DNA of 64,000 nucleotides from Hyphomicrobium sp. D-2 (lineage in GTDB: Bacteria > Pseudomonadota > Alphaproteobacteria > Rhizobiales > Hyphomicrobiaceae), in contig NZ_JARXLA010000008.1 of assembly GCF_029872155.1 (NCBI RefSeq), positions 560,501 through 624,500 of the forward strand, given 5' to 3'. Both the position numbers and the translations under genes were made by a program. The notes beneath the pieces are model-generated. The model ran no database searches. It was not told the origin of the DNA and was given only the letters and a program-made list of their open reading frames with translations. Positions within the stretch are counted from its first letter, which is position 1; each line of letters starts with the position of its first letter. This document shows, piece by piece, positions 1 to 64,000 of the stretch.

Positions 1-2435
1 TTTCAGATGTCGCCAGTGTGCGTGACGGTCAGGCCGTGCAGACCAACATCGCGCGGCTTGATGGCCAGAACGCTGTGATCGTGCAGATCCTGAAGCTGGG
101 CGACGCATCGACGCTCGACATCGTGCAACAGATTCATGCACGCATGCCGGAGCTGCGCGCTGCGGCGCCCGAAGGTATCACGATTGCGCCGGTGTTCGAT
201 CAATCGGTGTTCGTCGTCAATGCGATCAACAACGTGATGGTCGAGGCCGTAATCGTTGGCCTGCTGGTTGCGCTGGTGGTGCTTGTGTTTCTTGGTAGCT
301 GGCGGTCGTCGCTGATCGTGTTGACGTCAATCCCGCTGGCATTGCTTGCCTCTATTGCCGGTCTGGCGCTAACCGGAAACACCTTCAACCTTATGACCCT
401 GGGCGGCTTGATGTTGGCCATCGGCATTCTGGTCGATAACGCGCTGGTCGAGATCGAAAACATCAACCGCAACCTCGAAATGGGGTTGCCGCTCAATGAA
501 GCGATCCTCAAGAGCGCCAGCGAAGTTGCTTTCCCGGAGTTCGTTTCGACGCTTTCGATCTGCATCGTGTTTTCGCCGCTGTTTCTGCTCACCGGCACGG
601 CCGCATTCGTGTTTGTGCCGCTGGCGCTGGCGGTCGTGTTCGCAATGGTCGCGTCGTATGTGTTGTCGCGCACGCTGGTGCCGACGCTGGCTTCGCTGAT
701 GCTGCATGCCGGGCCGCATCACGCGCCGGGTGGGTTGTTCGGTTTCGTTGCGCGTGGTGTCGACAGGCTGTTGGCCGTTCTTGAGCGCACGATCGCCGCC
801 ATCGCCGCGCTGCTGTTGCGCTGGAAGTTTATTCCGCTCGCAGGGCTGGTTGTAGCGCTTGGCATTGGCGGTTGGTCGGCCGCAAATCTCGGGCGCGAGT
901 TCTTTCCTGAAACCGACGCGGGCATGATCCGCATCTATCTGCGCGCGCAAACGGGGCTGCGGCTGGAAGAGACGGCCGTGCGTTTCGCCGCTGTGCAGCG
1001 CGAGATACTGGATATCATTCCGCCGGATGAGGTCGAATTCATCGCCGAGAACATTGGCAGTCCCGAACCTATCAATCTCGGCTGGGTTGAAAGCGGCGTT
1101 ATTGGTTCGTTCGACGGCGAAATGCTGGTGCAGCTCAGTCATGCGCACGCACCCACGGAAATGTACGTGCGCAAGATCCGTCAGATGCTGACGGAGAAAT
1201 TCCCGCAGATGGTGGCGTATTTCCGGCCTGCCGATGCAACCTCGCAAACACTTGCGGGTTCCGCGCAAACGGCGATTGAGGTGCGCCTCATAGGTCGCGA
1301 CCGCGCAGGCAACGCCGAAATAGCGCACGAGCTCATGACGCGCATGTACGATATTCCAGGCGCCGTGGATGTCGCTCAGCGGCAGGTGACAGACCTGCCG
1401 TCGTATTACCTGGAAATCGATCGCGTACGTGCGCTGCAGATTGGTGTGACGCCGCAGGACGCCGCCACTGCATTGCTGGCGGCGCTCGGGGCATCGGGAA
1501 CGGTGTCGCCCAGCTTCTGGTCGGATCCGGAGCAGGGCGCGGCCTACACGGTGCAGGTTGTGGCGCCGCCAACCAATCTCACCTCGCTTGAGCAGTTGCT
1601 GAATACGCCTGTGCGTCCGTCGGCCGGCGGTGACCCCGTTGCGTTGCGCACGTTTGCCTCGCTGCAGATGCGCGAAATTCCTGCCAACATCGATCGCACG
1701 ACGCTGCAGCCCACCATCACCATTCTGGCAAATGTGGAAGGGCGCGATCTCGGTGGTGTTTACGGAGATGTTGCCGCTCTGGTCGATGAGGCGCGTGCGC
1801 GCCTGAAGCCGGGCAACCGCATCGTCATCGCCGGACAAGCGCAATCCATGCAGCAGGCCTATGCGGAAATGCTGGGCGGTCTGCTGATGGCGTCCATCTT
1901 CGTTTATCTGGTGATGGTGGTGAACTTCCAGTCGTGGATCATGCCGGCCATCGCCATGGGCGGCTTGCCAGTGGCGATATCGGGCGCATTGTTCGCGTTG
2001 CTGCTGACGGGCACAGCGGTTTCGGTGCCGGCGTTGACCGGCCTCATCATGGTGATCGGTGTTTCGACCGCGAACAGCGTTCTGGTGACGAGTTTCGCGC
2101 GTGACCTTTTGCTTGAAGGCATAGCGCCGCGTCAGGCCGCGATAGAGGCGGCGCGCACCCGGTTGCGTCCGGTGTTGATGACCGCGACGGCGATGATCGT
2201 CGGCATTTTGCCGATGGCGCTCGGTCACGGTGATGGCGGCGAGCAGAATGCGCCGCTCGGACGTGCGGTTGTCGGCGGTCTCATCTTTGGCACCTGTGCA
2301 ACGCTGACGTTCGTACCGTTTTTGTTTGCGACGCTGGCCAGCATCGGCCGACGCAAGCAGGCCGCGAGCGATCATCACGCAGGGCAAAAACAGGAAATCG
2401 CACCTACGTCGCTCAGCGGCGTTCCGGCAGAATGA
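1..2435 (+). CDS. RND efflux transporter permease, 5' truncated by window edge
   Basis: This is the inner-membrane proton/drug antiporter of a tripartite RND pump. The frame is open from base 3, so the gene starts outside the window; about 810 residues of the usual ~1040 are present. Visible are the end of the first porter domain, a run of membrane helices, and the helix-4 motif LAIGILVDNALVEIEN. There the first of the two usual acidic residues is kept and the second is Asn, as in a subset of RND pumps. The second porter half and the C-terminal helix bundle, ending in FATLASIGRR, follow. The stop overlaps the possible upstream start of the membrane fusion gene, so the two are co-translated. 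Having the pump before the adaptor is the less common gene order. The substrate cannot be read from the sequence. Confidence 0.93.
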   Translation, partial: SDVASVRDGQAVQTNIARLDGQNAVIVQILKLGDASTLDIVQQIHARMPELRAAAPEGITIAPVFDQSVFVVNAINNVMVEAVIVGLLVALVVLVFLGSWRSSLIVLTSIPLALLASIAGLALTGNTFNLMTLGGLMLAIGILVDNALVEIENINRNLEMGLPLNEAILKSASEVAFPEFVSTLSICIVFSPLFLLTGTAAFVFVPLALAVVFAMVASYVLSRTLVPTLASLMLHAGPHHAPGGLFGFVARGVDRLLAVLERTIAAIAALLLRWKFIPLAGLVVALGIGGWSAANLGREFFPETDAGMIRIYLRAQTGLRLEETAVRFAAVQREILDIIPPDEVEFIAENIGSPEPINLGWVESGVIGSFDGEMLVQLSHAHAPTEMYVRKIRQMLTEKFPQMVAYFRPADATSQTLAGSAQTAIEVRLIGRDRAGNAEIAHELMTRMYDIPGAVDVAQRQVTDLPSYYLEIDRVRALQIGVTPQDAATALLAALGASGTVSPSFWSDPEQGAAYTVQVVAPPTNLTSLEQLLNTPVRPSAGGDPVALRTFASLQMREIPANIDRTTLQPTITILANVEGRDLGGVYGDVAALVDEARARLKPGNRIVIAGQAQSMQQAYAEMLGGLLMASIFVYLVMVVNFQSWIMPAIAMGGLPVAISGALFALLLTGTAVSVPALTGLIMVIGVSTANSVLVTSFARDLLLEGIAPRQAAIEAARTRLRPVLMTATAMIVGILPMALGHGDGGEQNAPLGRAVVGGLIFGTCATLTFVPFLFATLASIGRRKQAASDHHAGQKQEIAPTSLSGVPAE

Positions 2436-2449
2436 GGATGGAGCAAGTC

Positions 2450-3649
2450 ATGGGCCTGAAACGTCTGGCGATCGCGCTTGCGGTGGTTTCAGTGTGCGGC
2501 ACCGGTGTTTACGTAGTCACGCGCGCAGATGGCGGAGCGGTGCTGGCGGATGCGCTGCGTTATGCGGGGCTGGCAAACAAGGCGCATGCCAACCCGGCGC
2601 AAAAGCCTAAGGCCGACGCTCAGCGGATCTGCAAGGTGCGTGTTATCGCGCCGGTCGCAGCGCCGGAAGCGGTGGTGCTGACGCTGTCTGGACGCACCGC
2701 GCCGGTGGAGCAGGCGCTGCTGTCGTCGCGCGCCAGCGGCATCGTATCTGAACGCCGTGTGGACATAGGCGACAAGGTCAATGCGGGCGATGTGCTGATC
2801 GTCATCGACGCGCCGGAGGTGGAGCAGCAGTTGCGTCGCGCCCGTGCGGCTGTGGATCAGGCAAAGGCTAGGCTAACGCTGGCGCGCGTTAGTCTCGAAC
2901 GTTCGGAAAGTCTCGTCGGCAAGGGGCACACCTCGATGCAGACGGTCGACGAAAGGCGCGCGGCGGAGCTGATTGCCAAGGCTGACGTTGCCGCCGCCGC
3001 TGCGGAGGTGAAGCGGTTGGAGGAAGTGGCAGGCTTCCAGACTATTCGCGCGCCGTTCGATGGCACCATCATCGCGCGGCACGTTGAGCGCGGTGACAAG
3101 GTGTCGGGCGAGTCGGGTCAGCAAAGCGGTTATCTGCTGCGGATCGGCAGGCTTGATGAGCTGCGTATTGAAGTGGATGTGCCGCAGTCATCCTCGCTTG
3201 TCGTTGTTCCCGGTTCTGCGGCTAAGGTTCAGTTTGCAGAGTGGCCGCAGGAGCTGGAAGCGAAGGTTGTGCGGGTCGCCAGTCAGATCGATGCCTCGTC
3301 GAGCACCATGCGCGCAGAGCTGCTGATGAATAACCCTGCGGGCAGAATTCCGGCGGGTCTGAACGGCCAGGTTTCCATTCATGTCGCGGCCGAGAAGGGC
3401 GCCGTCAACGTACCTTCAAATACGTTGATGACGCGCGCCGGCAAGCAGGTCGTCGCCGTGGTTGACGCGCACAGTAAGGTGCAATGGAAAGCGGTGCGCG
3501 TTGCGCGGGATCTGGGCGGCAGCGTGGTGATCTCTGCCGGTCTGACGGTAAGCGATCAGGTGATCGTCAGTCCAAATGCGCTGTTGCGTCCGGGTGATCA
3601 GGTGGAAATTGCGCAACCATCGGCGCAGGTGGGTATGGCGCGCCGGTAA
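2450..3649 (+). CDS. RND efflux membrane fusion protein (HlyD family periplasmic adaptor)
   Basis: This is the periplasmic adaptor that links the pump encoded just upstream to an outer-membrane channel. It has an N-terminal membrane anchor (LAIALAVVSVCGTGVYVV), then a lipoyl/barrel-sandwich half (GDKVNAGDVLIVIDAPEVEQ), a helical hairpin rich in Ala/Arg, the second lipoyl half (TIRAPFDGTIIARHVERGDK), and beta-barrel and membrane-proximal domains near the C-terminus. I chose the ATG at 2450 because GGAG lies 6 nt upstream. In-frame ATGs at 2432 (overlapping the pump stop as ATGA) and 2438 have no comparable ribosome site. No outer-membrane channel gene follows, so the pump probably borrows a TolC-type protein. 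Confidence 0.92.
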   Translation: MGLKRLAIALAVVSVCGTGVYVVTRADGGAVLADALRYAGLANKAHANPAQKPKADAQRICKVRVIAPVAAPEAVVLTLSGRTAPVEQALLSSRASGIVSERRVDIGDKVNAGDVLIVIDAPEVEQQLRRARAAVDQAKARLTLARVSLERSESLVGKGHTSMQTVDERRAAELIAKADVAAAAAEVKRLEEVAGFQTIRAPFDGTIIARHVERGDKVSGESGQQSGYLLRIGRLDELRIEVDVPQSSSLVVVPGSAAKVQFAEWPQELEAKVVRVASQIDASSSTMRAELLMNNPAGRIPAGLNGQVSIHVAAEKGAVNVPSNTLMTRAGKQVVAVVDAHSKVQWKAVRVARDLGGSVVISAGLTVSDQVIVSPNALLRPGDQVEIAQPSAQVGMARR

Positions 3650-3679
3650 GCAACGCCAACAAGCTGCGCGCGGTGCGGA

Positions 3680-3940
3680 TTACCGGTTTTCGTACGGCGG
3701 CAATCGCGAGTTCTGATCGCCGTGCGCGCGCTGCCCGCGCCACCTGCTGTAGAGCGAGAGCGCGACGCCAACCGGAATTGCGACCAGCAGCAGGATGCCG
3801 ATTATCAGCGCCGCTCCAACCAGGAAAAACGCCGCCAGGATCAGTCCCGCGATCGAACCGATGACGAGCCCTGCAAGCAGTAGCCATGCACGCCATCCGG
3901 AAACGACCGTCGTTTGTCCGTTATTCTGGATGACCAGCAT
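3680..3940 (-). CDS. small two-helix membrane protein, unknown function
   Basis: An 86-residue protein with two hydrophobic stretches, about residues 17-38 (WLLLAGLVIGSIAGLILAAF) and 39-63 (VGAALIIGILLLVAIPVGVA), followed by a basic, polar tail. I do not recognise the family. The start at 3940 is supported by GAGG 6 nt upstream. The frame stays open upstream to 4261, but that part would run antisense into the glutathione transferase gene and has no membrane-protein character, so I left it out. The gene converges on the efflux operon and is divergent from the transferase. Confidence 0.7.
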   Translation of the reverse strand: MLVIQNNGQTTVVSGWRAWLLLAGLVIGSIAGLILAAFFLVGAALIIGILLLVAIPVGVALSLYSRWRGQRAHGDQNSRLPPYENR

Positions 3941-4087
3941 ATAAAACCTCGCAATCTGTGGCGGCTGATGGCGTCGCCAGCGATATTTAAGGAAACATGC
4001 GGGCAATTGCGAGTGCTGGCCGTTGTAAGCGACTGGTTTTGATCCCATAAGATGCGCCGGCGGATCAATGCAGCGACAACGGAAAAC

Positions 4088-4780
4088 ATGATAGATCTCT
4101 ATTATTGGGCCACGCCCAATGGCCACAAGATCACGATATTTCTTGAGGAGGCGGATGTTTCGTTCCGCCTGCTGCCGGTCAACATCGGCAAGGGCGAGCA
4201 GTTCGATCCCGCGTTCCTGCGCCACGCACCCAACAACCGCATTCCGGCAATCGTCGATCACTCACCGCGCGACGGCGGCGAGCCGATCAGCATTTTTGAA
4301 TCCGGTGCCATTCTTCAGTATCTGGGCCGCAAGACCGGGCTGTTCTATCCGCAGGAAGAGCGCGCAAGAGTCGATGTTGATCAATGGCTGTTCTGGCAGG
4401 TGGGTGGCCTCGGACCGATGGCGGGCCAGAACCATCACTTCGTGCAGTACGCCAGTGAAAACGTGCCGTACGCGATCGATCGCTACGTGAAGGAAACAAA
4501 CCGCCTCTATGGCGTATTGAACCGCCGTCTGGCCGATCGCGAATTTATTGCGGGCGAATATTCAATCGCCGATATGGCCTGTTATCCGTGGATCGTCCCG
4601 CATGAGCGGCAGCGTCAGAATCTGGCGGACTTCCCGCATCTGGCGCGTTGGCTGGAAACCATTGCGGCACGTCCGGCGGTGCAGCAGGCATACGCGCTGG
4701 CCGAGACGGTGAATGCAAATGCGGTCATGTCGGAGCAGGATAAGCAGGTGCTGTTCGGCCAGACAGCCAAGCGCGATTGA
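4088..4780 (+). CDS. yfcG: glutathione S-transferase, YfcG-type disulfide-bond oxidoreductase
   Basis: A 230-residue cytosolic thioredoxin-fold protein closely resembling E. coli YfcG (Nu class), which binds two glutathione molecules and reduces disulfides. The N-terminal domain begins IDLYYWATPNGHKITIFLEEA, with the TPNGHK segment that contacts glutathione, and continues with NNRIPAIVDH and the ESGAI motif that binds the gamma-glutamyl group. The helical C-terminal domain carries WLFWQVGGLGPMAGQNHHF, an almost exact YfcG signature. The start at 4088 matches the family N-terminus; an upstream in-frame start at 4052 would add an unrelated extension. Confidence 0.92.
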   Translation: MIDLYYWATPNGHKITIFLEEADVSFRLLPVNIGKGEQFDPAFLRHAPNNRIPAIVDHSPRDGGEPISIFESGAILQYLGRKTGLFYPQEERARVDVDQWLFWQVGGLGPMAGQNHHFVQYASENVPYAIDRYVKETNRLYGVLNRRLADREFIAGEYSIADMACYPWIVPHERQRQNLADFPHLARWLETIAARPAVQQAYALAETVNANAVMSEQDKQVLFGQTAKRD

Positions 4781-4845
4781 CGTTAATGCTGGCGATCATC
4801 GCAGCGCCTCGGTTGAGAGTGGCGCTGCGATGACGTCTCAGTTTG

Positions 4846-5646
4846 TCAGCGCGCGCGGATGTAATGCGGCAGAATGAACGGCACGCCTTCAGACGGTGTG
4901 CGGTTGGTGCGTACTTCGCAGCCGTAAGCTCGGGACAACACATCGTCCTTCAATACTTCGGCCGGCGTTCCGCGTGCGGTGATGCGCCCGGCGCTGAGCA
5001 GCACGAGTTCGTCGGCAAACACGGCGGCCAGATTCAGGTCATGCAGAATGGCCATGACCGCAAGCCCCTTGCGGGCCTGTTCCAGCGCTTCTTCCAGTAC
5101 GACGCCCTGATGGGCGAGGTCGAGGCTGGCGGTCGGCTCATCCAGCAGCAGAATGCCCGGTTCATTTTCAGCGCGCTTCGCCATCGCAAGCTGCAACAGC
5201 GCGCGCGCAATATGTACGCGCTGGCGTTCGCCACCGGATAGATTTGTAAACAGGCGATGTTCAAGCGCCAGCAGCCCTACCGTGCGCAGGCAGTCCAGCG
5301 CCATGCGCTCGATGTGCTCCGGCGGCTCTGCAAAGCCGGGCACGGTTGCGCCCAGCAGCACCACTTCGCGCACGCTGAATGGAAACGAGAGTGCCGTTGA
5401 TTGTGGCACCACAGCGCGCCGCCGGGATAGATCCAGCGCGGTGAAACTGGACAGCGCGCGGCCGTCCAGTGTGATCGCACCGGAGGTTGGCTTGATCTCG
5501 CCCGACAGCAGCTTCAGTAGCGTGGATTTGCCAGCACCGTTCGGGCCGACAAGTGCAACCAGCTTGCCCGGCGGGATCGCCATGTCGATGTCGGAGACGA
5601 GCGTCTTGCCGTTGATCTGAAATGCGGCGGCGTGTGCAGTCAGCAT
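4846..5646 (-). CDS. hmuV: heme ABC transporter ATP-binding protein HmuV
   Basis: This is the cytosolic ATPase that powers heme import across the inner membrane with HmuU and HmuT. In its 266 residues I see Walker A GPNGAGKST (residues 34-42), the Q-loop region VVPQSTALSFPFSVREVV, the ABC signature LSGGERQRV, Walker B ILLLDEPTASLD, and the switch His in AILHDLNLA. It lies 3 nt after the hmuU stop, last in the minus-strand hemP-hmuTUV operon. The FecCD-type partner and the heme receptor across the divergent promoter make heme a more likely substrate than a siderophore. Confidence 0.95.
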   Translation of the reverse strand: MLTAHAAAFQINGKTLVSDIDMAIPPGKLVALVGPNGAGKSTLLKLLSGEIKPTSGAITLDGRALSSFTALDLSRRRAVVPQSTALSFPFSVREVVLLGATVPGFAEPPEHIERMALDCLRTVGLLALEHRLFTNLSGGERQRVHIARALLQLAMAKRAENEPGILLLDEPTASLDLAHQGVVLEEALEQARKGLAVMAILHDLNLAAVFADELVLLSAGRITARGTPAEVLKDDVLSRAYGCEVRTNRTPSEGVPFILPHYIRAR

Positions 5647-5649
5647 TGT

Positions 5650-6741
5650 TTACTCCGAGCCGCCGATGCCGCGTTTCATCACCAGATGCAGGAACACGGG
5701 CGTTCCGATCGCAGCCATCACGATGCCGATGGGCAGCTCTGCCGGACGCACGATGAGCCGCGCGATGATATCGGCGAACAGCAGCAGCGCCGCGCCAAAC
5801 AGTGCGCTGCCCGGCAGCACGACGCGATGATCCGGCCCGGCGAGCAGGCGAATGATATGAGGCACAACGATGCCAATGAAGCCGATAACGCCAGCCATCG
5901 CGACGGCGGCGCCGACGGATGCAGCGGTCGCTACAATCGCGATGCGCTTGGTGCGCTCGACATTGATGCCGAGGTGAAACGCTTCGGCTTCGCCCAACAG
6001 GAAGCCGTTCAGGCCGCGGATCAGCAGTGGCGTCAGCAGTGCAATCAAAATACCGAATGGCAGCACGGCAAGAATTTTGGGCCAGTTGGCACCGCCGAGG
6101 CTACCCATGGACCAGAAGGTAAGGTCGCGTAGCTGACGGTCGTCGCTGGCGTATGCGAGCAGGCCGGTTAGCGCACCTGAAAGAGCACCAAGCGCGATAC
6201 CCGCAAGCAGCAGGGTGCCAATCATGAGCTGGCCGTGACGTCCGGCGATCGTGACAAGTATCAGCGTCGTCACCATGCCGCCGAAGAACGCGGCAACAGG
6301 CAATGCGTAGATGCCGAGGGGCGCGAGTATCGGCGCGGCAATACCATTGCCCAGCACGATGGTTGCGACGGCAAAGAGTGCTGCGCCGGACGACACACCA
6401 ACGAGGCCAGGGTCAGCCAGCGGGTTGCGGAACAACCCCTGCATTATTGCGCCGGCAATCGCCAGGCTCGCGCCGACGAAAATGCCGAGCAACGTGCGCG
6501 GCAGACGAATGTCGAGCAGCACCAGTTGTTCGCGGGCGATGGTGGCATCGGTTGTGCCGCTGATGGCGGCAGAGAGCGCACGCGGCAAAGACGACAACGT
6601 GATGCCCGTGGGCCCCAGTGAAAGCGACGCAACTATCGCAACAGCTAGAAGTACAGCGCTGCCAATGATGACCTGGGCAGCGCTCATGCGGTGGGTTTTC
6701 CCCGCCCGGCTGCCCGAGAGGGGAATTGCTTCACTCGTCAT
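5650..6741 (-). CDS. hmuU: heme ABC transporter permease HmuU
   Basis: FecCD/BtuC-family inner-membrane permease of 363 residues with about ten helices. Family landmarks include LDIRLPRTLLGIFVGASLAIAG near the first third, GLFRNPLADPGLVGVSSGAALF, and GFIGIVVPHIIRLLAGPDHR, the segment that docks on the ATPase. The start overlaps the hmuT stop by 4 nt (ATGA), implying translational coupling. It moves heme delivered by HmuT into the cytosol. Confidence 0.95.
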   Translation of the reverse strand: MTSEAIPLSGSRAGKTHRMSAAQVIIGSAVLLAVAIVASLSLGPTGITLSSLPRALSAAISGTTDATIAREQLVLLDIRLPRTLLGIFVGASLAIAGAIMQGLFRNPLADPGLVGVSSGAALFAVATIVLGNGIAAPILAPLGIYALPVAAFFGGMVTTLILVTIAGRHGQLMIGTLLLAGIALGALSGALTGLLAYASDDRQLRDLTFWSMGSLGGANWPKILAVLPFGILIALLTPLLIRGLNGFLLGEAEAFHLGINVERTKRIAIVATAASVGAAVAMAGVIGFIGIVVPHIIRLLAGPDHRVVLPGSALFGAALLLFADIIARLIVRPAELPIGIVMAAIGTPVFLHLVMKRGIGGSE

Positions 6742-7676
6742 TCGGCAGCGCTCGCCTTCTTCTGCACCAGTTCGGGATAAAGGGCGGCCATCAGTTCACG
6801 GGCGGCGCGTGCGCAGCGTGGCCCGAAACCGAGAAGATAAAGGCCGTTCATCTCGATGATCTCGCCATTCTTCATGGCTGGGCTGCCAGCAAGTGACGGG
6901 ACGGTTTTTATGCGATCGGAATGCATGCCACCGCCGCCATGCTGCATGGTGAGGATCGCGTCAGGAGCAAGCTCTACGCCGGATTCATCGGTCATGGGCT
7001 TGTAGCCTGGAACCGAGGCCCCTGCATTCACCGCGCCGGCAAGCTGGATCATCGCATCGGCGCCGGTTCCAGCGCCGCCAATGGTGGCCTTGCCGCTCTG
7101 CACGCTCAGCACGAACAGCGCGCGCTTCGGCTTCGTGATCTTGGCGCGCTGCTCCGCCAGCAGTGCAAAGTCGCGCTCGACGTCCTTGGCCAGAGCTTCG
7201 CCCGCAGCTTCCAGGCCTACAACTTTCGCGATGAAGCGGATCTTGTTGGCCACACCCTCGGGTGTTTTATCGTCAGGCACCATCACATAGGGAACAGACG
7301 AAGACTTCAGCACCTCAATGACCGGAGGCGGGCCCGCGTCCGATGAGGCAATGATGACTGAAGGATTGGTGGAAAGCACACCCTCGGCTGACAGCGCGCG
7401 CAGATAACCTACGTCGGTTTTCTTTTGCAGCGCGTCGCCAGGAAACTGGCTCGTTGAATCGATGGCGATGATTTTGTCGTCGGCGCGCAGAGCATAGAGA
7501 ATTTCGGTTACATCGCCGCCGACGGAGAGGATGCGTGAGGTGTCGGTCACCTTAACGTCGCGTCCGCTGCCATCCACGATCAATTGTTCGGCCAGCGTCG
7601 AAGTTGCCGACATGGCAACGCCAGCTGCAAGCAGGAGGGAAGAGGCGCAAGTGCGTATCAGATAGCTGCGAAACAT
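6738..7676 (-). CDS. hmuT: periplasmic heme-binding protein HmuT
   Basis: 312-residue solute-binding protein of the helical-backbone (ABC class III) type. An N-terminal signal peptide (SSLLLAAGVAMSATSTLAEQ) is followed by the VDGSGRDVKVTDTSRILSVGG opening typical of HmuT/PhuT. Two lobes are separated by a long helix around residues 150-180. YLRALSAEGVLSTNPSVIIAS and the C-terminal LLGFGPRCARAARELMAALY are standard family segments. It receives heme from the outer-membrane receptor and passes it to HmuUV. It lies 7 nt downstream of hemP and overlaps hmuU. Confidence 0.94.
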   Translation of the reverse strand: MFRSYLIRTCASSLLLAAGVAMSATSTLAEQLIVDGSGRDVKVTDTSRILSVGGDVTEILYALRADDKIIAIDSTSQFPGDALQKKTDVGYLRALSAEGVLSTNPSVIIASSDAGPPPVIEVLKSSSVPYVMVPDDKTPEGVANKIRFIAKVVGLEAAGEALAKDVERDFALLAEQRAKITKPKRALFVLSVQSGKATIGGAGTGADAMIQLAGAVNAGASVPGYKPMTDESGVELAPDAILTMQHGGGGMHSDRIKTVPSLAGSPAMKNGEIIEMNGLYLLGFGPRCARAARELMAALYPELVQKKASAAE

Positions 7677-7683
7677 TGATATC

Positions 7684-7878
7684 TCACTTTGTCAGGATGA
7701 GCTTGCCGTTGGCGGTGATGCGCAGACGGTAGTCCATGCCGTCGTGCTCAAGTATGGCCTCGCGGCCGCCTTTCAGAATATCCTTCACCGCAACGCGCAC
7801 TTTGCGTTCGCCATTAGAACCTGTAATATGCTCTACGGCCGCATCGGGATAGGTTTCTTCTTTGGCAGCGGCCTTCAT
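7684..7878 (-). CDS. hemP: hemin uptake protein HemP/HmuP
   Basis: A 64-residue protein whose C-terminal half (GREAILEHDGMDYRLRITAN, then GKLILTK) is the HemP domain. HmuP in rhizobia is reported to activate expression of the heme receptor together with Irr. The frame can extend to a GTG at 7959 (91 residues). I prefer the ATG at 7878, which has GGAG 8 nt upstream and gives the usual family length; the longer form would begin 6 nt from the RirA-like operator. It is the first gene of the minus-strand operon and divergent from the receptor it may control. Confidence 0.85.
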   Translation of the reverse strand: MKAAAKEETYPDAAVEHITGSNGERKVRVAVKDILKGGREAILEHDGMDYRLRITANGKLILTK

Positions 7879-7965
7879 GACCTGCGCTCCATGGCTTTTT
7901 TGAAGATGGCCTCGAAATGCGAGCGGTGCGGCGTTTGTGGCAGATTTGCGCCCGAACACATTTCT

Positions 7966-7980
7966 TGACTCTAATAGTCA
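7966..7980. promoter_or_regulatory. RirA-type iron-responsive operator (candidate)
   Basis: The sequence TGACTCTAATAGTCA is a perfect inverted repeat (TGACT, 5-nt centre, AGTCA) and fits the TGA-N9-TCA iron-responsive operator described for RirA in rhizobia. It sits in the divergent region between hemP and the heme receptor, where it could control both directions. Match and position are seen directly; binding is inferred. Confidence 0.6.
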
Positions 7981-8139
7981 TAAAACATTAACTTGTACAA
8001 GTCCGGCAGTGCCGGATTAGGTGCGTCCCACCGTCGTGGGCAACGCATCGGAATTGAGGCAAGCCCGCCAGTAGTACGCGTATGTGTTGCGTGCATGAGC
8101 CAGCCAGCCCTTTGGTATGCGTTTTGGGGGGTTGAGTTA

Positions 8140-10440
8140 GTGCGTGCGCGTAGCGTTGCGTGTGAAGTTGCGGCTGCGGGTTCGCCCGCAGGAGCCTCAG
8201 GGCTCAGGGAAGTTCAATCAAGCAAGAGTATCGATGGCTCAGCCGGGCGCTCCCGTACTCCCGGTGCTCCGGTTTCAGGGCCATTCGTTAGGGCCTTCCT
8301 CTTGCTTGGTGTTTCTGTCGTTGCTGTTTCTGTCGCCAGCGATGCGTTCGCGCAGGAAACTCAACTCCCCCCTCTTACTGTAGAGGGTGCGCAGGCCAAG
8401 AAGCCGACGAAAAAGAAGGCAGCCGCCAAGAAGTCTTCGCCGAGCGCTGCAGTTTCTGCACCACAGCCGATGCAGGCTCCGCAGACGCAGGCTACTTCCG
8501 CTGCAGTTACTGAGCCATCGTTTGTGCCTTACACGGTGCCGGCTGGCGTAAGTGTAATCGACAGCAGTGAGCTGAACACCTTCGGGCAGGTTCGCACGGA
8601 CGGTGTTCTGCGCGCGACGCCCGGAACATTCACACGCGAAAGCGCAGGCAATCCTGGCACCGCCGTCAACATTCGCGGCTTTGAGGGCCAGGGCCGCGTT
8701 AACATGATGATCGACGGCGTCCGCCAGAATATTCGATTTACTGGCCACGAAGCCGCTGGCTTTGCGTATGTCGATCCGATGTTGCTGGCGGGTATTGATA
8801 TTCAGCGCGGTGCAGTTTCCGGCCGCGGCGGTGCAGGTGCTCTGGCAGGCGCGGCTAATTTCCGTACGCTCGGCGTAAGCGACATTATCAAGGATGGCCA
8901 GAACGCTGGCGTGCTTTCCGCCGTCACCTGGGGCAGCAACGGCACCGGATGGTCGAAGATGATCGGTGCCGGTATGCGTAACAGCACTGCCGGTGTCGCG
9001 GCCGCGATCAGCGGTAGCAATCGGGATAACTACAAGAATGGTAACGGTGAAACGGTTCGCTTCACCGATCAGGATGTGGTCTCAGGTCTCGCCAAGGCCT
9101 ATGCGTATCTTTCACCGGAAGCGCGCGTAGATTTCGGCGGCGTGTTCTATGACAACGACTTCAGCGCGCAGTCGGTAAATCAGAACGTCACATCTCGGAT
9201 TGCCAACGGTCTCTTTCACTATGCGCCAGCCGACAATAACCTGGTCAATTTCCAGGCCGGCATCCAGTACAGCAATGTCGAGATTGAGTATCTGAGCGCG
9301 GTGAACTCGGCAGGTAATTCAAGTGTCGGTCGTACGATTGAAGACCGCGGCATTGGCTTCGATCTATCCAACACGTCCCGGTTCATGCTCGGCCAGGTGA
9401 AGGTTGCTTCCACCTACGGTTATGAGTACTTCCGCGACGAATACACGGTTGCCAACGGCAACGTGAACCCCGGCGGCACGATGACCGTTGGCGGTGCGTT
9501 TTCGAACACTACTTTCACCTACGGCATCGTCGATTTCATTGCGGGCCTTCGCTACGACCACTACTCGGTGGAAGGCAACGGAGCTTACGCTGGCATTGAG
9601 AATGAAGATGGTCGTTTCGATCCGAAGCTGACGCTCGCTGTAAATCCGTTCAAGGGTTTCCAGGTTTACGCGACTTATTCAGGATCGATGCGCGCGCCGA
9701 CAACCAATGAAATGTTCTTTGGTGGTAGTCATCCAGGTGCAGGAACCACCGGCTTCTACAGACCTAACCCGGCTCTGGATGCTGAAACGCAGCAGGGTTA
9801 CGAGTTGGGCTTCAATTACCTGCAGCGTGACGTGATCAATCGTGGCGACGTCTTCGGCCTCAAGGCAGCGTACTATCGCATGGACGTCGACAACTACATC
9901 GTGACGCGCATGTCGACGGTACCGTCTACCGTCTATTTCTTCGATAACGTACCCGGCACGAGCTTGGTTGAGGGCGTCGAAGTTCAAGCCGATTACGACA
10001 CCGGGTTCGCGTTTGCCGGCCTTGTGTACAGCTACAACAACAGCACTTTGCCTTCTCAGCTCACATCCTCTTTCGGCGGCAGCACCTATATGCCGGAGCA
10101 CAACCTCGTTCTTACGGGTGGTCTCCGGTTCCTCGACGAAGCGCTTGAGGTGGGAGCTCGCGCTTCCATCGTGTCAGGGGCTGACGATCCGAGCGCTACG
10201 GCTACAGCTGGTCGCCGGGCTGGCTACGAATTGGTCGATCTGTTCGCAAACTATAATGTTTGGGAAGGCGTGACACTCGGCGCCATGGTGACCAACGTTT
10301 TCGACCGCACTTACACGCCAGTGCTAGGTACAGCGCAGTCTTCGGCCTGTGTCTCCTTCACTATTCCGAGCACGTGTCCGGCTGAACCTCAGAGTGGCCG
10401 TGGCCGAACCTTCATCCTGTCGGCGAGGGCGCAGTTCTGA
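8140..10440 (+). CDS. hmuR: TonB-dependent heme/hemoglobin receptor
   Basis: Outer-membrane receptor that imports heme with TonB energy. A secretory signal (FVRAFLLLGVSVVAVSVASDAFAQ) is followed by a Lys/Ala/Pro-rich spacer. The plug has heme-receptor features: AVNIRGFEGQGRVNMMIDGV and GRGGAGALAGAANFRTL. A 22-strand barrel follows, ending in TFILSARAQF with the terminal aromatic residue. The start is uncertain. The GTG at 8140 follows a G-rich run 8 nt upstream; an ATG lies at 8095, and the frame is open to a TTG at 7993. All give an unusually long stretch before the signal core. It is divergent from hemP-hmuTUV and upstream of hmuQ and hutX. It lacks an STN domain, unlike the receptor at 30936. 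Confidence 0.9.
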   Translation: MRARSVACEVAAAGSPAGASGLREVQSSKSIDGSAGRSRTPGAPVSGPFVRAFLLLGVSVVAVSVASDAFAQETQLPPLTVEGAQAKKPTKKKAAAKKSSPSAAVSAPQPMQAPQTQATSAAVTEPSFVPYTVPAGVSVIDSSELNTFGQVRTDGVLRATPGTFTRESAGNPGTAVNIRGFEGQGRVNMMIDGVRQNIRFTGHEAAGFAYVDPMLLAGIDIQRGAVSGRGGAGALAGAANFRTLGVSDIIKDGQNAGVLSAVTWGSNGTGWSKMIGAGMRNSTAGVAAAISGSNRDNYKNGNGETVRFTDQDVVSGLAKAYAYLSPEARVDFGGVFYDNDFSAQSVNQNVTSRIANGLFHYAPADNNLVNFQAGIQYSNVEIEYLSAVNSAGNSSVGRTIEDRGIGFDLSNTSRFMLGQVKVASTYGYEYFRDEYTVANGNVNPGGTMTVGGAFSNTTFTYGIVDFIAGLRYDHYSVEGNGAYAGIENEDGRFDPKLTLAVNPFKGFQVYATYSGSMRAPTTNEMFFGGSHPGAGTTGFYRPNPALDAETQQGYELGFNYLQRDVINRGDVFGLKAAYYRMDVDNYIVTRMSTVPSTVYFFDNVPGTSLVEGVEVQADYDTGFAFAGLVYSYNNSTLPSQLTSSFGGSTYMPEHNLVLTGGLRFLDEALEVGARASIVSGADDPSATATAGRRAGYELVDLFANYNVWEGVTLGAMVTNVFDRTYTPVLGTAQSSACVSFTIPSTCPAEPQSGRGRTFILSARAQF

Positions 10441-10505
10441 CGGGTTTGGCTCGGCTTGATGCCGTGATAAACCTGTTGGCATATGTCAGCGACACCTAGG
10501 CATCG

Positions 10506-10536
10506 ACATCGGCGGGTACCATGTATCCGCCGATGT
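10506..10536 (+). other. strong intercistronic hairpin between receptor and hmuQ
   Basis: Arms 10506-10519 and 10523-10536 pair over 14 bp (13 Watson-Crick plus one G-T) around a 3-nt CAT loop. It has no following T-run, so it is not a standard terminator. It lies 18 nt before the GGGAGG ribosome site of hmuQ and could be a processing or mRNA-stability element that sets receptor levels apart from those of the enzyme. Confidence 0.6.
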
Positions 10537-10567
10537 GAGTTCAACACGCCCATGGGAGGCAAATAGA

Positions 10568-10927
10568 ATGTCCAAGTTCATCGCCATGAACCGCTTCAAG
10601 GTGCAGAAGGGTTCTGAAAAAGACTTCGAGCATGTCTGGCTTTCGCGCGAGACGCATCTGCACGAGTTGCCCGGCTTTGTTGAGTTCCATTTGCTCAAGG
10701 GCCCGGAGCGTGAAGACCATGTGCTTTATTCCTCGCACACTGTCTGGCGCTCCAAGGAAGACTTCGAGGCGTGGACCAAGTCGGAGCAGTTCCGCAAGGC
10801 GCATGCGCGCGCGGGCAGCGGTGACGTGAAGCCGCTTTATGTCGGTCATCCGGAATTCGAAGGCTTCACCGTGCTGATGGAGCAGACGAACGACGGCACC
10901 TCCAAGACGCCCGTGGCTGCGGAATAA
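10568..10927 (+). CDS. hmuQ: heme-degrading monooxygenase, HmuQ/IsdG-like (ABM domain)
   Basis: A 119-residue ferredoxin-like-fold protein of the antibiotic biosynthesis monooxygenase superfamily. It begins MSKFIAMNRFKVQKGSEKDF, continues with the conserved LPGFVEFHLLKGPE segment, and has the helix WRSKEDFEAWTKSEQFRKAH that carries the His expected to ligate heme iron. Rhizobial HmuQ/HmuD enzymes open the heme ring to release iron. The start follows GGGAGG with 8 nt spacing. Its place between the receptor and hutX supports a role in using imported heme. Confidence 0.9.
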   Translation: MSKFIAMNRFKVQKGSEKDFEHVWLSRETHLHELPGFVEFHLLKGPEREDHVLYSSHTVWRSKEDFEAWTKSEQFRKAHARAGSGDVKPLYVGHPEFEGFTVLMEQTNDGTSKTPVAAE

Positions 10928-10944
10928 TCGGCGGAGCTGAGATC

Positions 10945-11460
10945 ATGGAAACCGCTGCAGTCGCTACAACTGAACGTCCGCCACTGGCGGAGCGTGTCGC
11001 CGCTGGTGCCGGTGATCTGCTTGAGCAGATCGCCCGCGAATATGGCGTCAGCACGCTGGAGGTTGTGCGCAATCTGCCGGCCGATCAGGGTGTGGTCGTT
11101 TCGGGCGACGCCTTTGCCGACATCATGCAGGACATCTCCTCGTGGGGCGATGTTCTGTTCCTCATTCACAATAGCGATATCGTGCTTGAGTGCACCGGCA
11201 AGGTTCCGCCGGGCACGTTCGGCCATGGCTATTACAACATCCATGGCGACAGCCCGATCGGCGGTCACATCAAGGCTGACAACTGCAAGGCCATTGCTTT
11301 CGTTGCACGCGGTTTGAAGCGCATCAGCATGTCGGTGCAGTTCTATAACGCCGCGGGCGAAGCTGTGTTCAAGATCTTCGTTGGCCGCGACGACAACCGA
11401 GACCTTATCCCGGAGCAGGTGCAGAAGTTCGAAGCGCTGCGTGCCCGCTATTCGGCTTAA
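10945..11460 (+). CDS. hutX: heme utilization carrier protein HutX/ChuX family
   Basis: A 171-residue cytosolic heme-binding protein. Family segments include VVVSGDAFADIMQDISSWGD, GKVPPGTFGHGYYNIHG, FVARGLKRISMSVQFYNAAG and FKIFVGRDDNRDLIPEQV. HutX-type proteins bind heme and hand it to degrading enzymes. It starts 17 nt after hmuQ, so the two are almost certainly co-transcribed. No HmuS-like large hemoprotein is present in this window, so HmuQ plus HutX may cover trafficking and degradation. Confidence 0.92.
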   Translation: METAAVATTERPPLAERVAAGAGDLLEQIAREYGVSTLEVVRNLPADQGVVVSGDAFADIMQDISSWGDVLFLIHNSDIVLECTGKVPPGTFGHGYYNIHGDSPIGGHIKADNCKAIAFVARGLKRISMSVQFYNAAGEAVFKIFVGRDDNRDLIPEQVQKFEALRARYSA

Positions 11461-11595
11461 GCCTCGCGATTGGCGGGGCGTGTGAAAGCACAGGGCTCGC
11501 ACAGCATGGATTGGGTAGTCGGCCTACGACGGCTGCCCTTTGGCGCCGCCTAAGGGAGCAACCTCCCAGTTCCCCTATGCAGCAGGCGCGTCCTA

Positions 11596-11630
11596 GAGTA
11601 TGGGCTGGCTTCATGAGCCAGCCCATACTC
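11596..11630 (+). promoter_or_regulatory. perfect 15-bp hairpin with the mutT start codon in its loop
   Basis: Arm 11596-11610 is exactly complementary to arm 11616-11630, with the 5-nt loop TCATG between. The ATG of mutT (11613-11615) lies in the loop and its first five codons form the 3' arm. No clear ribosome site is seen outside the stem. In RNA this would occlude initiation unless opened. In-frame starts further upstream would place the hairpin inside the gene instead. Confidence 0.65.
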
Positions 11631-12020
11631 CTCGTCGCAGCAGCGGCGATCGTCGATACCGATAATCGCGTCCTTCTCACCCGTCGCCCGCCCGGCAAGG
11701 ACATGGCCGGTCTGTGGGAGTTTCCCGGTGGCAAGGTGGAGCCCGGCGAGACGCCTGAAGCAGCGTTGCGGCGCGAGCTGTTCGAGGAGCTAGGCATCGA
11801 TGTCTGCCCCGAGTGCCTGCACCCGATCACCTTCGCCAGCCACACCTACGAGAAGTTTCACCTGCTGATGCCGTTGTTTCTGGTTCGGCAGTGGGACGGC
11901 ATGGTTGCCGCGCAGGAGGGGCAGGAGCTTGCATGGGTGCGGGCCATGCGGCTGAAGGACTACCCGATGCCGCCCGCCGATGTGCCGCTCATTCCGGCAT
12001 TGCGCGATCTGCTCAGCTAA
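11613..12020 (+). CDS. mutT: 8-oxo-dGTP diphosphatase MutT (Nudix hydrolase)
   Basis: A 135-residue Nudix enzyme that removes oxidised dGTP from the nucleotide pool. The Nudix box is complete: GKVEPGETPEAALRRELFEE followed by LGI, matching Gx5Ex7REUxEExGU. The N-terminal strand ILLVAAAAIVDTDNRVLLTR and the core GLWEFPGGKVE are MutT-like. The start at 11613 gives the standard N-terminus; the frame remains open upstream to about 11511 but codes for nothing family-like. It is convergent with the methyltransferase downstream. Confidence 0.92.
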   Translation: MSQPILLVAAAAIVDTDNRVLLTRRPPGKDMAGLWEFPGGKVEPGETPEAALRRELFEELGIDVCPECLHPITFASHTYEKFHLLMPLFLVRQWDGMVAAQEGQELAWVRAMRLKDYPMPPADVPLIPALRDLLS

Positions 12021-12106
12021 GCGCTACAGCAGTTAGTCGTGTGGGGCGTGCGGAGTGTGCTGGAGCCTACAGCCTTGCCACGCTCCAGTCGGCACAATGC
12101 CGTCAG

Positions 12107-13012
12107 CTATTCGTCCAGCTTCCGTTCGGGCACGCCCAATGCCTCCGCAAGACGCGTGGATGCAGAGCCCGGCCGCAGCGGTTTGGGCTGGCTTTCGTCC
12201 GGCGCCCACGCGGTCAGCGTCAGAATTTCAAACGTCGCCGGAATGCGGCCATCAGCTTGCGCATAGCGCTCGATGTAAATTTCCGCTGCGCGCAACAGCA
12301 GACCTCGCGTCACCGGCGTTTTGCGGCGCGCGATGAGCATATTGCTGGCGCCCATCGCTTTGATTTCGCGCATCAGACTGAGCGGATCGGAATAGGTGAC
12401 AGTCACGGTTTCGGAATCGACCACTGGCAGCGCAAAGCCCGCGCGCTGCAGCAGCGCACCCATGTCGCGCACGTCGGCGAATGGCGCCACGCGCGGCGAC
12501 GCTCCGCCCGAAACTTCCGCTTCCGCCGCCAGCCACGCTGCGCGTAGCTCATAAAGCGTGGTGCCGCCGAGTACTGAAGCCAGCAACAAGCCGTCCGGTC
12601 GCAATGCGCGGCGGATCTGAATCAGCGTTCCCGGCAGATCGTTGACGAGCTGGAGCGACAGCGCTGACACCGCCAGATCGAGCGTGCCGTCGCCAAAGGG
12701 AAGCGCTTCTTCGTCGGCAACCACGCGCAGGTCGGCGGGGCTCCGCGCCAGCAGCGCTGCCACCGGATCAAGATCAATGATCCGTTCCACGCCCGCCAGC
12801 CCGCGAATGCGTTCACTCACCACACCGTGATGCGCACCGATGTTAGCCGCCAACGGTAGCGTACGGCGCACGATTGCCAGCCGCTCGGACAGGTCGTCCG
12901 CCACGCGCTGCAGCAGAAAGTCATGCTCGGACGCGCGACCGGCGAAGCGCCGCCGCCGCCGGGTCAGCAGCGTGCGGTCGAAAATGCGGGTGAGTTCGGG
13001 CTGGGATTGCAA
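12107..13012 (-). CDS. class I SAM-dependent methyltransferase-fold protein, NDUFAF5/BioC-like
   Basis: A 301-residue Rossmann-fold protein. The SAM-binding region shows an altered first motif (LPLAANIGAHHGVVSERIRG), the acidic end IDLDP, and DGTLDLAVSALSLQLVNDLP as the fourth strand. The opening IFDRTLLTRRRRRFAG resembles the bacterial relatives of mitochondrial NDUFAF5 (a complex I assembly factor). I would not call it BioC despite the similarity, because this genome carries BioZ. The start is a TTG at 13012 with no strong ribosome site, so the N-terminus is approximate. It is divergent from comF. Confidence 0.85.
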   Translation of the reverse strand: MQSQPELTRIFDRTLLTRRRRRFAGRASEHDFLLQRVADDLSERLAIVRRTLPLAANIGAHHGVVSERIRGLAGVERIIDLDPVAALLARSPADLRVVADEEALPFGDGTLDLAVSALSLQLVNDLPGTLIQIRRALRPDGLLLASVLGGTTLYELRAAWLAAEAEVSGGASPRVAPFADVRDMGALLQRAGFALPVVDSETVTVTYSDPLSLMREIKAMGASNMLIARRKTPVTRGLLLRAAEIYIERYAQADGRIPATFEILTLTAWAPDESQPKPLRPGSASTRLAEALGVPERKLDE

Positions 13013-13131
13013 CGGCTAAATCCGGATCGATGACGGCCTTGCGCGTGGCCGGACGAAAAGCGTGTCGCCTCTCTCGTGCCGGCACGTTACCATCGGAGAG
13101 ATGGGAACTTACTGAATTTCGGCCTTAACCT

Positions 13132-13902
13132 ATGTCTGCAGCATGGAATAGCACAACTGCGCCGATGCGCCGGGCTGCGCGCGCGGTATCGGATTTTCTC
13201 GTGCCGCCGCTGTGTCTGGCCTGCCATGCGCCGATCGCCCAGCATGGGGCCCTGTGCGCGCAGTGCTGGAGCCGGGTCGACTTTATCCGCCAGCCAGTAT
13301 GCGATCGCCTCGGTACGCCGCTCGCCATGGATATTGGTGCCCCGGCCATATCCGCTGCGGCGGCAGCCGACCCGCCTGAATATGACCGCGCCCGCGCTGT
13401 GGCCCGCTTTGACGGCGTCATGCGCGAGTTAGTGCATGGGCTAAAGTTTCGCGACCAGCATGGCGGGCGGCAGTTTTTCGGCCGCGTCATGGCGTCGGCC
13501 GGGGCGGAGCTGCTGTCCGACGCCGATGCCCTGATCCCGGTGCCGCTCACCCGCTGGCGTCTGCTTGGGCGTCGGTTCAATCAGTCGGCGGTGCTGGCGC
13601 AGGAGATTGCCCGCAATACCGGGTTGCTGTACTGGCCAGCGGCCCTGGTGCGCAGCCGCAAAACGCAGCCGCAGGTAGGCCTTACGCGTGTGCAGCGTCG
13701 CGATAATGTCGCCGGCGCCTTCGCGGTTTCGGCCAGCGCGCGCGGCAAACTTGAAGGCGCCCGGATCGTGCTGGTGGACGACGTTATCACCACCGGCGCA
13801 ACGGTCCGTGCGTGCGCCCGCGCCCTCAAGAATGGCGGTGCTGCGCGGGTGGATGTTCTGGCGCTGGCGATCGTTACCGACGACGCGCTGCTGCCGCCCT
13901 GA
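13132..13902 (+). CDS. comF: ComF family phosphoribosyltransferase-like protein
   Basis: A 256-residue ComF homologue. An N-terminal zinc-ribbon (CLACHAPIAQHGALCAQCW, four Cys) precedes a type I phosphoribosyltransferase domain. That domain carries the ALIPVPLTRWRLLGRRFNQS segment and the PRPP loop IVLVDDVITTGAT. ComF proteins are linked to DNA uptake and repair in some bacteria, but their role in alphaproteobacteria is unclear. Divergent neighbours and a repeat-filled gap downstream suggest it is transcribed alone. Confidence 0.9.
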   Translation: MSAAWNSTTAPMRRAARAVSDFLVPPLCLACHAPIAQHGALCAQCWSRVDFIRQPVCDRLGTPLAMDIGAPAISAAAAADPPEYDRARAVARFDGVMRELVHGLKFRDQHGGRQFFGRVMASAGAELLSDADALIPVPLTRWRLLGRRFNQSAVLAQEIARNTGLLYWPAALVRSRKTQPQVGLTRVQRRDNVAGAFAVSASARGKLEGARIVLVDDVITTGATVRACARALKNGGAARVDVLALAIVTDDALLPP

Positions 13903-14017
13903 GGCGCAGGGCGCGGTTGCCCAGTTCCCGGCAATTCTTTTCCGGAAATGTCTAGTATTCGTCGCGATTTGCGCTGCGCCGCGAAAGCATTAAAATGGCA
14001 GTGCGTCGTCGCTTGGA

Positions 14018-14060
14018 GTGCTTCCGGAAAAGTGGAAACCGGTTTTCCGACAAGAAGCAC
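14018..14060. repeat. 43-bp palindromic intergenic repeat (GTGGAAACCGGTTTTCC type)
   Basis: Terminal 7-bp inverted repeats (GTGCTTC at 14018-14024, GAAGCAC at 14054-14060) flank a near-palindromic core GTGGAAACCGGTTTTCC. The same 17-nt core occurs at 46616-46632, also intergenic. Similar cores recur in many rhizobial genomes, as I recall; the copy number here needs a genome search. Confidence 0.6.
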
Positions 14061-14076
14061 GTAGAAACAAACGTCT

Positions 14077-14115
14077 AGAGCCTTTCCGCGATTCAACGAA
14101 ACGCTGAAAGGCTCT
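14077..14115. repeat. palindromic repeat, AGAGCCTTTC type
   Basis: Arms 14077-14086 and 14106-14115 pair over 10 bp, with a further GCG/CGC pairing inside the loop (14088-14090 with 14102-14104). A variant copy with the same CCGCG...ACGAAACG...GAAAGGC framework lies at 38977-39013. It lies 41 bp before the glutaredoxin start, so it could also act as a leader hairpin. Confidence 0.6.
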
Positions 14116-14155
14116 GGAGCGGGCGGGCGCATGAAAGGGGACGCATCTTAAGCCC

Positions 14156-14413
14156 ATGCCAAAGATCACCGTCTATACCACCCGTTTTTGCCCATACTGC
14201 CACATGGCCAAAGAGCTGCTGCGCAAGAAGGGCATCACCGCGTTCGAGGAAATCGACGCCAGCCAGCACGACGTGCGGGCGCAGATGCGCGAGAAGGCCG
14301 GCGGCCGGCACACGGTCCCGCAGATCTGGATCGGCGATCAGCATGTCGGCGGCTGCGATGATCTCTACGCGCTGGACCGCGACGGCAAGCTGGACGGATT
14401 GCTAGCCGTGTAG
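14156..14413 (+). CDS. grxC: glutaredoxin 3 (GrxC)
   Basis: An 85-residue dithiol glutaredoxin that reduces protein disulfides with glutathione. The active site is C12-P-Y-C15, with the cis-proline segment HTVPQIWIG and the GG-C-DD segment VGGCDDLYALDRDG that binds glutathione. Length and motif order are typical. The next gene starts 45 nt downstream, so it probably shares a transcript with the nitrilase-family gene and DUF1178, an arrangement common in alphaproteobacteria. Confidence 0.95.
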   Translation: MPKITVYTTRFCPYCHMAKELLRKKGITAFEEIDASQHDVRAQMREKAGGRHTVPQIWIGDQHVGGCDDLYALDRDGKLDGLLAV

Positions 14414-14458
14414 CAATCAGATCGGCAGCAAATCAAATTTCACGAAGGGTGGCATCCG

Positions 14459-15328
14459 ATGTCGGTCGCGCCAGATAAGTTTCGCGTCGGCCTCGTGCAG
14501 ATGTGTTCGGGCAGAACCGTCGCGCCGAATATTGACGCTGCGTGTGCCTTGATCCGGCAGGCGGCGGGTGAGGGTGCGCAATACATCCAGACGCCGGAGA
14601 TGACCAACATTCTGGAGATCGATCGCACCCGCTTGCCGGATGCGTTGCGTCCAGAAGCTGAAGACCCTGCAATTCTTGGCTTCACGGAGCTGGCGCGGGA
14701 GCTGGGCGTATGGCTGCACATCGGCTCGCTGGCGCTGCAGGGCGAGGCCGGAAAACCGGTAAATCGCTCACTCCTGTTTTCACCTGAAGGTGAGATCGTC
14801 GCGCGCTACGACAAAATCCACATGTTCGATGTCGACCTTGCGAACGGCGAAAGCTATCGCGAGAGCGCCAGCTATGAGCCCGGAAAGTCTGCTGTTCTGG
14901 CGCAGATTCCGTGGGGCGGCTTGGGCATGACGATCTGCTACGATCTGCGCTTTCCGCACCTGCATCGTACGCTTGCGCACGGTGGCGCGCATTTCCTGGC
15001 CGTTCCGGCGGCATTCACCCGCCCAACCGGCGCCGCGCACTGGCACACACTGCTGCGGGCGCGGGCCATCGAGTGCCAATGCTATGTGTTCGCAGCGGCG
15101 CAGGGCGGCAAGCACGAGGACAGCCGCGAAACGTTTGGGCACAGCCTCATCATTTCGCCGTGGGGCGAAATTCTGGGCGAAGGCGGTGTTGATCCCGGCG
15201 TTATCGTTGCCGACATCGATCTTCCGCGGCTTGAGCAGATTCGCCAGCAGGTGCCATCGCTGCGCAATGATCGCCCGTTCGATCTGGTGACGTCGCCGCC
15301 TCCTCGCCAGGGTGGTGCTACGACGTGA
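14459..15328 (+). CDS. carbon-nitrogen hydrolase (nitrilase superfamily), deaminated glutathione amidase-like
   Basis: A 289-residue amidase with a complete Glu-Lys-Cys triad: E47 in IQTPEM, K119 in YDKIHMFDVDL, and C160 in GMTICYDLRFP. The Nit1/Nit2-like branch repairs deaminated glutathione or hydrolyses omega-amides. Placement after glutaredoxin fits glutathione metabolism but does not prove it. The start at 14459 follows AAGGGTGG. The stop overlaps the GTG of the DUF1178 gene. Confidence 0.9.
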   Translation: MSVAPDKFRVGLVQMCSGRTVAPNIDAACALIRQAAGEGAQYIQTPEMTNILEIDRTRLPDALRPEAEDPAILGFTELARELGVWLHIGSLALQGEAGKPVNRSLLFSPEGEIVARYDKIHMFDVDLANGESYRESASYEPGKSAVLAQIPWGGLGMTICYDLRFPHLHRTLAHGGAHFLAVPAAFTRPTGAAHWHTLLRARAIECQCYVFAAAQGGKHEDSRETFGHSLIISPWGEILGEGGVDPGVIVADIDLPRLEQIRQQVPSLRNDRPFDLVTSPPPRQGGATT

Positions 15329-15750
15329 TCAGATACAGTCTCAGGTGTGCAGGCGACCACGAGTTTGAAGCGTGGTTTGCCTCCAGCACATCATATGATG
15401 CTCAGGCGAGCGCAGGTGATGTCGTGTGTCCGGTATGCGCTAGCCGCAAGGTCGAGAAATCGATCATGGCGCCCAATGTTGCTGTAAGCAGCCGTGCCAC
15501 AGAAACGCTGTCGCCGCACGAAGATACTGCCGCCAAGGTGCGGGCGTTAATGCGGGAAGTGCGCCAGATGGTTGAGGCGCAATCGGAAAATGTCGGCGAC
15601 CGTTTCCCTGATGAAGCGCGCGCGATTCACTATCGCGAAGTTGAACAGCGTGCGATCCGCGGCACCGCTTCGGCGGACGAAGTTCGTAGCATGCTGGATG
15701 AAGGCATTGCGATCGTTCCGCTGCCTGATCTGCCTGAAGAAGCGAACTGA
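15325..15750 (+). CDS. DUF1178 family protein
   Basis: A 141-residue conserved alphaproteobacterial/betaproteobacterial protein of unknown function. It begins MIRYSLRCAGDHEFEAWFAS and has a zinc-ribbon-like CPVCASRKVEKSIMAPNV together with Cys8. A helical middle part and a conserved end (DEVRSMLDEGIAIVPLPDLP) follow. The GTG start overlaps the amidase stop (GTGA), indicating coupled translation. Confidence 0.9.
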   Translation: MIRYSLRCAGDHEFEAWFASSTSYDAQASAGDVVCPVCASRKVEKSIMAPNVAVSSRATETLSPHEDTAAKVRALMREVRQMVEAQSENVGDRFPDEARAIHYREVEQRAIRGTASADEVRSMLDEGIAIVPLPDLPEEAN

Positions 15751-15796
15751 CGCTGATCGTAGATCGGAGCGTCGCGCGCGGGTTCGTGCGCGATCA

Positions 15797-16051
15797 TCAC
15801 GTTTGCGCGAGCACGACCACCGTATAGAGCACGGCCGACCTCACATCCTCTGTGCGGAAGCGCGGCTCAGTGTTGCCGGGTGAGATCCACGTATAGCTGC
15901 GCGCATCGTGGCTCCAGATACCATGCACATGCCCGGCGCGATCGACAACGATGCCGCCGCCGTCGTCATAGGCCAGCGAGTAGCCTTTGATCTTCAGAAT
16001 TTCGTTCGATCGCAGCAGCTCAAACAGCCGTCGCTTTTTGTCTTCTCTCAT
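15797..16051 (-). CDS. hypothetical small cytosolic protein
   Basis: An 84-residue protein, MREDKKRRLFELLRSNEILK onward, with alternating hydrophobic strands and a Gly-rich turn (DDGGGIVVDRAGHVHGIWSH). No signal or membrane segment is seen, and I recognise no family. The ATG at 16051 follows a G-rich run; a GTG at 16063 would add four residues. It is convergent with the DUF1178 gene. Confidence 0.6.
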   Translation of the reverse strand: MREDKKRRLFELLRSNEILKIKGYSLAYDDGGGIVVDRAGHVHGIWSHDARSYTWISPGNTEPRFRTEDVRSAVLYTVVVLAQT

Positions 16052-16136
16052 CGCAGCCCCCACGAACTTCCCCTGCTGGCGATGTGCGAGAGTTGAATCG
16101 AATCCGATCTATTTCAATGCTTGCTGATACTATTCA

Positions 16137-16154
16137 TTACCAAATAGTTACCAA
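16137..16154. promoter_or_regulatory. 11-bp-phased direct repeat, response-regulator-like site (candidate)
   Basis: TTACCAA occurs at 16137-16143 and again at 16148-16154, separated by ATAG. The 7-4-7 spacing equals one helical turn and is the layout bound by OmpR/PhoB-family regulators. It lies 108 bp upstream of the alkaline phosphatase start. The regulator is unknown. Confidence 0.4.
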
Positions 16155-16189
16155 TAATCCTATGGCGGAGCAAAAATGACGCTGGGTTG

Positions 16190-16207
16190 CTGTCATATAG
16201 GCTTCAT
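16190..16207 (+). promoter_or_regulatory. PHO-box-like site upstream of alkaline phosphatase (candidate)
   Basis: CTGTCAT at 16190-16196 matches a PHO box half-site exactly. After a 4-nt spacer comes GCTTCAT, which matches the second half-site only in its last four bases. Position 55 bp before a phosphatase gene makes PhoB control plausible. Confidence 0.4.
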
Positions 16208-16261
16208 TCACGCGGGCTAAGCGCGAGGTTGGAGTTCCATGTCTCAACGGAATTAGGCCCG

Positions 16262-18022
16262 ATGACATCGCCCGTTCGCCTCGTATTCGTCATTGTGGCA
16301 CTGGCGTGGAGTGGCGTGGCCGCCGCGCAAACGATTTACCCTATAGACCGGGCGCAGATCCTGCGGGGCGCCAAATTCGATCTGAAGGTCGAGTTTCCCG
16401 GAGCGCCGACATCGGGCGATCTGCGCGTGACCATTAACGGCGAAGACGCGAGCAAGGTGCTTGGCAAGAAAGCGACCGTTGTCGAGCGCGAGGACGGAGC
16501 CGCGCGGACGGCCTACTGGATCAGGGATGCTGAACTGTCCAGCAGCGGGCCGGTTGTCGTCGAAGCATCGGCCGGTGGTTCAACAGCGAGCGTCACGTGG
16601 GATGTGTTCGGCACGCCCGACGGCAGGCTTGCCCGCAACGTCATATTGCTGGTCGGAGACGGTCTTTCAATCGCGCACCGAACGGCGGCGCGCATGCTGT
16701 CGAAGGGAATCTCGCAGGGGAAATATCACGGCGAGCTTGCTATGGACTCGATGTCCAACATGGCGCTCGTTTCAACCTCCGGTACCGATTCAATCGTGAC
16801 CGACAGCGCGAATTCGATCACCGCCTATGCCACAGGCCACAAATCTTGCGTGAATGCGTTGGGTGTTTATTGCGCATCAAATCTCGCCAACCGCCAGCAT
16901 CCGCAGTTCGAGACGATCGCCGAGCTTGCAAAGCGCAAGCTTGGATTGGCCGTTGGCATCGTAACCGACACCGAGATTCAGGACGCAACACCGTCCGGTT
17001 TCGTTGCGCATACGCGCGCGCGTGCTGACTATGAAGACATCGTCGAGATGTACTTCAATTTGCAGCCGGATGTTGTTCTCGGCGGTGGTGCGCAGTTCTT
17101 CCGGCCTGCTGGCGTCGATCGGGGCAAGCGTCGGGACGGGCAGGACTACATCCAGAAGTTTCAGAACGGCGGGTATGCGTTCGTCGATACTGCAACGACG
17201 CTTGGCGATGTCGCGGCGCGGCCTGAAACGCGCCGGCTGCTTGGGCTGTTCAATGATCGCAATATCGATGGCGCGCTCGATCGCCGGTTTCTGAAGAAGG
17301 GCACTGTCGCCAAATTCCCCGATCAGCCGGATCTAACCGACAGCGTTCGCGCGGCGTTGCAGGTGCTGTCGCGCAATGACCAGGGCTTCTTGCTGCTGGT
17401 CGAAGCCGGGCGCATCGACAAATACAGCCATTCGCTCGATTGGGAGCGCGCTGTCTACGACACCATCATGTTCGATAATGCCGTGGCTGTGGCCAAGGAA
17501 TATGCTGCCCGCAGCAATGATACACTCGTGATCGTCGTGCCGGATCATGCGCATCCGGTTTCGATCATCGGCACATATGACGACCGCAAGGGCGATGAGT
17601 TGCGCGAGCGTCTGCAGACCTATGCGTCCGCAGGCTTTCCAAATTACCCGGCGCCGGATGAAGCCGGTTATCCGCCCCGTGTTGATGTGGAGCGGCGGTT
17701 GGCGATGGTATTCGCCGCCTATCCCGATCACTGCGATGCGGGGCGGCCTCATCTTGGAGGTGAAAACGTTCCAGTCGTTGCTGCTGATGCGGCGGGGGAG
17801 AAGACAGGAGAGAAGGCGACTGCGGTTGCGAGTCCAACCTATTGCGCGCCGGGTGCAGCCCGCAAGATCGGCAATCTTCCGATTACCGCGCGCAGTGGCG
17901 TCCACGCAGCTGACGATGTCCTGCTGACAGCAGATGGACCCGGTGCAGACGCTTTTCGCGGACGCGTTGACAACACTTACGTATTTCGTGCGATCGCACG
18001 AGCGCTAGGCCTAGCGAAGTAA
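16262..18022 (+). CDS. secreted alkaline phosphatase (PhoA superfamily)
   Basis: A 586-residue exported phosphomonoesterase. The signal peptide (VRLVFVIVALAWSGVAAAQ) is followed by an extra N-terminal beta domain to about residue 120. The catalytic core then begins NVILLVGDGLS, with the nucleophile S182 in TDSANSITAYATG. Metal ligands lie in LLVEAGRIDKYSHSLDW and IVVPDHAHP. The end carries a His-bearing HAADDVLLTADGPGA segment. The start at 16262 gives a clean signal peptide; the frame is open upstream to a TTG at 16187. The candidate PHO box and the repeat upstream suggest phosphate control. Confidence 0.9.
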   Translation: MTSPVRLVFVIVALAWSGVAAAQTIYPIDRAQILRGAKFDLKVEFPGAPTSGDLRVTINGEDASKVLGKKATVVEREDGAARTAYWIRDAELSSSGPVVVEASAGGSTASVTWDVFGTPDGRLARNVILLVGDGLSIAHRTAARMLSKGISQGKYHGELAMDSMSNMALVSTSGTDSIVTDSANSITAYATGHKSCVNALGVYCASNLANRQHPQFETIAELAKRKLGLAVGIVTDTEIQDATPSGFVAHTRARADYEDIVEMYFNLQPDVVLGGGAQFFRPAGVDRGKRRDGQDYIQKFQNGGYAFVDTATTLGDVAARPETRRLLGLFNDRNIDGALDRRFLKKGTVAKFPDQPDLTDSVRAALQVLSRNDQGFLLLVEAGRIDKYSHSLDWERAVYDTIMFDNAVAVAKEYAARSNDTLVIVVPDHAHPVSIIGTYDDRKGDELRERLQTYASAGFPNYPAPDEAGYPPRVDVERRLAMVFAAYPDHCDAGRPHLGGENVPVVAADAAGEKTGEKATAVASPTYCAPGAARKIGNLPITARSGVHAADDVLLTADGPGADAFRGRVDNTYVFRAIARALGLAK

Positions 18023-18080
18023 GTTCTCAAACATATCCGTGCATTGCAAAGTACAAAATAAATTAACCGTCAGGTCGGGG

Positions 18081-18803
18081 CTAATTCATCTCAGCGTAGT
18101 AATGGTAGCCATCCAGGTTGCACTTAGCCTGCCTCCATTCGACAGGCTTTCCGTCGATAGAAAACACTATGCTGTCCAGAGTAAGCAGCGGTGTGCCCTC
18201 AGTGACCTTCAGTAATTGCGCATCGATGTCGCTGGCAGTTGTAACGGCGACCTTCTCCTCCGCGCGCCCCAGCAGAACTCCGTAATGATGGGAAAGCACA
18301 ACAATGCTGGGCGAGATGTCATCGGCTTGTGAAAGGCCGGGGAATCGCGATTGCGAAACGGTGGATTCTTCGGTCAGTAGTGGTGCGCCTTTGTGGGAAA
18401 GAACGCGGCGTATCCGATAGACGGGCTCACCAATTCGCAACTGCAGGTTGCGCGCCTCGCATTCACTTGCGGTGCCTTCGAGCACAGACGAGCTTTCCGC
18501 ATCGCCCACTATTTTTGATCCATCGCGCTCGCGGATATTGCTGAAGCGAACAGCATGCTCGTTGGAAGTTTGATCTATTACGAATGTACCGCGGCCCTGG
18601 CGTCGGGAAATCAGCCGCTCAGTTTCCATTTCATCAAGTGCTTTGCGCACCGTGCCAACGCTTATTCCCAATTCTCGCGAAAGCTCAATTTCGTTCGGTA
18701 TTGCTGCCCCGGGTTTCCATGCGCCTGCCGCTATGCGCTGGATCAGCGTGTCCTTAACTTGCAGATAAAGGGGCCGTGTGGAGAACCGTCCTACCGCTGT
18801 CAT
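18081..18803 (-). CDS. GntR family regulator, HutC subfamily (UTRA domain)
   Basis: A 240-residue repressor-type protein. The N-terminal winged helix has TLIQRIAAGAWKPGAAIPNE and ELGISVGTVRKALDEMETER, then RRQGRGTFV. The C-terminal UTRA ligand domain runs from about residue 95 to 235, with GEPVYRIRRVLSHKGAPLLTEES and the closing WRQAKCNLDGYHYYAEMN. It is divergent from bioB. BioR, the known alphaproteobacterial biotin repressor, is also a GntR-family protein, so control of the biotin operon is possible. UTRA proteins more often sense sugars or amino-acid derivatives, and the convergent phosphatase is another possible target. Confidence 0.9.
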   Translation of the reverse strand: MTAVGRFSTRPLYLQVKDTLIQRIAAGAWKPGAAIPNEIELSRELGISVGTVRKALDEMETERLISRRQGRGTFVIDQTSNEHAVRFSNIRERDGSKIVGDAESSSVLEGTASECEARNLQLRIGEPVYRIRRVLSHKGAPLLTEESTVSQSRFPGLSQADDISPSIVVLSHHYGVLLGRAEEKVAVTTASDIDAQLLKVTEGTPLLTLDSIVFSIDGKPVEWRQAKCNLDGYHYYAEMN

Positions 18804-18960
18804 GGGGAGCCTCGAAGGTTTGAGTGACTTGCCTCCGAGCCAAAGGAATTATGGAGCATTTGTTGGCCCCGCCTCTGGCCCGCCAATGTCCGGCAACGCG
18901 AAATACGAAAGCTTTGTAGTGCATATGACGCGTACGCCATTATTTTGAAAACTAAAGTGC

Positions 18961-18998
18961 ACTTCGAAGTACTGCATAATAATCGCGATTAACTATAA
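18961..18998. promoter_or_regulatory. candidate operators between the GntR gene and bioB
   Basis: ACTTCGAAGT at 18961-18970 is a perfect 10-bp palindrome. TTAACTATAA at 18989-18998 matches nine of ten positions of the BioR motif TTATMKATAA. Both lie in the divergent region, 158-192 bp from the GntR start. Either could be the autoregulatory or biotin-operon operator. The remaining 18804-18960 shows nothing else I can name. Confidence 0.35.
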
Positions 18999-19211
18999 CC
19001 CGCATTAGGTCATGTTGCACTGAGGTTGTCCACGTCTATTTCAGCTATTCAACTTAAAGGTGCGACACGCGGGCGCAAGATCGACATCGGCTCCGCAAAA
19101 CTAATACGTACACAGCGCAAACGTTGTTACGTTAACTGTGTTCCAAATTCCGATTGTTTTTGTTCGACGGCCCGGATTGTTGATCTGGGGTTGTGTCCGA
19201 GGGGCTGCGTT

Positions 19212-19320
19212 TCGCCCGGAGCAAGCGGTCGCTGCAAGTATTACGGGCGACACAGCGTATCGGTTCTTCCTTTCACCCTTGCGGGTATTTCCAGCCCGGT
19301 GCAAACAACGGGGCGTTGTT
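19212..19320 (+). promoter_or_regulatory. structured 5' leader of the biotin operon (candidate cis-regulatory RNA)
   Basis: Three successive hairpins can be drawn. The first pairs 19212-19218 with 19244-19250 (7 bp). The second pairs 19274-19277 with 19298-19301, continued by 19283-19285 with 19295-19297. The third pairs 19304-19310 with 19314-19320 (7 bp, GGG loop). CTTCCT at 19266-19271 is complementary to AGGAAG at 19343-19348, inside the bioB ribosome site GGAGGAAG. I know of no described riboswitch with this form. The frame is also open here from 19026, but I judge this non-coding. Confidence 0.4.
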
Positions 19321-19352
19321 GGCTGCAGATGGCCGGCCTTGGAGGAAGCTTT

Positions 19353-20399
19353 ATGCAAATTATGGAGCTGCGGACGTCCCATGCATCCGTAGGGACGAGC
19401 CAATCTGCCGACCGCTCGGTGCGCCATGACTGGTCACGCGAGGAAGCGCAGGCTCTTTATGATGCGCCGTTCAACGATCTGTTGTTCAAGGCTCACACGA
19501 TTCACCGTCGGTATTTTGAACCCAACTCCGTGCAGTGCAGCCGTCTGCTGTCGATCAAGACCGGCGGCTGTGCAGAAAACTGTGGTTACTGCAGCCAGTC
19601 CGCGCATCACTCCTCCGGCCTTAAAGCCAGCAAGCTGATGCAGGTGGAGCGGGTGCTTTCCGAGGCGCGCAAGGCGAAGGAGCAGGGCGCTACCCGCTAT
19701 TGCATGGGTGCCGCGTGGCGCTCGCCCAAGAACCGCGACATGGAAACGCTGTGCGCGATGGTCGAGGGCGTGAAAGAGATGGGCATGGAGACATGCATGA
19801 CGCTCGGCATGTTGTCCGACGATGATGTCATGCAGCTCAAGCACGCCGGTCTCGATTACTACAACCACAACATCGATACGTCCGAACGCTACTACGACAA
19901 GGTCATCACCACGCGCACGTTCGCTGATCGGCTCGACACGCTGTCGCGTGTGCGCGAGGCTGGCATCAAGGTCTGCTGTGGCGGCATCGTCGGCATGGGC
20001 GAGGAGCCCGAAGATCGCGTCGACATGCTGCTGACGCTGGCCAACCTGCCAGAGCATCCGGAAAGCGTGCCGATCAATATGCTGATCCCGATCCCGGGCA
20101 CGCCGATGGCCGATGCGGAAAAGATCGACGGCATCAATTTCGTGCGCACCATCGCTCTGGCGCGCATCATGATGCCTCAGTCGTTTGTCCGTTTGTCCGC
20201 TGGCCGTACCGAGATGAGCGACGAGACGCAGGCGCTGTGTTTCTTCGCCGGCGCCAATTCGATTTTCATTGGCGACACGCTGCTGACAACCGACAACCCG
20301 GGCGAAGACAGCGATGCCGTGCTGTTCGAAAAGCTGGGCTTGAAGCCGCTCGAACTCAAGAACGGAGCGGGCGAGCAGGGCGATGTACAAGAGCCATGA
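19353..20399 (+). CDS. bioB: biotin synthase BioB
   Basis: A 348-residue radical-SAM enzyme that inserts sulfur into dethiobiotin. The 4Fe-4S motif is C73-A-E-N-C77-G-Y-C80. [20 protein letters not shown], the [13 protein letters not shown] segment, [20 protein letters not shown] and the Arg-bearing [19 protein letters not shown] support the 2Fe-2S site and substrate pocket. GGAGGA directly upstream fixes the start at 19353; the longer frame to 19026 is not supported. It is the first gene of bioBFDAZ and overlaps bioF by 17 nt. Confidence 0.97.
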
Positions 20400-21516
20400 G
20401 CGTGCGCTTGAAGCTCTGACGCGACGCGGGCGCCTTCGGGCGCTCGCACCGGCAGCCGGCCTCGATTTCAGCTCTAACGATTACCTCGCGCTCGGGCGCT
20501 CCTCGGAGTTGCGCGACGCTGCGCGCTCGGCTGTAGCACGCGATGTTTCCATCGGCTCGGGCGGCTCGCGTCTGTTGCGCGGCAACGATCGCGAACACGA
20601 AGCGCTGGAAGCAGAAGCGGCAGCCTTCTTTGGTGCTGAGTGCGCGCTGTTTTTCGGCGGTGGCTTTCTGGCCAATCTTGCGATCTTCTCAACGTTGCCG
20701 CAGCGCGGCGATCTGGTTGTTTACGATGAACTGATCCATGCATCGGTTCACGATGGAATGCGGCTGGGCAAGGCAGACAGTGTCCCGGCCCGTCATAACG
20801 ATGCGCAGGCGGTCGAGGACGCGATCACGTACTGGCGCGGCAACGGCGGCACGGGCACGCCCTGGATTGCCGTCGAGAGCCTCTACAGCATGGACGGCGA
20901 CGCTGCGCCGCTGAATGATCTCATTGCCATCGCCGACCGCCACAGCGGTGTGCTCGTCATCGACGAAGCACACGCTACGGGCGTTATGGGCCGCATGGGA
21001 CGTGGCTTAGGCGCAGACCTTGAAGGGCGCGAAAATGTCGTCGCGCTGCACACGTGCGGCAAGGCGCTGGGTGCCATGGGTGCGCTGGTCACCGGCCCAA
21101 AAATACTTTGCGACTACATCATCAATAGATCGCGGCCATTCATCTATGCCACAGCGCCGTCGCCGTTGATTACATCGGTTGTGCGCGCGTCCTTGCTTGT
21201 CAGCCGCTTCGGAGATGCGCGGCGGGACAAGCTCGCAGCGCTGGTCGCGTTTGCGGGCACGCGATTGAGAGAGCGTTGCGGTTTGCCGGTTTCGGGCACG
21301 CACATTCAGCCTGTCATCGTCGGCTCTGACGAGCGCGCAACGCGCCTTGCCGCCGCCATGCAGCAGCGTGGGTTCGACATTCGCGCCGTGCGTCCGCCAA
21401 CCGTGCCGGAGGGCACCGCGCGACTACGCCTGATGTTGACGTTGAACGTTGATGAAGCGCAGGTCGCCGCTGTGATCGATGCGCTCGCCGAGGAGCTGGA
21501 GAGGCTGCAGCCATGA
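20383..21516 (+). CDS. bioF: 8-amino-7-oxononanoate synthase BioF
   Basis: A 377-residue PLP enzyme that condenses pimeloyl thioester with alanine. The core starts [11 protein letters not shown], and [19 protein letters not shown] binds substrate. [17 protein letters not shown] holds the Asp/His pair, and K227 in [12 protein letters not shown] is the PLP lysine. It overlaps bioB at its start and bioD at its end (ATGA), so the operon is translated as a coupled unit. Confidence 0.95.
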
Positions 21517-22196
21517 GCGCGACAATCGTCGTGACGGGGACGGATACGGGCATCGGCAAAACGGTGTTTTCAGCCGCATTGGTGGCAGCCCTGGATGGCG
21601 CGTACTGGAAGCCGGTTCAGGCCGGATTGTCCGGCCCGACCGACAGCGACACTGTCCGCCGTCTGGCAGCAGCCGATCGCGAGAATATCCTGCCTGAAAC
21701 CTATCGCCTTAAGACACCGGCATCGCCGCATCTTGCAGCCGAGCGCGACGGCATCGAGATCGACGTCGAAACTCTTTCGGCCGTGCCTGCCACGCCCGGT
21801 GGCGCGCCGCTTATCATCGAAGGCGCCGGTGGTTTGATGGTGCCGCTGCGGCGCGACTACCTGCAGCTCGATCTTTATGCGCGCTGGAAATTGCCGGTGG
21901 TGCTCGTCGCCTCAACCCGGTTGGGCACGATCAATCACAGCCTGTTGTCCATCGAAGCGCTGCAGCGTCGTGGTGTTCCGTTGCTCGGCGTCGCTTTCAT
22001 TGGCGACAGCATGTCAGATTCGGAAAACACCATTGTCACCATGGGCGGCACGCGTCGCTTGGGTCGCCTGCCGCATCTCGATGAGCTTTCACCCGCGTCG
22101 CTTTCCGCTGCATTTGCCGCCAACTTCCGTATCGCTGATTTCATCGCAACGGCCCCTGCTGCACCACCGTCATCTGCGCATCCGTCCACGCCATGA
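21513..22196 (+). CDS. bioD: dethiobiotin synthetase BioD
   Basis: A 227-residue ATP-dependent carboxylase that closes the ureido ring of dethiobiotin. The P-loop is GTDTGIGKT (residues 8-16), followed by YWKPVQAG, the [12 protein letters not shown] substrate segment, and [12 protein letters not shown]. It overlaps both neighbours by 4 nt. The C-terminal tail is Ala/Pro-rich and probably disordered. Confidence 0.95.
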
Positions 22197-23470
22197 CGAA
22201 AAGCTCCGGCAGCCCGATCTGGCATCCATTCACGCAGCACGGTTTGCTGCCGTCGATGATGCCGATTGCGTCAGCTTCCGGCGCCTGGCTTGAAACGCGT
22301 GACGGCACGAAGTTGCTCGATGCGATTTCGTCGTGGTGGGTGATCACGCACGGTCACTGCCACCCCAAGATTGTCGATGCCATTTCGCGGCAGGCGCAGA
22401 CGCTGGATCAGGTGATCTTCGCCGGTTTCACGCACGATCCCGCCGAGACGCTGGCCCGCGGCCTGATTGATTTTGCACCGCGTGGCCTTGAGCACGTGTT
22501 TTTCTCCGATAGCGGTTCAACCTCGGTCGAAGTCGCGTTGAAGATGGCGCTCGGCTACTTCCGCAACATTGGCGAAGCGCGCAGCCGCATCGTGGCCTTC
22601 GAACATGCCTATCACGGCGACACCGTCGGCAGCATGTCGGTCGGCGCGCGCGGGGTGTTCAGCAGCCCCTATGAGCCGCTGTTGTTCGATGTGGCGCGCA
22701 TACCGTTTCCATCTGCTGGCAACGAACAGCTCACCATCGATGCGTTTGCAGCCGCGTGCGCTGCCGGCGATGTTGCCGCGCTGATCGTTGAGCCGTTGAT
22801 CCTCGGCGCGGGCGGCATGCTGATTTACGACGCAAGCGTGCTGCGGGAATTGCGCCGTGTCGCCGATGCGCATGGTGTGCTGCTGATTGCCGACGAGGTC
22901 ATGACCGGCTGGGGCCGTACGGGTCAGATGCTGGCGTGCGATGTTGCAGGTGTTTCACCCGACATCATGTGTCTTGCCAAGGGCATCACCGGCGGGTCGA
23001 TGCCGCTGGCGGTAACGTTGTGCACGGCGCCGATTTTTGACGCGCACCGTTCGCACGATCGTTCGCGCATGTTCTTCCATTCCAGTTCCTACACCGCCAA
23101 CCCCATCGCCTGCGCCGCTGCGGTCTCCAATCTTGAAATCTGGCGCGATGAGCCTGTTGCCGATCGTCTGGCCGTGTTGTCCGATGCGCATGCCGCGCGC
23201 CTGACAGCTTTTGATAGCAATCCGCACTTCGAAAATGTTCGTCAGCTCGGCACCATCGCGGCGCTCGATCTCAAGGTCCCCGATGGCGGCTATCTCGCCA
23301 GCGTGGCGCCCGCACTGTCGCGCTTCTTCCTTGAGCGTGGCGTGTTGTTGCGCCCGCTGGGCAATACCATCTACGTCATGCCCCCCTACTGCATCACCGG
23401 GCAGGAGCTTGATCTCGTGTACAATGCCATTGCCGACGCGCCGGATTGGCTGGCGAGGCAAACCGCATGA
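22193..23470 (+). CDS. bioA: adenosylmethionine-8-amino-7-oxononanoate aminotransferase BioA
   Basis: A 425-residue class III aminotransferase that makes 7,8-diaminononanoate using SAM as amino donor. IWHPFTQH at the N-terminus and [18 protein letters not shown] are BioA signatures. [18 protein letters not shown] binds PLP phosphate, [14 protein letters not shown] holds the PLP Asp, and K263 in [13 protein letters not shown] is the PLP lysine. The order of genes in the operon does not follow the order of reaction steps. Confidence 0.96.
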
Positions 23471-24453
23471 GCATTGCTGGAACAACAATCGCGGGCGCCG
23501 GACATTATGCGCCAGAGCAGCGCGTCACTAACGCGGAGATCGAACAGCGCCTGGGGCTTGAACCCGGTTGGATCAAGCGGCGTACCGGTATCGAAGAGCG
23601 CCGGTATGCAGCGCCTGAGCAGGCGCTGACTGACATCGCCTTCCCTGCCGCCGACATGGCGCTGCGCAACGCCGGGATCGATCGCAACGCCGTCGCGCTG
23701 ACATTGCTGGCCACCAGCACGCCGGATAATCCGCTGCCGCCATCGGCGCCACTGCTCACCCATAAGCTCGGCCTCAGCAACTCCGGCGGCATCGACATGG
23801 CCGGAGCCTGCGGCGGCTTCCTTTATGCGCTTGCTCTGGGCGACAGCTTTGCTCGCATCCACCGTGCGCCGGTGCTGGTGGTGGCCGCGAACATTCTTTC
23901 CCGCCGCATCAATCCGGCCGAGCGGGCCAGCTCTGTGTTGTTTGCCGATGCCGCTGGCGCTGTGGTTCTGCTGCCAACCGATCGCGCCGACACCGGCGTA
24001 CTTGGCGCCAGTCTCGCCACCGATGGCAGCGCCTATGGTCTGATCCAGATTGCTGGCGGCGGCAGTCGACGACCGTTCGCCGCTGACCTGCCGATCGAAG
24101 AAACGCTGATGACCATCACCGACGGCAAGGCGGTGTTCGTGCGCGCCGTCGAGATGATGACTGATGCATCGCAGAAGGCGCTCGCGATGTCGGCGCTTGA
24201 GCTGGACCTGGTGGACTGGCTTGTGCCGCACCAGGCAAATGGCCGGATCATCGCCGCTGTGTCGAAGCAACTCGGCATGCCGAGTGAGCAGGTGCTGAGC
24301 AGCGTCGCGGCCTTCGGCAACAGTTCGGCGGCAACGATACCTTTCACGCTCTCGCTGGCGATGGAGGCGGGGCAGGTACAGCCGGGCCAAACGCTGCTGA
24401 TGTGCGCAGCGGGCGCAGGTCTCACCGGCGGCGCGGTGGTCTATCGCTGCTGA
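23467..24453 (+). CDS. bioZ: beta-ketoacyl-ACP synthase III-like BioZ
   Basis: A 328-residue FabH-fold enzyme with an intact triad: C115 in DMAGACGGFLYAL, H255 in WLVPHQANGR, and N285 in VAAFGNSSAAT. As the fifth gene of bioBFDA, overlapping bioA by 4 nt, it is best called BioZ. In Agrobacterium and relatives BioZ starts pimeloyl-ACP synthesis from glutaryl-CoA, bypassing BioC/BioH. A plain FabH is the alternative, but fabH normally sits with plsX. The ATG at 23467 gives the family N-terminus; an in-frame start at 23446 lies inside bioA. Confidence 0.88.
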   Translation: MSIAGTTIAGAGHYAPEQRVTNAEIEQRLGLEPGWIKRRTGIEERRYAAPEQALTDIAFPAADMALRNAGIDRNAVALTLLATSTPDNPLPPSAPLLTHKLGLSNSGGIDMAGACGGFLYALALGDSFARIHRAPVLVVAANILSRRINPAERASSVLFADAAGAVVLLPTDRADTGVLGASLATDGSAYGLIQIAGGGSRRPFAADLPIEETLMTITDGKAVFVRAVEMMTDASQKALAMSALELDLVDWLVPHQANGRIIAAVSKQLGMPSEQVLSSVAAFGNSSAATIPFTLSLAMEAGQVQPGQTLLMCAAGAGLTGGAVVYRC

Positions 24454-24797
24454 GGCCTGTCAGTCGCTGGGGTGCTTTCTTGGCGCAGATTTATTGCCTG
24501 TCCTGGCAATTCGCGCGCGGGCGACCGGCCAGATTTTCATCCCTAACGCGCGGTTCATGTGCCGTTCAGGCGGAATCCATGATCTTCTCCGGTCAGTACG
24601 CTCCGGGTGCCATTGGACGTCGGACTATGCAAAGTTGGTTGTCGTCTCAAAAGCAGGGTGTCCTGCGAGGCCCCCGTCGCGCCGCAATTACCTTTCAGGA
24701 ACTGGCGACTGTCGTGTCGCGTTGTTTGGGTTAACTGGAACGTGCAGTGTTGCCCGTTCCGGTGTCACTTGTCCTATCAGCGGCCTAGGTGGGAACC
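24454..24797. other. gap with no gene seen
   Basis: 344 bp between the biotin operon and the OpgC gene. Several short frames are open but none has a start, ribosome site and composition that convince me. A weak 6-bp inverted repeat (GGAACG/CGTTCC, about 24737-24760) is the only structure noted. It presumably holds the OpgC promoter. Confidence 0.5.
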
Positions 24798-25988
24798 ATG
24801 CCGAAGGGCGAAATAAGCTCTCTTTCACGGCGCGACCTCAGAATCGACTTTTTTCGCGGCCTGGCGCTGATCTTCATTTTCGTGGATCACGTGCCGGATA
24901 ACGTGTTCGCGAAATTCACCCTGCGGAATTTCGGTTTCGCGGACGCTGCGGAAGTGTTCGTGCTGCTTGCGGGCTTCTCCGCTGTGCTGGCTTACAGCCG
25001 CACGTTCGAGCATCAGGGATTCAAGGCCGGCACGCTGCGGGTCTATGAGCGCGTGCGCGACATCTACTTCTGGCACCTTGCGCTGATTGTCATCTGCGGC
25101 ATCGGCCTCACGCTCGCGGCGGCCTACTTCGGCAAGTTCTCATACGCCAAGAACATCGGCGTGCATGTCTTCTCCATCGATCCGCTACGCTCAGCCGTGC
25201 AGGCGGCGTTGCTCGCCAATCAGCCGAACCTGCTCAACATCCTGCCGCTCTACATTGTGCTGCTGATGTTCTGGATGCCGCTTGTGCTCTGGCTCATCCA
25301 TCGCAATCCCTGGCAGGCACTGGTGCTGTCGTTTGGTCTGTGGGCTGTCGCCAACGTTGTGACGATGAACCTGCCGAGCATGCAGCATTCGCGTGGTTGG
25401 GTATTCAACCCGTTTGCCTGGCAGCTCATCATAACTGTTGGTGCGCTGACTGCGCACTTCACGCGCAATGCAGCGGTGCAGGCCTCGCGTCCACTCGTTA
25501 CGATTGCAGTAGCTTATCTCGCTTTTGCGTTTATCGCAGTCGCGCCGTGGACGCAGATTCCGGGCTTTGAACAGACGCGTCTACTTGCGGCGAATCCGCT
25601 CGGCCATATGGATAAAACTTACGTTTCTCTATGGCGTCTTATGAACGTTGTAGCACTTGGCTATCTCGTCATGGTGCTGATGGCGCCGCAAAGTGCGTTT
25701 CTTACGCGTCCGTGGGCGATGGCTGTGGGCCGCTGTGGCCGTCACTCATTAGAAGTCTTCTGCGTTGGCACAATCCTGTCATTTATCGGTTGGATTGTAA
25801 TGGTTGAACTCGGTAAGGGACTTGCTCTACAGATCCTGATCAACACCGTGGGTATCGGGATACTGTTGGGGACTGCATGGATAGTAGCGCAGCGCAACCG
25901 CAGCACCGACTTTGGCTTCGTGCCATCGCTGCGCCGGTTTGCAACCGTCCGTCGATCCGCTGCGCCTTCGCAGCAATTGCAAGCATAG
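24798..25988 (+). CDS. opgC: OpgC-family membrane acyltransferase
   Basis: A 396-residue inner-membrane protein with about ten helices. It opens RDLRIDFFRGLALIFIFVDH, holding the family His on the first helix, and continues with FADAAEVFVLLAGFSAVLAY, both hallmarks of OpgC. OpgC proteins transfer succinyl groups to osmoregulated periplasmic glucans. QPNLLNILPLYIVLLMFWMP and the closing CGRHSLEVFCVGTILSF are conserved. The last 112 nt overlap the SGNH hydrolase gene. Alternative substrates within the acyltransferase-3-like group cannot be ruled out. Confidence 0.88.
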   Translation: MPKGEISSLSRRDLRIDFFRGLALIFIFVDHVPDNVFAKFTLRNFGFADAAEVFVLLAGFSAVLAYSRTFEHQGFKAGTLRVYERVRDIYFWHLALIVICGIGLTLAAAYFGKFSYAKNIGVHVFSIDPLRSAVQAALLANQPNLLNILPLYIVLLMFWMPLVLWLIHRNPWQALVLSFGLWAVANVVTMNLPSMQHSRGWVFNPFAWQLIITVGALTAHFTRNAAVQASRPLVTIAVAYLAFAFIAVAPWTQIPGFEQTRLLAANPLGHMDKTYVSLWRLMNVVALGYLVMVLMAPQSAFLTRPWAMAVGRCGRHSLEVFCVGTILSFIGWIVMVELGKGLALQILINTVGIGILLGTAWIVAQRNRSTDFGFVPSLRRFATVRRSAAPSQQLQA

Positions 25989-26779
25989 CTGTCTCGCTGG
26001 CGATGGTTCCGCCAGCGGCAGCCAACGCCACCTGTGAAGCACCGGATACGCTGGTGCATTTCAATGCGCCGCTGCCAAAGTTCACGGCGGCGCTCGCTGG
26101 TGGCCAGCCCGTCAGCATCATCGCTCTGGGTTCATCGAGCACGCAGGGCGTTGGCGCATCCAGCCCCAAGGCCAGTTATCCGGTGAAGCTGCAGGCGGAA
26201 CTGCGTCGACGCTTTCCGGGCAGCACCATCAAAGTCGAAAACATGGGCGTCGGCGGTCAGCTCGCCACGCATATGTTGAAGCGCATCAAAAAGGATGTGA
26301 TCGCGCGCAAGCCCACGCTGGTCATCTGGCAGACGGGCGTCAACGATGCGCTGCGCGGGGTTCCGCTCGACAAGTTCCGCGCGACCGTGGTGTCGGGCAT
26401 CGAGCAGATGCAGCAGGCGGGCATCGATATCGTGCTGCTCGACATGCAGTATTATCCGCGCTCCGAAAAGGTCAGCAGCTTCCCGCCCTATCTGGCATCC
26501 ATTCGCCAGATTGCGGAGCAACGCGGCATCCCGGTGCTGCGGCGCTATGCGATCATGAAGCATCTGGTCAGCTCGGCCCAATACACGGCGCAGCAGCTGC
26601 TGGCGGCCGATGGCTTCCACCTCAGCGATACCGGTTATGGCTGCCTGGGCCGCATCGTGGCGGAGGCGCTACAGGACGAAGTGGGCGATGCTTTCACGCC
26701 ACAAAAGGCAGTGGTGCAGATGAAGTATTCGGCTGAAACGGCGAAGCGCGCCGGCACGCTGAAGGCGCCGCTGCGCTGA
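25877..26779 (+). CDS. exported SGNH/GDSL-type hydrolase
   Basis: A 300-residue predicted periplasmic esterase. The signal core is CAFAAIASIAVSLAMVPPAAANA. Block I is IIALGSSSTQGVG (residues 82-94, with Ser in GSSS rather than GDSL), block II NMGVGGQ, block III WQTGVNDALRG, and block V DGFHLSDTGYG with the Asp-x-x-His pair. The start at 25877 lies 112 nt inside opgC. No other ATG, GTG or TTG before the signal peptide exists in frame, so the overlap looks real. It may remove or transfer acyl groups on the same glucan as OpgC; this is inference from context. Confidence 0.88.
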   Translation: MDSSAAQPQHRLWLRAIAAPVCNRPSIRCAFAAIASIAVSLAMVPPAAANATCEAPDTLVHFNAPLPKFTAALAGGQPVSIIALGSSSTQGVGASSPKASYPVKLQAELRRRFPGSTIKVENMGVGGQLATHMLKRIKKDVIARKPTLVIWQTGVNDALRGVPLDKFRATVVSGIEQMQQAGIDIVLLDMQYYPRSEKVSSFPPYLASIRQIAEQRGIPVLRRYAIMKHLVSSAQYTAQQLLAADGFHLSDTGYGCLGRIVAEALQDEVGDAFTPQKAVVQMKYSAETAKRAGTLKAPLR

Positions 26780-26826
26780 TCCTCGTCGCTGAAACGACGC
26801 ACTGAGAAAACCGCTGAAACAAAAAA

Positions 26827-26864
26827 GAGGCGCCCGGAATGTTCCGGGCCCCTCTTTCGTTTTT
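26827..26864. terminator. strong bidirectional rho-independent terminator
   Basis: Arms 26827-26839 and 26842-26854 pair at 12 of 13 positions with a GC-rich stem, followed by TTTCGTTTTT. A run of A precedes the stem, so it works in both directions and serves both the SGNH hydrolase (+) and the slipin gene (-), which converge here. Confidence 0.9.
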
Positions 26865-26918
26865 GAACCTGCGCTCAGTACCGGAGCAGGCACGGCGCAC
26901 TGATGCGGCGTGTTGCTG

Positions 26919-28088
26919 TCAGGCGTTCTCCGGCTTCTCGCGGCTCAGGCGATAGAGGTTCTGCAGCAAAGCATCGAAGCCGGCCCCGCCGCTGTTGCCG
27001 CCGGTGTGCAGATCGATCCGGCCGACTTTCTCGACCAGCTTCTCCAGCGCCTCCAACTCCTTCAGCCGCAGCAGCAGCGGATTGTCTTCCATCAGCTTAG
27101 CGGTGTTGAGCAGCGAGCGCGTCGCGGCTGTCTCCTCCTGCCTGCGGATCAGGTTAGCCTTCGCCAGCCGCTCCGCCTCTACAACCTTGTTCAGCAGCTC
27201 GCGCACGTCACCGGGCAAGATGATGTCCTTGACGCCAATGGCGCCGATCTCGACGCCCAGATCTGCAGCCCGCTCGGCGACGAAGGTTTGCACCTCGCGA
27301 TCAATCGTGTCGCGCGCAGCCAGAATTTCATCCAGCGTCCGCGTCGCCACGGCTTCGCGAATGGCAAACTGCACCAGCCGGTAAAGCGTGCCCGCGACAT
27401 CCGCCGCTGCCTTGGTCGCCTTCTCCGGATCGATCACCTTGATGAACGCCGTCAGCGTGATGCGGATGGCAATGCGATCCTTGGTCAGGATCTCCTGCGC
27501 AGTCACCTCCAGCGGCTGCGGACGCATGTCCACCTTCGCGATCTTCACCGTGCGTCCAATCTGCCAGAATGCGTGGAAGCCGGGCGACAGCCGCTCCTTG
27601 AGCTCACCATCGACCGTCAGCAGGCCGGTTTCATGCGCGTCGATGATCGCAAACACGATCAGCTTGGTCGCGTTGGCGAGATCAATCCGGTTGATATGCT
27701 GCTTTGCCACGCGCAGTTCGTCAGTGGTGTCGATCACCTCGACATCGACGGCCGTCAGCACGCGCCAGAACGCACGCGTGCTGTTGGGCGGCACCAGATG
27801 GCGCGGCGTCCCGTCGAGCGTAACGATTGCAACTTCGGTCGGGCTGGTCTGCACCAGTTCGAAGTTCTGCTCGGCAACCGTGCGATGGGTGCGCTGAAGC
27901 AACGAGGCGCGCTCGGCGTTCAGTTCCGTCCGCACCACCTTCACAATTTCCGCGCTGAGCTGGCGCAGCGGATCGAACGCAATTGTGCGTCCCGGCCCCA
28001 GCAGGCACTCAAAGCGGCCGTCGCGAGAAAGAAACGCGCGCTCATCGTCGCGCACCGTAATTTCAAACCAGAAACCAAACTTCCGCAT
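26919..28088 (-). CDS. slipin (stomatin/prohibitin-like SPFH protein)
   Basis: A 389-residue SPFH-domain protein. The N-terminal part lacks the usual hydrophobic anchor. VSI-type residues are replaced by RAFWRVLTAVDVEVIDTTDE, followed by the SPFH core LLTVDGELKERLSPGFHAFW and VTAQEILTKDRIAIRITLTA. After it come the long helix VVEAERLAKANLIRRQEETA and the end LLLRLKELEALEKLVEKVGR typical of oligomerising slipins. These proteins scaffold membrane microdomains; this one may be cytosolic or bound through a partner. I chose the ATG at 28088 over the TTG at 28100. No NfeD partner is adjacent. Confidence 0.85.
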   Translation of the reverse strand: MRKFGFWFEITVRDDERAFLSRDGRFECLLGPGRTIAFDPLRQLSAEIVKVVRTELNAERASLLQRTHRTVAEQNFELVQTSPTEVAIVTLDGTPRHLVPPNSTRAFWRVLTAVDVEVIDTTDELRVAKQHINRIDLANATKLIVFAIIDAHETGLLTVDGELKERLSPGFHAFWQIGRTVKIAKVDMRPQPLEVTAQEILTKDRIAIRITLTAFIKVIDPEKATKAAADVAGTLYRLVQFAIREAVATRTLDEILAARDTIDREVQTFVAERAADLGVEIGAIGVKDIILPGDVRELLNKVVEAERLAKANLIRRQEETAATRSLLNTAKLMEDNPLLLRLKELEALEKLVEKVGRIDLHTGGNSGGAGFDALLQNLYRLSREKPENA

Positions 28089-28348
28089 AACACTATCCAA
28101 TCAAATATCGGCTCAATCGAAGCTGCGAAGGTTGCCGGTCCGCTGCCCACATCAGAGACACGGGCCGCGGCTTGAGCCAGACCACGCCGCCTTCTGCGCC
28201 GGGTTGCTGCCGCTGCTCCGGATGGTTGGAACAGCGCCGGTGCCCGTGCTCCGGCATTGCGGTCAGGCGGTATCCGCCGTGGCGCAAAGCGCCTCAAGTG
28301 TTGCCCCGAAGGGCCGGAAAGCAGACCGGCTTCCCCAAGTTCAAGAAG

Positions 28349-28426
28349 ATGCTTCGAAGGCATTCGCGGGATTCGAACCCGCACAGCAAGATCCCTAATC
28401 TTGTGCTCAACCATTGAGCGGTCGCA
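28349..28426 (-). tRNA. tRNA-like sequence B, anticodon AGG, acceptor stem missing (possible pseudo-tRNA)
   Basis: On the minus strand a D arm (28405-28419, GCTC/GAGC), a perfect 5-bp anticodon arm with loop TTAGGGA, and a perfect T arm (28366-28382, loop TTCGAAT) are spaced as in a real tRNA. The anticodon would be AGG with G37, Pro-like. The expected 7-bp acceptor stem does not form and no CCA follows. It directly abuts tRNA-like A. It is probably a decayed tRNA or a tRNA-like processing element. Ends are approximate. Confidence 0.45.
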
Positions 28427-28499
28427 TGGAGAAGCCGAAGGGAATTGAACCCCCTTCCTCCCGGTCTGCCCGGGTGCTCTACCGGTGAGCTACGGCCTC
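28427..28499 (-). tRNA. tRNA-like sequence A with encoded CCA and a 5-nt anticodon loop
   Basis: A 73-nt cloverleaf on the minus strand. The acceptor stem is GAGGCCG/CGGCTTC (one G-T pair), followed by T and an encoded CCA. The D arm is GCTC/GAGC with GG in the loop, and the variable loop has 5 nt. The T arm has loop TTCAATT, and its 5-bp stem contains two G-T pairs. The anticodon stem CCCGG/CCGGG encloses only GCAGA. With a 4-bp stem the loop would be GGCAGAC, lacking U33. A normal decoding tRNA is unlikely; no isotype assigned. Confidence 0.5.
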
Positions 28500-28735
28500 G
28501 GCTCTTTTTGTTGAACGCGGAACGCGCACTCCGCATCGCGGCGCGCGCCAGCCGGATCTCAGCGAGTCCGGTCACATGGCTTTCAACAAGCCTTGCAGTA
28601 AATCGGCAATTCCGGCGGAATTAAAGCGCGGTTCGATATTTTGATGACACTGCGTGTCAGCAATCACACCGCGTCGAACGGGTGGCGTCGAGGCCGCAAA
28701 TCGGTTAGCTGAGGAAAGGGTAACAGGAAGAGCAG

Positions 28736-30427
28736 ATGACCGGCCTTTCGCGCACCCTTGAGCATGCACGCGATCGCTATGACGTGATCGTTGTCGGTTC
28801 CGGTTACGGCGGCGGCGTTTCCGCCTCCCGTCTGGCGCGCGCAGGCAAATCGGTTGCCGTGCTTGAGCGCGGACGCGAGGTGCTCGCAGGCGGCTTTCCT
28901 TCCCGCTTTCCCGATCTGAAAAACGAAATGCAGGTTACGGGCAAGAAGCTCCGCACCGGTCCATCTTCCGCGCTTTATGATGTGCGTCTGGGCGAAGATA
29001 TGCACGTTCTCGTCGGCTGCGGGCTGGGCGGCGGCTCGCTCATCAATGCCGGCGTAGCACTACGCCCCGATGATCGCGTGTTCGAAGATCCATGCTGGCC
29101 GGATGAAGTCGCGCGCGATGGGCTGCTGGATGAAGGCTTTCGCCGCGCCCGTTTATGGCTCAATCCGCAGGCCGATCCGCGCGCTGACAGTTTCACCAAA
29201 TATCGCACACTGCAATCCGCAGGCGCCGCGCTGGGTCATTCAATTGTGCGGCCCACCATCACAGTCAGCTTCGAGCCACAGACCAACGTCGTCGGCGTCG
29301 AGCAGCCGGGCTGCACCCGTTGCGGCGATTGCTGCGGCGGTTGCAATGTAGGCGCCAAGAATTCCGTCGCGCTGACGTATCTGCCCGATGCGGTGCGCCA
29401 TGGCGCTGAGCTGTTCACCCATGCTGGCGTGCGTTATGTGCGCAAGCAGCCGGATGGTACGTGGACGGTTCATGTGCGCCGTCTGGACCGGAAAGACGAC
29501 ACGCAGGAAATCGTGTTGTGCGCCGACGTCGTGATCCTCTCTGCGGGCACGCTTGGCACCAGCGAGATATTGCTCCGTTCCCGGGCCCAGGGCTTGGCGC
29601 TGTCAGATCGTGCGGGCGCCAGCTTCTCGGCTAACGGTGACATCATTGCCTTCGGCTATGGCGCGCGCGAGCCGGTAAACGCAGTCGGGGTTGGGCATCC
29701 GGCCAAGCTGGAAGGCGTTGAGATTGGCGCCGCCGTTTCCGGTCAGCTCGAAATTGACGACGACAGCGTGCTGGCGAACGAACTGCGCGTGCAGGAAGGC
29801 GTGCTGCCATCGGCGATCGCTCCGGTTCTGCCGGTGTTGTTTCTGCCCAACGGGCGTTTGCTCGGCGCGCTGCAAAGCCTTGTCAACGGCGTCTACAAAG
29901 GGTCGTTCGCGCGATTGCAAACCTTCTTCGCTGTGTCGCACGACAGTGCATCGGGCCGCTTCGTGCTCGACGATGATCGCCTTTCGTTGCGTTGGCCGGA
30001 CGCCAAGAGCGAGCCTGTCTATGCGCGCCTCGATGAAATTCTGTCCAGGGTCGTGGCGCAGTCTGGCGGCAGTTATGTCAAGAACCCGCTGTCCGGCACG
30101 GTGATGGGCCATCAGCCCGCAACGGCGCATCCGCTCGGTGGCGCCGGCATGGGACGCGATAGCGGCGCGGGGGTCATCAATCACAAGGGGCAGGTGTTCG
30201 ACACCGGAGCGGGGCACGGCGCGGCGGATGTGCACGCAGGGCTTTACGTTGTCGATGGCTCGGTGATGCCGCGTTCACTCGGTGTCAATCCGCTGCTGAC
30301 GATCACCGCGCTGGCGGAGCGAACGTTGCTGCTGATGCAGCAGGATTTCGGTTTGTCATTCGATGCCGAACCGCTGCAGGGCGTGCGCGCAACGCCGCAG
30401 GATCTGTCGCCGTTTCTTGCCGCTTAA
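28736..30427 (+). CDS. GMC-family FAD oxidoreductase, cholesterol-oxidase-like
   Basis: A 563-residue flavoenzyme. The dinucleotide-binding motif is VIVVGSGYGGGVSASRLARA, followed by LVGCGLGGGSLINAGVALRP, the FAD-contact loop. A Cys cluster (C193, C196, C199, C200, C203) in CTRCGDCCGGCNVGAKNS is shared with ChoD-like relatives and resembles an iron-sulfur motif. The C-terminal GMC signature is GHQPATAHPLGGAGMG with catalytic His, then LYVVDGSVMPRSLGVNPLLT. The substrate is unknown; sterol or other alcohol oxidation is the family precedent. It appears monocistronic. Confidence 0.87.
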   Translation: MTGLSRTLEHARDRYDVIVVGSGYGGGVSASRLARAGKSVAVLERGREVLAGGFPSRFPDLKNEMQVTGKKLRTGPSSALYDVRLGEDMHVLVGCGLGGGSLINAGVALRPDDRVFEDPCWPDEVARDGLLDEGFRRARLWLNPQADPRADSFTKYRTLQSAGAALGHSIVRPTITVSFEPQTNVVGVEQPGCTRCGDCCGGCNVGAKNSVALTYLPDAVRHGAELFTHAGVRYVRKQPDGTWTVHVRRLDRKDDTQEIVLCADVVILSAGTLGTSEILLRSRAQGLALSDRAGASFSANGDIIAFGYGAREPVNAVGVGHPAKLEGVEIGAAVSGQLEIDDDSVLANELRVQEGVLPSAIAPVLPVLFLPNGRLLGALQSLVNGVYKGSFARLQTFFAVSHDSASGRFVLDDDRLSLRWPDAKSEPVYARLDEILSRVVAQSGGSYVKNPLSGTVMGHQPATAHPLGGAGMGRDSGAGVINHKGQVFDTGAGHGAADVHAGLYVVDGSVMPRSLGVNPLLTITALAERTLLLMQQDFGLSFDAEPLQGVRATPQDLSPFLAA

Positions 30428-30436
30428 TCGCGCACC

Positions 30437-30465
30437 GGCGACTCCGCTGCGCGGAGCCGGCCGCC
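30437..30465. repeat. REP-like covarying hairpin repeat, copy 1
   Basis: Core architecture in this orientation: GGCG, ACT, 4-nt arm, 3-nt loop, complementary 4-nt arm, AGCCGGC, CGCC. Here the arms are CCGC/GCGG and the loop TGC. Outer stem GGCG/CGCC pairs 30437-30440 with 30462-30465. It lies 10 bp after the GMC oxidoreductase stop. Five more intact copies of the same family occur in the window. Confidence 0.75.
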
Positions 30466-30730
30466 AGCGCTTATCGGCGCTCCGCAGGAGTGTTGTCGGC
30501 GCTTATCAAATTCATGGTGGCTGCCCGCTTCATAGAGCTAGCCGCCAGCGCCGATTGGTGCGCGGTCATGGGCACCCTGCCTAGCCTGCGATGCCACGTC
30601 AGTTCGACCAGCAGCTGGGTAGCGGCCCCGTAGGGACCCTAACCCCTTTAGCAAGTTGCTCCGCAGCGGTGCAGGCCGCCGAGTGCGGAAAAGTAGGCAC
30701 GTGCTGAGGCCCCATGCCTCCTCTCGACGT

Positions 30731-30769
30731 CATCCCGACGCAGGTCGGGAACCACGCCAGCTCAGATCC
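30731..30769. repeat. short intergenic repeat, CATCCCGACGCAGGTC type, copy 1
   Basis: A roughly 36-bp sequence shared with 44157-44192 (CATCCCGACGCAGGTC, then GGA and CCACG, ending CAGC) and, in degraded form, with 38864-38901. Each copy lies beside a member of the REP-like family. The rest of the 508-bp gap 30428-30935 holds no gene I can support. Confidence 0.55.
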
Positions 30770-30898
30770 AGCAATGCAATTTGCTCAGCGCTCCTGGGTA
30801 ATTCCTTTAGGCCGGTCAACTTCCAATCACGCACGTGTGCGCCTAGCTGGATTCCAGCTGTAAGTTTCAGCTCGGCGAGGTTTTGAAGCGAGCTGGAA

Positions 30899-30922
30899 GC
30901 GGCCAGTTTTTACAATGGCCGC
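30899..30922 (-). terminator. possible terminator downstream of the FecIR receptor
   Basis: GCGGCCA at 30899-30905 pairs perfectly with TGGCCGC at 30916-30922 around a 10-nt loop, just past the receptor stop on the minus strand. No T-run follows, so termination is only weakly supported. Confidence 0.35.
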
Positions 30923-30935
30923 CCCCGCAATGACG

Positions 30936-33900
30936 TCAGAACTTATAGGCGACGCCGAGCTTCCACTCGTCAGACGTGAGATCGACCTTATGCGCACCGG
31001 CTGGTGTGTCGAACGTCTTCTTGCCGAAGTCGTTGTGTCGATACTCGGCGCGGAACAGCATGTGATCGGTCATCGCGTGCTCGACACCGGCGCCGAGTGT
31101 CCAGCCGATGTACGTCCCCTGGAAGTTCGTAACATTGGGCAGCGTTATCGTAGATGCAGTTTGGTTCAATGAAAACGAAGCGTAGTTGTAATTGAACTGT
31201 GCCACGGCAAGACCGCCAGCGATGTATGGAAGCATTCTGTCGAAGGCGACACCGACGCGACCGCGCACACCCGCCTGCCAATCAACGTTCGACGTAACGG
31301 TTGTGGTGAGAGTGCGCGTGATGGCAGGGGTTGCGGCTGGCGTGGTGAACCTTCCCACCGAGACATCCGTCGCAGCAACATAACCGGCGTTGGCATCGAC
31401 GCCGAAAACGACCGGCGAATTGAGTTGGAAGTTGTAACCCGCGAATAGGCCTCTGCTCAGATTCCCGGCTTCATGCGCGGTTTGCAAATTGGAGCGATAG
31501 GGATTCCAGACATAGTTGGCGGCGTTTGACCCGGTCCTTATGGTGCCCGTGAAATCTCCCTCCGCCGAGGCAGACGTCGCAAGATAGCCACCTTCGAGAC
31601 CTGCAAACGCACCGCTCCAATCGTGCCCCGTGCTGCGCGTCGTCATTACCGGCACGGAGATTTCGTCGAAGCCATATCCACCCTGATCGTCAAACCTTAG
31701 CGTACCGCCGATCCGCATGGTGCGTCCGGGTGCGGGTTGCTTAGCGATCGACATCGGATCGACGTAGTACCTGTCAAAGACGTTTTCGATGCTGGCCGAA
31801 ACTTCGAAGTGCTCGCTAAATTTATAGCTGCTGAACAGATCGACAATCGCATCCGGCCGCCACATTGGCGCATCGAATACAAAATTGCCGTTCGGCAACT
31901 GCCAGGGAACGACGCTCTTGCTGAAGAAGCGCGTGGTGGCGCCAACTGTCAGCTTGTCTTCGAGCATCTTGGTGCCAACAGTCAATGAACCGGAATACTT
32001 CGGCGGCGCAGATATCGAATAGACCAAACCGCCGCCACCGAGATACTGTGTGCAGCCGGTGTTAATCGAAGGACCGACGATCCACGGATGCGGCGGATAG
32101 CAATACTCGAAAGTGGTGTAGTAATTGAAATTGGCTTCGGCAAATAGCGTACCGTTTGAATACGAGCCCGACAGCTCAATACCGTCGATCTTGGCGCCGG
32201 GAATGTTGTGATAGTAGTAGTCGGGATCGTATGGAGTTATGATCGTTATGTAGTCTTCATAGCGGTTATTGAAGTACGCGAGCTTCAGTTTCAGAGCATC
32301 ATCCGCCCGCAGCACATCTCGCGTGAGAAGGTTAGCGCCAAGTTCGAAGTTGCGCGATTGTTCTGGACGCAGCGTAGGATTGACCGCATAGCCCGAGTAG
32401 GCCTGCGGCACGGTCTCACGAATTGATGGCGGTCGATATCCTTCGGTGTACTTACCGAACAGCTGCAGCCCCTCCAGAAACTCCAGCGTGACGCCGGCCG
32501 ACGGCGTAATACCGCTTCCATCCTGGCCTTGCTCAACGAACGTCGCGCCTTGCTGATAACCGCCCCAAGTTTCAAACGTCGTGTAGCGAACGCCACCATC
32601 AAGGGTCAGCCAGTCCAGCGGCTTCCACTTCAGGTTCGCATAGGTGCTGGCAACCTCGCGTGAGGCGTGGTTGTTGCGAAGGCCGCCTTCTAGGTCTGCT
32701 TCTTCCAGCGAATATTCACCGCCATAGGTCGCAATGAATAGTCCGGCAACGGAGTCCAGGCGGGACTCATTCCAGACTTCAGTACCCCAGGACTCAACAA
32801 TCCCCGGCGCATCCTTACTTGTCGTGAACCGTTGATCGGTTCGTTCAAGCTGCGCTTTCCAAACGTTGGCGTGGAAATTCACAAGATCGTTTTCTGCAGG
32901 GTTCCAATTGTACCGTCCCCACATGCGCTCGCTTTGGATCCAGTTCAGCGGCGCCTGTGCCAGGCCATTCGCCGAGATGGGATAGATCCATCCAAAGTCG
33001 TTCGCGCTGCGCAGATAACCGGCTTCGACCGAATGACCTTCCCAAGGGCGCACAGTTGCCTTCAGCAATTGGGAGCGGCTGTCCTGCGATGTATTGAGAA
33101 CCTCGGCGCCAGCGGCGCTCCTTGAATAAACCTGCGTCGCCGTTGCGCCGTAGTTCGCGGCGCCGTTCTTGCCAGCGAAATAGTTGCCGTGCTCGCGTTC
33201 AGTTGCCGCCGCGACGATTTCAATCGTGTCGGTTCTCGCGGCAAGTGCGATGCTGCCGGAGCGGCCGGCGAAGTTGAACAGTGCGGGCCGATCGAAGTCG
33301 AATGCATGGTTGCCTGCGTTCGGCACATCGTCCGTGACGTTACCCATCAGGGTGCCGCGCACGCGAATGCCAACCGTTCGGCCAGGCAGCAACACGTCAT
33401 CAGCCATAAGCGTTCGCATGCTCACCACACCAGCGATGGCGCCGCCATTGGGGCCGGTTGACGGCCCCTTGTCGACTGTGATGCTGCTGATCAGGTCTGG
33501 ATCAACAAACGTCGAATTGTCCTGACCGAAATAGCCCTGGTGGGTCGAGGAATCGATTTCGCTGCCTTCAACCTTTACTTTGACGCGATTGTTTCCGTGC
33601 TGACCGCGGATGCTGACGTCCATCTGAGCGCCATTGTTGCCGCCGCGAATATCGACGCCGGGAACGTCGCGGAGCATGTCGCCAGGTGTTGTTGCAGGCA
33701 GGCGTTCAAGCTGCTCAGCGGAAACATAGGAGACCGACCCAGGCGTTATGTATGGCTCATCCGCCGCCGCCGAACCGCTGCTGCCACCCGACACATCAAT
33801 CGTATCAAGAGCTATCGCGCCATCGACCGTCGCTGCGCTGCTGTCGGTTGCGGGATTGATGATGCGTGCGGTGTTTGCACTGATGGAATAGCTGAGCCCG

Positions 33901-34229
33901 GTTCCCGCAAGCATCTGTGCCAGCGCATTCTCCGCCGTCAGGGAACCGGCAACGCCGGGCGACTTCACGTTCTGCGGCACGCTGCTGTCGGCCAGCACGC
34001 TCATGCCGGTGATGCTCTGAAACGCCACCATCGCCGACGACAGCGACTGCGGAGCGATGTTGAAGGAATACTGGCCAGCATTGCTCTGCGCAGCTGTTTG
34101 CGCGATCAGCGGAGCGGGCAAGGCAATTGCAAACCCGCAGAACGCGGTCGTGACAAGCAGCGCCGCTTTCCAGCGTCGGCTGCTGATGGAATAACGCGCG
34201 TGGCAAATCGGCTGCCGATACGCTGGCAT
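30936..34229 (-). CDS. STN-domain TonB-dependent receptor fused to a C-terminal Omp25/31-like barrel
   Basis: A 1097-residue outer-membrane protein. The signal peptide ends near residue 44 (LPAPLIAQTAAQ). An STN signalling domain follows at about 50-115 (YSFNIAPQSLSSAMVAFQSI), then the plug (GDMLRDVPGVDIRGGNNG; GPSTGPNGGAIAGVVSMRTL) and a 22-strand barrel of the hemoglobin/heme receptor type. That barrel ends at residue 846 with MRIGGTLRF, a normal receptor C-terminus. The chain then continues: from about 868 (DWSGAFAGLEGGYLATSA) to the end (EWKLGVAYKF) it matches the small Omp25/Omp31 opacity-type barrel. It is encoded after fecI and fecR, so ligand binding should signal through STN to FecR. 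Ligand: probably heme or another iron compound, by family and context. Confidence 0.88.
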   Translation of the reverse strand: MPAYRQPICHARYSISSRRWKAALLVTTAFCGFAIALPAPLIAQTAAQSNAGQYSFNIAPQSLSSAMVAFQSITGMSVLADSSVPQNVKSPGVAGSLTAENALAQMLAGTGLSYSISANTARIINPATDSSAATVDGAIALDTIDVSGGSSGSAAADEPYITPGSVSYVSAEQLERLPATTPGDMLRDVPGVDIRGGNNGAQMDVSIRGQHGNNRVKVKVEGSEIDSSTHQGYFGQDNSTFVDPDLISSITVDKGPSTGPNGGAIAGVVSMRTLMADDVLLPGRTVGIRVRGTLMGNVTDDVPNAGNHAFDFDRPALFNFAGRSGSIALAARTDTIEIVAAATEREHGNYFAGKNGAANYGATATQVYSRSAAGAEVLNTSQDSRSQLLKATVRPWEGHSVEAGYLRSANDFGWIYPISANGLAQAPLNWIQSERMWGRYNWNPAENDLVNFHANVWKAQLERTDQRFTTSKDAPGIVESWGTEVWNESRLDSVAGLFIATYGGEYSLEEADLEGGLRNNHASREVASTYANLKWKPLDWLTLDGGVRYTTFETWGGYQQGATFVEQGQDGSGITPSAGVTLEFLEGLQLFGKYTEGYRPPSIRETVPQAYSGYAVNPTLRPEQSRNFELGANLLTRDVLRADDALKLKLAYFNNRYEDYITIITPYDPDYYYHNIPGAKIDGIELSGSYSNGTLFAEANFNYYTTFEYCYPPHPWIVGPSINTGCTQYLGGGGLVYSISAPPKYSGSLTVGTKMLEDKLTVGATTRFFSKSVVPWQLPNGNFVFDAPMWRPDAIVDLFSSYKFSEHFEVSASIENVFDRYYVDPMSIAKQPAPGRTMRIGGTLRFDDQGGYGFDEISVPVMTTRSTGHDWSGAFAGLEGGYLATSASAEGDFTGTIRTGSNAANYVWNPYRSNLQTAHEAGNLSRGLFAGYNFQLNSPVVFGVDANAGYVAATDVSVGRFTTPAATPAITRTLTTTVTSNVDWQAGVRGRVGVAFDRMLPYIAGGLAVAQFNYNYASFSLNQTASTITLPNVTNFQGTYIGWTLGAGVEHAMTDHMLFRAEYRHNDFGKKTFDTPAGAHKVDLTSDEWKLGVAYKF

Positions 34230-34332
34230 ACACTACACTCCCGGATACGCGCCCGAACTCAACTGCTAGCGGGCTTCCTAATTAGAAGGACAAGCAGGCG
34301 CGCCGGATTTCTGTACTCCGTGACAAATATTT

Positions 34333-35286
34333 TTAGCGGGGCAACGCCAGCGTCAGCCACGGGCCAACTTCGACGATGCGGGTCGGCAGGATTTCGCCAA
34401 GACGCTCGATCACTTCGTCGAGCCGATCAATTTCCGCGATGACAGTAACGGGCTGTTGAGCCAGCTCCTCACCGACAACGATCAGTCTGCCCTTGCGCCA
34501 ACGGTTGATGGTTGCCGCCACATGACCAAATGGCGCGTGGGTGAATACTAGTCGGCCTTCTCGCCAGGCGAGATCATTACGCGTATCGGCAATCTCCGGT
34601 GTGCTGATGCGCTGGCCAGAGAACGTTGCGCGATGCCCGGCGGTGATTTCGACGTTGCTCGCGCCGGAGCTGAGCCGTACCGCGTGCTCGGTCACAATAA
34701 CGCGGACGTCCTGCGCCTCGCGCGAGACCGCGAACGAGGTTCCGAGCGCGCGGGCACTCGCCGCACCGGCATCGACGATAAACGGCCGTGTTGGGGCGGA
34801 TGCGACGTCGAAAAACGCTTCGCCCGCCAGAAGCATTACGCGCCGCACCTCAGGCGTGAAGACAACCGCGATCTGTGTCTGTGCGGCCAGTTCAACGTGT
34901 GAGCCATCGGCCAGCGTTATGGTCTTGCGTTGCCCGGTTGCGGTTTCAAAGTCCGGACGCGGCCCGGAGGGTGCAAAGCGCCACAGCAATCCGCCCGACG
35001 CTAGCAGTATCGCAGCCACCCCGAGCTGACGTCGCGTCACCTTCTTGGCCTTCAGCGTCTTGTCGTGTTCCTTGAGCACGGGGATTTCGCCCGCGCTGTC
35101 CCACAGCCGCTGGATGTCAGTATATGCGTCGGCATGGCGCGGGTCAGCGCTCAGCCAGGTACTGAAGGCGTCGCGATGGTTGCGTGACGGCTTGCCGTCG
35201 TTGAGCTTTGCGAACCAGGCAGCCGCCTCTTCGACAATACGAAGATAGTCGGCTTCCTCTTCCGTCTGCTGTCGATCCGCGCCCAT
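34333..35286 (-). CDS. fecR: FecR-type anti-sigma factor/transmembrane signal transducer
   Basis: A 317-residue protein. The cytosolic N-terminal DUF4880-like region (AAAWFAKLNDGKPSRNHRDA, FSTWLSADPRHADAY) binds the sigma factor. It is followed by KKVTRRQLGVAAILLASGGL, a single membrane segment preceded by twin Arg. The periplasmic FecR domain starts FETATGQRKTITLADGSHVE and includes LLAGEAFFDVA and a STN-contacting C-terminal part. The ATG at 35286 follows GGAAA; a GTG at 35301 is possible. It sits between fecI and the receptor, the classical order. Confidence 0.92.
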   Translation of the reverse strand: MGADRQQTEEEADYLRIVEEAAAWFAKLNDGKPSRNHRDAFSTWLSADPRHADAYTDIQRLWDSAGEIPVLKEHDKTLKAKKVTRRQLGVAAILLASGGLLWRFAPSGPRPDFETATGQRKTITLADGSHVELAAQTQIAVVFTPEVRRVMLLAGEAFFDVASAPTRPFIVDAGAASARALGTSFAVSREAQDVRVIVTEHAVRLSSGASNVEITAGHRATFSGQRISTPEIADTRNDLAWREGRLVFTHAPFGHVAATINRWRKGRLIVVGEELAQQPVTVIAEIDRLDEVIERLGEILPTRIVEVGPWLTLALPR

Positions 35287-35396
35287 GCTTTCCGTATCCA
35301 CGCCCCGATGATCGGTGCGGTGTCCCTACCGTCTATGACAATCGAGCCGAACGGAATTCTGAGCCCGCGACGGAAATAAAATTCATGCCGAAATAT

Positions 35397-35900
35397 TCAG
35401 GCAGCCTGTGCATCGAGACGCAGCTTCAGCCGCACAAGGATGCGGGTCATGTGCGCATAGGCGGTCTGCTGCGGAATTTGCAGCGTCTTGCCGATGTCGG
35501 CGAAAGTTCGGCCTTCGATGCGCGACAGCAGGAAGATCTGCTGCTGTATTGGCGTCAGCTCAGAAAAGAACGCATTCAGCAGCCGCAATTCCTGCCGGCA
35601 GATGGCAATCCGTTCCGGTGAGGGCTGCTCGTCGGCAAGCTCAAGTAGAGCTGCTTCGGGATCTTCCACGAACGGGATGATCTGCTGGCGCCGGTTGTGA
35701 TTGATCGCGGCGTTGCGGGCGATGCGGAAGAGATATGCGGAGGCATTGTCTATCTGCGCGCCGGGCGGCGTGGCCATCATGCGTGTGAACGCATCCTGGG
35801 TAAAATCAGCGGCCAGATCAGCCGACGTTCCACGTCGCTGGAGATAGCGCGTGATGTCCTTGGCATGCGCCTTGAACAAGCTATGAAAATCCCACGCCAA
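35397..35900 (-). CDS. fecI: FecI-type ECF RNA polymerase sigma factor
   Basis: A 167-residue ECF sigma factor. Region 2 has SADLAADFTQDAFTRMMATP and AYLFRIARNAAINHNRR; region 4 has ELTPIQQQIFLLSRIEGRTF followed by ADIGKTLQIPQQTAYAHMTR. It should transcribe the receptor gene when FecR releases it. No ATG precedes region 2. I chose the TTG at 35900 because AGGAG lies 9 nt upstream; a TTG at 35933 would add 11 residues. A candidate Irr site lies about 100 bp upstream. Confidence 0.9.
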   Translation of the reverse strand: MAWDFHSLFKAHAKDITRYLQRRGTSADLAADFTQDAFTRMMATPPGAQIDNASAYLFRIARNAAINHNRRQQIIPFVEDPEAALLELADEQPSPERIAICRQELRLLNAFFSELTPIQQQIFLLSRIEGRTFADIGKTLQIPQQTAYAHMTRILVRLKLRLDAQAA

Positions 35901-35995
35901 CGCAACTCGCTCCTGCAAACACCGGATGTGCAAACGGCATCTCGACGATGTTTCTGACTGCTAGCGTGGTGCAGAAAGGCAAGCAAGTGGAGCAG

Positions 35996-36012
35996 TTTAG
36001 ACCACTTCTAGC
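35996..36012. promoter_or_regulatory. Irr/ICE-like iron control element upstream of fecI (candidate)
   Basis: TTTAGACCACTTCTAGC matches 11 of 14 informative positions of the ICE pattern TTTAGAA-N3-TTCTAAA recognised by Irr in rhizobia. It lies in the fecI promoter region, so iron status could gate the signalling system. Consensus quoted from memory. Confidence 0.4.
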
Positions 36013-36253
36013 TGTGCCCGGAGCGACTGCTGCAAAACATTACACGAAAAATCATGTTTTTGTTGTCTGGCGGAGAGTTAGCGCGCCTAACATCTGTGTT
36101 TGGATGCAAATCCGGCGCATGCAAATCTTCCGAAACTGTGGCGAGCTTGCATCGTCGGTACTGGCGCCGCATGGCACTGCTATAGATCGAGCGCCGATAG
36201 CTGCCCGCTCCGTGAGGAGCAGGAGCATACACCTCTGCTCCACTAAACCAGCG

Positions 36254-36286
36254 TCGGCGGCCGGCCGCCCGGAGGGCAGTCGCCGA
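36254..36286. repeat. REP-like covarying hairpin repeat, copy 2
   Basis: Same architecture as copy 1 in the reverse orientation: outer stem TCGGCG/CGCCGA (36254-36259 with 36281-36286), inner arms GCCC/GGGC, loop GGA (TCC on the other strand). It lies in the gap between the fecI promoter and tlpA, 68 bp from copy 3. Apart from the repeats and the Irr-like site, the 464-bp gap 35901-36364 shows no gene. Confidence 0.75.
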
Positions 36287-36321
36287 TGTCTCTGCGCCGA
36301 CGGACGAGCGGGGTTAGATCC

Positions 36322-36362
36322 GGCGTCGGTGGCCGGCTGCCCGGAGGGCAGTCACCGACGCC
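36322..36362. repeat. REP-like covarying hairpin repeat, copy 3
   Basis: Reverse orientation; perfect 10-bp outer stem (36322-36331 with 36353-36362), inner arms GCCC/GGGC with loop GGA, and the invariant GCCGGCT on the left. It ends 2 bp from the tlpA stop codon, so it may act as its 3' end structure. Confidence 0.8.
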
Positions 36363-36364
36363 AA

Positions 36365-37042
36365 CTAAAAAATAAACTTCTCGATCAGGCGGCGCGCGTC
36401 GGCGCTGTCCCATTCCGCCGGGCCGATCAGGCGCCCGATCTCCTTGCCTTCGGCATTGATCAGCAGCGTCGTCGGCATGCCGATCACGCCCAACCGGGTG
36501 CCTTCCTTCGCGCTCGGGTCGGCGAAGGGCTTGAGGCTGGTCGCGCCAATGTCGTCGAGAAACTTTTTCGCGCCTTCAACGCCCGACTTATCGATCGACA
36601 GCGCCACCACCTGAAACTTGTCCGAGCCGAGCTCGGTTTCCAGCTTCGCCAGCGCCGGCATTTCCTCGCGGCACGGCGCGCACCAGGTGGCCCACAGATT
36701 GAGCAATACAACCTTGCCCTTGAACGCGGACAGGTTCGTCGCAGTGCCGTCCGGTGTCAGGAACGCCACGTCGGTCAGGTCTGCGGGCGTCTTCTTGAAG
36801 ACGAATGTCGCCATTTTGCCGGTAGCGAGCGCCCTGGCGCTGTCGTCCGGCGCAGCATCGGCGGCAGCCCCGTTTGTGACGGAATTTGACGCCGCTGAGG
36901 GCGAAGAAGCCGCAGGCGTTTGATTGTCAGAGACGGCCAACGTGACGTATACCGCCGCGAAGGCGGCCAGCGCAGAGAGCGCGGCAGCCCAGATGTATGT
37001 CGAGGGGTGGTCGGGCTTTTTCTTCTGCGGCCGCTTGCTCAT
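36365..37042 (-). CDS. tlpA: TlpA-type membrane-anchored thiol:disulfide oxidoreductase
   Basis: A 225-residue protein. A basic N-terminus ([14 protein letters not shown]) precedes one membrane helix ([20 protein letters not shown]), a Ala/Ser-rich linker, and a periplasmic thioredoxin domain with the active site [15 protein letters not shown] and cis-Pro region [12 protein letters not shown]. TlpA reduces Cys residues of cytochrome oxidase and copper chaperones. It is divergent from argH, an arrangement often seen in Rhizobiales. Confidence 0.92.
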
Positions 37043-37098
37043 TCTTTTTCCTTATGCCGATCCAATCGGTCTGCCGCCTGTACGGAGCTCGAAACGCC

Positions 37099-38508
37099 GT
37101 GACGGACAAGCCAGCTAATAGCATGTGGGGTGGCCGGTTTTCAGCCTCTCCGGCTGAGATCATGGAGGAGATTAACGCCTCCATCGGCTTCGACAAGCGA
37201 CTAGCCCCGCAGGATATTGCCGCCTCGAAGGCGCACGCCGCGATGCTGGCCGAAACGGGCATCATTGAAAAAGCCGATGCCGCCGCCATCATCGAAGGCC
37301 TCGATAAGGTGGGGGCCGAGATCGCCGAGGGCAAGTTTGCCTTCTCGCGGGCGCTGGAAGACGTGCACATGAACGTCGAAAGCCGCCTCAAGGAGCTGAT
37401 CGGCACGCCGGCGGGACGCCTGCACACTGCGCGTTCGCGCAACGATCAGGTGGCGACAGATTTCAAACTGTATGTCCGCGACCGCATCGACGCCCTGAGC
37501 ACGGCGCTGGCGATGCTGCAACTTGCCATGGTGCGCAAGGCGGAGGAGCACGCCGCCACGGTGATGCCGGGCTTCACGCATCTGCAGCCGGCGCAGCCGG
37601 TCACGTTCGGCCATCACATGCTGGCCTATGTCGAAATGCTGGGCCGCGACCGCGGCCGCCTCGCCGATGCCCGCGCACGCCTTAATGAATGTCCGCTCGG
37701 TGCGGCCGCGCTGGCTGGCACATCGTTCCCGATCAACCGGTATCTGACGGCTGAAACGCTCGGCTTTTCGAAGCCGACCGACAATTCGCTGGATAGCGTG
37801 TCGGATCGCGATTTCATCCTCGAAACGCTGGCCGCCGCCTCCATCTGCGCCGTGCATCTGTCGCGCTTCGCCGAGGAAATCGTGCTGTGGTCGACGCCGC
37901 AGTTCGGCTTCATCAAGCTGTCGGACAAGTTCACGACCGGCTCGTCGATCATGCCGCAGAAGCGCAATCCGGACGCCGCCGAGCTTACGCGCGCCAAGGT
38001 TGGCCGCATCGCCGGCGCCTTCCAGAGCCTGCTGATGGTGATGAAGGGCCTGCCGCTGGCCTACTCCAAGGACATGCAGGAAGATAAAGAGGTCGCGTTT
38101 GACGCCCTCGATAGCCTGACGCTGGCCATCGCGGCCACGACGGGTATGGTGGACGACATGCAACCTCAGCCCGCAACACTGCTGGCGGCGGCGGGCAGCG
38201 GCTATTCCACCGCCACCGATCTGGCCGACTGGCTGGTGCGCGTGCTCAAGATGCCGTTCCGCGATGCGCACCACGTCACCGGCCGCATCGTTGCGGCGGC
38301 GGAAGCGCAAAACTTGCCGTTGGATAAGTTGCCACTGGCTGACATGCAGGCCGTCGAGCCGCGCATAACTGCCGACGTTCTAACGGTTTTAAGCCCCGAG
38401 CAGTCGGTGGAGAGCCGGGTCAGCCATGGTGGAACCGCGCCACAGAACGTTGTGAAAATGGCGGCTGGCTGGCGGAAGCGGTTGGAAAGCGACCAGCCGA
38501 AGGGCTAG
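37099..38508 (+). CDS. argH: argininosuccinate lyase
   Basis: A 469-residue lyase of the last step of arginine synthesis. It begins [20 protein letters not shown] after a short leader. [20 protein letters not shown] and [20 protein letters not shown] carry active-site residues, and the superfamily signature [12 protein letters not shown] contains the flexible loop Ser. The start is uncertain: GTG 37099 gives a near-usual length, ATG 37123 would begin at MWGGRF, and ATG 37054 would add 15 residues. Confidence 0.95.
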
Positions 38509-38584
38509 ATTAGGCAATGTGTGGCTGCACCCCATCGGTGGGGCCTGTAGCTGCTGAACTTTCCGCGTGGGACAGGTCGGGGAT

Positions 38585-38806
38585 ATGCGCGTATCGATGA
38601 CACCCAAGGCAACGCTTGCCGCATTGCTGGCGGCCGGGCTGTGCCTCGGGCTGGGCGGCTGCGGTGTCCGTGGCTCGCTTGATCCGCCGCCTTCAGCCGC
38701 CGCTGCCGGCACCGCCCGTTCGGCTGAAGCTTCGGGCACGCAGCCAGAGTCCGTCGCGCCGGAGAAGCCACACGAGGGCTTCGTGCTGGATCCGTTGCTG
38801 CGCTAA
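38585..38806 (+). CDS. lptM: LptM-like small lipoprotein
   Basis: A 73-residue lipoprotein. The signal sequence TLAALLAAGLCLGLGGCG ends in the lipobox LGGC. The mature part is short, Ala/Pro-rich and ends EGFVLDPLLR. A small lipoprotein between argH and lysA is typical of this clade. LptM in E. coli assists assembly of the LPS translocon LptD. The start is at 38585; an in-frame GTG/ATG start at 38567 would add six residues. Confidence 0.8.
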   Translation: MRVSMTPKATLAALLAAGLCLGLGGCGVRGSLDPPPSAAAAGTARSAEASGTQPESVAPEKPHEGFVLDPLLR

Positions 38807-38863
38807 CGCGTGATCGCTTCGGGACGGACGCGCGTCGCAGACCACCTGCCCGCCTCCTCCAAG

Positions 38864-38901
38864 CGTCCTGACGGCGCAGTCCGGCATCCACGCCAGTCAC
38901 G
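38864..38901. repeat. degraded CATCCCGACGCAGGTC-type repeat, copy 3
   Basis: The segment containing GCGCAGTCCGG and CATCCACGCCAGTCACGC resembles the repeats at 30731 and 44157 with several substitutions. Low confidence because of divergence. Confidence 0.35.
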
Positions 38902-38915
38902 CTATCGCTTTCGCC

Positions 38916-38945
38916 GACGACTCCGCTGTTTGGAGCCGGGCGCGG
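38916..38945. repeat. degraded REP-like hairpin repeat
   Basis: The ACT, arm, TGT loop, arm, AGCCGGG order is kept, but the inner arms (CCGC/TTGG) pair at only two positions, or three with a G-T, and the outer stem is broken. It reads as a decayed seventh member of the family. Confidence 0.45.
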
Positions 38946-38976
38946 GGCATGCCTGGCACCGCCAATCAGACAACTA

Positions 38977-39013
38977 GGGCCCTTCCGCGTTTCCACGAAA
39001 CGTTGAAAGGCCC
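38977..39013. repeat. palindromic repeat, second copy of the 14077 type
   Basis: GGGCC at 38977-38981 pairs with GGCCC at 39009-39013, and CGTTTC at 38988-38993 with GAAACG at 38997-39002. It shares CCGCG...ACGAAACG...GAAAGGC with 14077-14115. The outer pairs differ (AGAGCC versus GGGCC) but still pair, which points to a conserved secondary structure. Confidence 0.6.
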
Positions 39014-39029
39014 AACATTGCGCCCCGCC

Positions 39030-39713
39030 CTAGCGGCGCAATTCGATGATATCGACAGTCACCACTTCCGGCCCGCTCGGAAACATCGACAGCGCCGGGT
39101 AGGCGGTCGAACTTACCTGCCAGCCCCGATCGATCATCTGCTGCCTAAACAGCGGCGTGTCCTGCCGTCCCGGATCGGCAAACAGGGCCCGTCCGCCCGC
39201 CGCCAGATTGCGTTCCAGGATGGCCGCCAGCGGGGCATGGGCCTGCCGCTCATAAATCACGTCCGAGCCGATGATCAGGTCGTAGCTGCGGCTATCGTTC
39301 CAGGCGTCCCAGTTGGCCAGCGCCAGTTCAATGCCGCTGACCCCGTTCGTCGCCGCATTCAACCGGCACAGATCCAGCGCTTCGGTGATGTGGTCGGTCT
39401 GCCGCACCGGGTCAGCGCCCAGATGACGGGCCACGATGCCCGGCAGGCCAACGCCTGCGCCCAACTCCAGCACCGACTGGCCTGCGAAGCCGTTTTTATC
39501 CTCAGTCAGAGCCTGGGCCAGAGCGCAGGCGGATTCCCACAGCAGCAGCCCGAACGGAAATGCTACGAAATCGTCCGAGACAGCCAGCAGCGATGCATGG
39601 TCCTCCGCCGCATGGACGTTCCAGGTCCGGCCACCGATCTCGAAGTTGAAAACCTTCAGCGGCACCCCGGCGATTTCGGTTGGCGGCGGCTGTGTGGCAC
39701 CCGTTATCGGCAT
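39030..39713 (-). CDS. class I SAM methyltransferase, METTL/ETFB-lysine-type
   Basis: A 227-residue Rossmann methyltransferase related to the eukaryotic Methyltransf_16 group. FAFPFGLLLWESACALAQAL matches the E/DFW-type entry to that group (LLLWES). Motif I is VLELGAGVGLPGIVARHLGA, and SYDLIIGSDVIYERQAHAPL holds the post-I acidic motif. Relatives methylate lysine in protein substrates; the substrate here is unknown. It lies alone on the minus strand between lptM and lysA. The ATG at 39713 is preferred to the TTG at 39716. Confidence 0.88.
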   Translation of the reverse strand: MPITGATQPPPTEIAGVPLKVFNFEIGGRTWNVHAAEDHASLLAVSDDFVAFPFGLLLWESACALAQALTEDKNGFAGQSVLELGAGVGLPGIVARHLGADPVRQTDHITEALDLCRLNAATNGVSGIELALANWDAWNDSRSYDLIIGSDVIYERQAHAPLAAILERNLAAGGRALFADPGRQDTPLFRQQMIDRGWQVSSTAYPALSMFPSGPEVVTVDIIELRR

Positions 39714-39933
39714 CAAATCGGCCCGCCCTCTGTCGCTGTCCGTTGGCCCGCCATTGCATTCTCCCGTCGTCTGCCGCTATTAGCGGCGACGAATCCCTAG
39801 AGCACGATCGCGTGCAACCAAGCCGCGACGCCGCTCTAACTATCTGATGGGACCTATGATTCACGCTGCGGACTGATAGGGTTCGAGGCAATCATGGTCT
39901 AGTGCAGCCCGCTACATAACAAGAGATCCAGCC

Positions 39934-41205
39934 ATGCACCATTTCGAGTATCGCGACGGCGTGTTGCATGCCGAGGGCGTCAGCCTGGCGCGGATCGCAG
40001 AAGAGGTGGGCACGCCGTTCTACTGCTATTCGACCGCAACGCTGGAACGGCACTACCGCGTGCTCACGGAAGCCTTTGCCGGTCAGGACGCGCTCATCTG
40101 CTTTGCGGTCAAGGCCAACTCCAATCAGGCGGTGCTGGCAACGCTGGCCCGTCTCGGTGCGGGCATGGATGTGGTATCCGAGGGCGAGCTGCGCCGCGCG
40201 CTCAGCGTCGGCGTTCCCGCCTCGCGCATCATTTTCGCGGGCGTTGGCAAGACGCGGGCGGAGATGGCGTTCGCGCTGGAAGCCGGTATTCTCGGCTTCA
40301 ATGTTGAAAGCGAGCCTGAGTTGCGCGCGCTCAGCGAGGTGGCGACAGCGCTGGGTACAACAGCGCACGTAGCGCTGCGCATCAATCCCGATGTCGACGC
40401 CAAAACCCACGCCAAGATTTCCACCGGCAAGGCAGAAAACAAGTTCGGCATCCCCTACGCTCAGGCGCGCCAGCTTTATGCCGAAGCCGCAAGCCTGCCG
40501 GGCATCGCCGCCACCGGCGTTCACATGCACATCGGCAGCCAGATTACGCAGCTCGATCCGTTCCGCAACGCATTCCGCCTCATGCGCGAACTGGCTGAAA
40601 AGCTCATCGCCGATGGCCACAAGCTGCAGCACTTGGATATCGGCGGCGGTCTCGGCGTGCCGTATGTTTCCGAGGGCGAGGTTGCGCCGCCGCCGTCGGC
40701 CTATGCTGAGATCGTGCGCGAAGAACTGGCCGGGCTTGGCCTCAAGATCGTGATGGAGCCGGGGCGGGTCATCGCGGGCAATGCGGGCGTGCTCGTCACG
40801 CAGGTGGTCTACTGCAAGGAGGGCGTCGACAAGACCTTCACCGTCGTCGATGCCGCCATGAACGATCTCATCCGCCCCACGCTGTATGAGGCGCTGCACG
40901 AGATCTGGCCGGTTGTGGAAGACAAGCTTTCGATGCCGCCGGTGGTGCAGGACATCGTCGGTCCCGTGTGCGAAACCGGCGACTATCTGGCGCTCGACCG
41001 CAAGCTGCCGCCGCTGTCTTCCGGCGACCTGATCGCGGTTATGACGGCCGGTGCCTATGGCGCAGTCATGTCCTCCAGCTACAACACCCGCCCGCTGGTG
41101 CCGGAGGTTCTGGTGCACGGCGATGCCTATGCTGTAGTGCGCCCACGTTTCGGCATCGACCAGCTCATCGGGCTGGATAAGCTGCCGGATTGGCTGGATA
41201 ATTAG
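39934..41205 (+). CDS. lysA: diaminopimelate decarboxylase
   Basis: A 423-residue PLP enzyme that makes lysine from meso-diaminopimelate. K60 in ICFAVKANSNQAVL is the PLP lysine. GVHMHIGSQI, HLDIGGGLGVPY and the EPGR motif (VMEPGRVIAGNAG) bind PLP, and GPVCETGDYLA carries the Cys from the second subunit. YNTRPLVPEVLVHGD closes the C-terminal barrel. The neighbourhood with argH and the TIGR02302 gene is conserved in alphaproteobacteria. Confidence 0.96.
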   Translation: MHHFEYRDGVLHAEGVSLARIAEEVGTPFYCYSTATLERHYRVLTEAFAGQDALICFAVKANSNQAVLATLARLGAGMDVVSEGELRRALSVGVPASRIIFAGVGKTRAEMAFALEAGILGFNVESEPELRALSEVATALGTTAHVALRINPDVDAKTHAKISTGKAENKFGIPYAQARQLYAEAASLPGIAATGVHMHIGSQITQLDPFRNAFRLMRELAEKLIADGHKLQHLDIGGGLGVPYVSEGEVAPPPSAYAEIVREELAGLGLKIVMEPGRVIAGNAGVLVTQVVYCKEGVDKTFTVVDAAMNDLIRPTLYEALHEIWPVVEDKLSMPPVVQDIVGPVCETGDYLALDRKLPPLSSGDLIAVMTAGAYGAVMSSSYNTRPLVPEVLVHGDAYAVVRPRFGIDQLIGLDKLPDWLDN

Positions 41206-41318
41206 AAACGCGAACCGCTGCTCCTGCGGTCATTTCGTGCCCAGAATGACGAAAGTTTAATCATGCTGGCCCCACGCGCCCGCTAGGCCAAGGGCGCGGT
41301 TGCGGCTATCGTCAGGTC

Positions 41319-44021
41319 ATGTCGGAAACGAAGACCGCCTCTCCGGTAGACGCAAAATTTGCGCGCAAGGTCCGCGCCAGCCGCTGGGCGCTCTATTTTG
41401 AGCGACTGTGGCCGCGCGTCTGGCTCATCCTCGGCCTCGTTGGCCTGTTCCTGCTGGTGTCGCTCGCTGGTCTGTGGCCGCTGCTTTCCGACACCGTCCA
41501 TTATGCCGTGCTGGCGCTGTTCGGCGTCGCGGGCGTTGGCGCGCTGTTCCACATTCTGCGCACGCCGTTTCCGCCGCGCGATGAAGGCGTGCGTCGCATT
41601 GAGCGCGTCTCCGGCGTGCCGCACCGTCCTGCCTCGTCCTATGAAGATACCGTCACCGCCAATGCCGACGATCCACGCACGGCAGCCATCTGGCAGGCGC
41701 ACCGTGCGCGGCTGGCTGCTGCACTGGCTCGGCTGAAGGTTGGCCCGCCGCAACCGCGCGCCGATCGTCAGGACCCCATCGCCCTGCGCGGCCTGCTCAT
41801 CCTTGGCGTGGTGGCGCTGTTCTCACTGGTGGGTGACAGCGCTGCCGACCGTCTGCGGTCTGCCTTCCGTTTCAATTCCGCCGTCGCGCTGGCCGAAGCG
41901 CGCCTCGATGCATGGGTTGCGCCGCCCGGCTATACCGCTCGCCCGCCCGTCATGCTTGCCGATGGCGCCCGTGGTCCTGCGGCTCCCTCGGATGATCAGC
42001 CGAAGCTGGTCGAGGTGCCGGAGCGCAGCGTCCTGATCGTGCGCACTTCGGGCAAAGGGCTCGGTGCGCCGTCGCTGGAGGTCTTTGCTGAAGGCTCAGC
42101 CGAGAAGCAGCTTGTTGAGGCGAAGGCGCCGGAAGCCGGACAGTCAACCGCTGCGCGCGCCGACATTTCCGAGATTCGCTATGAGCTGTTGAACTCCGCT
42201 GAAGTTCGTGTGCTGTCGGGTGGTTCGGAACTGGCACGCTGGGCGTTTTACGTGAAACCGGACAAGCCCCCGGTCATCGCCGTCACCAAGGCGCCGGAGC
42301 GGACGCGTCGTGGCGCGATGAAGCTGACCTATTCGGTCGAGGACGATTACGGGGTTGCTTCGGCGGGCGCTGAGGTAAAGCGCGATCCGGATGCGGAAAG
42401 CGCGAAGCCGCGCGGGCCTGAGTTCGACTGGACAACGCCCGAGGTTTTGAAAGGCCCTCGTCCGCCATACGAACGCCCGCCCGAGATAACGCTGCGCCTG
42501 CCGCGCGCGCCGCAGAAGGAAGCGCAGACCTACATCGATTTCGCGCCGCATCCGTTTGCCGGTCGTGAAGTCATCATGACGCTTGAGGCCAAGGACGTCG
42601 CCGGCAATGTCGGCAAAGCGCTGCCGATGAAGATCGTGCTGCCGCAGCGCACCTTCACCAAGCCGCTGGCTCGCGCTGTCGTCGAGCAGCGTGCCAAGCT
42701 GATGGACGATCCGCGTTATGCGCCGCTGGCCAAGCGCGCGCTGGATGCGCTGACGCTTGAACCCGATGGTTTCATCGATTCAACCGCTGTCTATCTGGGC
42801 ATGCGCGCTGCCAGCCGTGGGCTGGAACGCAATACCTCGCGCGAAGGATTGAAGAGCGTCGTCGACGGCATGTGGGAGCTGGCGCTGCGCATCGAGGACG
42901 GCGATCTCTCGGAAGCTGAAAAGCAGCTCCGCGACGCGCAGGACAAGTTGGCGGAAGCGCTGGAGAACGGCGCATCGGATTCCGAGATCGACCAGCTCAT
43001 GCAGGAACTGCGCGAGGCGCTGTCGAAGTATGTCGAGCAGCTCACCAAGAACGCACAGAACCAGGCTCCGCCGGAAGGCATGGACCAGCAGAACCAGCAA
43101 CTGAGCCAGCAGGATCTGGAGCAGATGCTGAAGGATCTGCAGGAGCAGATGAAATCCGGCTCGCGTGAGCAGGCCGAGCAGGCGATGGCGCAGTTGCGCG
43201 ATCTGCTTGAGCGTTTGCAGTCCGGGCAGGGCTCGCAGCAGCAGGCCGAGCGCGGCCAGCAGATGCAGCAGAAGATGAACGAGCTGGGCGACCTGATCGG
43301 CCGTCAGCAGCGTCTGATGGATGAGACCTACCGCGAGAAGCGCGGTGATCGCCGTCAGCAGCAGCAGGGCCAGCAAGGGCAGGAGAGCCAGCAGGGTCAG
43401 CAGCAGGGTGGCCAGCAGCAAGGTCAGCAACGCGGACAACAGCCCGGCCAGCAGCCCGGTGGGCAGCAGGGTCAAGGTCAGGGACAGCAGGGCTCGCAAG
43501 GCCAGCAGCAGTTCGGCGAGCAGGGCCAAGGCATGCAAGGCCAACAGGGTCAGCAGCAGGGGCGTGGCAGCCTGAGCGACCAGCAGGAAGCGCTGAAGCA
43601 GGATCTGGAGCGGCTCGGGCAGGAACTCGGCGCAATGGGCTCGGGCTCGGAAGAGTTCAACCGGGCGCGCGAGGCGATGGAGAACGCGCGCAATTCGCTG
43701 GAAGAAGGCCGCAACGACACCGCTATCCAGGATCAGTCCGAGGCCCTCGACCAGATGCGCCAGGGCGCGCAGCGCATGGCTGAAAGCATGGCCAAGGAAG
43801 GCCAGGCTCGTTACGGCCAGAATGGCGAACAGTCACGCGATCCGCTCGGCCGCCCGCAGCGCTTCAATGGCCCAGATGCGGGCAACTCGGTGAAGGTGCC
43901 GGACGAGATTGACATGCAGCGCGCACGCGCCATCCTTGAAGAGCTGCGCCGTCGTCTCGCCCAGCCGGCCCGTCCAACCGACGAACTCGATTATTACGAG
44001 CGTCTGCTGCGCCGCTTCTGA
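41319..44021 (+). CDS. TIGR02302/DUF4175 family large membrane protein with Gln-rich tract
   Basis: A 900-residue protein. Two N-terminal helices (VWLILGLVGLFLLVSLAGLW; YAVLALFGVAGVGALFHI) and a third near residue 165 precede a beta-rich region, about 190-450, that includes YSVEDDYGVASAGAEV. Long charged coiled-coil helices run from about 480 to 665, then comes a tract from roughly 665 to 755 dominated by Gln and Gly, and a final helical part. The family is conserved in Rhizobiales beside lysA and its function is unknown. The Q/G tract is built from repeated CAG and GGC codons and is likely to vary in length between strains. Confidence 0.9.
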   Translation: MSETKTASPVDAKFARKVRASRWALYFERLWPRVWLILGLVGLFLLVSLAGLWPLLSDTVHYAVLALFGVAGVGALFHILRTPFPPRDEGVRRIERVSGVPHRPASSYEDTVTANADDPRTAAIWQAHRARLAAALARLKVGPPQPRADRQDPIALRGLLILGVVALFSLVGDSAADRLRSAFRFNSAVALAEARLDAWVAPPGYTARPPVMLADGARGPAAPSDDQPKLVEVPERSVLIVRTSGKGLGAPSLEVFAEGSAEKQLVEAKAPEAGQSTAARADISEIRYELLNSAEVRVLSGGSELARWAFYVKPDKPPVIAVTKAPERTRRGAMKLTYSVEDDYGVASAGAEVKRDPDAESAKPRGPEFDWTTPEVLKGPRPPYERPPEITLRLPRAPQKEAQTYIDFAPHPFAGREVIMTLEAKDVAGNVGKALPMKIVLPQRTFTKPLARAVVEQRAKLMDDPRYAPLAKRALDALTLEPDGFIDSTAVYLGMRAASRGLERNTSREGLKSVVDGMWELALRIEDGDLSEAEKQLRDAQDKLAEALENGASDSEIDQLMQELREALSKYVEQLTKNAQNQAPPEGMDQQNQQLSQQDLEQMLKDLQEQMKSGSREQAEQAMAQLRDLLERLQSGQGSQQQAERGQQMQQKMNELGDLIGRQQRLMDETYREKRGDRRQQQQGQQGQESQQGQQQGGQQQGQQRGQQPGQQPGGQQGQGQGQQGSQGQQQFGEQGQGMQGQQGQQQGRGSLSDQQEALKQDLERLGQELGAMGSGSEEFNRAREAMENARNSLEEGRNDTAIQDQSEALDQMRQGAQRMAESMAKEGQARYGQNGEQSRDPLGRPQRFNGPDAGNSVKVPDEIDMQRARAILEELRRRLAQPARPTDELDYYERLLRRF

Positions 44022-44035
44022 GCGCGCATTTCCCT

Positions 44036-44074
44036 GCGCTGGCGACTGTGCTCCGCACAGCCGGCCGCCAGCGC
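44036..44074. repeat. REP-like covarying hairpin repeat, copy 4
   Basis: Perfect 9-bp outer stem (44036-44044 with 44066-44074); then ACT, inner arms GTGC/GCAC, loop TCC, AGCCGGC. It lies 14 bp after the TIGR02302 stop and 34 bp from copy 5, which is inverted relative to it. Confidence 0.8.
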
Positions 44075-44107
44075 GCTAGTTGGCGTGCGCTGCGCCTTCG
44101 CTACTGT

Positions 44108-44146
44108 GCACCGGCGGCCGGCTCCCCGGAGGGGAGTCGCCGGTGC
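44108..44146. repeat. REP-like covarying hairpin repeat, copy 5
   Basis: Reverse orientation; perfect 9-bp outer stem (44108-44116 with 44138-44146), GCCGGCT, inner arms CCCC/GGGG with loop GGA, AGT. With copy 4 it forms a head-to-head pair such as is seen in REP doublets. The rest of the 354-bp gap to 44375 contains the short repeat at 44157 and no gene I can support. Confidence 0.8.
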
Positions 44147-44156
44147 AAAAGAAAGC

Positions 44157-44192
44157 CATCATCCCGACGCAGGTCTGGATCCACGTCAGCAT
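44157..44192. repeat. short intergenic repeat, CATCCCGACGCAGGTC type, copy 2
   Basis: Matches 30731-30769 over the CATCCCGACGCAGGTC core and the following GGA and CCACG segments. It is only 10 bp from REP-like copy 5. Confidence 0.55.
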
Positions 44193-44375
44193 ATGAACTG
44201 TCGCCGTTGCAGAGGGTCATAGGCGAGAGACACGGCGGCGGGCGCGTCGGCGCACTCCGCTAAAGCCTGACTGGCAGTCCCCGGCTGTGCATACGATCAC
44301 AGCTCTCGCTGCATCGTGCGATCAGACAGTCCACCAGCGGCCACCGTCCTGCCGCGCAGCCGCGTCTCACCCGCT

Positions 44376-45353
44376 TCACTTCACCGGCGCGATGCGCACC
44401 TGCAGGCCGCTGACAACCTGATGGCTCACCACCTGCGTCGTGATGTGCCCACCGGCGGGCTTTTGACCGGCTAGCCAGCGCTGCGCCTGCCGCCACAGAT
44501 CCAGCGGCAACCAGCTTCCTTCCTCTTCGCTCAGCGGCGCCTGATAGTCGGCGAACGTGAACTTGTATTCGATGAAGAACGACACCTTCGATAGCCGGAA
44601 CTCGAAGCCGAACAGCGCCTGCCCGGCAGGACCAGCATAGTTATATTCATACGTGCGCGGACGCGCATTTTGCGCCAGCTCGAATTCCGTATGCGGCAGC
44701 AGCGCGCCGCCGCCCAGCCCAACGTATGGGCTGATGCGCGGGCCGATGCTCGGCAGCCGCACAAAGCCGGTCAGCAGCAGCATGTTGTGTCCGTGCGAAA
44801 ACTCCAGCTTGCTGACGATGTCGCCGATGCGCGTCCGCGCGGGCAGTTGCTCGCCGTTCAGCGTGCCGGAAAAGCTTGCCTCGTCGTTCAGCGGCGCAAG
44901 CGCCTTCGAGTGGATGAAATCCACCCCCGCGCCGGCAATGCCACCGGTGAACCACTGCGTCACGCGCGCGCCGTAATAGATCGGGCTTTTGAACGGCAGC
45001 GTGAACCAGTCCACCTTGTCGATGGTGAAGTCGGTCGGCTGCTCCGATGGAATCTCGACGCGAACCGGGCTCGGATAATTATACGGCGCGCCGGAATAAG
45101 CCCCCAGCATCGTCTCGCGGCCGGTGCGCTGCGCAGTCCCGTCGCCGTTGCTGATCTCCGCCGCCGACTGCTCGCCGTCCACCTGCGCCTGCTCGAATAT
45201 CCCGACGCCGGTCTGCCCCGTGATCAGAGCACCGGCCGTGACGGCCGCCATAATGTCGATCAGGCGGCGGTTCGGCGTGCGGCGGCCCGACTGGGCTGTT
45301 GTCTGAGTTGCCCAGCCGATTGAAAGTAGCTGTGTCACCGGCTGTTCCCCCAT
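44376..45353 (-). CDS. outer-membrane beta-barrel protein, LpxQ (lipid A oxidase)-like
   Basis: A 325-residue protein. A hydrophobic segment near residues 33-50 (IMAAVTAGALITGQTGVG) may be an export signal. The C-terminal two thirds have alternating amphipathic strands: PFKSPIYYGARVTQWF, GAGVDFIHSKAL, KLEFSHGHNMLLLTGFVRLP, ISPYVGLGGGALLPHTEFEL, AGQALFGFEFRLSKVSFFIE. The DFxHSK and SHGHNML segments are what I recall from rhizobial proteins annotated as lipid A oxidase, which converts lipid A glucosamine to aminogluconate. I see no domain that proves enzymatic activity, so the name is tentative. Confidence 0.6.
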   Translation of the reverse strand: MGEQPVTQLLSIGWATQTTAQSGRRTPNRRLIDIMAAVTAGALITGQTGVGIFEQAQVDGEQSAAEISNGDGTAQRTGRETMLGAYSGAPYNYPSPVRVEIPSEQPTDFTIDKVDWFTLPFKSPIYYGARVTQWFTGGIAGAGVDFIHSKALAPLNDEASFSGTLNGEQLPARTRIGDIVSKLEFSHGHNMLLLTGFVRLPSIGPRISPYVGLGGGALLPHTEFELAQNARPRTYEYNYAGPAGQALFGFEFRLSKVSFFIEYKFTFADYQAPLSEEEGSWLPLDLWRQAQRWLAGQKPAGGHITTQVVSHQVVSGLQVRIAPVK

Positions 45354-45496
45354 TATTCTTCCGACTGCGTATCGCCAGCGGTTGTACGGCGCAGCCGATT
45401 ATCCGTCCATGCCCAACCTAGGCGAGCGCCGCGCCGACGCCAATCGCCCGCTTATGCAAGCGGTGTGCTCCGTTGCCGCGTCAGGGGCGATCTGCC

Positions 45497-46564
45497 TCAG
45501 GACGAAGGCTGCGTCGAAGCAAGGCGCTCCAGCATGCGGTGTACGGCCGTAATCTGCGGCGCATCGCGGGTCAGATAGTCCGATCCGGTGAAGCCCCACC
45601 AGTCCCAACACCCCTGCGGGTTCAGCGGCGACGCACTCGTCTGCGGAAACAGGATGATGAGATTGTTGGTGTCAGCCCAACGGGCGAAGCCGGAATCGCG
45701 CGCGAACGTGTCGCCGACAAACGTCCGGTTCTGGCCGCAGCCGTGGAAGGCTATGTGCACCCGGCAGGCAGCATCGCCTTCGCAGCTCTTGGGAATGTAG
45801 GCGAGGCCTTCATCGCCCATGCCGTGATTGGAAAGATCGTCGGTGAAGCGCTCCTGATCGAACAGCAGAAAGCGCCCGGTGATGTCGGCAGCGGGTGCAT
45901 TCAGCGCACCATAGATGTGCCGCAGCAGTGCGCCAGCCTGATCATAGTCGCAATCGACGATGTACGGCTTGCCGGTATAATCGCACGCTGCGCCGCGATC
46001 GACGGTTACAAACGCATGCCCGGCCGGCATGTCGGCAACGAACTCGATCTGTTCCTTGGGCACACCGATTTCCGCATAGAACCTGTTCGCGGCCTCGACA
46101 ATCGTGGGCACAACGGTGCTGTCGTTCTTGCCCGAGAACAAATAGATGCGGTCCGACTGCGTCGCGCTGATCGGATCGATGCGGCCCTTTTCAGCAAGGC
46201 GTTCGGCGCGCTGAGCCAACAGCTCCGGGTCCGGAACGCCGAATGCCTGCAGCGCATTCAGCATGCAGCCGTTGATGGCCTTGTTCAGGTTTAGCAGCGC
46301 CATGCCGGGGCCGGGAATGAGGTCGGCGAATACGCTTTGCGAGCAACCGTATGGACCGCCCGCAATGATGCCTGCGCCGATGACATCCTTGCCGTGCGCG
46401 AACTGAAACTGCCCGGCCATGTACGCGCCGGATGAAATTCCGGAAACGGAGGTTGCATCGCGCTGCGCGCCGAGCGCAGGCAGGCTGTCCGCGGGCTGTT
46501 CACCGCAGCCGGAAAGCAATGCCGCAACGGCAAAAAGAGCGGCCGGTATCAGTCGTGGGATCAT
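45497..46564 (-). CDS. PHB-depolymerase-like esterase, predicted lipoprotein
   Basis: A 355-residue alpha/beta hydrolase. The N-terminus LIPAALFAVAALLSGCGE has a lipobox (LLSGC), so it should be lipid-anchored. The nucleophile is in SVSGISSGAYMAGQFQF, with an oxyanion-type GGPYGCSQ. LFSGKNDSTVV and HIAFHGCGQNRTFVGDTF follow, and the end QGCWDWWGFTGSDYLTRDAP matches the extracellular poly(3-hydroxybutyrate) depolymerase family. Natural substrate unproven. The start at 46564 is set by the signal; the frame continues upstream to 46639. Confidence 0.85.
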   Translation of the reverse strand: MIPRLIPAALFAVAALLSGCGEQPADSLPALGAQRDATSVSGISSGAYMAGQFQFAHGKDVIGAGIIAGGPYGCSQSVFADLIPGPGMALLNLNKAINGCMLNALQAFGVPDPELLAQRAERLAEKGRIDPISATQSDRIYLFSGKNDSTVVPTIVEAANRFYAEIGVPKEQIEFVADMPAGHAFVTVDRGAACDYTGKPYIVDCDYDQAGALLRHIYGALNAPAADITGRFLLFDQERFTDDLSNHGMGDEGLAYIPKSCEGDAACRVHIAFHGCGQNRTFVGDTFARDSGFARWADTNNLIILFPQTSASPLNPQGCWDWWGFTGSDYLTRDAPQITAVHRMLERLASTQPSS

Positions 46565-46600
46565 CGCATGGGTTCGCTGTGTCTGTGAGCGGCAGCCTAA

Positions 46601-46637
46601 AGCGCTTGCGGACATGTGGAAACCGGTTTTCCAACGC
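46601..46637. repeat. palindromic repeat with GTGGAAACCGGTTTTCC core, copy 2
   Basis: Shares the exact 17-nt core with 14018-14060 (here at 46616-46632), but the terminal arms differ (GCG/CGC only). It lies just upstream of the esterase gene. Confidence 0.55.
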
Positions 46638-46723
46638 ATAAATCGTCGCTCGTGCAGTGCTTTCGAAGCATAGCGGCTCGCATGCGAATGCCAATCATAG
46701 CCGGGCCTGCAAGGCGGCGTGCT

Positions 46724-48937
46724 CTACTCCGCATGATCGGGCAGAAAAACAGCCGCCATTTCAGGAGATTTGAGGCGCACTGTGACGCGATCAACGCGGC
46801 CCTTTGCATCCACCACGGACAGCCTGACGAAGCCATCGCCATCGGGCTGCCAGATCACCTCGCGGGTGCGCGGGTCGGATTCAATTGGCGCGCCGTTCAC
46901 CAGCCACGTCAGCGGCAGCACGCCGCCGCTGGCCTTGAGCAGCAGTGCATCCTCGCTCTCGGTCTCAACCTCGGATCGGTCCGGCGGATAAGAGATCACA
47001 ACGCGCGGTTCCAGGAACGGGCCTTGCACCGTCTCGGCGCCGCCTTCGCGGAAGCGCTTCAGCGGTGGTGGCAGCTCCGATCCGGAAACGCGCAACGCTC
47101 CGGCCGGTGCGCCCGCAAGCGGCACACGTTTCTCGCCGATGCGCGCGAAGGCATCAAACAGAATGGGCGCGGCGGCAAGGCGGCCGGTAAGGCCCGGCGT
47201 TGATGCGGCATCGGGGCGGCCCACCCACACCGCGATGGTATACTTGCCGTCGTAGCCAACAGCCCATGCGTCGCGATAGCCGTAGGATGTGCCGGTTTTA
47301 TAGGCGAAACGCCCCGCTCGCGCATTCAATGGTGGCGGCGCATCCTTCAGAATGTCGCTGACGTACCACGCCGCAACCGGCGACAGCAGCGTTTCATGCT
47401 TGCGCTGTTTCCCGTGAAGCAATGCTTTGGCAGCAGCCTCCGCGTCGGCGCGTCGATGATGAAGCGGAATAACATCGCCGCCCCGCGCCAGCCCTGTGTA
47501 GAGCGTTGCCACGTCGCGCAACGTCAGGCCAACGCCACCAAGCGCCATGGCCAGCGTCGGTTGCGTTGCGTCGGGAAATACCGTTTCGGCTCCAACCTTG
47601 CGGAACCGTCCCGCCAGTTTGCCAGGACCAACAGCGGCCAGCACCTTCACCGCCGGGATGTTCAGCGATTGCGACAGCGCGTGGCGAATGGTGACGGTGC
47701 CGTGAAAATCTTCGTCGAAGTTTTTGGGCGCGTAGGAGCCGAAACGCACCGGGCGGTCTTCAATCAGCGTTTCGGGATGCGCAAGCCCGGCTTCAAACGC
47801 AAGGCCATAGATGAACGGCTTCAGCGTCGAACCGGGCGAACGCACTGCGGTGACCATATCAATCGCGCCCGCCCGCGTGCCATCCAGGTAACCGGCCGAA
47901 CCCACATGGGCGACGATCTCTCCGCTGGTGTGGTCGATGGCAAGAATGGCGGCGGAGAGCTTCTGGCCCAGCAGCGCCGTTTGTTCGCGCGCCAGCGTTT
48001 CCAGTGCGCGCTGAATGTTGCGATCTATCGTGAGGCGATGCTCAGCGGCAATCGGATCAGCGCGCAGTTCCGATTCCGCGATGTGCGGTGCAAGCTGCGG
48101 GAAGGCGCGGCGCTGCGTTGGCACCGCCTCCATTATTGCGCGGTCAGCTTCGGCCTGATTGATGACGCCCTCTTCAACAGCCCGCTGCAAAACGCGATTG
48201 CGAGCGATGCGGGCGGCCTTTGGGTTGCGGTCCGGGCGGCGCCATTCCGGCGATTGGGGCAGTGCTACCAGCAGTGCCGCCTGTCCGATGGAAAGCCGCT
48301 GCGGTTCCTTGCCGAAGTAGGCCAGCGAAGCCGCGCGCACGCCCTCGATGTTGCCGCCAAATGGTGCCAGCCGCAGATACAAGTTCAGAATTTCGGTTTT
48401 CGACAGTTGTTGCTCAAGCCGCAGCGCGCCAACAACCTGACGCAGCTTTGCATTGCCGGAGCGCTCGTAGCGACCCTCCAGCAAGCGCACCACCTGCATC
48501 GTTAGCGTCGAAGCGCCGGATACGATCCTGCGGTGCGCGATGAGCTGCCACGATGCGCGCGCAACGGAACGAACGTCCACGCCGCTGTGGCTGTAGAAGC
48601 GCTTGTCTTCAAACGCCATCAGCATCGCCAGATAACGCTGATCGACATCGCCGGCTGCAACCGGCAGACGCCAGCGTCCATCGGCGGTGGTGAATGCGCG
48701 TAGAAGCTGACCGTTGCGGTCTAGCACAACGGTTGAAAGTTTTTCCGCCGCCGCTAGATCCGGCGGTGGCATGCGGCAAACCGTGTAGACGATTGCAGCG
48801 GTCGCACAGAGGCCGAAAACACCAAACGTCGCTGAAACCATCGCCAGCTTGCGCCGCGCCACTGCGTTGCGGCAGCGGCGCAATAACGCCCCGATGCTGC
48901 GTTGTTCATGACTGGCGTTGCTGGCTGCGTCGTTCAT
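46724..48937 (-). CDS. pbpC: penicillin-binding protein 1C
   Basis: A 737-residue class A PBP with one N-terminal helix (LAMVSATFGVFGLCATAAIV). The GT51 glycosyltransferase domain has FEDKRFYSHSGVD and SGASTLTMQVVRLLEG. The transpeptidase domain has S370-T-L-K373 in SPGSTLKPF and KTGTSYGYRDAW. The C-terminal biPBP_C domain ends in RVTVRLKSPEMAAVFLPDHA. It lies just downstream of an alpha-2-macroglobulin gene, the standard pbpC-yfhM partnership in which the macroglobulin is thought to guard the wall against host proteases. The ATG at 48937 is chosen; the frame extends to 48973. Confidence 0.95.
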   Translation of the reverse strand: MNDAASNASHEQRSIGALLRRCRNAVARRKLAMVSATFGVFGLCATAAIVYTVCRMPPPDLAAAEKLSTVVLDRNGQLLRAFTTADGRWRLPVAAGDVDQRYLAMLMAFEDKRFYSHSGVDVRSVARASWQLIAHRRIVSGASTLTMQVVRLLEGRYERSGNAKLRQVVGALRLEQQLSKTEILNLYLRLAPFGGNIEGVRAASLAYFGKEPQRLSIGQAALLVALPQSPEWRRPDRNPKAARIARNRVLQRAVEEGVINQAEADRAIMEAVPTQRRAFPQLAPHIAESELRADPIAAEHRLTIDRNIQRALETLAREQTALLGQKLSAAILAIDHTSGEIVAHVGSAGYLDGTRAGAIDMVTAVRSPGSTLKPFIYGLAFEAGLAHPETLIEDRPVRFGSYAPKNFDEDFHGTVTIRHALSQSLNIPAVKVLAAVGPGKLAGRFRKVGAETVFPDATQPTLAMALGGVGLTLRDVATLYTGLARGGDVIPLHHRRADAEAAAKALLHGKQRKHETLLSPVAAWYVSDILKDAPPPLNARAGRFAYKTGTSYGYRDAWAVGYDGKYTIAVWVGRPDAASTPGLTGRLAAAPILFDAFARIGEKRVPLAGAPAGALRVSGSELPPPLKRFREGGAETVQGPFLEPRVVISYPPDRSEVETESEDALLLKASGGVLPLTWLVNGAPIESDPRTREVIWQPDGDGFVRLSVVDAKGRVDRVTVRLKSPEMAAVFLPDHAE

Positions 48938-49065
48938 CGAAATTTTCAAACCCGTCCAGGAAAAGCAGAACAATCAAGACGTGCGGTGCTGTAATCGCTT
49001 CTGTGCAATGACGCCCCGCCGCCAAATCCTGCTCGGATCAGACAGCGGGGCGGGATTTGCGTAGC

Positions 49066-52000
49066 TCACTTGCTCGGCTGTACGGTGAGCGTGCCCGCGC
49101 CGGTACGCGCATAGCGCTCCGGTCGGTACATGTCTTCGATAGTTGCCGCAGGATGCACGAACACACCTGGCGTCACCGCGCGCACGAGATAAGCAACGGT
49201 TGCGCTGCTTGCTGGCGGCGAGGCGTTTTCCTGGCCCTCACCGGTGGCTTCATCAGCTTCGTTGTTTGCCGACGCAGCCTTGCCGGAGAAGTTGAACGCC
49301 GCCACGAAACGATCGTCGCGGAATTCCGAATGCTCCGGCTGCACGGTTGTCTTCAGCCACTCCAGTGCCTTCACATCGCCGCTGTCGACGAGACGCGGAT
49401 TGTCGATCTCGAAGCCTGCAGGCAGGTGATCCACCAGCAGCACGCGGCCGCCGGCTTGCTCGCCGCTCACCTTCAGCACCGTTACCAGACGTTCGTTCTG
49501 GCCGATGCTGGCGGTGCCGCCGTTGGCGCTGTCGAGCACAACCGGCGTGCCATCCAGCTTGAAGTACTGCCGCTCGATGGTGAAGCCCTTCGCAACCGGC
49601 GGTTCCGTTGTCAGCGACGAGCCGATCACCGTCACGACGGTGTCGACCGGCGCATCGCCATCGTTGGTCACGTTCAGCGGTTCGCGCAGGATCGTCTCGG
49701 CCGACAGCGAACGCGACACGGGGCCAACAACCGGCGCACCGTTGACGATCAGCTTCAGGTCGTTGCCTTCCTCCGCCAGCGCATTGGCGGCCAGCAGCAT
49801 CCACGCCTGTTCCTGCGTCGAGGTGTTGCTGCGGCCGGAGTAGGCCTTGGCAACCACATCGATCAGCTTCGGCGCTTCAACATTCGCCATGCGCGTTTCC
49901 GATGCCAGTGTGATGAGTGCTGCACTGTCACGCAGATCAGAACCGTAGTCGGCGCGATAACCGCCCAGCCCCGTCGCTTCCGGCAGATGCAACGCATCCA
50001 GCGCCGAAGCGAACGCCGTTTCTGCACGCGGCTTGTCGCCCATCATCGCCAGTGCTGCACCCAGTTGAGCGCGTGATAGCGGCGTTGAGAAGCGGTCGAG
50101 ACGCGTATCGGCGTAGTAACGCAGGTCGCCGATCGGCGCGCGGCCGTTACGGGCCAGTACATACAGCGCGTAGGCACGGTCTTCGCCGCCCTGCTTGAAG
50201 TCCTCAGCGTAGGCGATGAAGTTCTGCAGCCGGTCCAGCGCGCGGCTGAAGCCGTTTGCGTTCACGGTGAAGCCCTGCTCCTTCGCGCGGGAGAGGAAGT
50301 CGGTCACGTAGCCGGTCAGCCACAGATCCGCATTCGACGGACCCCAGGTGCCGAACGCGCCGCTGCCATCCTGCATGTCGAACACGCGATCAACAGCCGC
50401 CTGCACGCGTTCCTTCAGCTCGCCATCCGACGCCAGCCCCACACCCTTCGCGACCGAGTTGGCGTAAAGCAGCGGCAGCGCGCGGCTCACGGTCTGCTCG
50501 GCGCAGCCATAGGGGTAACGGTCGAGCGACGTCAGCAGCGCCGGAATGTCGAAGCGTGCAGTCGGTCCGGTGCTGATAGAAACGCGGGTGCGGTTGGCGA
50601 TCATGTCGCGCACCAGATCCGGGTTCAGCGTGATGTTGCCACCGGGCTTCAGCGACGCAACCGTGGTGCGCTTGATGTCGCCCGCTGGTGGCTTCACATC
50701 GAACGTCAGTGGTCGCTTCACGTCGATGCCATCCGGACCGGTCACCCGCACATCATAGTTTGTCAGGCCAACAACTGTCGGCTTGATGGCGATGTATTGC
50801 GCACGGCGTTCGCCGGTGTTCAGGTCCAGCGTGCCGGTGTGTACCGGCTTGCCATCGTTGGTCAGCTCAACCGTATACGCAGCCTGCGGGCCTTCAACGT
50901 TATGCACCGCGATGTCGAGACGTGCTTCATCGCCAAGCGTCAGGAAGCGCGGACCCGATGCCGTCAGCGCCACCGCATCGCGCACGATCACGTCCTGCTG
51001 GCCATGGCCAAGCTTGTCCGCGCTCCACGCAACGGCCATCACGCGCACGGTGCCGTTGAAGTCAGGCAGCTCGAAGTCAACCTTCGCGGTGCCATCCTCG
51101 CCGATGCGCACGATGCCGGAGAACTCAGCCACGGTTGCTTCAACCGGCGGCGAGCCCTGCATGCCCATGTCGGCACCATCGCCACCGGAGCGCAGCGAAC
51201 CGCGTTCCGCACGCATGCCGTCGATCAGGCGGCCATAGAAGTCGCGGATCTCCAGCCCCATGCGACGCTGCGCATAGAACCAGCTTTCCGGCGATGGCGT
51301 TGCAAAGCGCGTGAGGTTGAGAATGCCGAGATCGACAGCGGCCAGCGTAACGTAAGCTTCCTCGCCAGCCTTCAGGCCATCCACCTTCACCGGCACGTTC
51401 AGCGTGGTGCCGGACTTGATCTTCTCCGGCGCGCTGATCGCAACGTCCAGCGTGCGATCCTTCTGGTCGAGGCCCAGCCATGCAACGCCAATGGCGCGGC
51501 TTGGCATGCGCTTCAGCTTTTCATCCAGAGGACGATAGATCATCGCGGTGACGTAAGCACCCGGACCCCAGTTGTCGCCGACAGCAACAGTCGCTTCGCC
51601 GCCACCGTTCGGAATGTCGACTTCCTGCATGGAAATCACATCGCCGGACAGCACCGAAACCAGCGCCTTGCCGCCCAGCTTGCTGGCGATACGCAGCTTG
51701 GCTGCATCGCCCGGCTTGTAGGTTGCGCGGTCGAGCGCAACGTCCAGAATTTCCGGGCTCTCCGAGTCGTTGGCGGTGGAATACCAGCCCGCATAGAAGA
51801 TGGTGCTGGTTGCCGGGCCGTTCGGATCGGCGGATGCAACTTCCAGCTTATAGCGGCCCCATTCCACCGGCACGGCGATCTTGGCGAAGTCGCCTTCCGC
51901 GCCGGTTGCAATCGTGCCGTCCGCCACCTTGCGCGTCAGCGTCACCGCCTCATAGTTCCAGTAGCCGTCGCGGCGATACCACTGCCAGTTGGTGTCGAGG

Positions 52001-54381
52001 CGGCTCAGCGTCCACTTCAGGTCGCTTTCGCCGATGCGCGCGCCAGCGGCATTGATGCTGGCAACGTCAAACGAAGCCGTCTGCCCTTCATCAATCCGAT
52101 CATTCTTGAACAGCGGCTTCACGCCGATGCGCGGCTGCGCAATGTCGACCGGTATGGTGATCGTGCGTTCGATCGTGCGGCCACCGGATCTGCGCATGCG
52201 CAGGATAACGCTGGCTTCCAGCGGCTTGGCGGTCTTGGTCACTGCGGGCAGCGACACGGCAACCTTGGCGATGCCTTCAGCATTGGTGGTGGTCGCAACA
52301 TCCAGTGGCTTGCGAACCGGATCGATGCGCTCGTCGGCAAGACCGAACTGGAAGCCTGCGTAACCGGGCAGTTCCTTCGTTGAAGGGCGCACGACGATGT
52401 CGCCTTCAATCGCCAGATCCGCAGCAGGCGGGCCGTAAAGATAGCGTCCCGATGCTTCGATGGTCTGCGGCTTGTCCGGCGTCAATGCGGCTTCCGGTGC
52501 CTTCAGTTTCAGGTCGAGCCGTTCAGGCACGAAGTCTTCCACCAGGAACGAAACCTGCGTCAGTGCTGGCTTTTCCGGATCGGTGTGCAGCTTCGCGCGC
52601 CACGTGCCCGTCATCGATGAAGGCGCCAGCGGCAGCGTGAAGTCGCGTCCGCCGAGGCCGCGATCCTTCAGCGTGTAGCGCGCGTGCTCAACGCCATCGG
52701 GGCGCGTAACGATCAGCGTAACCGGCAGCGGCACTGCGATGCCGGCTGTGTCGCGGACAAGGCCAGCAATGTGCACGTTCTCGCCCGGGCGATAGACGCC
52801 GCGTTCGGTGTAGAGATAGCCGTCGATCGGACCCGGTGCTTCACGCCCCTTCACGCCGCGATCAGTCAGGTCGAACGCGCCAGAGGTGAGATCGAGGAAG
52901 GCGTATTCACCACCGGCACTTTCAGCCACCAGCAGCGCGGGCTGCAATCCGCCTTCGCCGCGCGTCAGGCCAGCGTCGAAGCGCGCATAGCCGCGTGCAT
53001 CGGTTTTGGATGTGCCCAGAACCTCGTTGTTGCGGGCGATAAGCTTCACGTTCACGTCGGCGGAGACATTGGCTTCAGCCAGCGAGCGCACAAACGCATG
53101 CACGCCGTCGTTGCCGGAGAACGCGGTCAGGCCGAGATCGGAAACGATGAACCACTGCGTCGCTTCAGGGCCGTATTCGTTGCCGTTGCGGTTCGACTTT
53201 TCAGTCGGGCGTGCGATCGCAATATACACGCCCGGCTTCAGCGCGCCGACAGCATCGGTAACGGGCAGCGCCGTGGTCATTTCCTCGTTCAGCTTCTGCG
53301 GCACGTCCATGGTGCCGCTGAACACCTTCTCGCCGGACGTATTGCGGATCTGCTCCACGTCATAGCGCTGAAGCTGGCGCTGGAAGTCGCCGCTCTGCAG
53401 CGCGCCCGCAAGGTTGCGGTCGCCGATGCGGAACACTTCAACTTCCACCTTGGCGGTGTTGACGGTGACAAGCGGAATGCCCTGCTGGCCACGGCTCGGC
53501 AGCACATACGAACGGCCGGAGAAGCGCACGAACGGTTTGCGGTCGGGCACGTAAACGGCAATGTCGACATTCTTCTGCAGTTCTTCTTCAACCGCAGACG
53601 GAAGCCCGGCGCGCAACTGCACGCGATAACGCTGGCCGTGCGTCAGGCCGTCGATGCAAAGCTGGCTATCTTCAGCGCTGACCGATTGCGGATCCTTGCC
53701 ATCAACGGTCACGAACTTGGCGAAGTCCGCTTCCTGACGCGAAAGGCTCTCGGAGAATTGCAGACACAGGCGCGGGGCCGCTGCTTCCGATTCCGTCTTG
53801 TAGTCGGTCATGCGGAAGCCGCGCTCGGCGCGCAGGCGGTCATAGCTTTCACGCACGGCGCCATTGTCGGCCAGTGCAAGGCTTGTCTTCAGCGCATCCA
53901 GTGCAGGCCGCCAGTAGGAGCGCTGCTCCAGTGCGCTGGCGAGAACTGCAAGCGCGCGCGCACGCTGTGGCTTATCCTTCGCGCGCTCATAGGCGATGTA
54001 GGCCGCGCCGGAGGCGTTCACCTGCAGGTCGTAACGCTCGCTGGAGTTGTTCGGATCAGCGGGAATGGCCAGCAGCGCGCGCGCCAGACCCATCCATGAT
54101 TCCACATCCTTGGGATCGGCTACGGCCGCGCTCGCGAAGCCACGCGCTGCTGCGCGCGGATCGGAGTGCATGGCGCGCTCGCCTTCGCGGCGCAGATCGG
54201 CGGCCCGCTTTCCATCAAGCTTCCAGTTGGCCTTCAGGTAATCCTCGTAGCGTTTGCCGTCGTCCCTCACGCCCTGATGGGCAAAGGGCAGATCGCTGTT
54301 CTGTTTTGCTTGCGAAGCCATGGCGGGGGCCAGTGGCAGCAGCATGGTTAGTGTCAGGAGTAATCGGGCAAGAAACGTCAT
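49066..54381 (-). CDS. yfhM: bacterial alpha-2-macroglobulin (YfhM type) with thioester motif
   Basis: A 1771-residue periplasmic protease trap. The signal peptide is ARLLLTLTMLLPLAPAMAS. Early helical-repeat and MG-like domains are followed by the MG2-type segments YTERGVYRPGENVHIAGLVR and VEDFVPERLDLKLKAPEA. The bait region lies near SGGDGADMGMQGSPPVEATV, then comes the thioester domain with C1293-A-E-Q in RYPYGCAEQTVS, and the receptor-like end GVFVHPAATIEDMYRPERYA. No Cys lipobox is seen, so it is probably soluble. The start at 54381 follows GGTGG; 54393 is an alternative. It is co-oriented with pbpC, 128 bp apart. Confidence 0.94.
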   Translation of the reverse strand: MTFLARLLLTLTMLLPLAPAMASQAKQNSDLPFAHQGVRDDGKRYEDYLKANWKLDGKRAADLRREGERAMHSDPRAAARGFASAAVADPKDVESWMGLARALLAIPADPNNSSERYDLQVNASGAAYIAYERAKDKPQRARALAVLASALEQRSYWRPALDALKTSLALADNGAVRESYDRLRAERGFRMTDYKTESEAAAPRLCLQFSESLSRQEADFAKFVTVDGKDPQSVSAEDSQLCIDGLTHGQRYRVQLRAGLPSAVEEELQKNVDIAVYVPDRKPFVRFSGRSYVLPSRGQQGIPLVTVNTAKVEVEVFRIGDRNLAGALQSGDFQRQLQRYDVEQIRNTSGEKVFSGTMDVPQKLNEEMTTALPVTDAVGALKPGVYIAIARPTEKSNRNGNEYGPEATQWFIVSDLGLTAFSGNDGVHAFVRSLAEANVSADVNVKLIARNNEVLGTSKTDARGYARFDAGLTRGEGGLQPALLVAESAGGEYAFLDLTSGAFDLTDRGVKGREAPGPIDGYLYTERGVYRPGENVHIAGLVRDTAGIAVPLPVTLIVTRPDGVEHARYTLKDRGLGGRDFTLPLAPSSMTGTWRAKLHTDPEKPALTQVSFLVEDFVPERLDLKLKAPEAALTPDKPQTIEASGRYLYGPPAADLAIEGDIVVRPSTKELPGYAGFQFGLADERIDPVRKPLDVATTTNAEGIAKVAVSLPAVTKTAKPLEASVILRMRRSGGRTIERTITIPVDIAQPRIGVKPLFKNDRIDEGQTASFDVASINAAGARIGESDLKWTLSRLDTNWQWYRRDGYWNYEAVTLTRKVADGTIATGAEGDFAKIAVPVEWGRYKLEVASADPNGPATSTIFYAGWYSTANDSESPEILDVALDRATYKPGDAAKLRIASKLGGKALVSVLSGDVISMQEVDIPNGGGEATVAVGDNWGPGAYVTAMIYRPLDEKLKRMPSRAIGVAWLGLDQKDRTLDVAISAPEKIKSGTTLNVPVKVDGLKAGEEAYVTLAAVDLGILNLTRFATPSPESWFYAQRRMGLEIRDFYGRLIDGMRAERGSLRSGGDGADMGMQGSPPVEATVAEFSGIVRIGEDGTAKVDFELPDFNGTVRVMAVAWSADKLGHGQQDVIVRDAVALTASGPRFLTLGDEARLDIAVHNVEGPQAAYTVELTNDGKPVHTGTLDLNTGERRAQYIAIKPTVVGLTNYDVRVTGPDGIDVKRPLTFDVKPPAGDIKRTTVASLKPGGNITLNPDLVRDMIANRTRVSISTGPTARFDIPALLTSLDRYPYGCAEQTVSRALPLLYANSVAKGVGLASDGELKERVQAAVDRVFDMQDGSGAFGTWGPSNADLWLTGYVTDFLSRAKEQGFTVNANGFSRALDRLQNFIAYAEDFKQGGEDRAYALYVLARNGRAPIGDLRYYADTRLDRFSTPLSRAQLGAALAMMGDKPRAETAFASALDALHLPEATGLGGYRADYGSDLRDSAALITLASETRMANVEAPKLIDVVAKAYSGRSNTSTQEQAWMLLAANALAEEGNDLKLIVNGAPVVGPVSRSLSAETILREPLNVTNDGDAPVDTVVTVIGSSLTTEPPVAKGFTIERQYFKLDGTPVVLDSANGGTASIGQNERLVTVLKVSGEQAGGRVLLVDHLPAGFEIDNPRLVDSGDVKALEWLKTTVQPEHSEFRDDRFVAAFNFSGKAASANNEADEATGEGQENASPPASSATVAYLVRAVTPGVFVHPAATIEDMYRPERYARTGAGTLTVQPSK

Positions 54382-54562
54382 TGGGGCCACCATCAAAGGG
54401 CTGAGCCGGGAGCGGTCAGGCTGAATTATTTAGAAGTCTACTGCGGCGGAAAAGGGAGCAGCGGCCAATGTCCATAGAATGACGACAAGCAGCGGCTTAT
54501 CGCTTTTTCCCGCCCGTTGCGGGGCGTTGTCGTGATCTGGCGCTTTCCCCGGCAAAGCCATG

Positions 54563-54597
54563 AAAAAAGGGGCCGATGCTTTCGCACCAGCCCCTTT
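54563..54597 (-). terminator. rho-independent terminator of the 190-residue gene
   Basis: On the minus strand AAAGGGGC (54590-54597) pairs with GCCCCTTT (54566-54573). An inner GTGC/GCAT stem closes a GAAA tetraloop, and TTTTTT follows. It lies 27 bp past the stop at 54624. Confidence 0.85.
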
Positions 54598-54623
54598 CGG
54601 AGATCGAATTGTGGCGGCCGGAA

Positions 54624-55196
54624 TTACTGGCGGCGCATGTCAGGGGCTGCGTTTTCGGCAAGCTGCGGCATCTGGGTGAGAGAGGCCAGCGAAGGCATGG
54701 CGACCACGGGGGTGGTGGCGCGCCACAGGTTCTCGAAGGAGCGGCGGGCGAATGCGGCTGTTTCGGCACAGTCGGCGGCATAGCGCTCAAGGGCGTCGCG
54801 CTTGTGCGGGTCGCGGCGCATGGAATCGCCAACCCAGGACCGCGTCGGCGTCAGCACGAGCTGCTCGTGGGCGGCGAGCAGACGGCTGTCGCGGATCACG
54901 CGGCACTCTGCGGAGGTGTTGAAAATCGTGGTTACCTGCTGGCCGTTGGCCGGCTCCATCTCGTTGAAGATGGCGCGGACGCTGACACCCATCACCGACA
55001 GACGCTCGGCGTGGGAAAGCAGCGCCTGGGCGATCGGGCTTTCGGGCGAACGGGCGATGAGCAGATAGCAATCGCCTGCTTCGCGCATACCCAATGCATC
55101 GCGTGCGTCGAGGTCGTCGGTGATAAAGGCGGTAAGTCTGGAAACCTTTTCAGCGACGGAAAGGCCATGAACCTGTGCTGGTGTTTCTGTCGACAT
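54624..55196 (-). CDS. hypothetical cytosolic protein, 190 residues
   Basis: No signal peptide or membrane helix. The sequence alternates helices and strands: LTAFITDDLDARDALGMREA, DCYLLIARSPESPIAQALLS, SVRAIFNEMEPANGQ, TTIFNTSAECRVIRDSRLLA, SWVGDSMRRDPHKRDALERY. The last pattern, with a positioned Ser/Arg/Asp cluster, hints at a phospholipase-D-like or nucleotide-binding fold but I cannot assign one. It has its own good terminator and a 152-bp gap upstream, so it is likely a single-gene unit. Confidence 0.75.
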   Translation of the reverse strand: MSTETPAQVHGLSVAEKVSRLTAFITDDLDARDALGMREAGDCYLLIARSPESPIAQALLSHAERLSVMGVSVRAIFNEMEPANGQQVTTIFNTSAECRVIRDSRLLAAHEQLVLTPTRSWVGDSMRRDPHKRDALERYAADCAETAAFARRSFENLWRATTPVVAMPSLASLTQMPQLAENAAPDMRRQ

Positions 55197-55348
55197 GACC
55201 CGTAATCCCCCGTGTTGTCCCCGATAACCACGCCGAAAGCGGCACCGGGTTTGTTGCTGTGTTGGTCAGCATTAAGCTGTCATTTCGGTTAAACAATTGT
55301 TGCCGGCTGCCTCAGATCGCCTGCCCTTCTGCATGATCCGACAACGGC

Positions 55349-58300
55349 TTATTCCGCCATATTGCGCAGTACCCGGGGCCGTTTGAGCGCCGGTTGATCG
55401 AAATCGCTGGCGTCGCCATCAGCATCTAGTGGTGCGACCCATTGTGACCCCATACCCTCCTCGGCATCCGACAAAGGCTCATCGGATGGCAGTTGAGCAA
55501 TCCGGGCGACCGTTTCCGGCTGCGTCGGAGCTGATCTGGTCAGCCGGGTTGTTTCGAGGGCCAGCTCCAGTTGCGGTTCGTCCGCGGCGCTTTCAGATGT
55601 CCGCAGCGTTCCGCCCGGCGTTGAGCGGGCGAGGCGGAGCAACTCGGCGGGCAGCGCCGCATGGCTTACCGGCACCCGCAGCGTCGCCGTCTCGCGCTTC
55701 AATTCCAGGTCGATGCTTTGCCAGCCGCCGGGTTCCTCGCTGCCATCCGAGGCTGAAAGCGCTGCGGCGAGGCGCGCGGCCAGGTCCGATCCAGTCGCCG
55801 CCTCAGACGATGCCGCGGCGCCGTTGCTATATTTCTCGGATCCCGCAGGCGTCGTCGCGACCTGATGCGGGAACGGCACGACCACCGCGGTCGCATTGCC
55901 CGGCTGCTCTGGCCCGTCCGCAATTTCCTCTAGCCCAAGCGCATCAGCGTCGCCGGCCTCGTCCTCGAGGTCCTGGTAGGAGGCCAGCTCGGCCTCCGCG
56001 AGCCCGGCATAGCTGCCGAAGCGTTGGCGCAGCGCGGCGTCCGGCTGTTTGGCCCTCGGCGGCGCAGCAGCGGGTGACACGGCCGTAGCCGGCGCAGATT
56101 CTGGCATCGCCATCGAGGGCTCCGCCTTGGGCACTGTCACCGGCTCGCCGACCTCAGCCGTAGCTTCCGCCTGCAACTCGTCCGCGACCGGCTGGTCCGG
56201 TGTTCGCTCCCGCTCTTCCGGCTCATCATCCTCAGCGGCATCCCATTCGGGATCGAATGCAAAGCCGTCATCGTCGTCGATCGGCCGGCCGACCACATCC
56301 AGGATAGGCTCGGCCATCTCCTCAGCCATGCCCGGCCGATGCCGGAACGGGCGATAACTGCGCGGCTCGCTGCGGTGACGACGCGGGGCTAGATCCACAT
56401 CCCGCTCATCGGCATCATGATCACCACCGACGTCGAGCGCGTCGCTATCAACCGTGCGGTGCGTATGCCCGCGCCCACTCTCCGGCGCGCGGTCTTCAAG
56501 TATCGAGCGCTCAAACTCCGCCCTTACGTGCGCGTCCTCTACAACCGCAAGCGAAAGCACCCGCTGACGCTGCTGCTCCGTCTCCATGCGCCGCGCCGCG
56601 CCCATCACCGCGCCCAGGATCATCTCCGGCCAGGCGCCGCGCTTGAAGGCATAAATCCGGAACGCGGGCCTGTCCTCGCCGGCATTGTCGGCAATGAACA
56701 TACCGCCAAGCGCACGCATCGCGCGCGGCACCGGTGCCACCTGACCGTCGCGGTAACACTCGATGAACTTGGAGCCCTGCCGACGCAGCTTGCGCGCCGC
56801 CACCAGACCCGGCGCGATTTTCCACGGACGCGCCAGAATGCCCTGCCCTTCCAGCGCGTAGCACAGGTTGGCCAGCATCTGCGCTTCACGCAGCAGTTCA
56901 TCGCGCTGCGGATGTTCGCGCGGCGCGCTCAGCGGCACGGCGACATAATAGGTGCCGCCGGATTCAAAAATCACTTCGCGAAACACATCGAACGTGCCGC
57001 GCATCTCGTCGTGGTTATGGATCTGCGAAAACCGCGACAGGATCGGAAACACCGGCCCGCGTTCAGCGTCGATCATGCTTTGGCGCGTGGCTACGAAACG
57101 GTTCATCGGTCGCCCGATCGAAACCAGCAGCAGACAGAGATCAACGAACAGTGCCACGCCGAGCGGAATGTAATCACGCTGGGAAAGGCCCACGGTTTCG
57201 TTGTTCAGCGCTGATACGGCAGCCGGATTGTCGATCGATTGCACCGCACGCTGTTGCAGCGTGCGCAGCTCATCAGCCGATGGCGGCAGCTCGAACGACA
57301 GCAGGCCAATAAATGTTGCGGTCAGGCGGCGGAAGGCTTCGATGGTGGCTTCCGAGCCTTCAACAGCAGCGATTTGCGGTTTCTCAAGCGTTGGCAGTTG
57401 ATCGATCGCGCGCACAACACCACGCAGTGACGCCTGCAGTTGCGCATCGGGGCAGGCGAACGCCTTGCCGTTGTCGGCGCTGAAGCTCGAGCGCTCGGCG
57501 CGGTCGGCAAGATCGGCGCGGATCTGGCGCAACTGCGGATCGGTGCGGAACGCGTTGAAACCGGTCACGGTCATGTCAAGGCGACGGCCCAGCGAGCGCA
57601 TGAATTCGTTGCGCGTGCCGTGCGCGTCCATCGTCGAAGCGTCGTTCTTTACGATCTTGGCCATGTCGCCATCCAGCAGCGCCATGTCGCCTTTGATCGA
57701 GCCCACGCGGCCGGTCACGAAATCGGAAGCGAAGCTGAAGCGCTGGGCATCTTCATCGCGCAGCTTGCGGCGCGGACCATCGCCGGGCGACGAGTTCGGA
57801 CAGGTTGAACCTTTCTCGCGCTCCAGCGTTGCCTTCTGCGTTGAGACGGCAGCCAGTTGCACAAGAGTGGAATTCAATTGTTCAAGGCGGGTTGCTGCAC
57901 CGTGCAGCGCAGACTGAACCTGCCCAACCGCGCTTTCCGCTGAACGCGCAGCTTCCGAGCGGCTTTCCAGCACCTTCCAGTAGAAGCCGAAACCGAAGCC
58001 GACGGAAATGAGTGTAAGAAAGATGTATCCGAATATGTACGTGAGGCGGGTGAACCAATCGATGGGTGAAAACATCTGGTCGAGCAGCCACACGACCATC
58101 GTCATCAGCATCGCGACCGAAAATCCGATGATCGCCTTATGCACCAGAGGCAGCGTGCCCATGTTGCTTTCGATCAGCTCCAGCATGCCGACGTAGGTCG
58201 CAATCCACGACAATGCTGCCAGACCGACGATCAGGACGATCTTTTTCCAGTCGCGTTTTTTGGCTTCAGGCTCGGCCCAATCGCTGTCGGATTCAAAGCC

Positions 58301-58363
58301 ATATCCGTAGCCAGCGCCTGCTTCGCGCATATGCGACCACGGTGCATTCGTCCGCAACGACAT
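55349..58363 (-). CDS. large four-helix membrane protein of unknown function (1004 residues)
   Basis: Helices at about 42-62, 77-96, 106-129 and 399-417. The 270-residue segment between helices 3 and 4 is helical and coiled-coil-like (SAESAVGQVQSALHGAATRL), with a few Cys, a layout similar to DUF4407-type proteins. After helix 4 a folded cytosolic part runs to about 640 (GTYYVAVPLSAPREHPQRDE; MRALGGMFIADNAGEDRPAF). A long acidic, low-complexity tail rich in Glu, Asp, Ala and Pro follows to the end. The GC-rich tail is not obviously foreign. I do not recognise the family. It lies beside a class A PBP gene, so an envelope role is possible. Confidence 0.85.
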   Translation of the reverse strand: MSLRTNAPWSHMREAGAGYGYGFESDSDWAEPEAKKRDWKKIVLIVGLAALSWIATYVGMLELIESNMGTLPLVHKAIIGFSVAMLMTMVVWLLDQMFSPIDWFTRLTYIFGYIFLTLISVGFGFGFYWKVLESRSEAARSAESAVGQVQSALHGAATRLEQLNSTLVQLAAVSTQKATLEREKGSTCPNSSPGDGPRRKLRDEDAQRFSFASDFVTGRVGSIKGDMALLDGDMAKIVKNDASTMDAHGTRNEFMRSLGRRLDMTVTGFNAFRTDPQLRQIRADLADRAERSSFSADNGKAFACPDAQLQASLRGVVRAIDQLPTLEKPQIAAVEGSEATIEAFRRLTATFIGLLSFELPPSADELRTLQQRAVQSIDNPAAVSALNNETVGLSQRDYIPLGVALFVDLCLLLVSIGRPMNRFVATRQSMIDAERGPVFPILSRFSQIHNHDEMRGTFDVFREVIFESGGTYYVAVPLSAPREHPQRDELLREAQMLANLCYALEGQGILARPWKIAPGLVAARKLRRQGSKFIECYRDGQVAPVPRAMRALGGMFIADNAGEDRPAFRIYAFKRGAWPEMILGAVMGAARRMETEQQRQRVLSLAVVEDAHVRAEFERSILEDRAPESGRGHTHRTVDSDALDVGGDHDADERDVDLAPRRHRSEPRSYRPFRHRPGMAEEMAEPILDVVGRPIDDDDGFAFDPEWDAAEDDEPEERERTPDQPVADELQAEATAEVGEPVTVPKAEPSMAMPESAPATAVSPAAAPPRAKQPDAALRQRFGSYAGLAEAELASYQDLEDEAGDADALGLEEIADGPEQPGNATAVVVPFPHQVATTPAGSEKYSNGAAASSEAATGSDLAARLAAALSASDGSEEPGGWQSIDLELKRETATLRVPVSHAALPAELLRLARSTPGGTLRTSESAADEPQLELALETTRLTRSAPTQPETVARIAQLPSDEPLSDAEEGMGSQWVAPLDADGDASDFDQPALKRPRVLRNMAE

Positions 58364-58654
58364 TTCGAAACCCGCTCAATCGATTGCGCGCAGGTGGTCG
58401 TCGGCTGAGCGCGTTGATGCGCAAAGCCGTTCCCACCGATGCGCGCAACGCCTCGTCCGCACTTCAGTGTCTTGTCATCGTGCCGGTAAGTGATCCTTGA
58501 GCTTGGTACGCGCGATTTTTGTCTTGAGTGCGGCGCTAAGGTGACTGTGAGCTGCACATCGCGATTTCGAACCTGTTACGCACAGGGGCATTATCTTTCG
58601 CGCAAACGGTGCGAAGAGAAGTGCAGATACATGTCTCCTCTCAACGTTTCCTAC

Positions 58655-58695
58655 GCGCTCGGCGGCCGGCTCTGCGTAGCGGTGTCGCCGAGCGC
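58655..58695. repeat. REP-like covarying hairpin repeat, copy 6
   Basis: Reverse orientation; perfect 10-bp outer stem (58655-58664 with 58686-58695), GCCGGCT, inner arms CTGC/GCGG (one G-T), loop GTA, TGT. It lies 7 bp past the stop of the PBP gene. Other than the repeat, the 339-bp gap 58364-58702 shows no gene; the 1004-residue gene's promoter must lie here. Confidence 0.75.
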
Positions 58696-58702
58696 CACAA
58701 AG

Positions 58703-61084
58703 CTAATTACCCGCAGTGCGCTTTGGCGTTCGCCCCAGTGTTTCGGCTTCCAGATCAGCCAGCAACGCATCCACAAGTGGTGCAGCAACCTGGGCTGCGT
58801 GAAGTTTGTGCGCCCACGGTTGCGAACCCGAGCCGGTGCCGACAACAACGACATATGAATACGCGGCACCATTAGAAAACTGCACGCCGCCAGTAATCCA
58901 TGCATCCACCGTCGCGTCGCGATCTTCCGTCACCTGCGTGCCTGTCTTTGCAAAGTGCAGCTTCACACTGTTGCGGCGGCGCGCGCACCATTGCGCCAGC
59001 TCTTTCAGCGTGCCCGCAGGACGTCCCGCCGCCTGATGGCACAGCGGCGCTTCCAGCAGCGCACGCAGCGTCGGGCGGCCATCGGCGCGGATCAGACGGT
59101 TCGGCACGATGGCTAACTCGTCCGATGGCGTGGGCTCGGAATGCGTAAAGTCATAACTCTTGATCAGCGTCGGTTGGGGCAGTGGCTTGGCGCCGGCACC
59201 TGTCAGGCTCGCCAGCACGGCGCCTGCCATGTGGTGCACACGTCTTGGCGCGCCGGCAATCTGTCCCAGCACGGCAGCGGTTGAAGGCGGCGTGCCTTCG
59301 CCGTTTGCGTTGGTCGGCGGCATCGTGAAACCGAAGCCATCTATCAGTCGCTTGATGGGCCGCTGGCCAATCTGCGCGGTGCGCGTCAGCAGTGGTTCGT
59401 TGAGCGAACAGGCAAACGACACCAGCGCGCTGCGGCCTTGCCGTTCGTTGCCACGCGCGCAGGTATCCAGTCCGGCAGCTGGCGCACGCGGATCGACGTA
59501 AATCGATTGCGGCGTGTCGCGCAGCGTGTTGGCGATGGCGATCGCAGCCAGGATTTTGCCGGTCGATGCAACCATGCGGCTTTCGCGGTTTGCATCGTAG
59601 TGGCCATCATCGGCACGGCGCGCAAACGGTGAGCCGAAATAGGCGGCGTTGTCGCCTTGCTCATAGTAGCGCACGATTTCGCCGCGCGCGTTGGCGGCTG
59701 CGATGACAACGCCGGGGCTGCGTTGCGTGTCATTGATGGCTGCCGGGTCAAGCGTGTAGCCCGGTGAAATGCGGTCGGCATACTTGGTATTGATGGCGGC
59801 AAGCGCAGTGCGTGCGCCGTCGCGGAAATCAAGGTTCTGCGCTGCGTCCAGCGTCGTCGTCACGCCCCGGATGTGTTCGCGCCAGGCAAAGCCGAAGCGC
59901 TGCTTCATCTCCTCGCGGATGCCATAGCGGGCGGACGGCAGCAGGGCGTTGGCGCGGATAACCGGGTTGGCCTGCGCCACGGTTGCGAGCGCTGGGGCAT
60001 GGGCTTCAAGGGCGCGGTGCAGGCGCGGCTTCATCTTCGGGGCCGGTGGACCGGACGCCATCGCAACCAGTTCGAACAGCACTTCCTTCTGCTGTGCTTC
60101 ATCGGTGATGAGCTTCTCGGCGCAGGTGCGGGCGCGCACTTCTATAATATAGCGCCAGCGGTCGAGGCGCACCGCATTCAGCCGTTCGCTGCCTTCCAGC
60201 AGGATGATCGGGCGGTTCACAGCCGACGCCAGCACGAACTGCTCCGCCACCGTCAGGTCGGCGGCCTCCTTGCCGAACACGATGCGGCTCGTCACCTCGA
60301 TGCCGTGCAGGGGCGATCCGCCGGTACGCTGCGCGAGCCAGAGGTGGTTCGCCGCCCATTGCTTCAATCCGGCATCATCGCCGCCTGCGGTCAGCTCGCG
60401 ATAGACGACAGGCGCCAGCCACCATTCCGTCAGCTTGCGCTTCAGCTTTATGAAGGCACCCTCGTTGCTGTGCGGGGGCGTCTTATAGATCACGCGCACA
60501 AACTGCATCGCCAGGGTCGAGCCGCCGACACCCAGCACCGGGCGGCGGGCGGCGACCGAGCGGCGGACGGTCGAGAATGGAATCTTGAGCACGCCGGGCA
60601 GGTCGATGCCGAATGGATTGAGCAGACCGCCCAGATTGCGGTCCTCGTGATAAACGATGCATTGCCAGAAGCTTTCCGGCACTTGACGAACCGGTATTGA
60701 TTTATGATCCGGGTTGGCCACGTAGGCGCCCAGGTCGATCGCTTCGCCGGTAAAATTTACGTCGCGTAGGCTGTCGAGGCGCGGGTCAAACGTACCAACA
60801 AAGCTGCCGCGGCTGTCGTGCAGAGCCGTCGCCAGCCAGCGTTCGGCGTCGTAGTGCAGCTTCGGACCCAGCGTATAATGGCCGATCTCGCCGCGAATTG
60901 GCGCCAGCACGTAGACCAGCGCAACCGCGAACACGACATAGACCAGCGCAGCGCCGAACACATAGCGCAGCATGCCCAGCCTGGGATTGAATGCGAGGCC
61001 GCTGAACAGCAGTTGCAGGATGCGTAGCGGTAGCAGGAGCAGCAGCTCAACCGCCCGAAACAGCACGCGAAATGGAACAAGCAT
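58703..61084 (-). CDS. class A penicillin-binding protein (transglycosylase/transpeptidase)
   Basis: A 793-residue bifunctional peptidoglycan synthase. Hydrophobic N-terminal segments (AVELLLLLPLRILQLLFSG and GAALVYVVFAVALVYVLA) are followed by the GT51 domain, with VYHEDRNLGG (146-152) in place of the common EDRxFxxH, and GGSTLAMQF from 187. The transpeptidase domain has S507-T-G-K510 (MVASTGKILAA), SFACSLNEPLL as the SxN region, and K713-T-G (FAKTGTQVTED). It differs clearly from the PbpC at 46724. The ATG at 61084 is chosen; the frame extends to 61156, through a terminator-like hairpin. Confidence 0.88.
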   Translation of the reverse strand: MLVPFRVLFRAVELLLLLPLRILQLLFSGLAFNPRLGMLRYVFGAALVYVVFAVALVYVLAPIRGEIGHYTLGPKLHYDAERWLATALHDSRGSFVGTFDPRLDSLRDVNFTGEAIDLGAYVANPDHKSIPVRQVPESFWQCIVYHEDRNLGGLLNPFGIDLPGVLKIPFSTVRRSVAARRPVLGVGGSTLAMQFVRVIYKTPPHSNEGAFIKLKRKLTEWWLAPVVYRELTAGGDDAGLKQWAANHLWLAQRTGGSPLHGIEVTSRIVFGKEAADLTVAEQFVLASAVNRPIILLEGSERLNAVRLDRWRYIIEVRARTCAEKLITDEAQQKEVLFELVAMASGPPAPKMKPRLHRALEAHAPALATVAQANPVIRANALLPSARYGIREEMKQRFGFAWREHIRGVTTTLDAAQNLDFRDGARTALAAINTKYADRISPGYTLDPAAINDTQRSPGVVIAAANARGEIVRYYEQGDNAAYFGSPFARRADDGHYDANRESRMVASTGKILAAIAIANTLRDTPQSIYVDPRAPAAGLDTCARGNERQGRSALVSFACSLNEPLLTRTAQIGQRPIKRLIDGFGFTMPPTNANGEGTPPSTAAVLGQIAGAPRRVHHMAGAVLASLTGAGAKPLPQPTLIKSYDFTHSEPTPSDELAIVPNRLIRADGRPTLRALLEAPLCHQAAGRPAGTLKELAQWCARRRNSVKLHFAKTGTQVTEDRDATVDAWITGGVQFSNGAAYSYVVVVGTGSGSQPWAHKLHAAQVAAPLVDALLADLEAETLGRTPKRTAGN

Positions 61085-61126
61085 GGCAGCCCGCTTGTGA
61101 TCGAGCGCCGTCGTTGCGGGCTCAAT

Positions 61127-61149
61127 AAAAAAGAGCGCGGGACGCGCTC
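61127..61149 (-). terminator. terminator-like hairpin upstream of the class A PBP gene
   Basis: On the minus strand GAGCGCG (61143-61149) pairs perfectly with CGCGCTC (61133-61139) around 3 nt, and six T follow (61127-61132). It lies only about 43 bp before the PBP start, so it either ends the small upstream gene or attenuates transcription into the PBP gene. Confidence 0.65.
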
Positions 61150-61282
61150 GACACAAGCAACAGCTAGCCGTTTTTTATGGCGACATTGGCCCGGTGGAAT
61201 GGCGCAAGCGCGATGCGGCGCGGGCAGTTTGTGCACCCGTGATGGCCGCGCCAACGATACGTATGCTGCTGGAAATCACCTG

Positions 61283-61375
61283 TCAGAAGGTATTCAACAG
61301 CACAAAAAGACCTACACCCACAGCCGGCCCCAATACTGTCGCAACGACAAGCATCATGAAAGACTTCGCAACCAT
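61283..61375 (-). CDS. possible 30-residue single-helix membrane peptide
   Basis: ATG at 61375, stop at 61283-61285. The peptide starts MVAKSFMMLVVATVLGPAVG and ends VGLFVLLNTF; nearly all of it is a membrane helix after a basic start. A purine-rich GGGGTAGAG lies upstream, and a good hairpin plus T-run follows 134 bp downstream. It is too short for ordinary gene callers. Small size makes chance possible, so I rate it as a candidate only. Confidence 0.4.
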   Translation of the reverse strand: MVAKSFMMLVVATVLGPAVGVGLFVLLNTF

Positions 61376-61726
61376 AACACTCTACCCCGCACGAACGCCG
61401 CCAATGCCGCAGCGGCGCACAACTCGCAAACCAGCAACCCGTTCAAGACGTTGCCGCTGAGCCCCCTTGATGTTCAGCGACATGTATAATTTACATCAGA
61501 ATAAAGCAGTTGACACGCGTTGTTTGCTGAGTCAGGCGTGAGTCGCTTCGCAGATGCGAAGGGATTAGGCTCCGGGACAGGGTTGCCGAGGCGTCCATAT
61601 CAATTAAAATGCTATTGCAATCAAATGCTTGTGCCGGTTGCGCCACAGCACATCGTGCAACCTGCCGACTGTGCAGGCTGGTTTGCCCAATAGATCAGCA
61701 ATCTGTGGAAGTGTGGCCGATTTGCA
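61376..61726. other. gap between the small peptide and the HerA-like gene
   Basis: About 350 bp, somewhat AT-richer than its surroundings near 61480-61630. A TTGACA occurs at 61510-61515 and suggests promoter activity, but no -10 element is convincing. No reading frame here deserves a call. Confidence 0.4.
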
Positions 61727-64000
61727 TCAGCCGCGCTTGCTAAGACCACCCGCAATCGCCCGCAACGGCGCGTCGAACAGGCGGAGCTGGCGCTCGTCCT
61801 GCCCCTTCGTTTCTCGCGCCAGCTGCTCGATCCGGTCGAACGGCACCTGCTCCGCCATGATCAGCGAGCGCTGGGCCTTCATCGAGCGCACCAGGTTTTC
61901 TTGCACGAGATGGAACTCACCCACCGTCTGACCGGGTAGCACGGCAGCCGGGTCGAGGCCGGACTCGCTCTGGAACGCGGCCTTCAGCTTGCGCAAAGCA
62001 GTGTCTTCGCGCACGCGACCGATGAACCAGCTCGTGATCTGATCACGGCTCTTGTAGTCGAGGTCGCCCGGCGACTGGGTGGCGAGCATGATGCCCAGAC
62101 CGGCGGAGCGTGCGCGCTTCAGCAGGCTCTGCAGCGGCTCAGCTGTTGCCGGTTTCGCGTTAGCCGGGATGTAAAGGTCGGCCTCGTCGAACATAACGAC
62201 GGCCTGCAGTTCATCGTTCGGATTGCGCTGGCAGAAGCGCAGTGCTTCGGAAAGGAACTGCGAGACCCAGAACAGGATGTTCTCGTTGTCGCCCAGGAAG
62301 CCCGTGTAGATGATGGAAAGGCGGGTGCGGCCTTCGCGAGCATGCGGACCGAGGCCAAGCAGCGACTCCATGGTGAGTGACTCACCGCCCGCTTCGAACA
62401 GCGACGCGTTGCGGTGACGGAGACTGTCGAGCTGGGCCACCAGATCGCGACGCAGCTTGCCGGATGGGTCCATGCGCTGCGTCAGATCGGACAGCTCGGG
62501 GTCTTCATCTTCCAACAGGTTGATGAGGTCAGCCAGCGTCACTTCGCGGCTGTGGCGTGAACCGAGAATGCGCAACGCAACCGACAAAGTGCCCGACTGC
62601 TTCTGGTGGGTTGCCGAGTTCTTTAGATGCAGCATTTCGCCGAGCGCTGCGGACGAAAGGTTCGCCAGCAGCTGTTGCTCATGATCCGGCAATTCGTTGA
62701 TGCCGTTAGGCAGCAGCGTGATCGAGATCGGCCGGCCTGAAGAACGCCCGGGTGTGAACACGGCAACGTCGATCGCGTCGGCCAGCTTTTCGCGCTCGCC
62801 ACGCCGCTCGGAAAATTCCTCGTCGTTTTCGCGCCAGACATCCGGGTTGGCGTAGGAGCAGAGATCGCCCTTGCGGTCCAGCAGAACGGCGGGGATGCCG
62901 CGCAGCAGAAGCTGCTCGATAAGGCTCAGCGCCAGCGTCGTTTTACCGGAGCCGGAGCCGCCAAGCACCGCTGCGTGGCGTTTCAGAACGTTCTTGTTCA
63001 GCGTCACCGGGCGGCCGCCAGCGCGGATCTCACGCCCACTGAAAATGCTGTCGCCGTCACTATTTTCGTCGAGGATGACCGACAGCGGGAGCTGTTCTTC
63101 CACTTCGCCGACGGCTGGTGTTTCAACGCCCTCTTCGTCGAAGACTTCCGTGCCATCCGGCGAAGCGGGCGCCATCGTTTCCAGCGCGCCCATCAGGCCG
63201 CGAGCAGGTGTCGTCGCGTTCGTTGCACCGGCGGCGGGCGCTTCCGGTTGATGTACTCCGTGCAGCTCCATCATTGCGGAGCGCGGCAACGTGCGCCCAA
63301 GCAGATCGAGCCGCAGCAACTGGATGATGACAGTAAGGTTCGAAAGCAGCTTCGCGCCCGCCAGCCAATCCATGAAGCCGGGATCGAGTCGATGGTGCGT
63401 CTGGAATTCGCGCACCATCATCATGCGCTCCCATTCGGCGATGGGAACAGTGAGCGTGCGGCCGCCATTCTCGCGGAACTTGCGCACCGCTTGCGCCGTC
63501 TGGTTCTTGCGATTGGGCGGGAAATCTGAGGCGCGCAGCATGAAGCACTGCTTGGTGCCCATGCTGGAAAGCACACGGTCAAGCTGTCGCTTCAGGCCAC
63601 CGCCCTGCGTCGGACGATTGCAGATGAAAACGCGGCCATCCGTGGCGAAGCCCTGCTCGTGGCGCAGCGTAAAGTCGAGCGCAGCCACGTCATCGCCAAG
63701 CTCAAGCCGCTCGACGGAAAGCTGCAGCGTGCCGGCCCATTCTTCGCGGGCCAGCGGCAGAGCACCGGCCAGCACATCCAGAAGCTCGCTCTCGTCAGAG
63801 GGAATTTCAGCTTCGGATGCGCTTTGGAAGCGTTCCCACGTTTCACGATAGTCAAAAGCCGGCGCACTGTTTGCAACAGCAGGCCGCGCCGGAGCGCCAC
63901 CCATCTCTTCTGGCACGCCGAGGCCAAGCGCCGCTGCGAGCCGCGAGATGAAACCGCTGGGCTCCGACTGCGCGATGCTTACATCTTCGGTTTCGTCGTC
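61727..64000 (-). CDS. HerA-like/DUF87 P-loop ATPase, 5' end outside window
   Basis: The frame is open to base 64000, so the gene starts outside the window; a GTG at 63916 is an internal codon. About 757 residues are visible. Counting from the GTG codon, residues 60-210 form an unassigned alpha/beta domain (RVFICNRPTQGGGLKRQLDR; MLRASDFPPNRKNQTAQAVR). An acidic linker follows, then the ATPase core: Walker A GGSGSGKTTLA (319-329), LLDRKGDLCSY, Walker B AVVMFDEADLYIP, GIMLATQSPGDLDYKSRDQI with sensor residues, and the Arg-rich SWFIGRVREDTALRKL. Family members are hexameric DNA translocases; partner nucleases such as NurA are not visible here. Its function cannot be set from this window. Confidence 0.88.
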   Translation of the reverse strand, partial: DDETEDVSIAQSEPSGFISRLAAALGLGVPEEMGGAPARPAVANSAPAFDYRETWERFQSASEAEIPSDESELLDVLAGALPLAREEWAGTLQLSVERLELGDDVAALDFTLRHEQGFATDGRVFICNRPTQGGGLKRQLDRVLSSMGTKQCFMLRASDFPPNRKNQTAQAVRKFRENGGRTLTVPIAEWERMMMVREFQTHHRLDPGFMDWLAGAKLLSNLTVIIQLLRLDLLGRTLPRSAMMELHGVHQPEAPAAGATNATTPARGLMGALETMAPASPDGTEVFDEEGVETPAVGEVEEQLPLSVILDENSDGDSIFSGREIRAGGRPVTLNKNVLKRHAAVLGGSGSGKTTLALSLIEQLLLRGIPAVLLDRKGDLCSYANPDVWRENDEEFSERRGEREKLADAIDVAVFTPGRSSGRPISITLLPNGINELPDHEQQLLANLSSAALGEMLHLKNSATHQKQSGTLSVALRILGSRHSREVTLADLINLLEDEDPELSDLTQRMDPSGKLRRDLVAQLDSLRHRNASLFEAGGESLTMESLLGLGPHAREGRTRLSIIYTGFLGDNENILFWVSQFLSEALRFCQRNPNDELQAVVMFDEADLYIPANAKPATAEPLQSLLKRARSAGLGIMLATQSPGDLDYKSRDQITSWFIGRVREDTALRKLKAAFQSESGLDPAAVLPGQTVGEFHLVQENLVRSMKAQRSLIMAEQVPFDRIEQLARETKGQDERQLRLFDAPLRAIAGGLSKRG

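Follow-up and report, generated by a model that had tools for sequence, protein, structure and literature searches.

The whole stretch of DNA analysed here (the window, 64,000 nucleotides) contains an open reading frame on the minus strand, F1 (30936..34229), that starts with ATG, has 0 internal stops and encodes 1097 aa predicted to form a TonB-dependent transducer with a fused second outer-membrane (OM) barrel. All of its features lie on the minus strand and begin with an STN signalling domain (residues 76-124, 33858..34004; Pfam PF07660, 41.0 bits against a cut-off of 28.4), followed by the TonB-box block VDGAIALDTIDVSGG (residues 135-149, 33783..33827), a putative left crossover block for the cassette exchange discussed below, a plug domain (residues 162-268, 33426..33746; PF07715, 71.2 bits) and a first, HasR-like barrel (residues 286-846, 31692..33374; PF00593, 127.3 bits, the Pfam match covering residues 354-817; also a match to HasR 3csl). 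The LDTI core at residues 141-144, which we take to be the TonB box, is found in 16/16 of the paralogs in this genome. The last strand of the receptor ends in MRIGGTLRF at residue 846, as an earlier note on this DNA had stated, with GGTLRF (residues 841-846, 31692..31709) as the internal C-terminal strand signal of barrel 1, and the chain continues past it through a linker of 24 residues, DDQGGYGFDEISVPVMTTRSTGHD (847-870, 31620..31691), expected from OM barrel topology to be on the periplasmic side, into a second barrel of the OMP_b-brl (Omp25/31) type (residues 871-1097, 30939..31619; PF13505 and two structure models).

Upstream of F1 are genes for a FecR-type anti-sigma regulator with DUF4880 and FecR domains (34333..35301, minus strand; PF04773, 76 bits) and a FecI-type ECF sigma factor with a provisional start codon (35397..35933, minus strand; PF04542 and PF08281); a FecR gene is found upstream at 27/27 loci examined. 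With an STN domain before the plug, the TonB box between them and FecI/FecR adjacent, F1 classifies by its predicted domains as a TonB-dependent transducer of the FecA/HasR type, and by analogy with that class it is a putative signaller of transport to the sigma factor. The FecI-FecR-F1 module is flanked by two unstranded arms of the same inverted REP-like repeat (30433..30471 on the left and 36250..36288 on the right, 77% complementary over 39 nt), copies of which are scattered in G001.

The tail begins at W871 and ends in WKLGVAYKF, its last residue being F1097, and is in frame with the receptor, with neither a separate chain nor a signal peptide of its own. It matches an OM barrel profile, OMP_b-brl (PF13505), scoring 60.2 bits over residues 884-1097 (cut-off 28.7). 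Five Pfam families are listed for the full-length protein, and this one alone lies in the tail; the earlier description of an Omp25/Omp31 barrel of the opacity type needs a small correction, the Opacity family being absent from those five. No match was found when a profile of the tail was compared with PDB sequences. A structure prediction for the tail alone gave a moderate mean pLDDT of 69.8, whilst the model of F1 residues 45-1097 has a similarly moderate mean of 68.1, and both have eight long strands (at least 13 residues) in the tail together with short strands in the loops. In Foldseek the tail model matches OmpA, OprG, NspA and OmpX with a TMt of ~0.6 but an rmsd of 8-12 A. Barrel 1 of the model has about 21 strands, the number for the family being 22, and matches HasR (3csl) with a TMt of 0.74 over 802 columns. 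The structural support that the models lend to a second barrel in F1 is moderate.

The genome holds eight paralogous fusions, each in a single frame (F1-F8), among its 16 paralogs, and the unfused paralogs stop about where the fused ones run on. Since there are eight of them, a lost stop codon or an assembly error was rejected as the source of the long frame. The earlier note had also asked how often the fusion occurs, and outside this genome 12 further single-frame fusions were read, six of them plasmid-borne genes and the other six from genomes or MAGs, so that all of the extracted fusions (20/20) are open frames and neither a stop codon nor a split into separate genes interrupts them. Three orders or more are represented among the fusions, and plasmids from other orders carry some of them. 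With 5 candidates scored in each genome, at least 3 of the 397 genomes sampled from the order had full-span matches to a junction profile, and, again as lower bounds, this genome alone had them among 385 of the class (6 scored per genome) and among 398 of the phylum (5 scored); these samples miss some fusions, as plasmid searches found fusions in other orders. Those searches each gave 8 records with at least 80% query coverage, of 1085 and 1095 records matching anywhere, from which six fused genes were taken from five plasmids, a second Pseudochrobactrum record being left out of the trees. Annotated plasmid records call the fused proteins merely 'TonB-dependent receptor', and among the matches listed no open-access title or abstract opening described a second OM barrel fused to a TonB receptor.

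Comparison of the fusions with one another places related tails on distantly related receptor bodies, judging by sequence identities and trees. The tails of F1 and F2 are 69% identical and their bodies 38-39%, with the longest common exact run of 47 bp falling in the tail, and F1 shares 71% identity with KLAP182 in the STN domain, 39% in the body and 53% in the tail. For F4 and F6 the tails are 44-45% identical and the bodies 57%; greater conservation of tails than of receptors was rejected as a general rule, since it holds for F1/F2 and fails for F4/F6 and F6/NDB2Meth4. The label changes needed on the trees number 2-3 for the tails and 9-11 for the receptors. Fused receptors as one clade are rejected (p-AU 1.5e-6), as are the bodies of F1, F2 and KLAP182 as one group (p-AU 1.6e-5, for a group picked after the tail tree), and one origin of all tails is neither shown nor rejected (p-AU 0.09). 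Stand-alone OMP_b-brl members surround the F1 tail clade in the trees.

At the loci of F2 and F4 the FecI-FecR-STN front is conserved in a close relative (~93% DNA identity) but leads into a different, unfused receptor body, with the switch point, as read from the aligned DNA, at the TonB box. F4 and its counterpart in H. sulfonivorans (L071) are mostly 85-100% identical to about nt 420 of the gene and then ~50%, returning to 95% about 60 bp past the stop; F2 and L072 switch at the same place, and the switch is absent from an unfused control pair (L026/L073). This syntenic exchange was seen at these two loci only. The TonB-box block is near-invariant across the 16 paralogs of this genome, and exact DNA runs of at least 24 bp occur in 17 of 120 paralog pairs, 13 of the 17 in that block, against means of 0.74 pairs and 0.18 in the block from 200 synonymous shuffles; the runs in the block stem from eight of the 16 genes. 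Synonymous identity is not raised at the block over the 16 paralogs (0.40-0.47 vs 0.45 overall). STN and FecR point to one and the same nearest partner at 17 of 26 loci (p 0.0002 against a null of 1.0), with agreement at 3/26 between STN and receptor body (p 0.11) and at 2/26 between FecR and body (p 0.29), whereas Mantel correlations of the identity matrices are unclear (STN-FecR -0.009; STN-body 0.19, p 0.06; FecR-body -0.09). The genes appear to exchange their receptor parts in the manner of cassettes.

A terminal aromatic at the end of barrel 1 is found in 9/20 fused receptors versus 20/20 unfused receptors (Fisher p 0.00015, in a test that treats related genes as independent); F1 itself retains it. 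OM proteins are usually pictured with one barrel per chain and one C-terminal beta-signal. In the fusions BAM would recognise the beta-signal at the extreme end of barrel 2, and the end of barrel 1 would therefore be less constrained.

What the predicted domains establish is a single frame running from STN and plug through the receptor barrel and the 24-residue linker to an Omp25/31-type barrel, with FecI-FecR upstream and eight such paralogs, which bears out the earlier claim of two barrels in one chain accompanied by STN, FecR and FecI. We consider it probable that F1 is a FecA/HasR-type transducer that runs on into a second, 8-stranded OM barrel and that the mechanism is as follows. The two barrels would lie next to each other in the outer membrane, joined by a periplasmic linker, and a signalling circuit already in place would acquire new receptor specificities through homologous recombination in the TonB-box block and, in some cases, in the tail. 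That this amounts to a natural system of recombinational diversification, with a fixed FecI-FecR-STN front, the TonB box as left arm, swappable barrels, sometimes barrel 2 as right arm and often one full beta-signal, is a more tentative proposal, which we hold slightly below even. If true, such diversification would yield two-barrel polypeptides for BAM, often with one full beta-signal, that at the end of barrel 2.

Other readings of the two-barrel chain can be weighed against these data. That the frame joins two genes through a sequencing or assembly artefact is scarcely credible; no point in its support was found, and the eight paralogs are joined by the 12 fusions from outside this genome, several of which come from plasmid records labelled as complete. 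It is also improbable that the extra strands join barrel 1 as one larger barrel or that the tail is periplasmic: pLDDT is low around the linker and in the tail's first long loop, as such arrangements might have it, but barrel 1 matches HasR in the model, the tail alone gives eight long strands that match 8-stranded OmpA-type barrels, and its short turns LNSP, AFDR and MTDH alternate with the other loops. The earlier note had suggested that the second barrel captures hemin for the first, as Omp31 or HbpA might, and the Omp25/31 type of the tail, the closeness of barrel 1 to the haem receptors HasR, ChuA and ShuA by sequence and fold, and the statement in PMC9728373 that Omp31 of B. suis binds hemin, which is not tied to the tail of F1, all lean towards it. 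The positions that bear on haem are, however, without histidine in F1, so that the suggestion goes unsupported and we regard it as rather unlikely. Of the haem-ligating histidines of HasR, which we take to be H189 and H603, the former aligns with Tyr233 of F1 and the latter with a FRAP/NPNL loop that contains no His; F1-F6 all have Tyr at the plug position, and of these only F3 has the loop histidine, F8 has a histidine in the plug only, and both positions are His in F7 and the unfused U3 only of the 16 paralogs. Furthermore the TIGR01785 haem-receptor score of F1 (302.5) is under the cut-off of 316.85, and between the two clades the tails share 24-30% identity, with no His among the invariant tail columns. 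A search for HasA was silent in this genome (0/1) and likewise in the control (0/14).

The tails could instead go back to an ancient fusion, or two, and have been lost independently many times without ever having moved, which would explain the mixture of fused and unfused genes. One stop codon suffices for such a loss, unfused paralogs end roughly where fused ones continue, and a single tail origin is not rejected, yet close tails on distant bodies (F1/F2 and F1/KLAP182), the stepped switch at F2 and F4 and the rejection of the post hoc group of F1, F2 and KLAP182 bodies are left unexplained, and we think this history unlikely, though less so than a hemin-binding tail. It is more unlikely still that the tail hitchhikes neutrally or belongs to a fusion heading for decay: in six ortholog pairs of the F6 group its dN/dS is 1.3-1.8x that of the receptor body, but the value itself is 0.08-0.33 (dS >1 in five of the six), from which the tail is taken to be maintained in that group, and the terminal Phe is present in 20/20 fused chains in fusions spanning three or more orders. 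For a two-barrel transducer, the second barrel is perhaps best seen, tentatively, as an accessory surface domain in cis whose extracellular loops beside the receptor mouth may aid ligand docking or selection. Less likely functions, next in line, would be protection from phages or bacteriocins and a role confined to organising the membrane.

The best sequence and fold match of F1 is HasR of Serratia (PDB 3csl), and with the HasR/TIGR01785 haem receptors it shares STN, TonB box, plug and large barrel; it differs in falling below the TIGR01785 cut-off, in lacking the presumed haem-ligand histidines and in its extra C-terminal barrel. With the FecA, FpvA and PupB transducers it shares STN, TonB box and the FecI-FecR-receptor order, and to our knowledge the described members of that group end at barrel 1. 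In PMC9249621 the sigma and anti-sigma genes hasI and hasS precede the HasR receptor gene, the same order as at the F1 locus. That text also describes laboratory chimeras, of which PupBA transported and signalled and PupAB transported without signalling, so that signalling domain and barrel are separable; the candidate exchange of bodies in nature, with its switch at the TonB box, is similar to these chimeras and would be a natural counterpart of the modularity known from them. What is new here is the stepped body switch at the TonB box, the contrast between tail and receptor trees and the frequent absence of the barrel-1 aromatic in fusions. The exchange suggests how bacteria bring new uptake specificities under existing control, whilst a natural two-barrel family with an often degraded inner signal, and with unfused paralogs as controls, makes the handling of two barrels by BAM testable.

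The tail belongs to the same family as the Omp25/Omp31-type OMP_b-brl proteins (PF13505), but it is tethered to a receptor and has no signal peptide. Two OM barrels per chain are likewise found in L117 of G047, an STN-less TonB receptor with an OMP_b-brl domain that is unmatched by the receptor-body profile, and L118 and L119 are tandem OMP_b-brl proteins, two small barrels in one chain; all three are likely to have origins separate from the F1-type fusions.

The fused receptor F1, a TonB-dependent transducer with a second outer-membrane barrel, occupies one uninterrupted frame of 1097 aa (window 30936-34229, reverse strand) in which Pfam places STN at residues 76-124, the plug at 162-268, a TonB-dependent barrel at 354-817 and OMP_b-brl at 884-1097 (score 60.2 bits, cut-off 28.7). 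The first barrel closes with GGTLRF at residue 846, a 24-residue linker follows, and the tail (residues 871-1097) ends in WKLGVAYKF; genes for FecR and a FecI-type sigma factor lie upstream. The earlier note's picture of a receptor that has its own C-terminal strand, runs on into an Omp25/Omp31-type tail with its own terminal Phe and is joined by STN, FecR and FecI is thus upheld. The solved proteins nearest to F1 by sequence, HasR, ChuA and ShuA, are also nearest by fold (HasR TMt 0.74). Eight long strands are modelled in the tail, with structural matches to OmpA, OprG, NspA and OmpX (TMt about 0.6, rmsd 8-12 A). Confidence in the two models is moderate, at a mean pLDDT of 68.1 for F1 and 69.8 for the tail, and the barrel assignment of the tail therefore rests mainly on the family profile.

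A lost stop codon at F1, for which the note had allowed, is not borne out: the genome holds eight fusions (F1-F8, 1063-1210 aa), every one a single frame, and that of F1 is not an accident. They were compared with eight unfused HasR-like paralogs (U1-U8, 786-935 aa); left aside were fragments, one receptor broken across contig ends, and TonB receptors of other kinds. Searches with a junction profile (alignment A2), counting full-span matches, found the fusion in 3 of 21 genomes of relatives (eight in the own genome, one each in G003 and G006) and at least 3 of 397 genomes of the order (own, G200 and G373); among the best 5-6 candidates per genome, the class (385 genomes) and phylum (398 genomes) samples gave such a match in the own genome only. 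As 5-6 candidates were scored per genome in these large samples, the counts for order, class and phylum are lower bounds. Fusions outside this genome include those of Hyphomicrobium sp. NDB2Meth4, Kaistia terrae and the MAG KLAP182, and on plasmids of Ancylobacter polymorphus (two), Pseudochrobactrum, Shinella, Ketogulonicigenium robustum (Rhodobacterales) and Novosphingobium sp. RL4 (Sphingomonadales); annotated plasmid records name them TonB-dependent receptor, and the Novosphingobium and Shinella stretches are without annotation. In G047 a 1071-aa TonB receptor without STN is fused to an OMP_b-brl tail (L117 4023-7238), a fusion that looks to be of independent origin. The same order also has chains of 478-525 aa in which one OMP_b-brl-type barrel follows another in tandem, a further two-barrel arrangement found in nature (L118 2005-3441 in G099; L119 445-1980 and 2178-3755 in G385).

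Loci of H. sulfonivorans S1 are about 86-93% identical in DNA to those of this genome, from which the genus of the window is inferred to be Hyphomicrobium. The counterpart at the F4 locus (L071) is an unfused receptor of 909 aa; DNA identity is mostly 85-100% ahead of the gene and across its first 420 nt or so (signal peptide and STN), drops at the TonB box to about 50%, and is back at 95% some 60 bp past the stop codon. F2 and its unfused counterpart L072 (941 aa) switch at the same point, with similarity regained only far downstream, past a carboxylesterase gene. The same comparison of the unfused pair L026/L073 revealed no switch at the TonB box, and that of L030/L074 a local replacement inside the barrel only: these unfused receptors (L030 4397-7204, L074 5959-8715) are about 84-99% identical except at nt 1640-1900, a loop-level replacement.

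The TonB-box block (F1 residues 135-149, between STN and plug; VDGAIALDTIDVSGG) is nearly invariant at the protein level. Of 120 paralog pairs, 17 share exact DNA runs of at least 24 bp; in 13 the runs lie in this block, involving eight of the 16 paralogs; 200 synonymous-codon shuffles gave means of 0.74 (all pairs) and 0.18 (the block). A milder test, for excess synonymous identity at the block over all 16 paralogs, found none. At 26 loci (27 were given; G373 was dropped, its TonB box being outside the pattern used) the nearest partner by STN was also the nearest by FecR at 17, and by receptor body at only 3; FecR and body agreed at 2. Without the six H. sulfonivorans-pair rows these become 11/20, 1/20 and 0/20. 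Global Mantel correlations among the three were weak or nil, presumably because most identities are saturated. F6 and NDB2Meth4, for instance, share 75% identity in the body, but in STN and FecR the nearest partner of F6 is SZAS-16 and that of NDB2Meth4 is U6. From these sequence comparisons receptor bodies appear to be exchanged as cassettes behind a kept FecI-FecR-STN front, with the switch at the TonB box.

Tails, too, appear to move. Those of F1 and F2 share 69% identity (72% for DNA, over 848 bp) on bodies that share 38-39%, and F1 and KLAP182 share 71% in STN, 39% in the body and 53% in the tail. Placing the fused label on the receptor tree takes 9 changes with 31 rows, of which well-supported branches force 7, or 11 with 40 rows (8 forced); a single clade of fused receptors is rejected (p-AU 1.5e-6). 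Losses of the tail must account for part of this pattern, but leave close tails on distant bodies unexplained. The tail tree accounts for the fused tails with 2 changes (94 rows, without stand-alone matches below 150 residues) or 3 (80 rows, without those below 95 bits or 170 residues); the F1 tail clade nests among stand-alone Omp25/31-type barrels and the other main clade is a separate branch, one origin of all tails not being rejected (p-AU 0.09).

The C-terminal signal of outer-membrane barrels serves recognition by the assembly machinery BAM. The last residue is aromatic in 20/20 unfused receptors; in fused ones the homologous barrel-1 residue is aromatic in 9/20 and Leu or Ile in 11/20 (Fisher p 0.00015, related genes counted apart; 4/12 against 13/13 when the first 31 genes were collapsed by hand; the F8 end was placed by hand, its anchor shifted), and all 20 fused chains end in Phe. 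Such a pattern would follow if the signal has passed to the tail, which would relax constraint on the barrel-1 end; F1 itself retains its barrel-1 Phe. Tail dN/dS among F6-group orthologs is 0.08-0.33 (body 0.07-0.20; dS exceeds 1 for five of the six pairs), so the tail appears maintained there.

In G001, very probably H. sulfonivorans, the flanks of the FecI-FecR-F1 module are 20.9 kb apart against 5.9 kb here; among the matches listed (best 40 of 221 candidates scored) none of the three genes lay between them, and receptor matches were short only, on other contigs. An inverted REP-like repeat on both sides (window 30433-30471 and 36250-36288) suggests that the module may be an inserted unit. 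A further REP-like repeat lies at window 36320-36358, and such repeats are in many copies in G001.

F1 is alike in build to HasR; unlike HasR, it has Tyr233 and a His-free loop at the positions aligned with the haem-ligand histidines, and so should not be named a haem receptor. Among the 16 paralogs, F7 and U3 alone have His at both; F8 has it in the plug position only and F3 in the loop position only. An iron- or haem-type uptake locus in the window (4846-10440: FecCD permease, periplasmic binding protein, ABC ATPase and a separate TonB receptor) places inner-membrane uptake of an iron-type ligand at hand. The second barrel might, tentatively, be an accessory surface that docks or selects ligand next to the mouth of the receptor; a shield against phages or bacteriocins seems unlikely, a membrane-organising role equally so, and slightly less likely still is hemin capture for the first barrel, the note's proposal, given those ligand positions.

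Laboratory chimeras of PupA and PupB have already shown the signalling domain and the barrel to be exchangeable; one of the chimeras signalled and the other did not (PMC9249621). Among the titles and abstracts listed in our searches of open-access literature there was no report of natural exchange of this kind or of a TonB receptor fused to a second outer-membrane barrel.

Two contig ends (C1, L031 3-952; C4, L032 4828-5797) have 975 bp in common, at 95% identity, within a gene for a HasR-like receptor. Either the receptor is duplicated or a single one was broken in the assembly. An autotransporter gene (Pfam) lies directly 3' of the fused receptor F5 (L014 6144-9110), and an ORF with, by eye, an autotransporter-like C-terminus follows the unfused U6 (L028 2333-4711).
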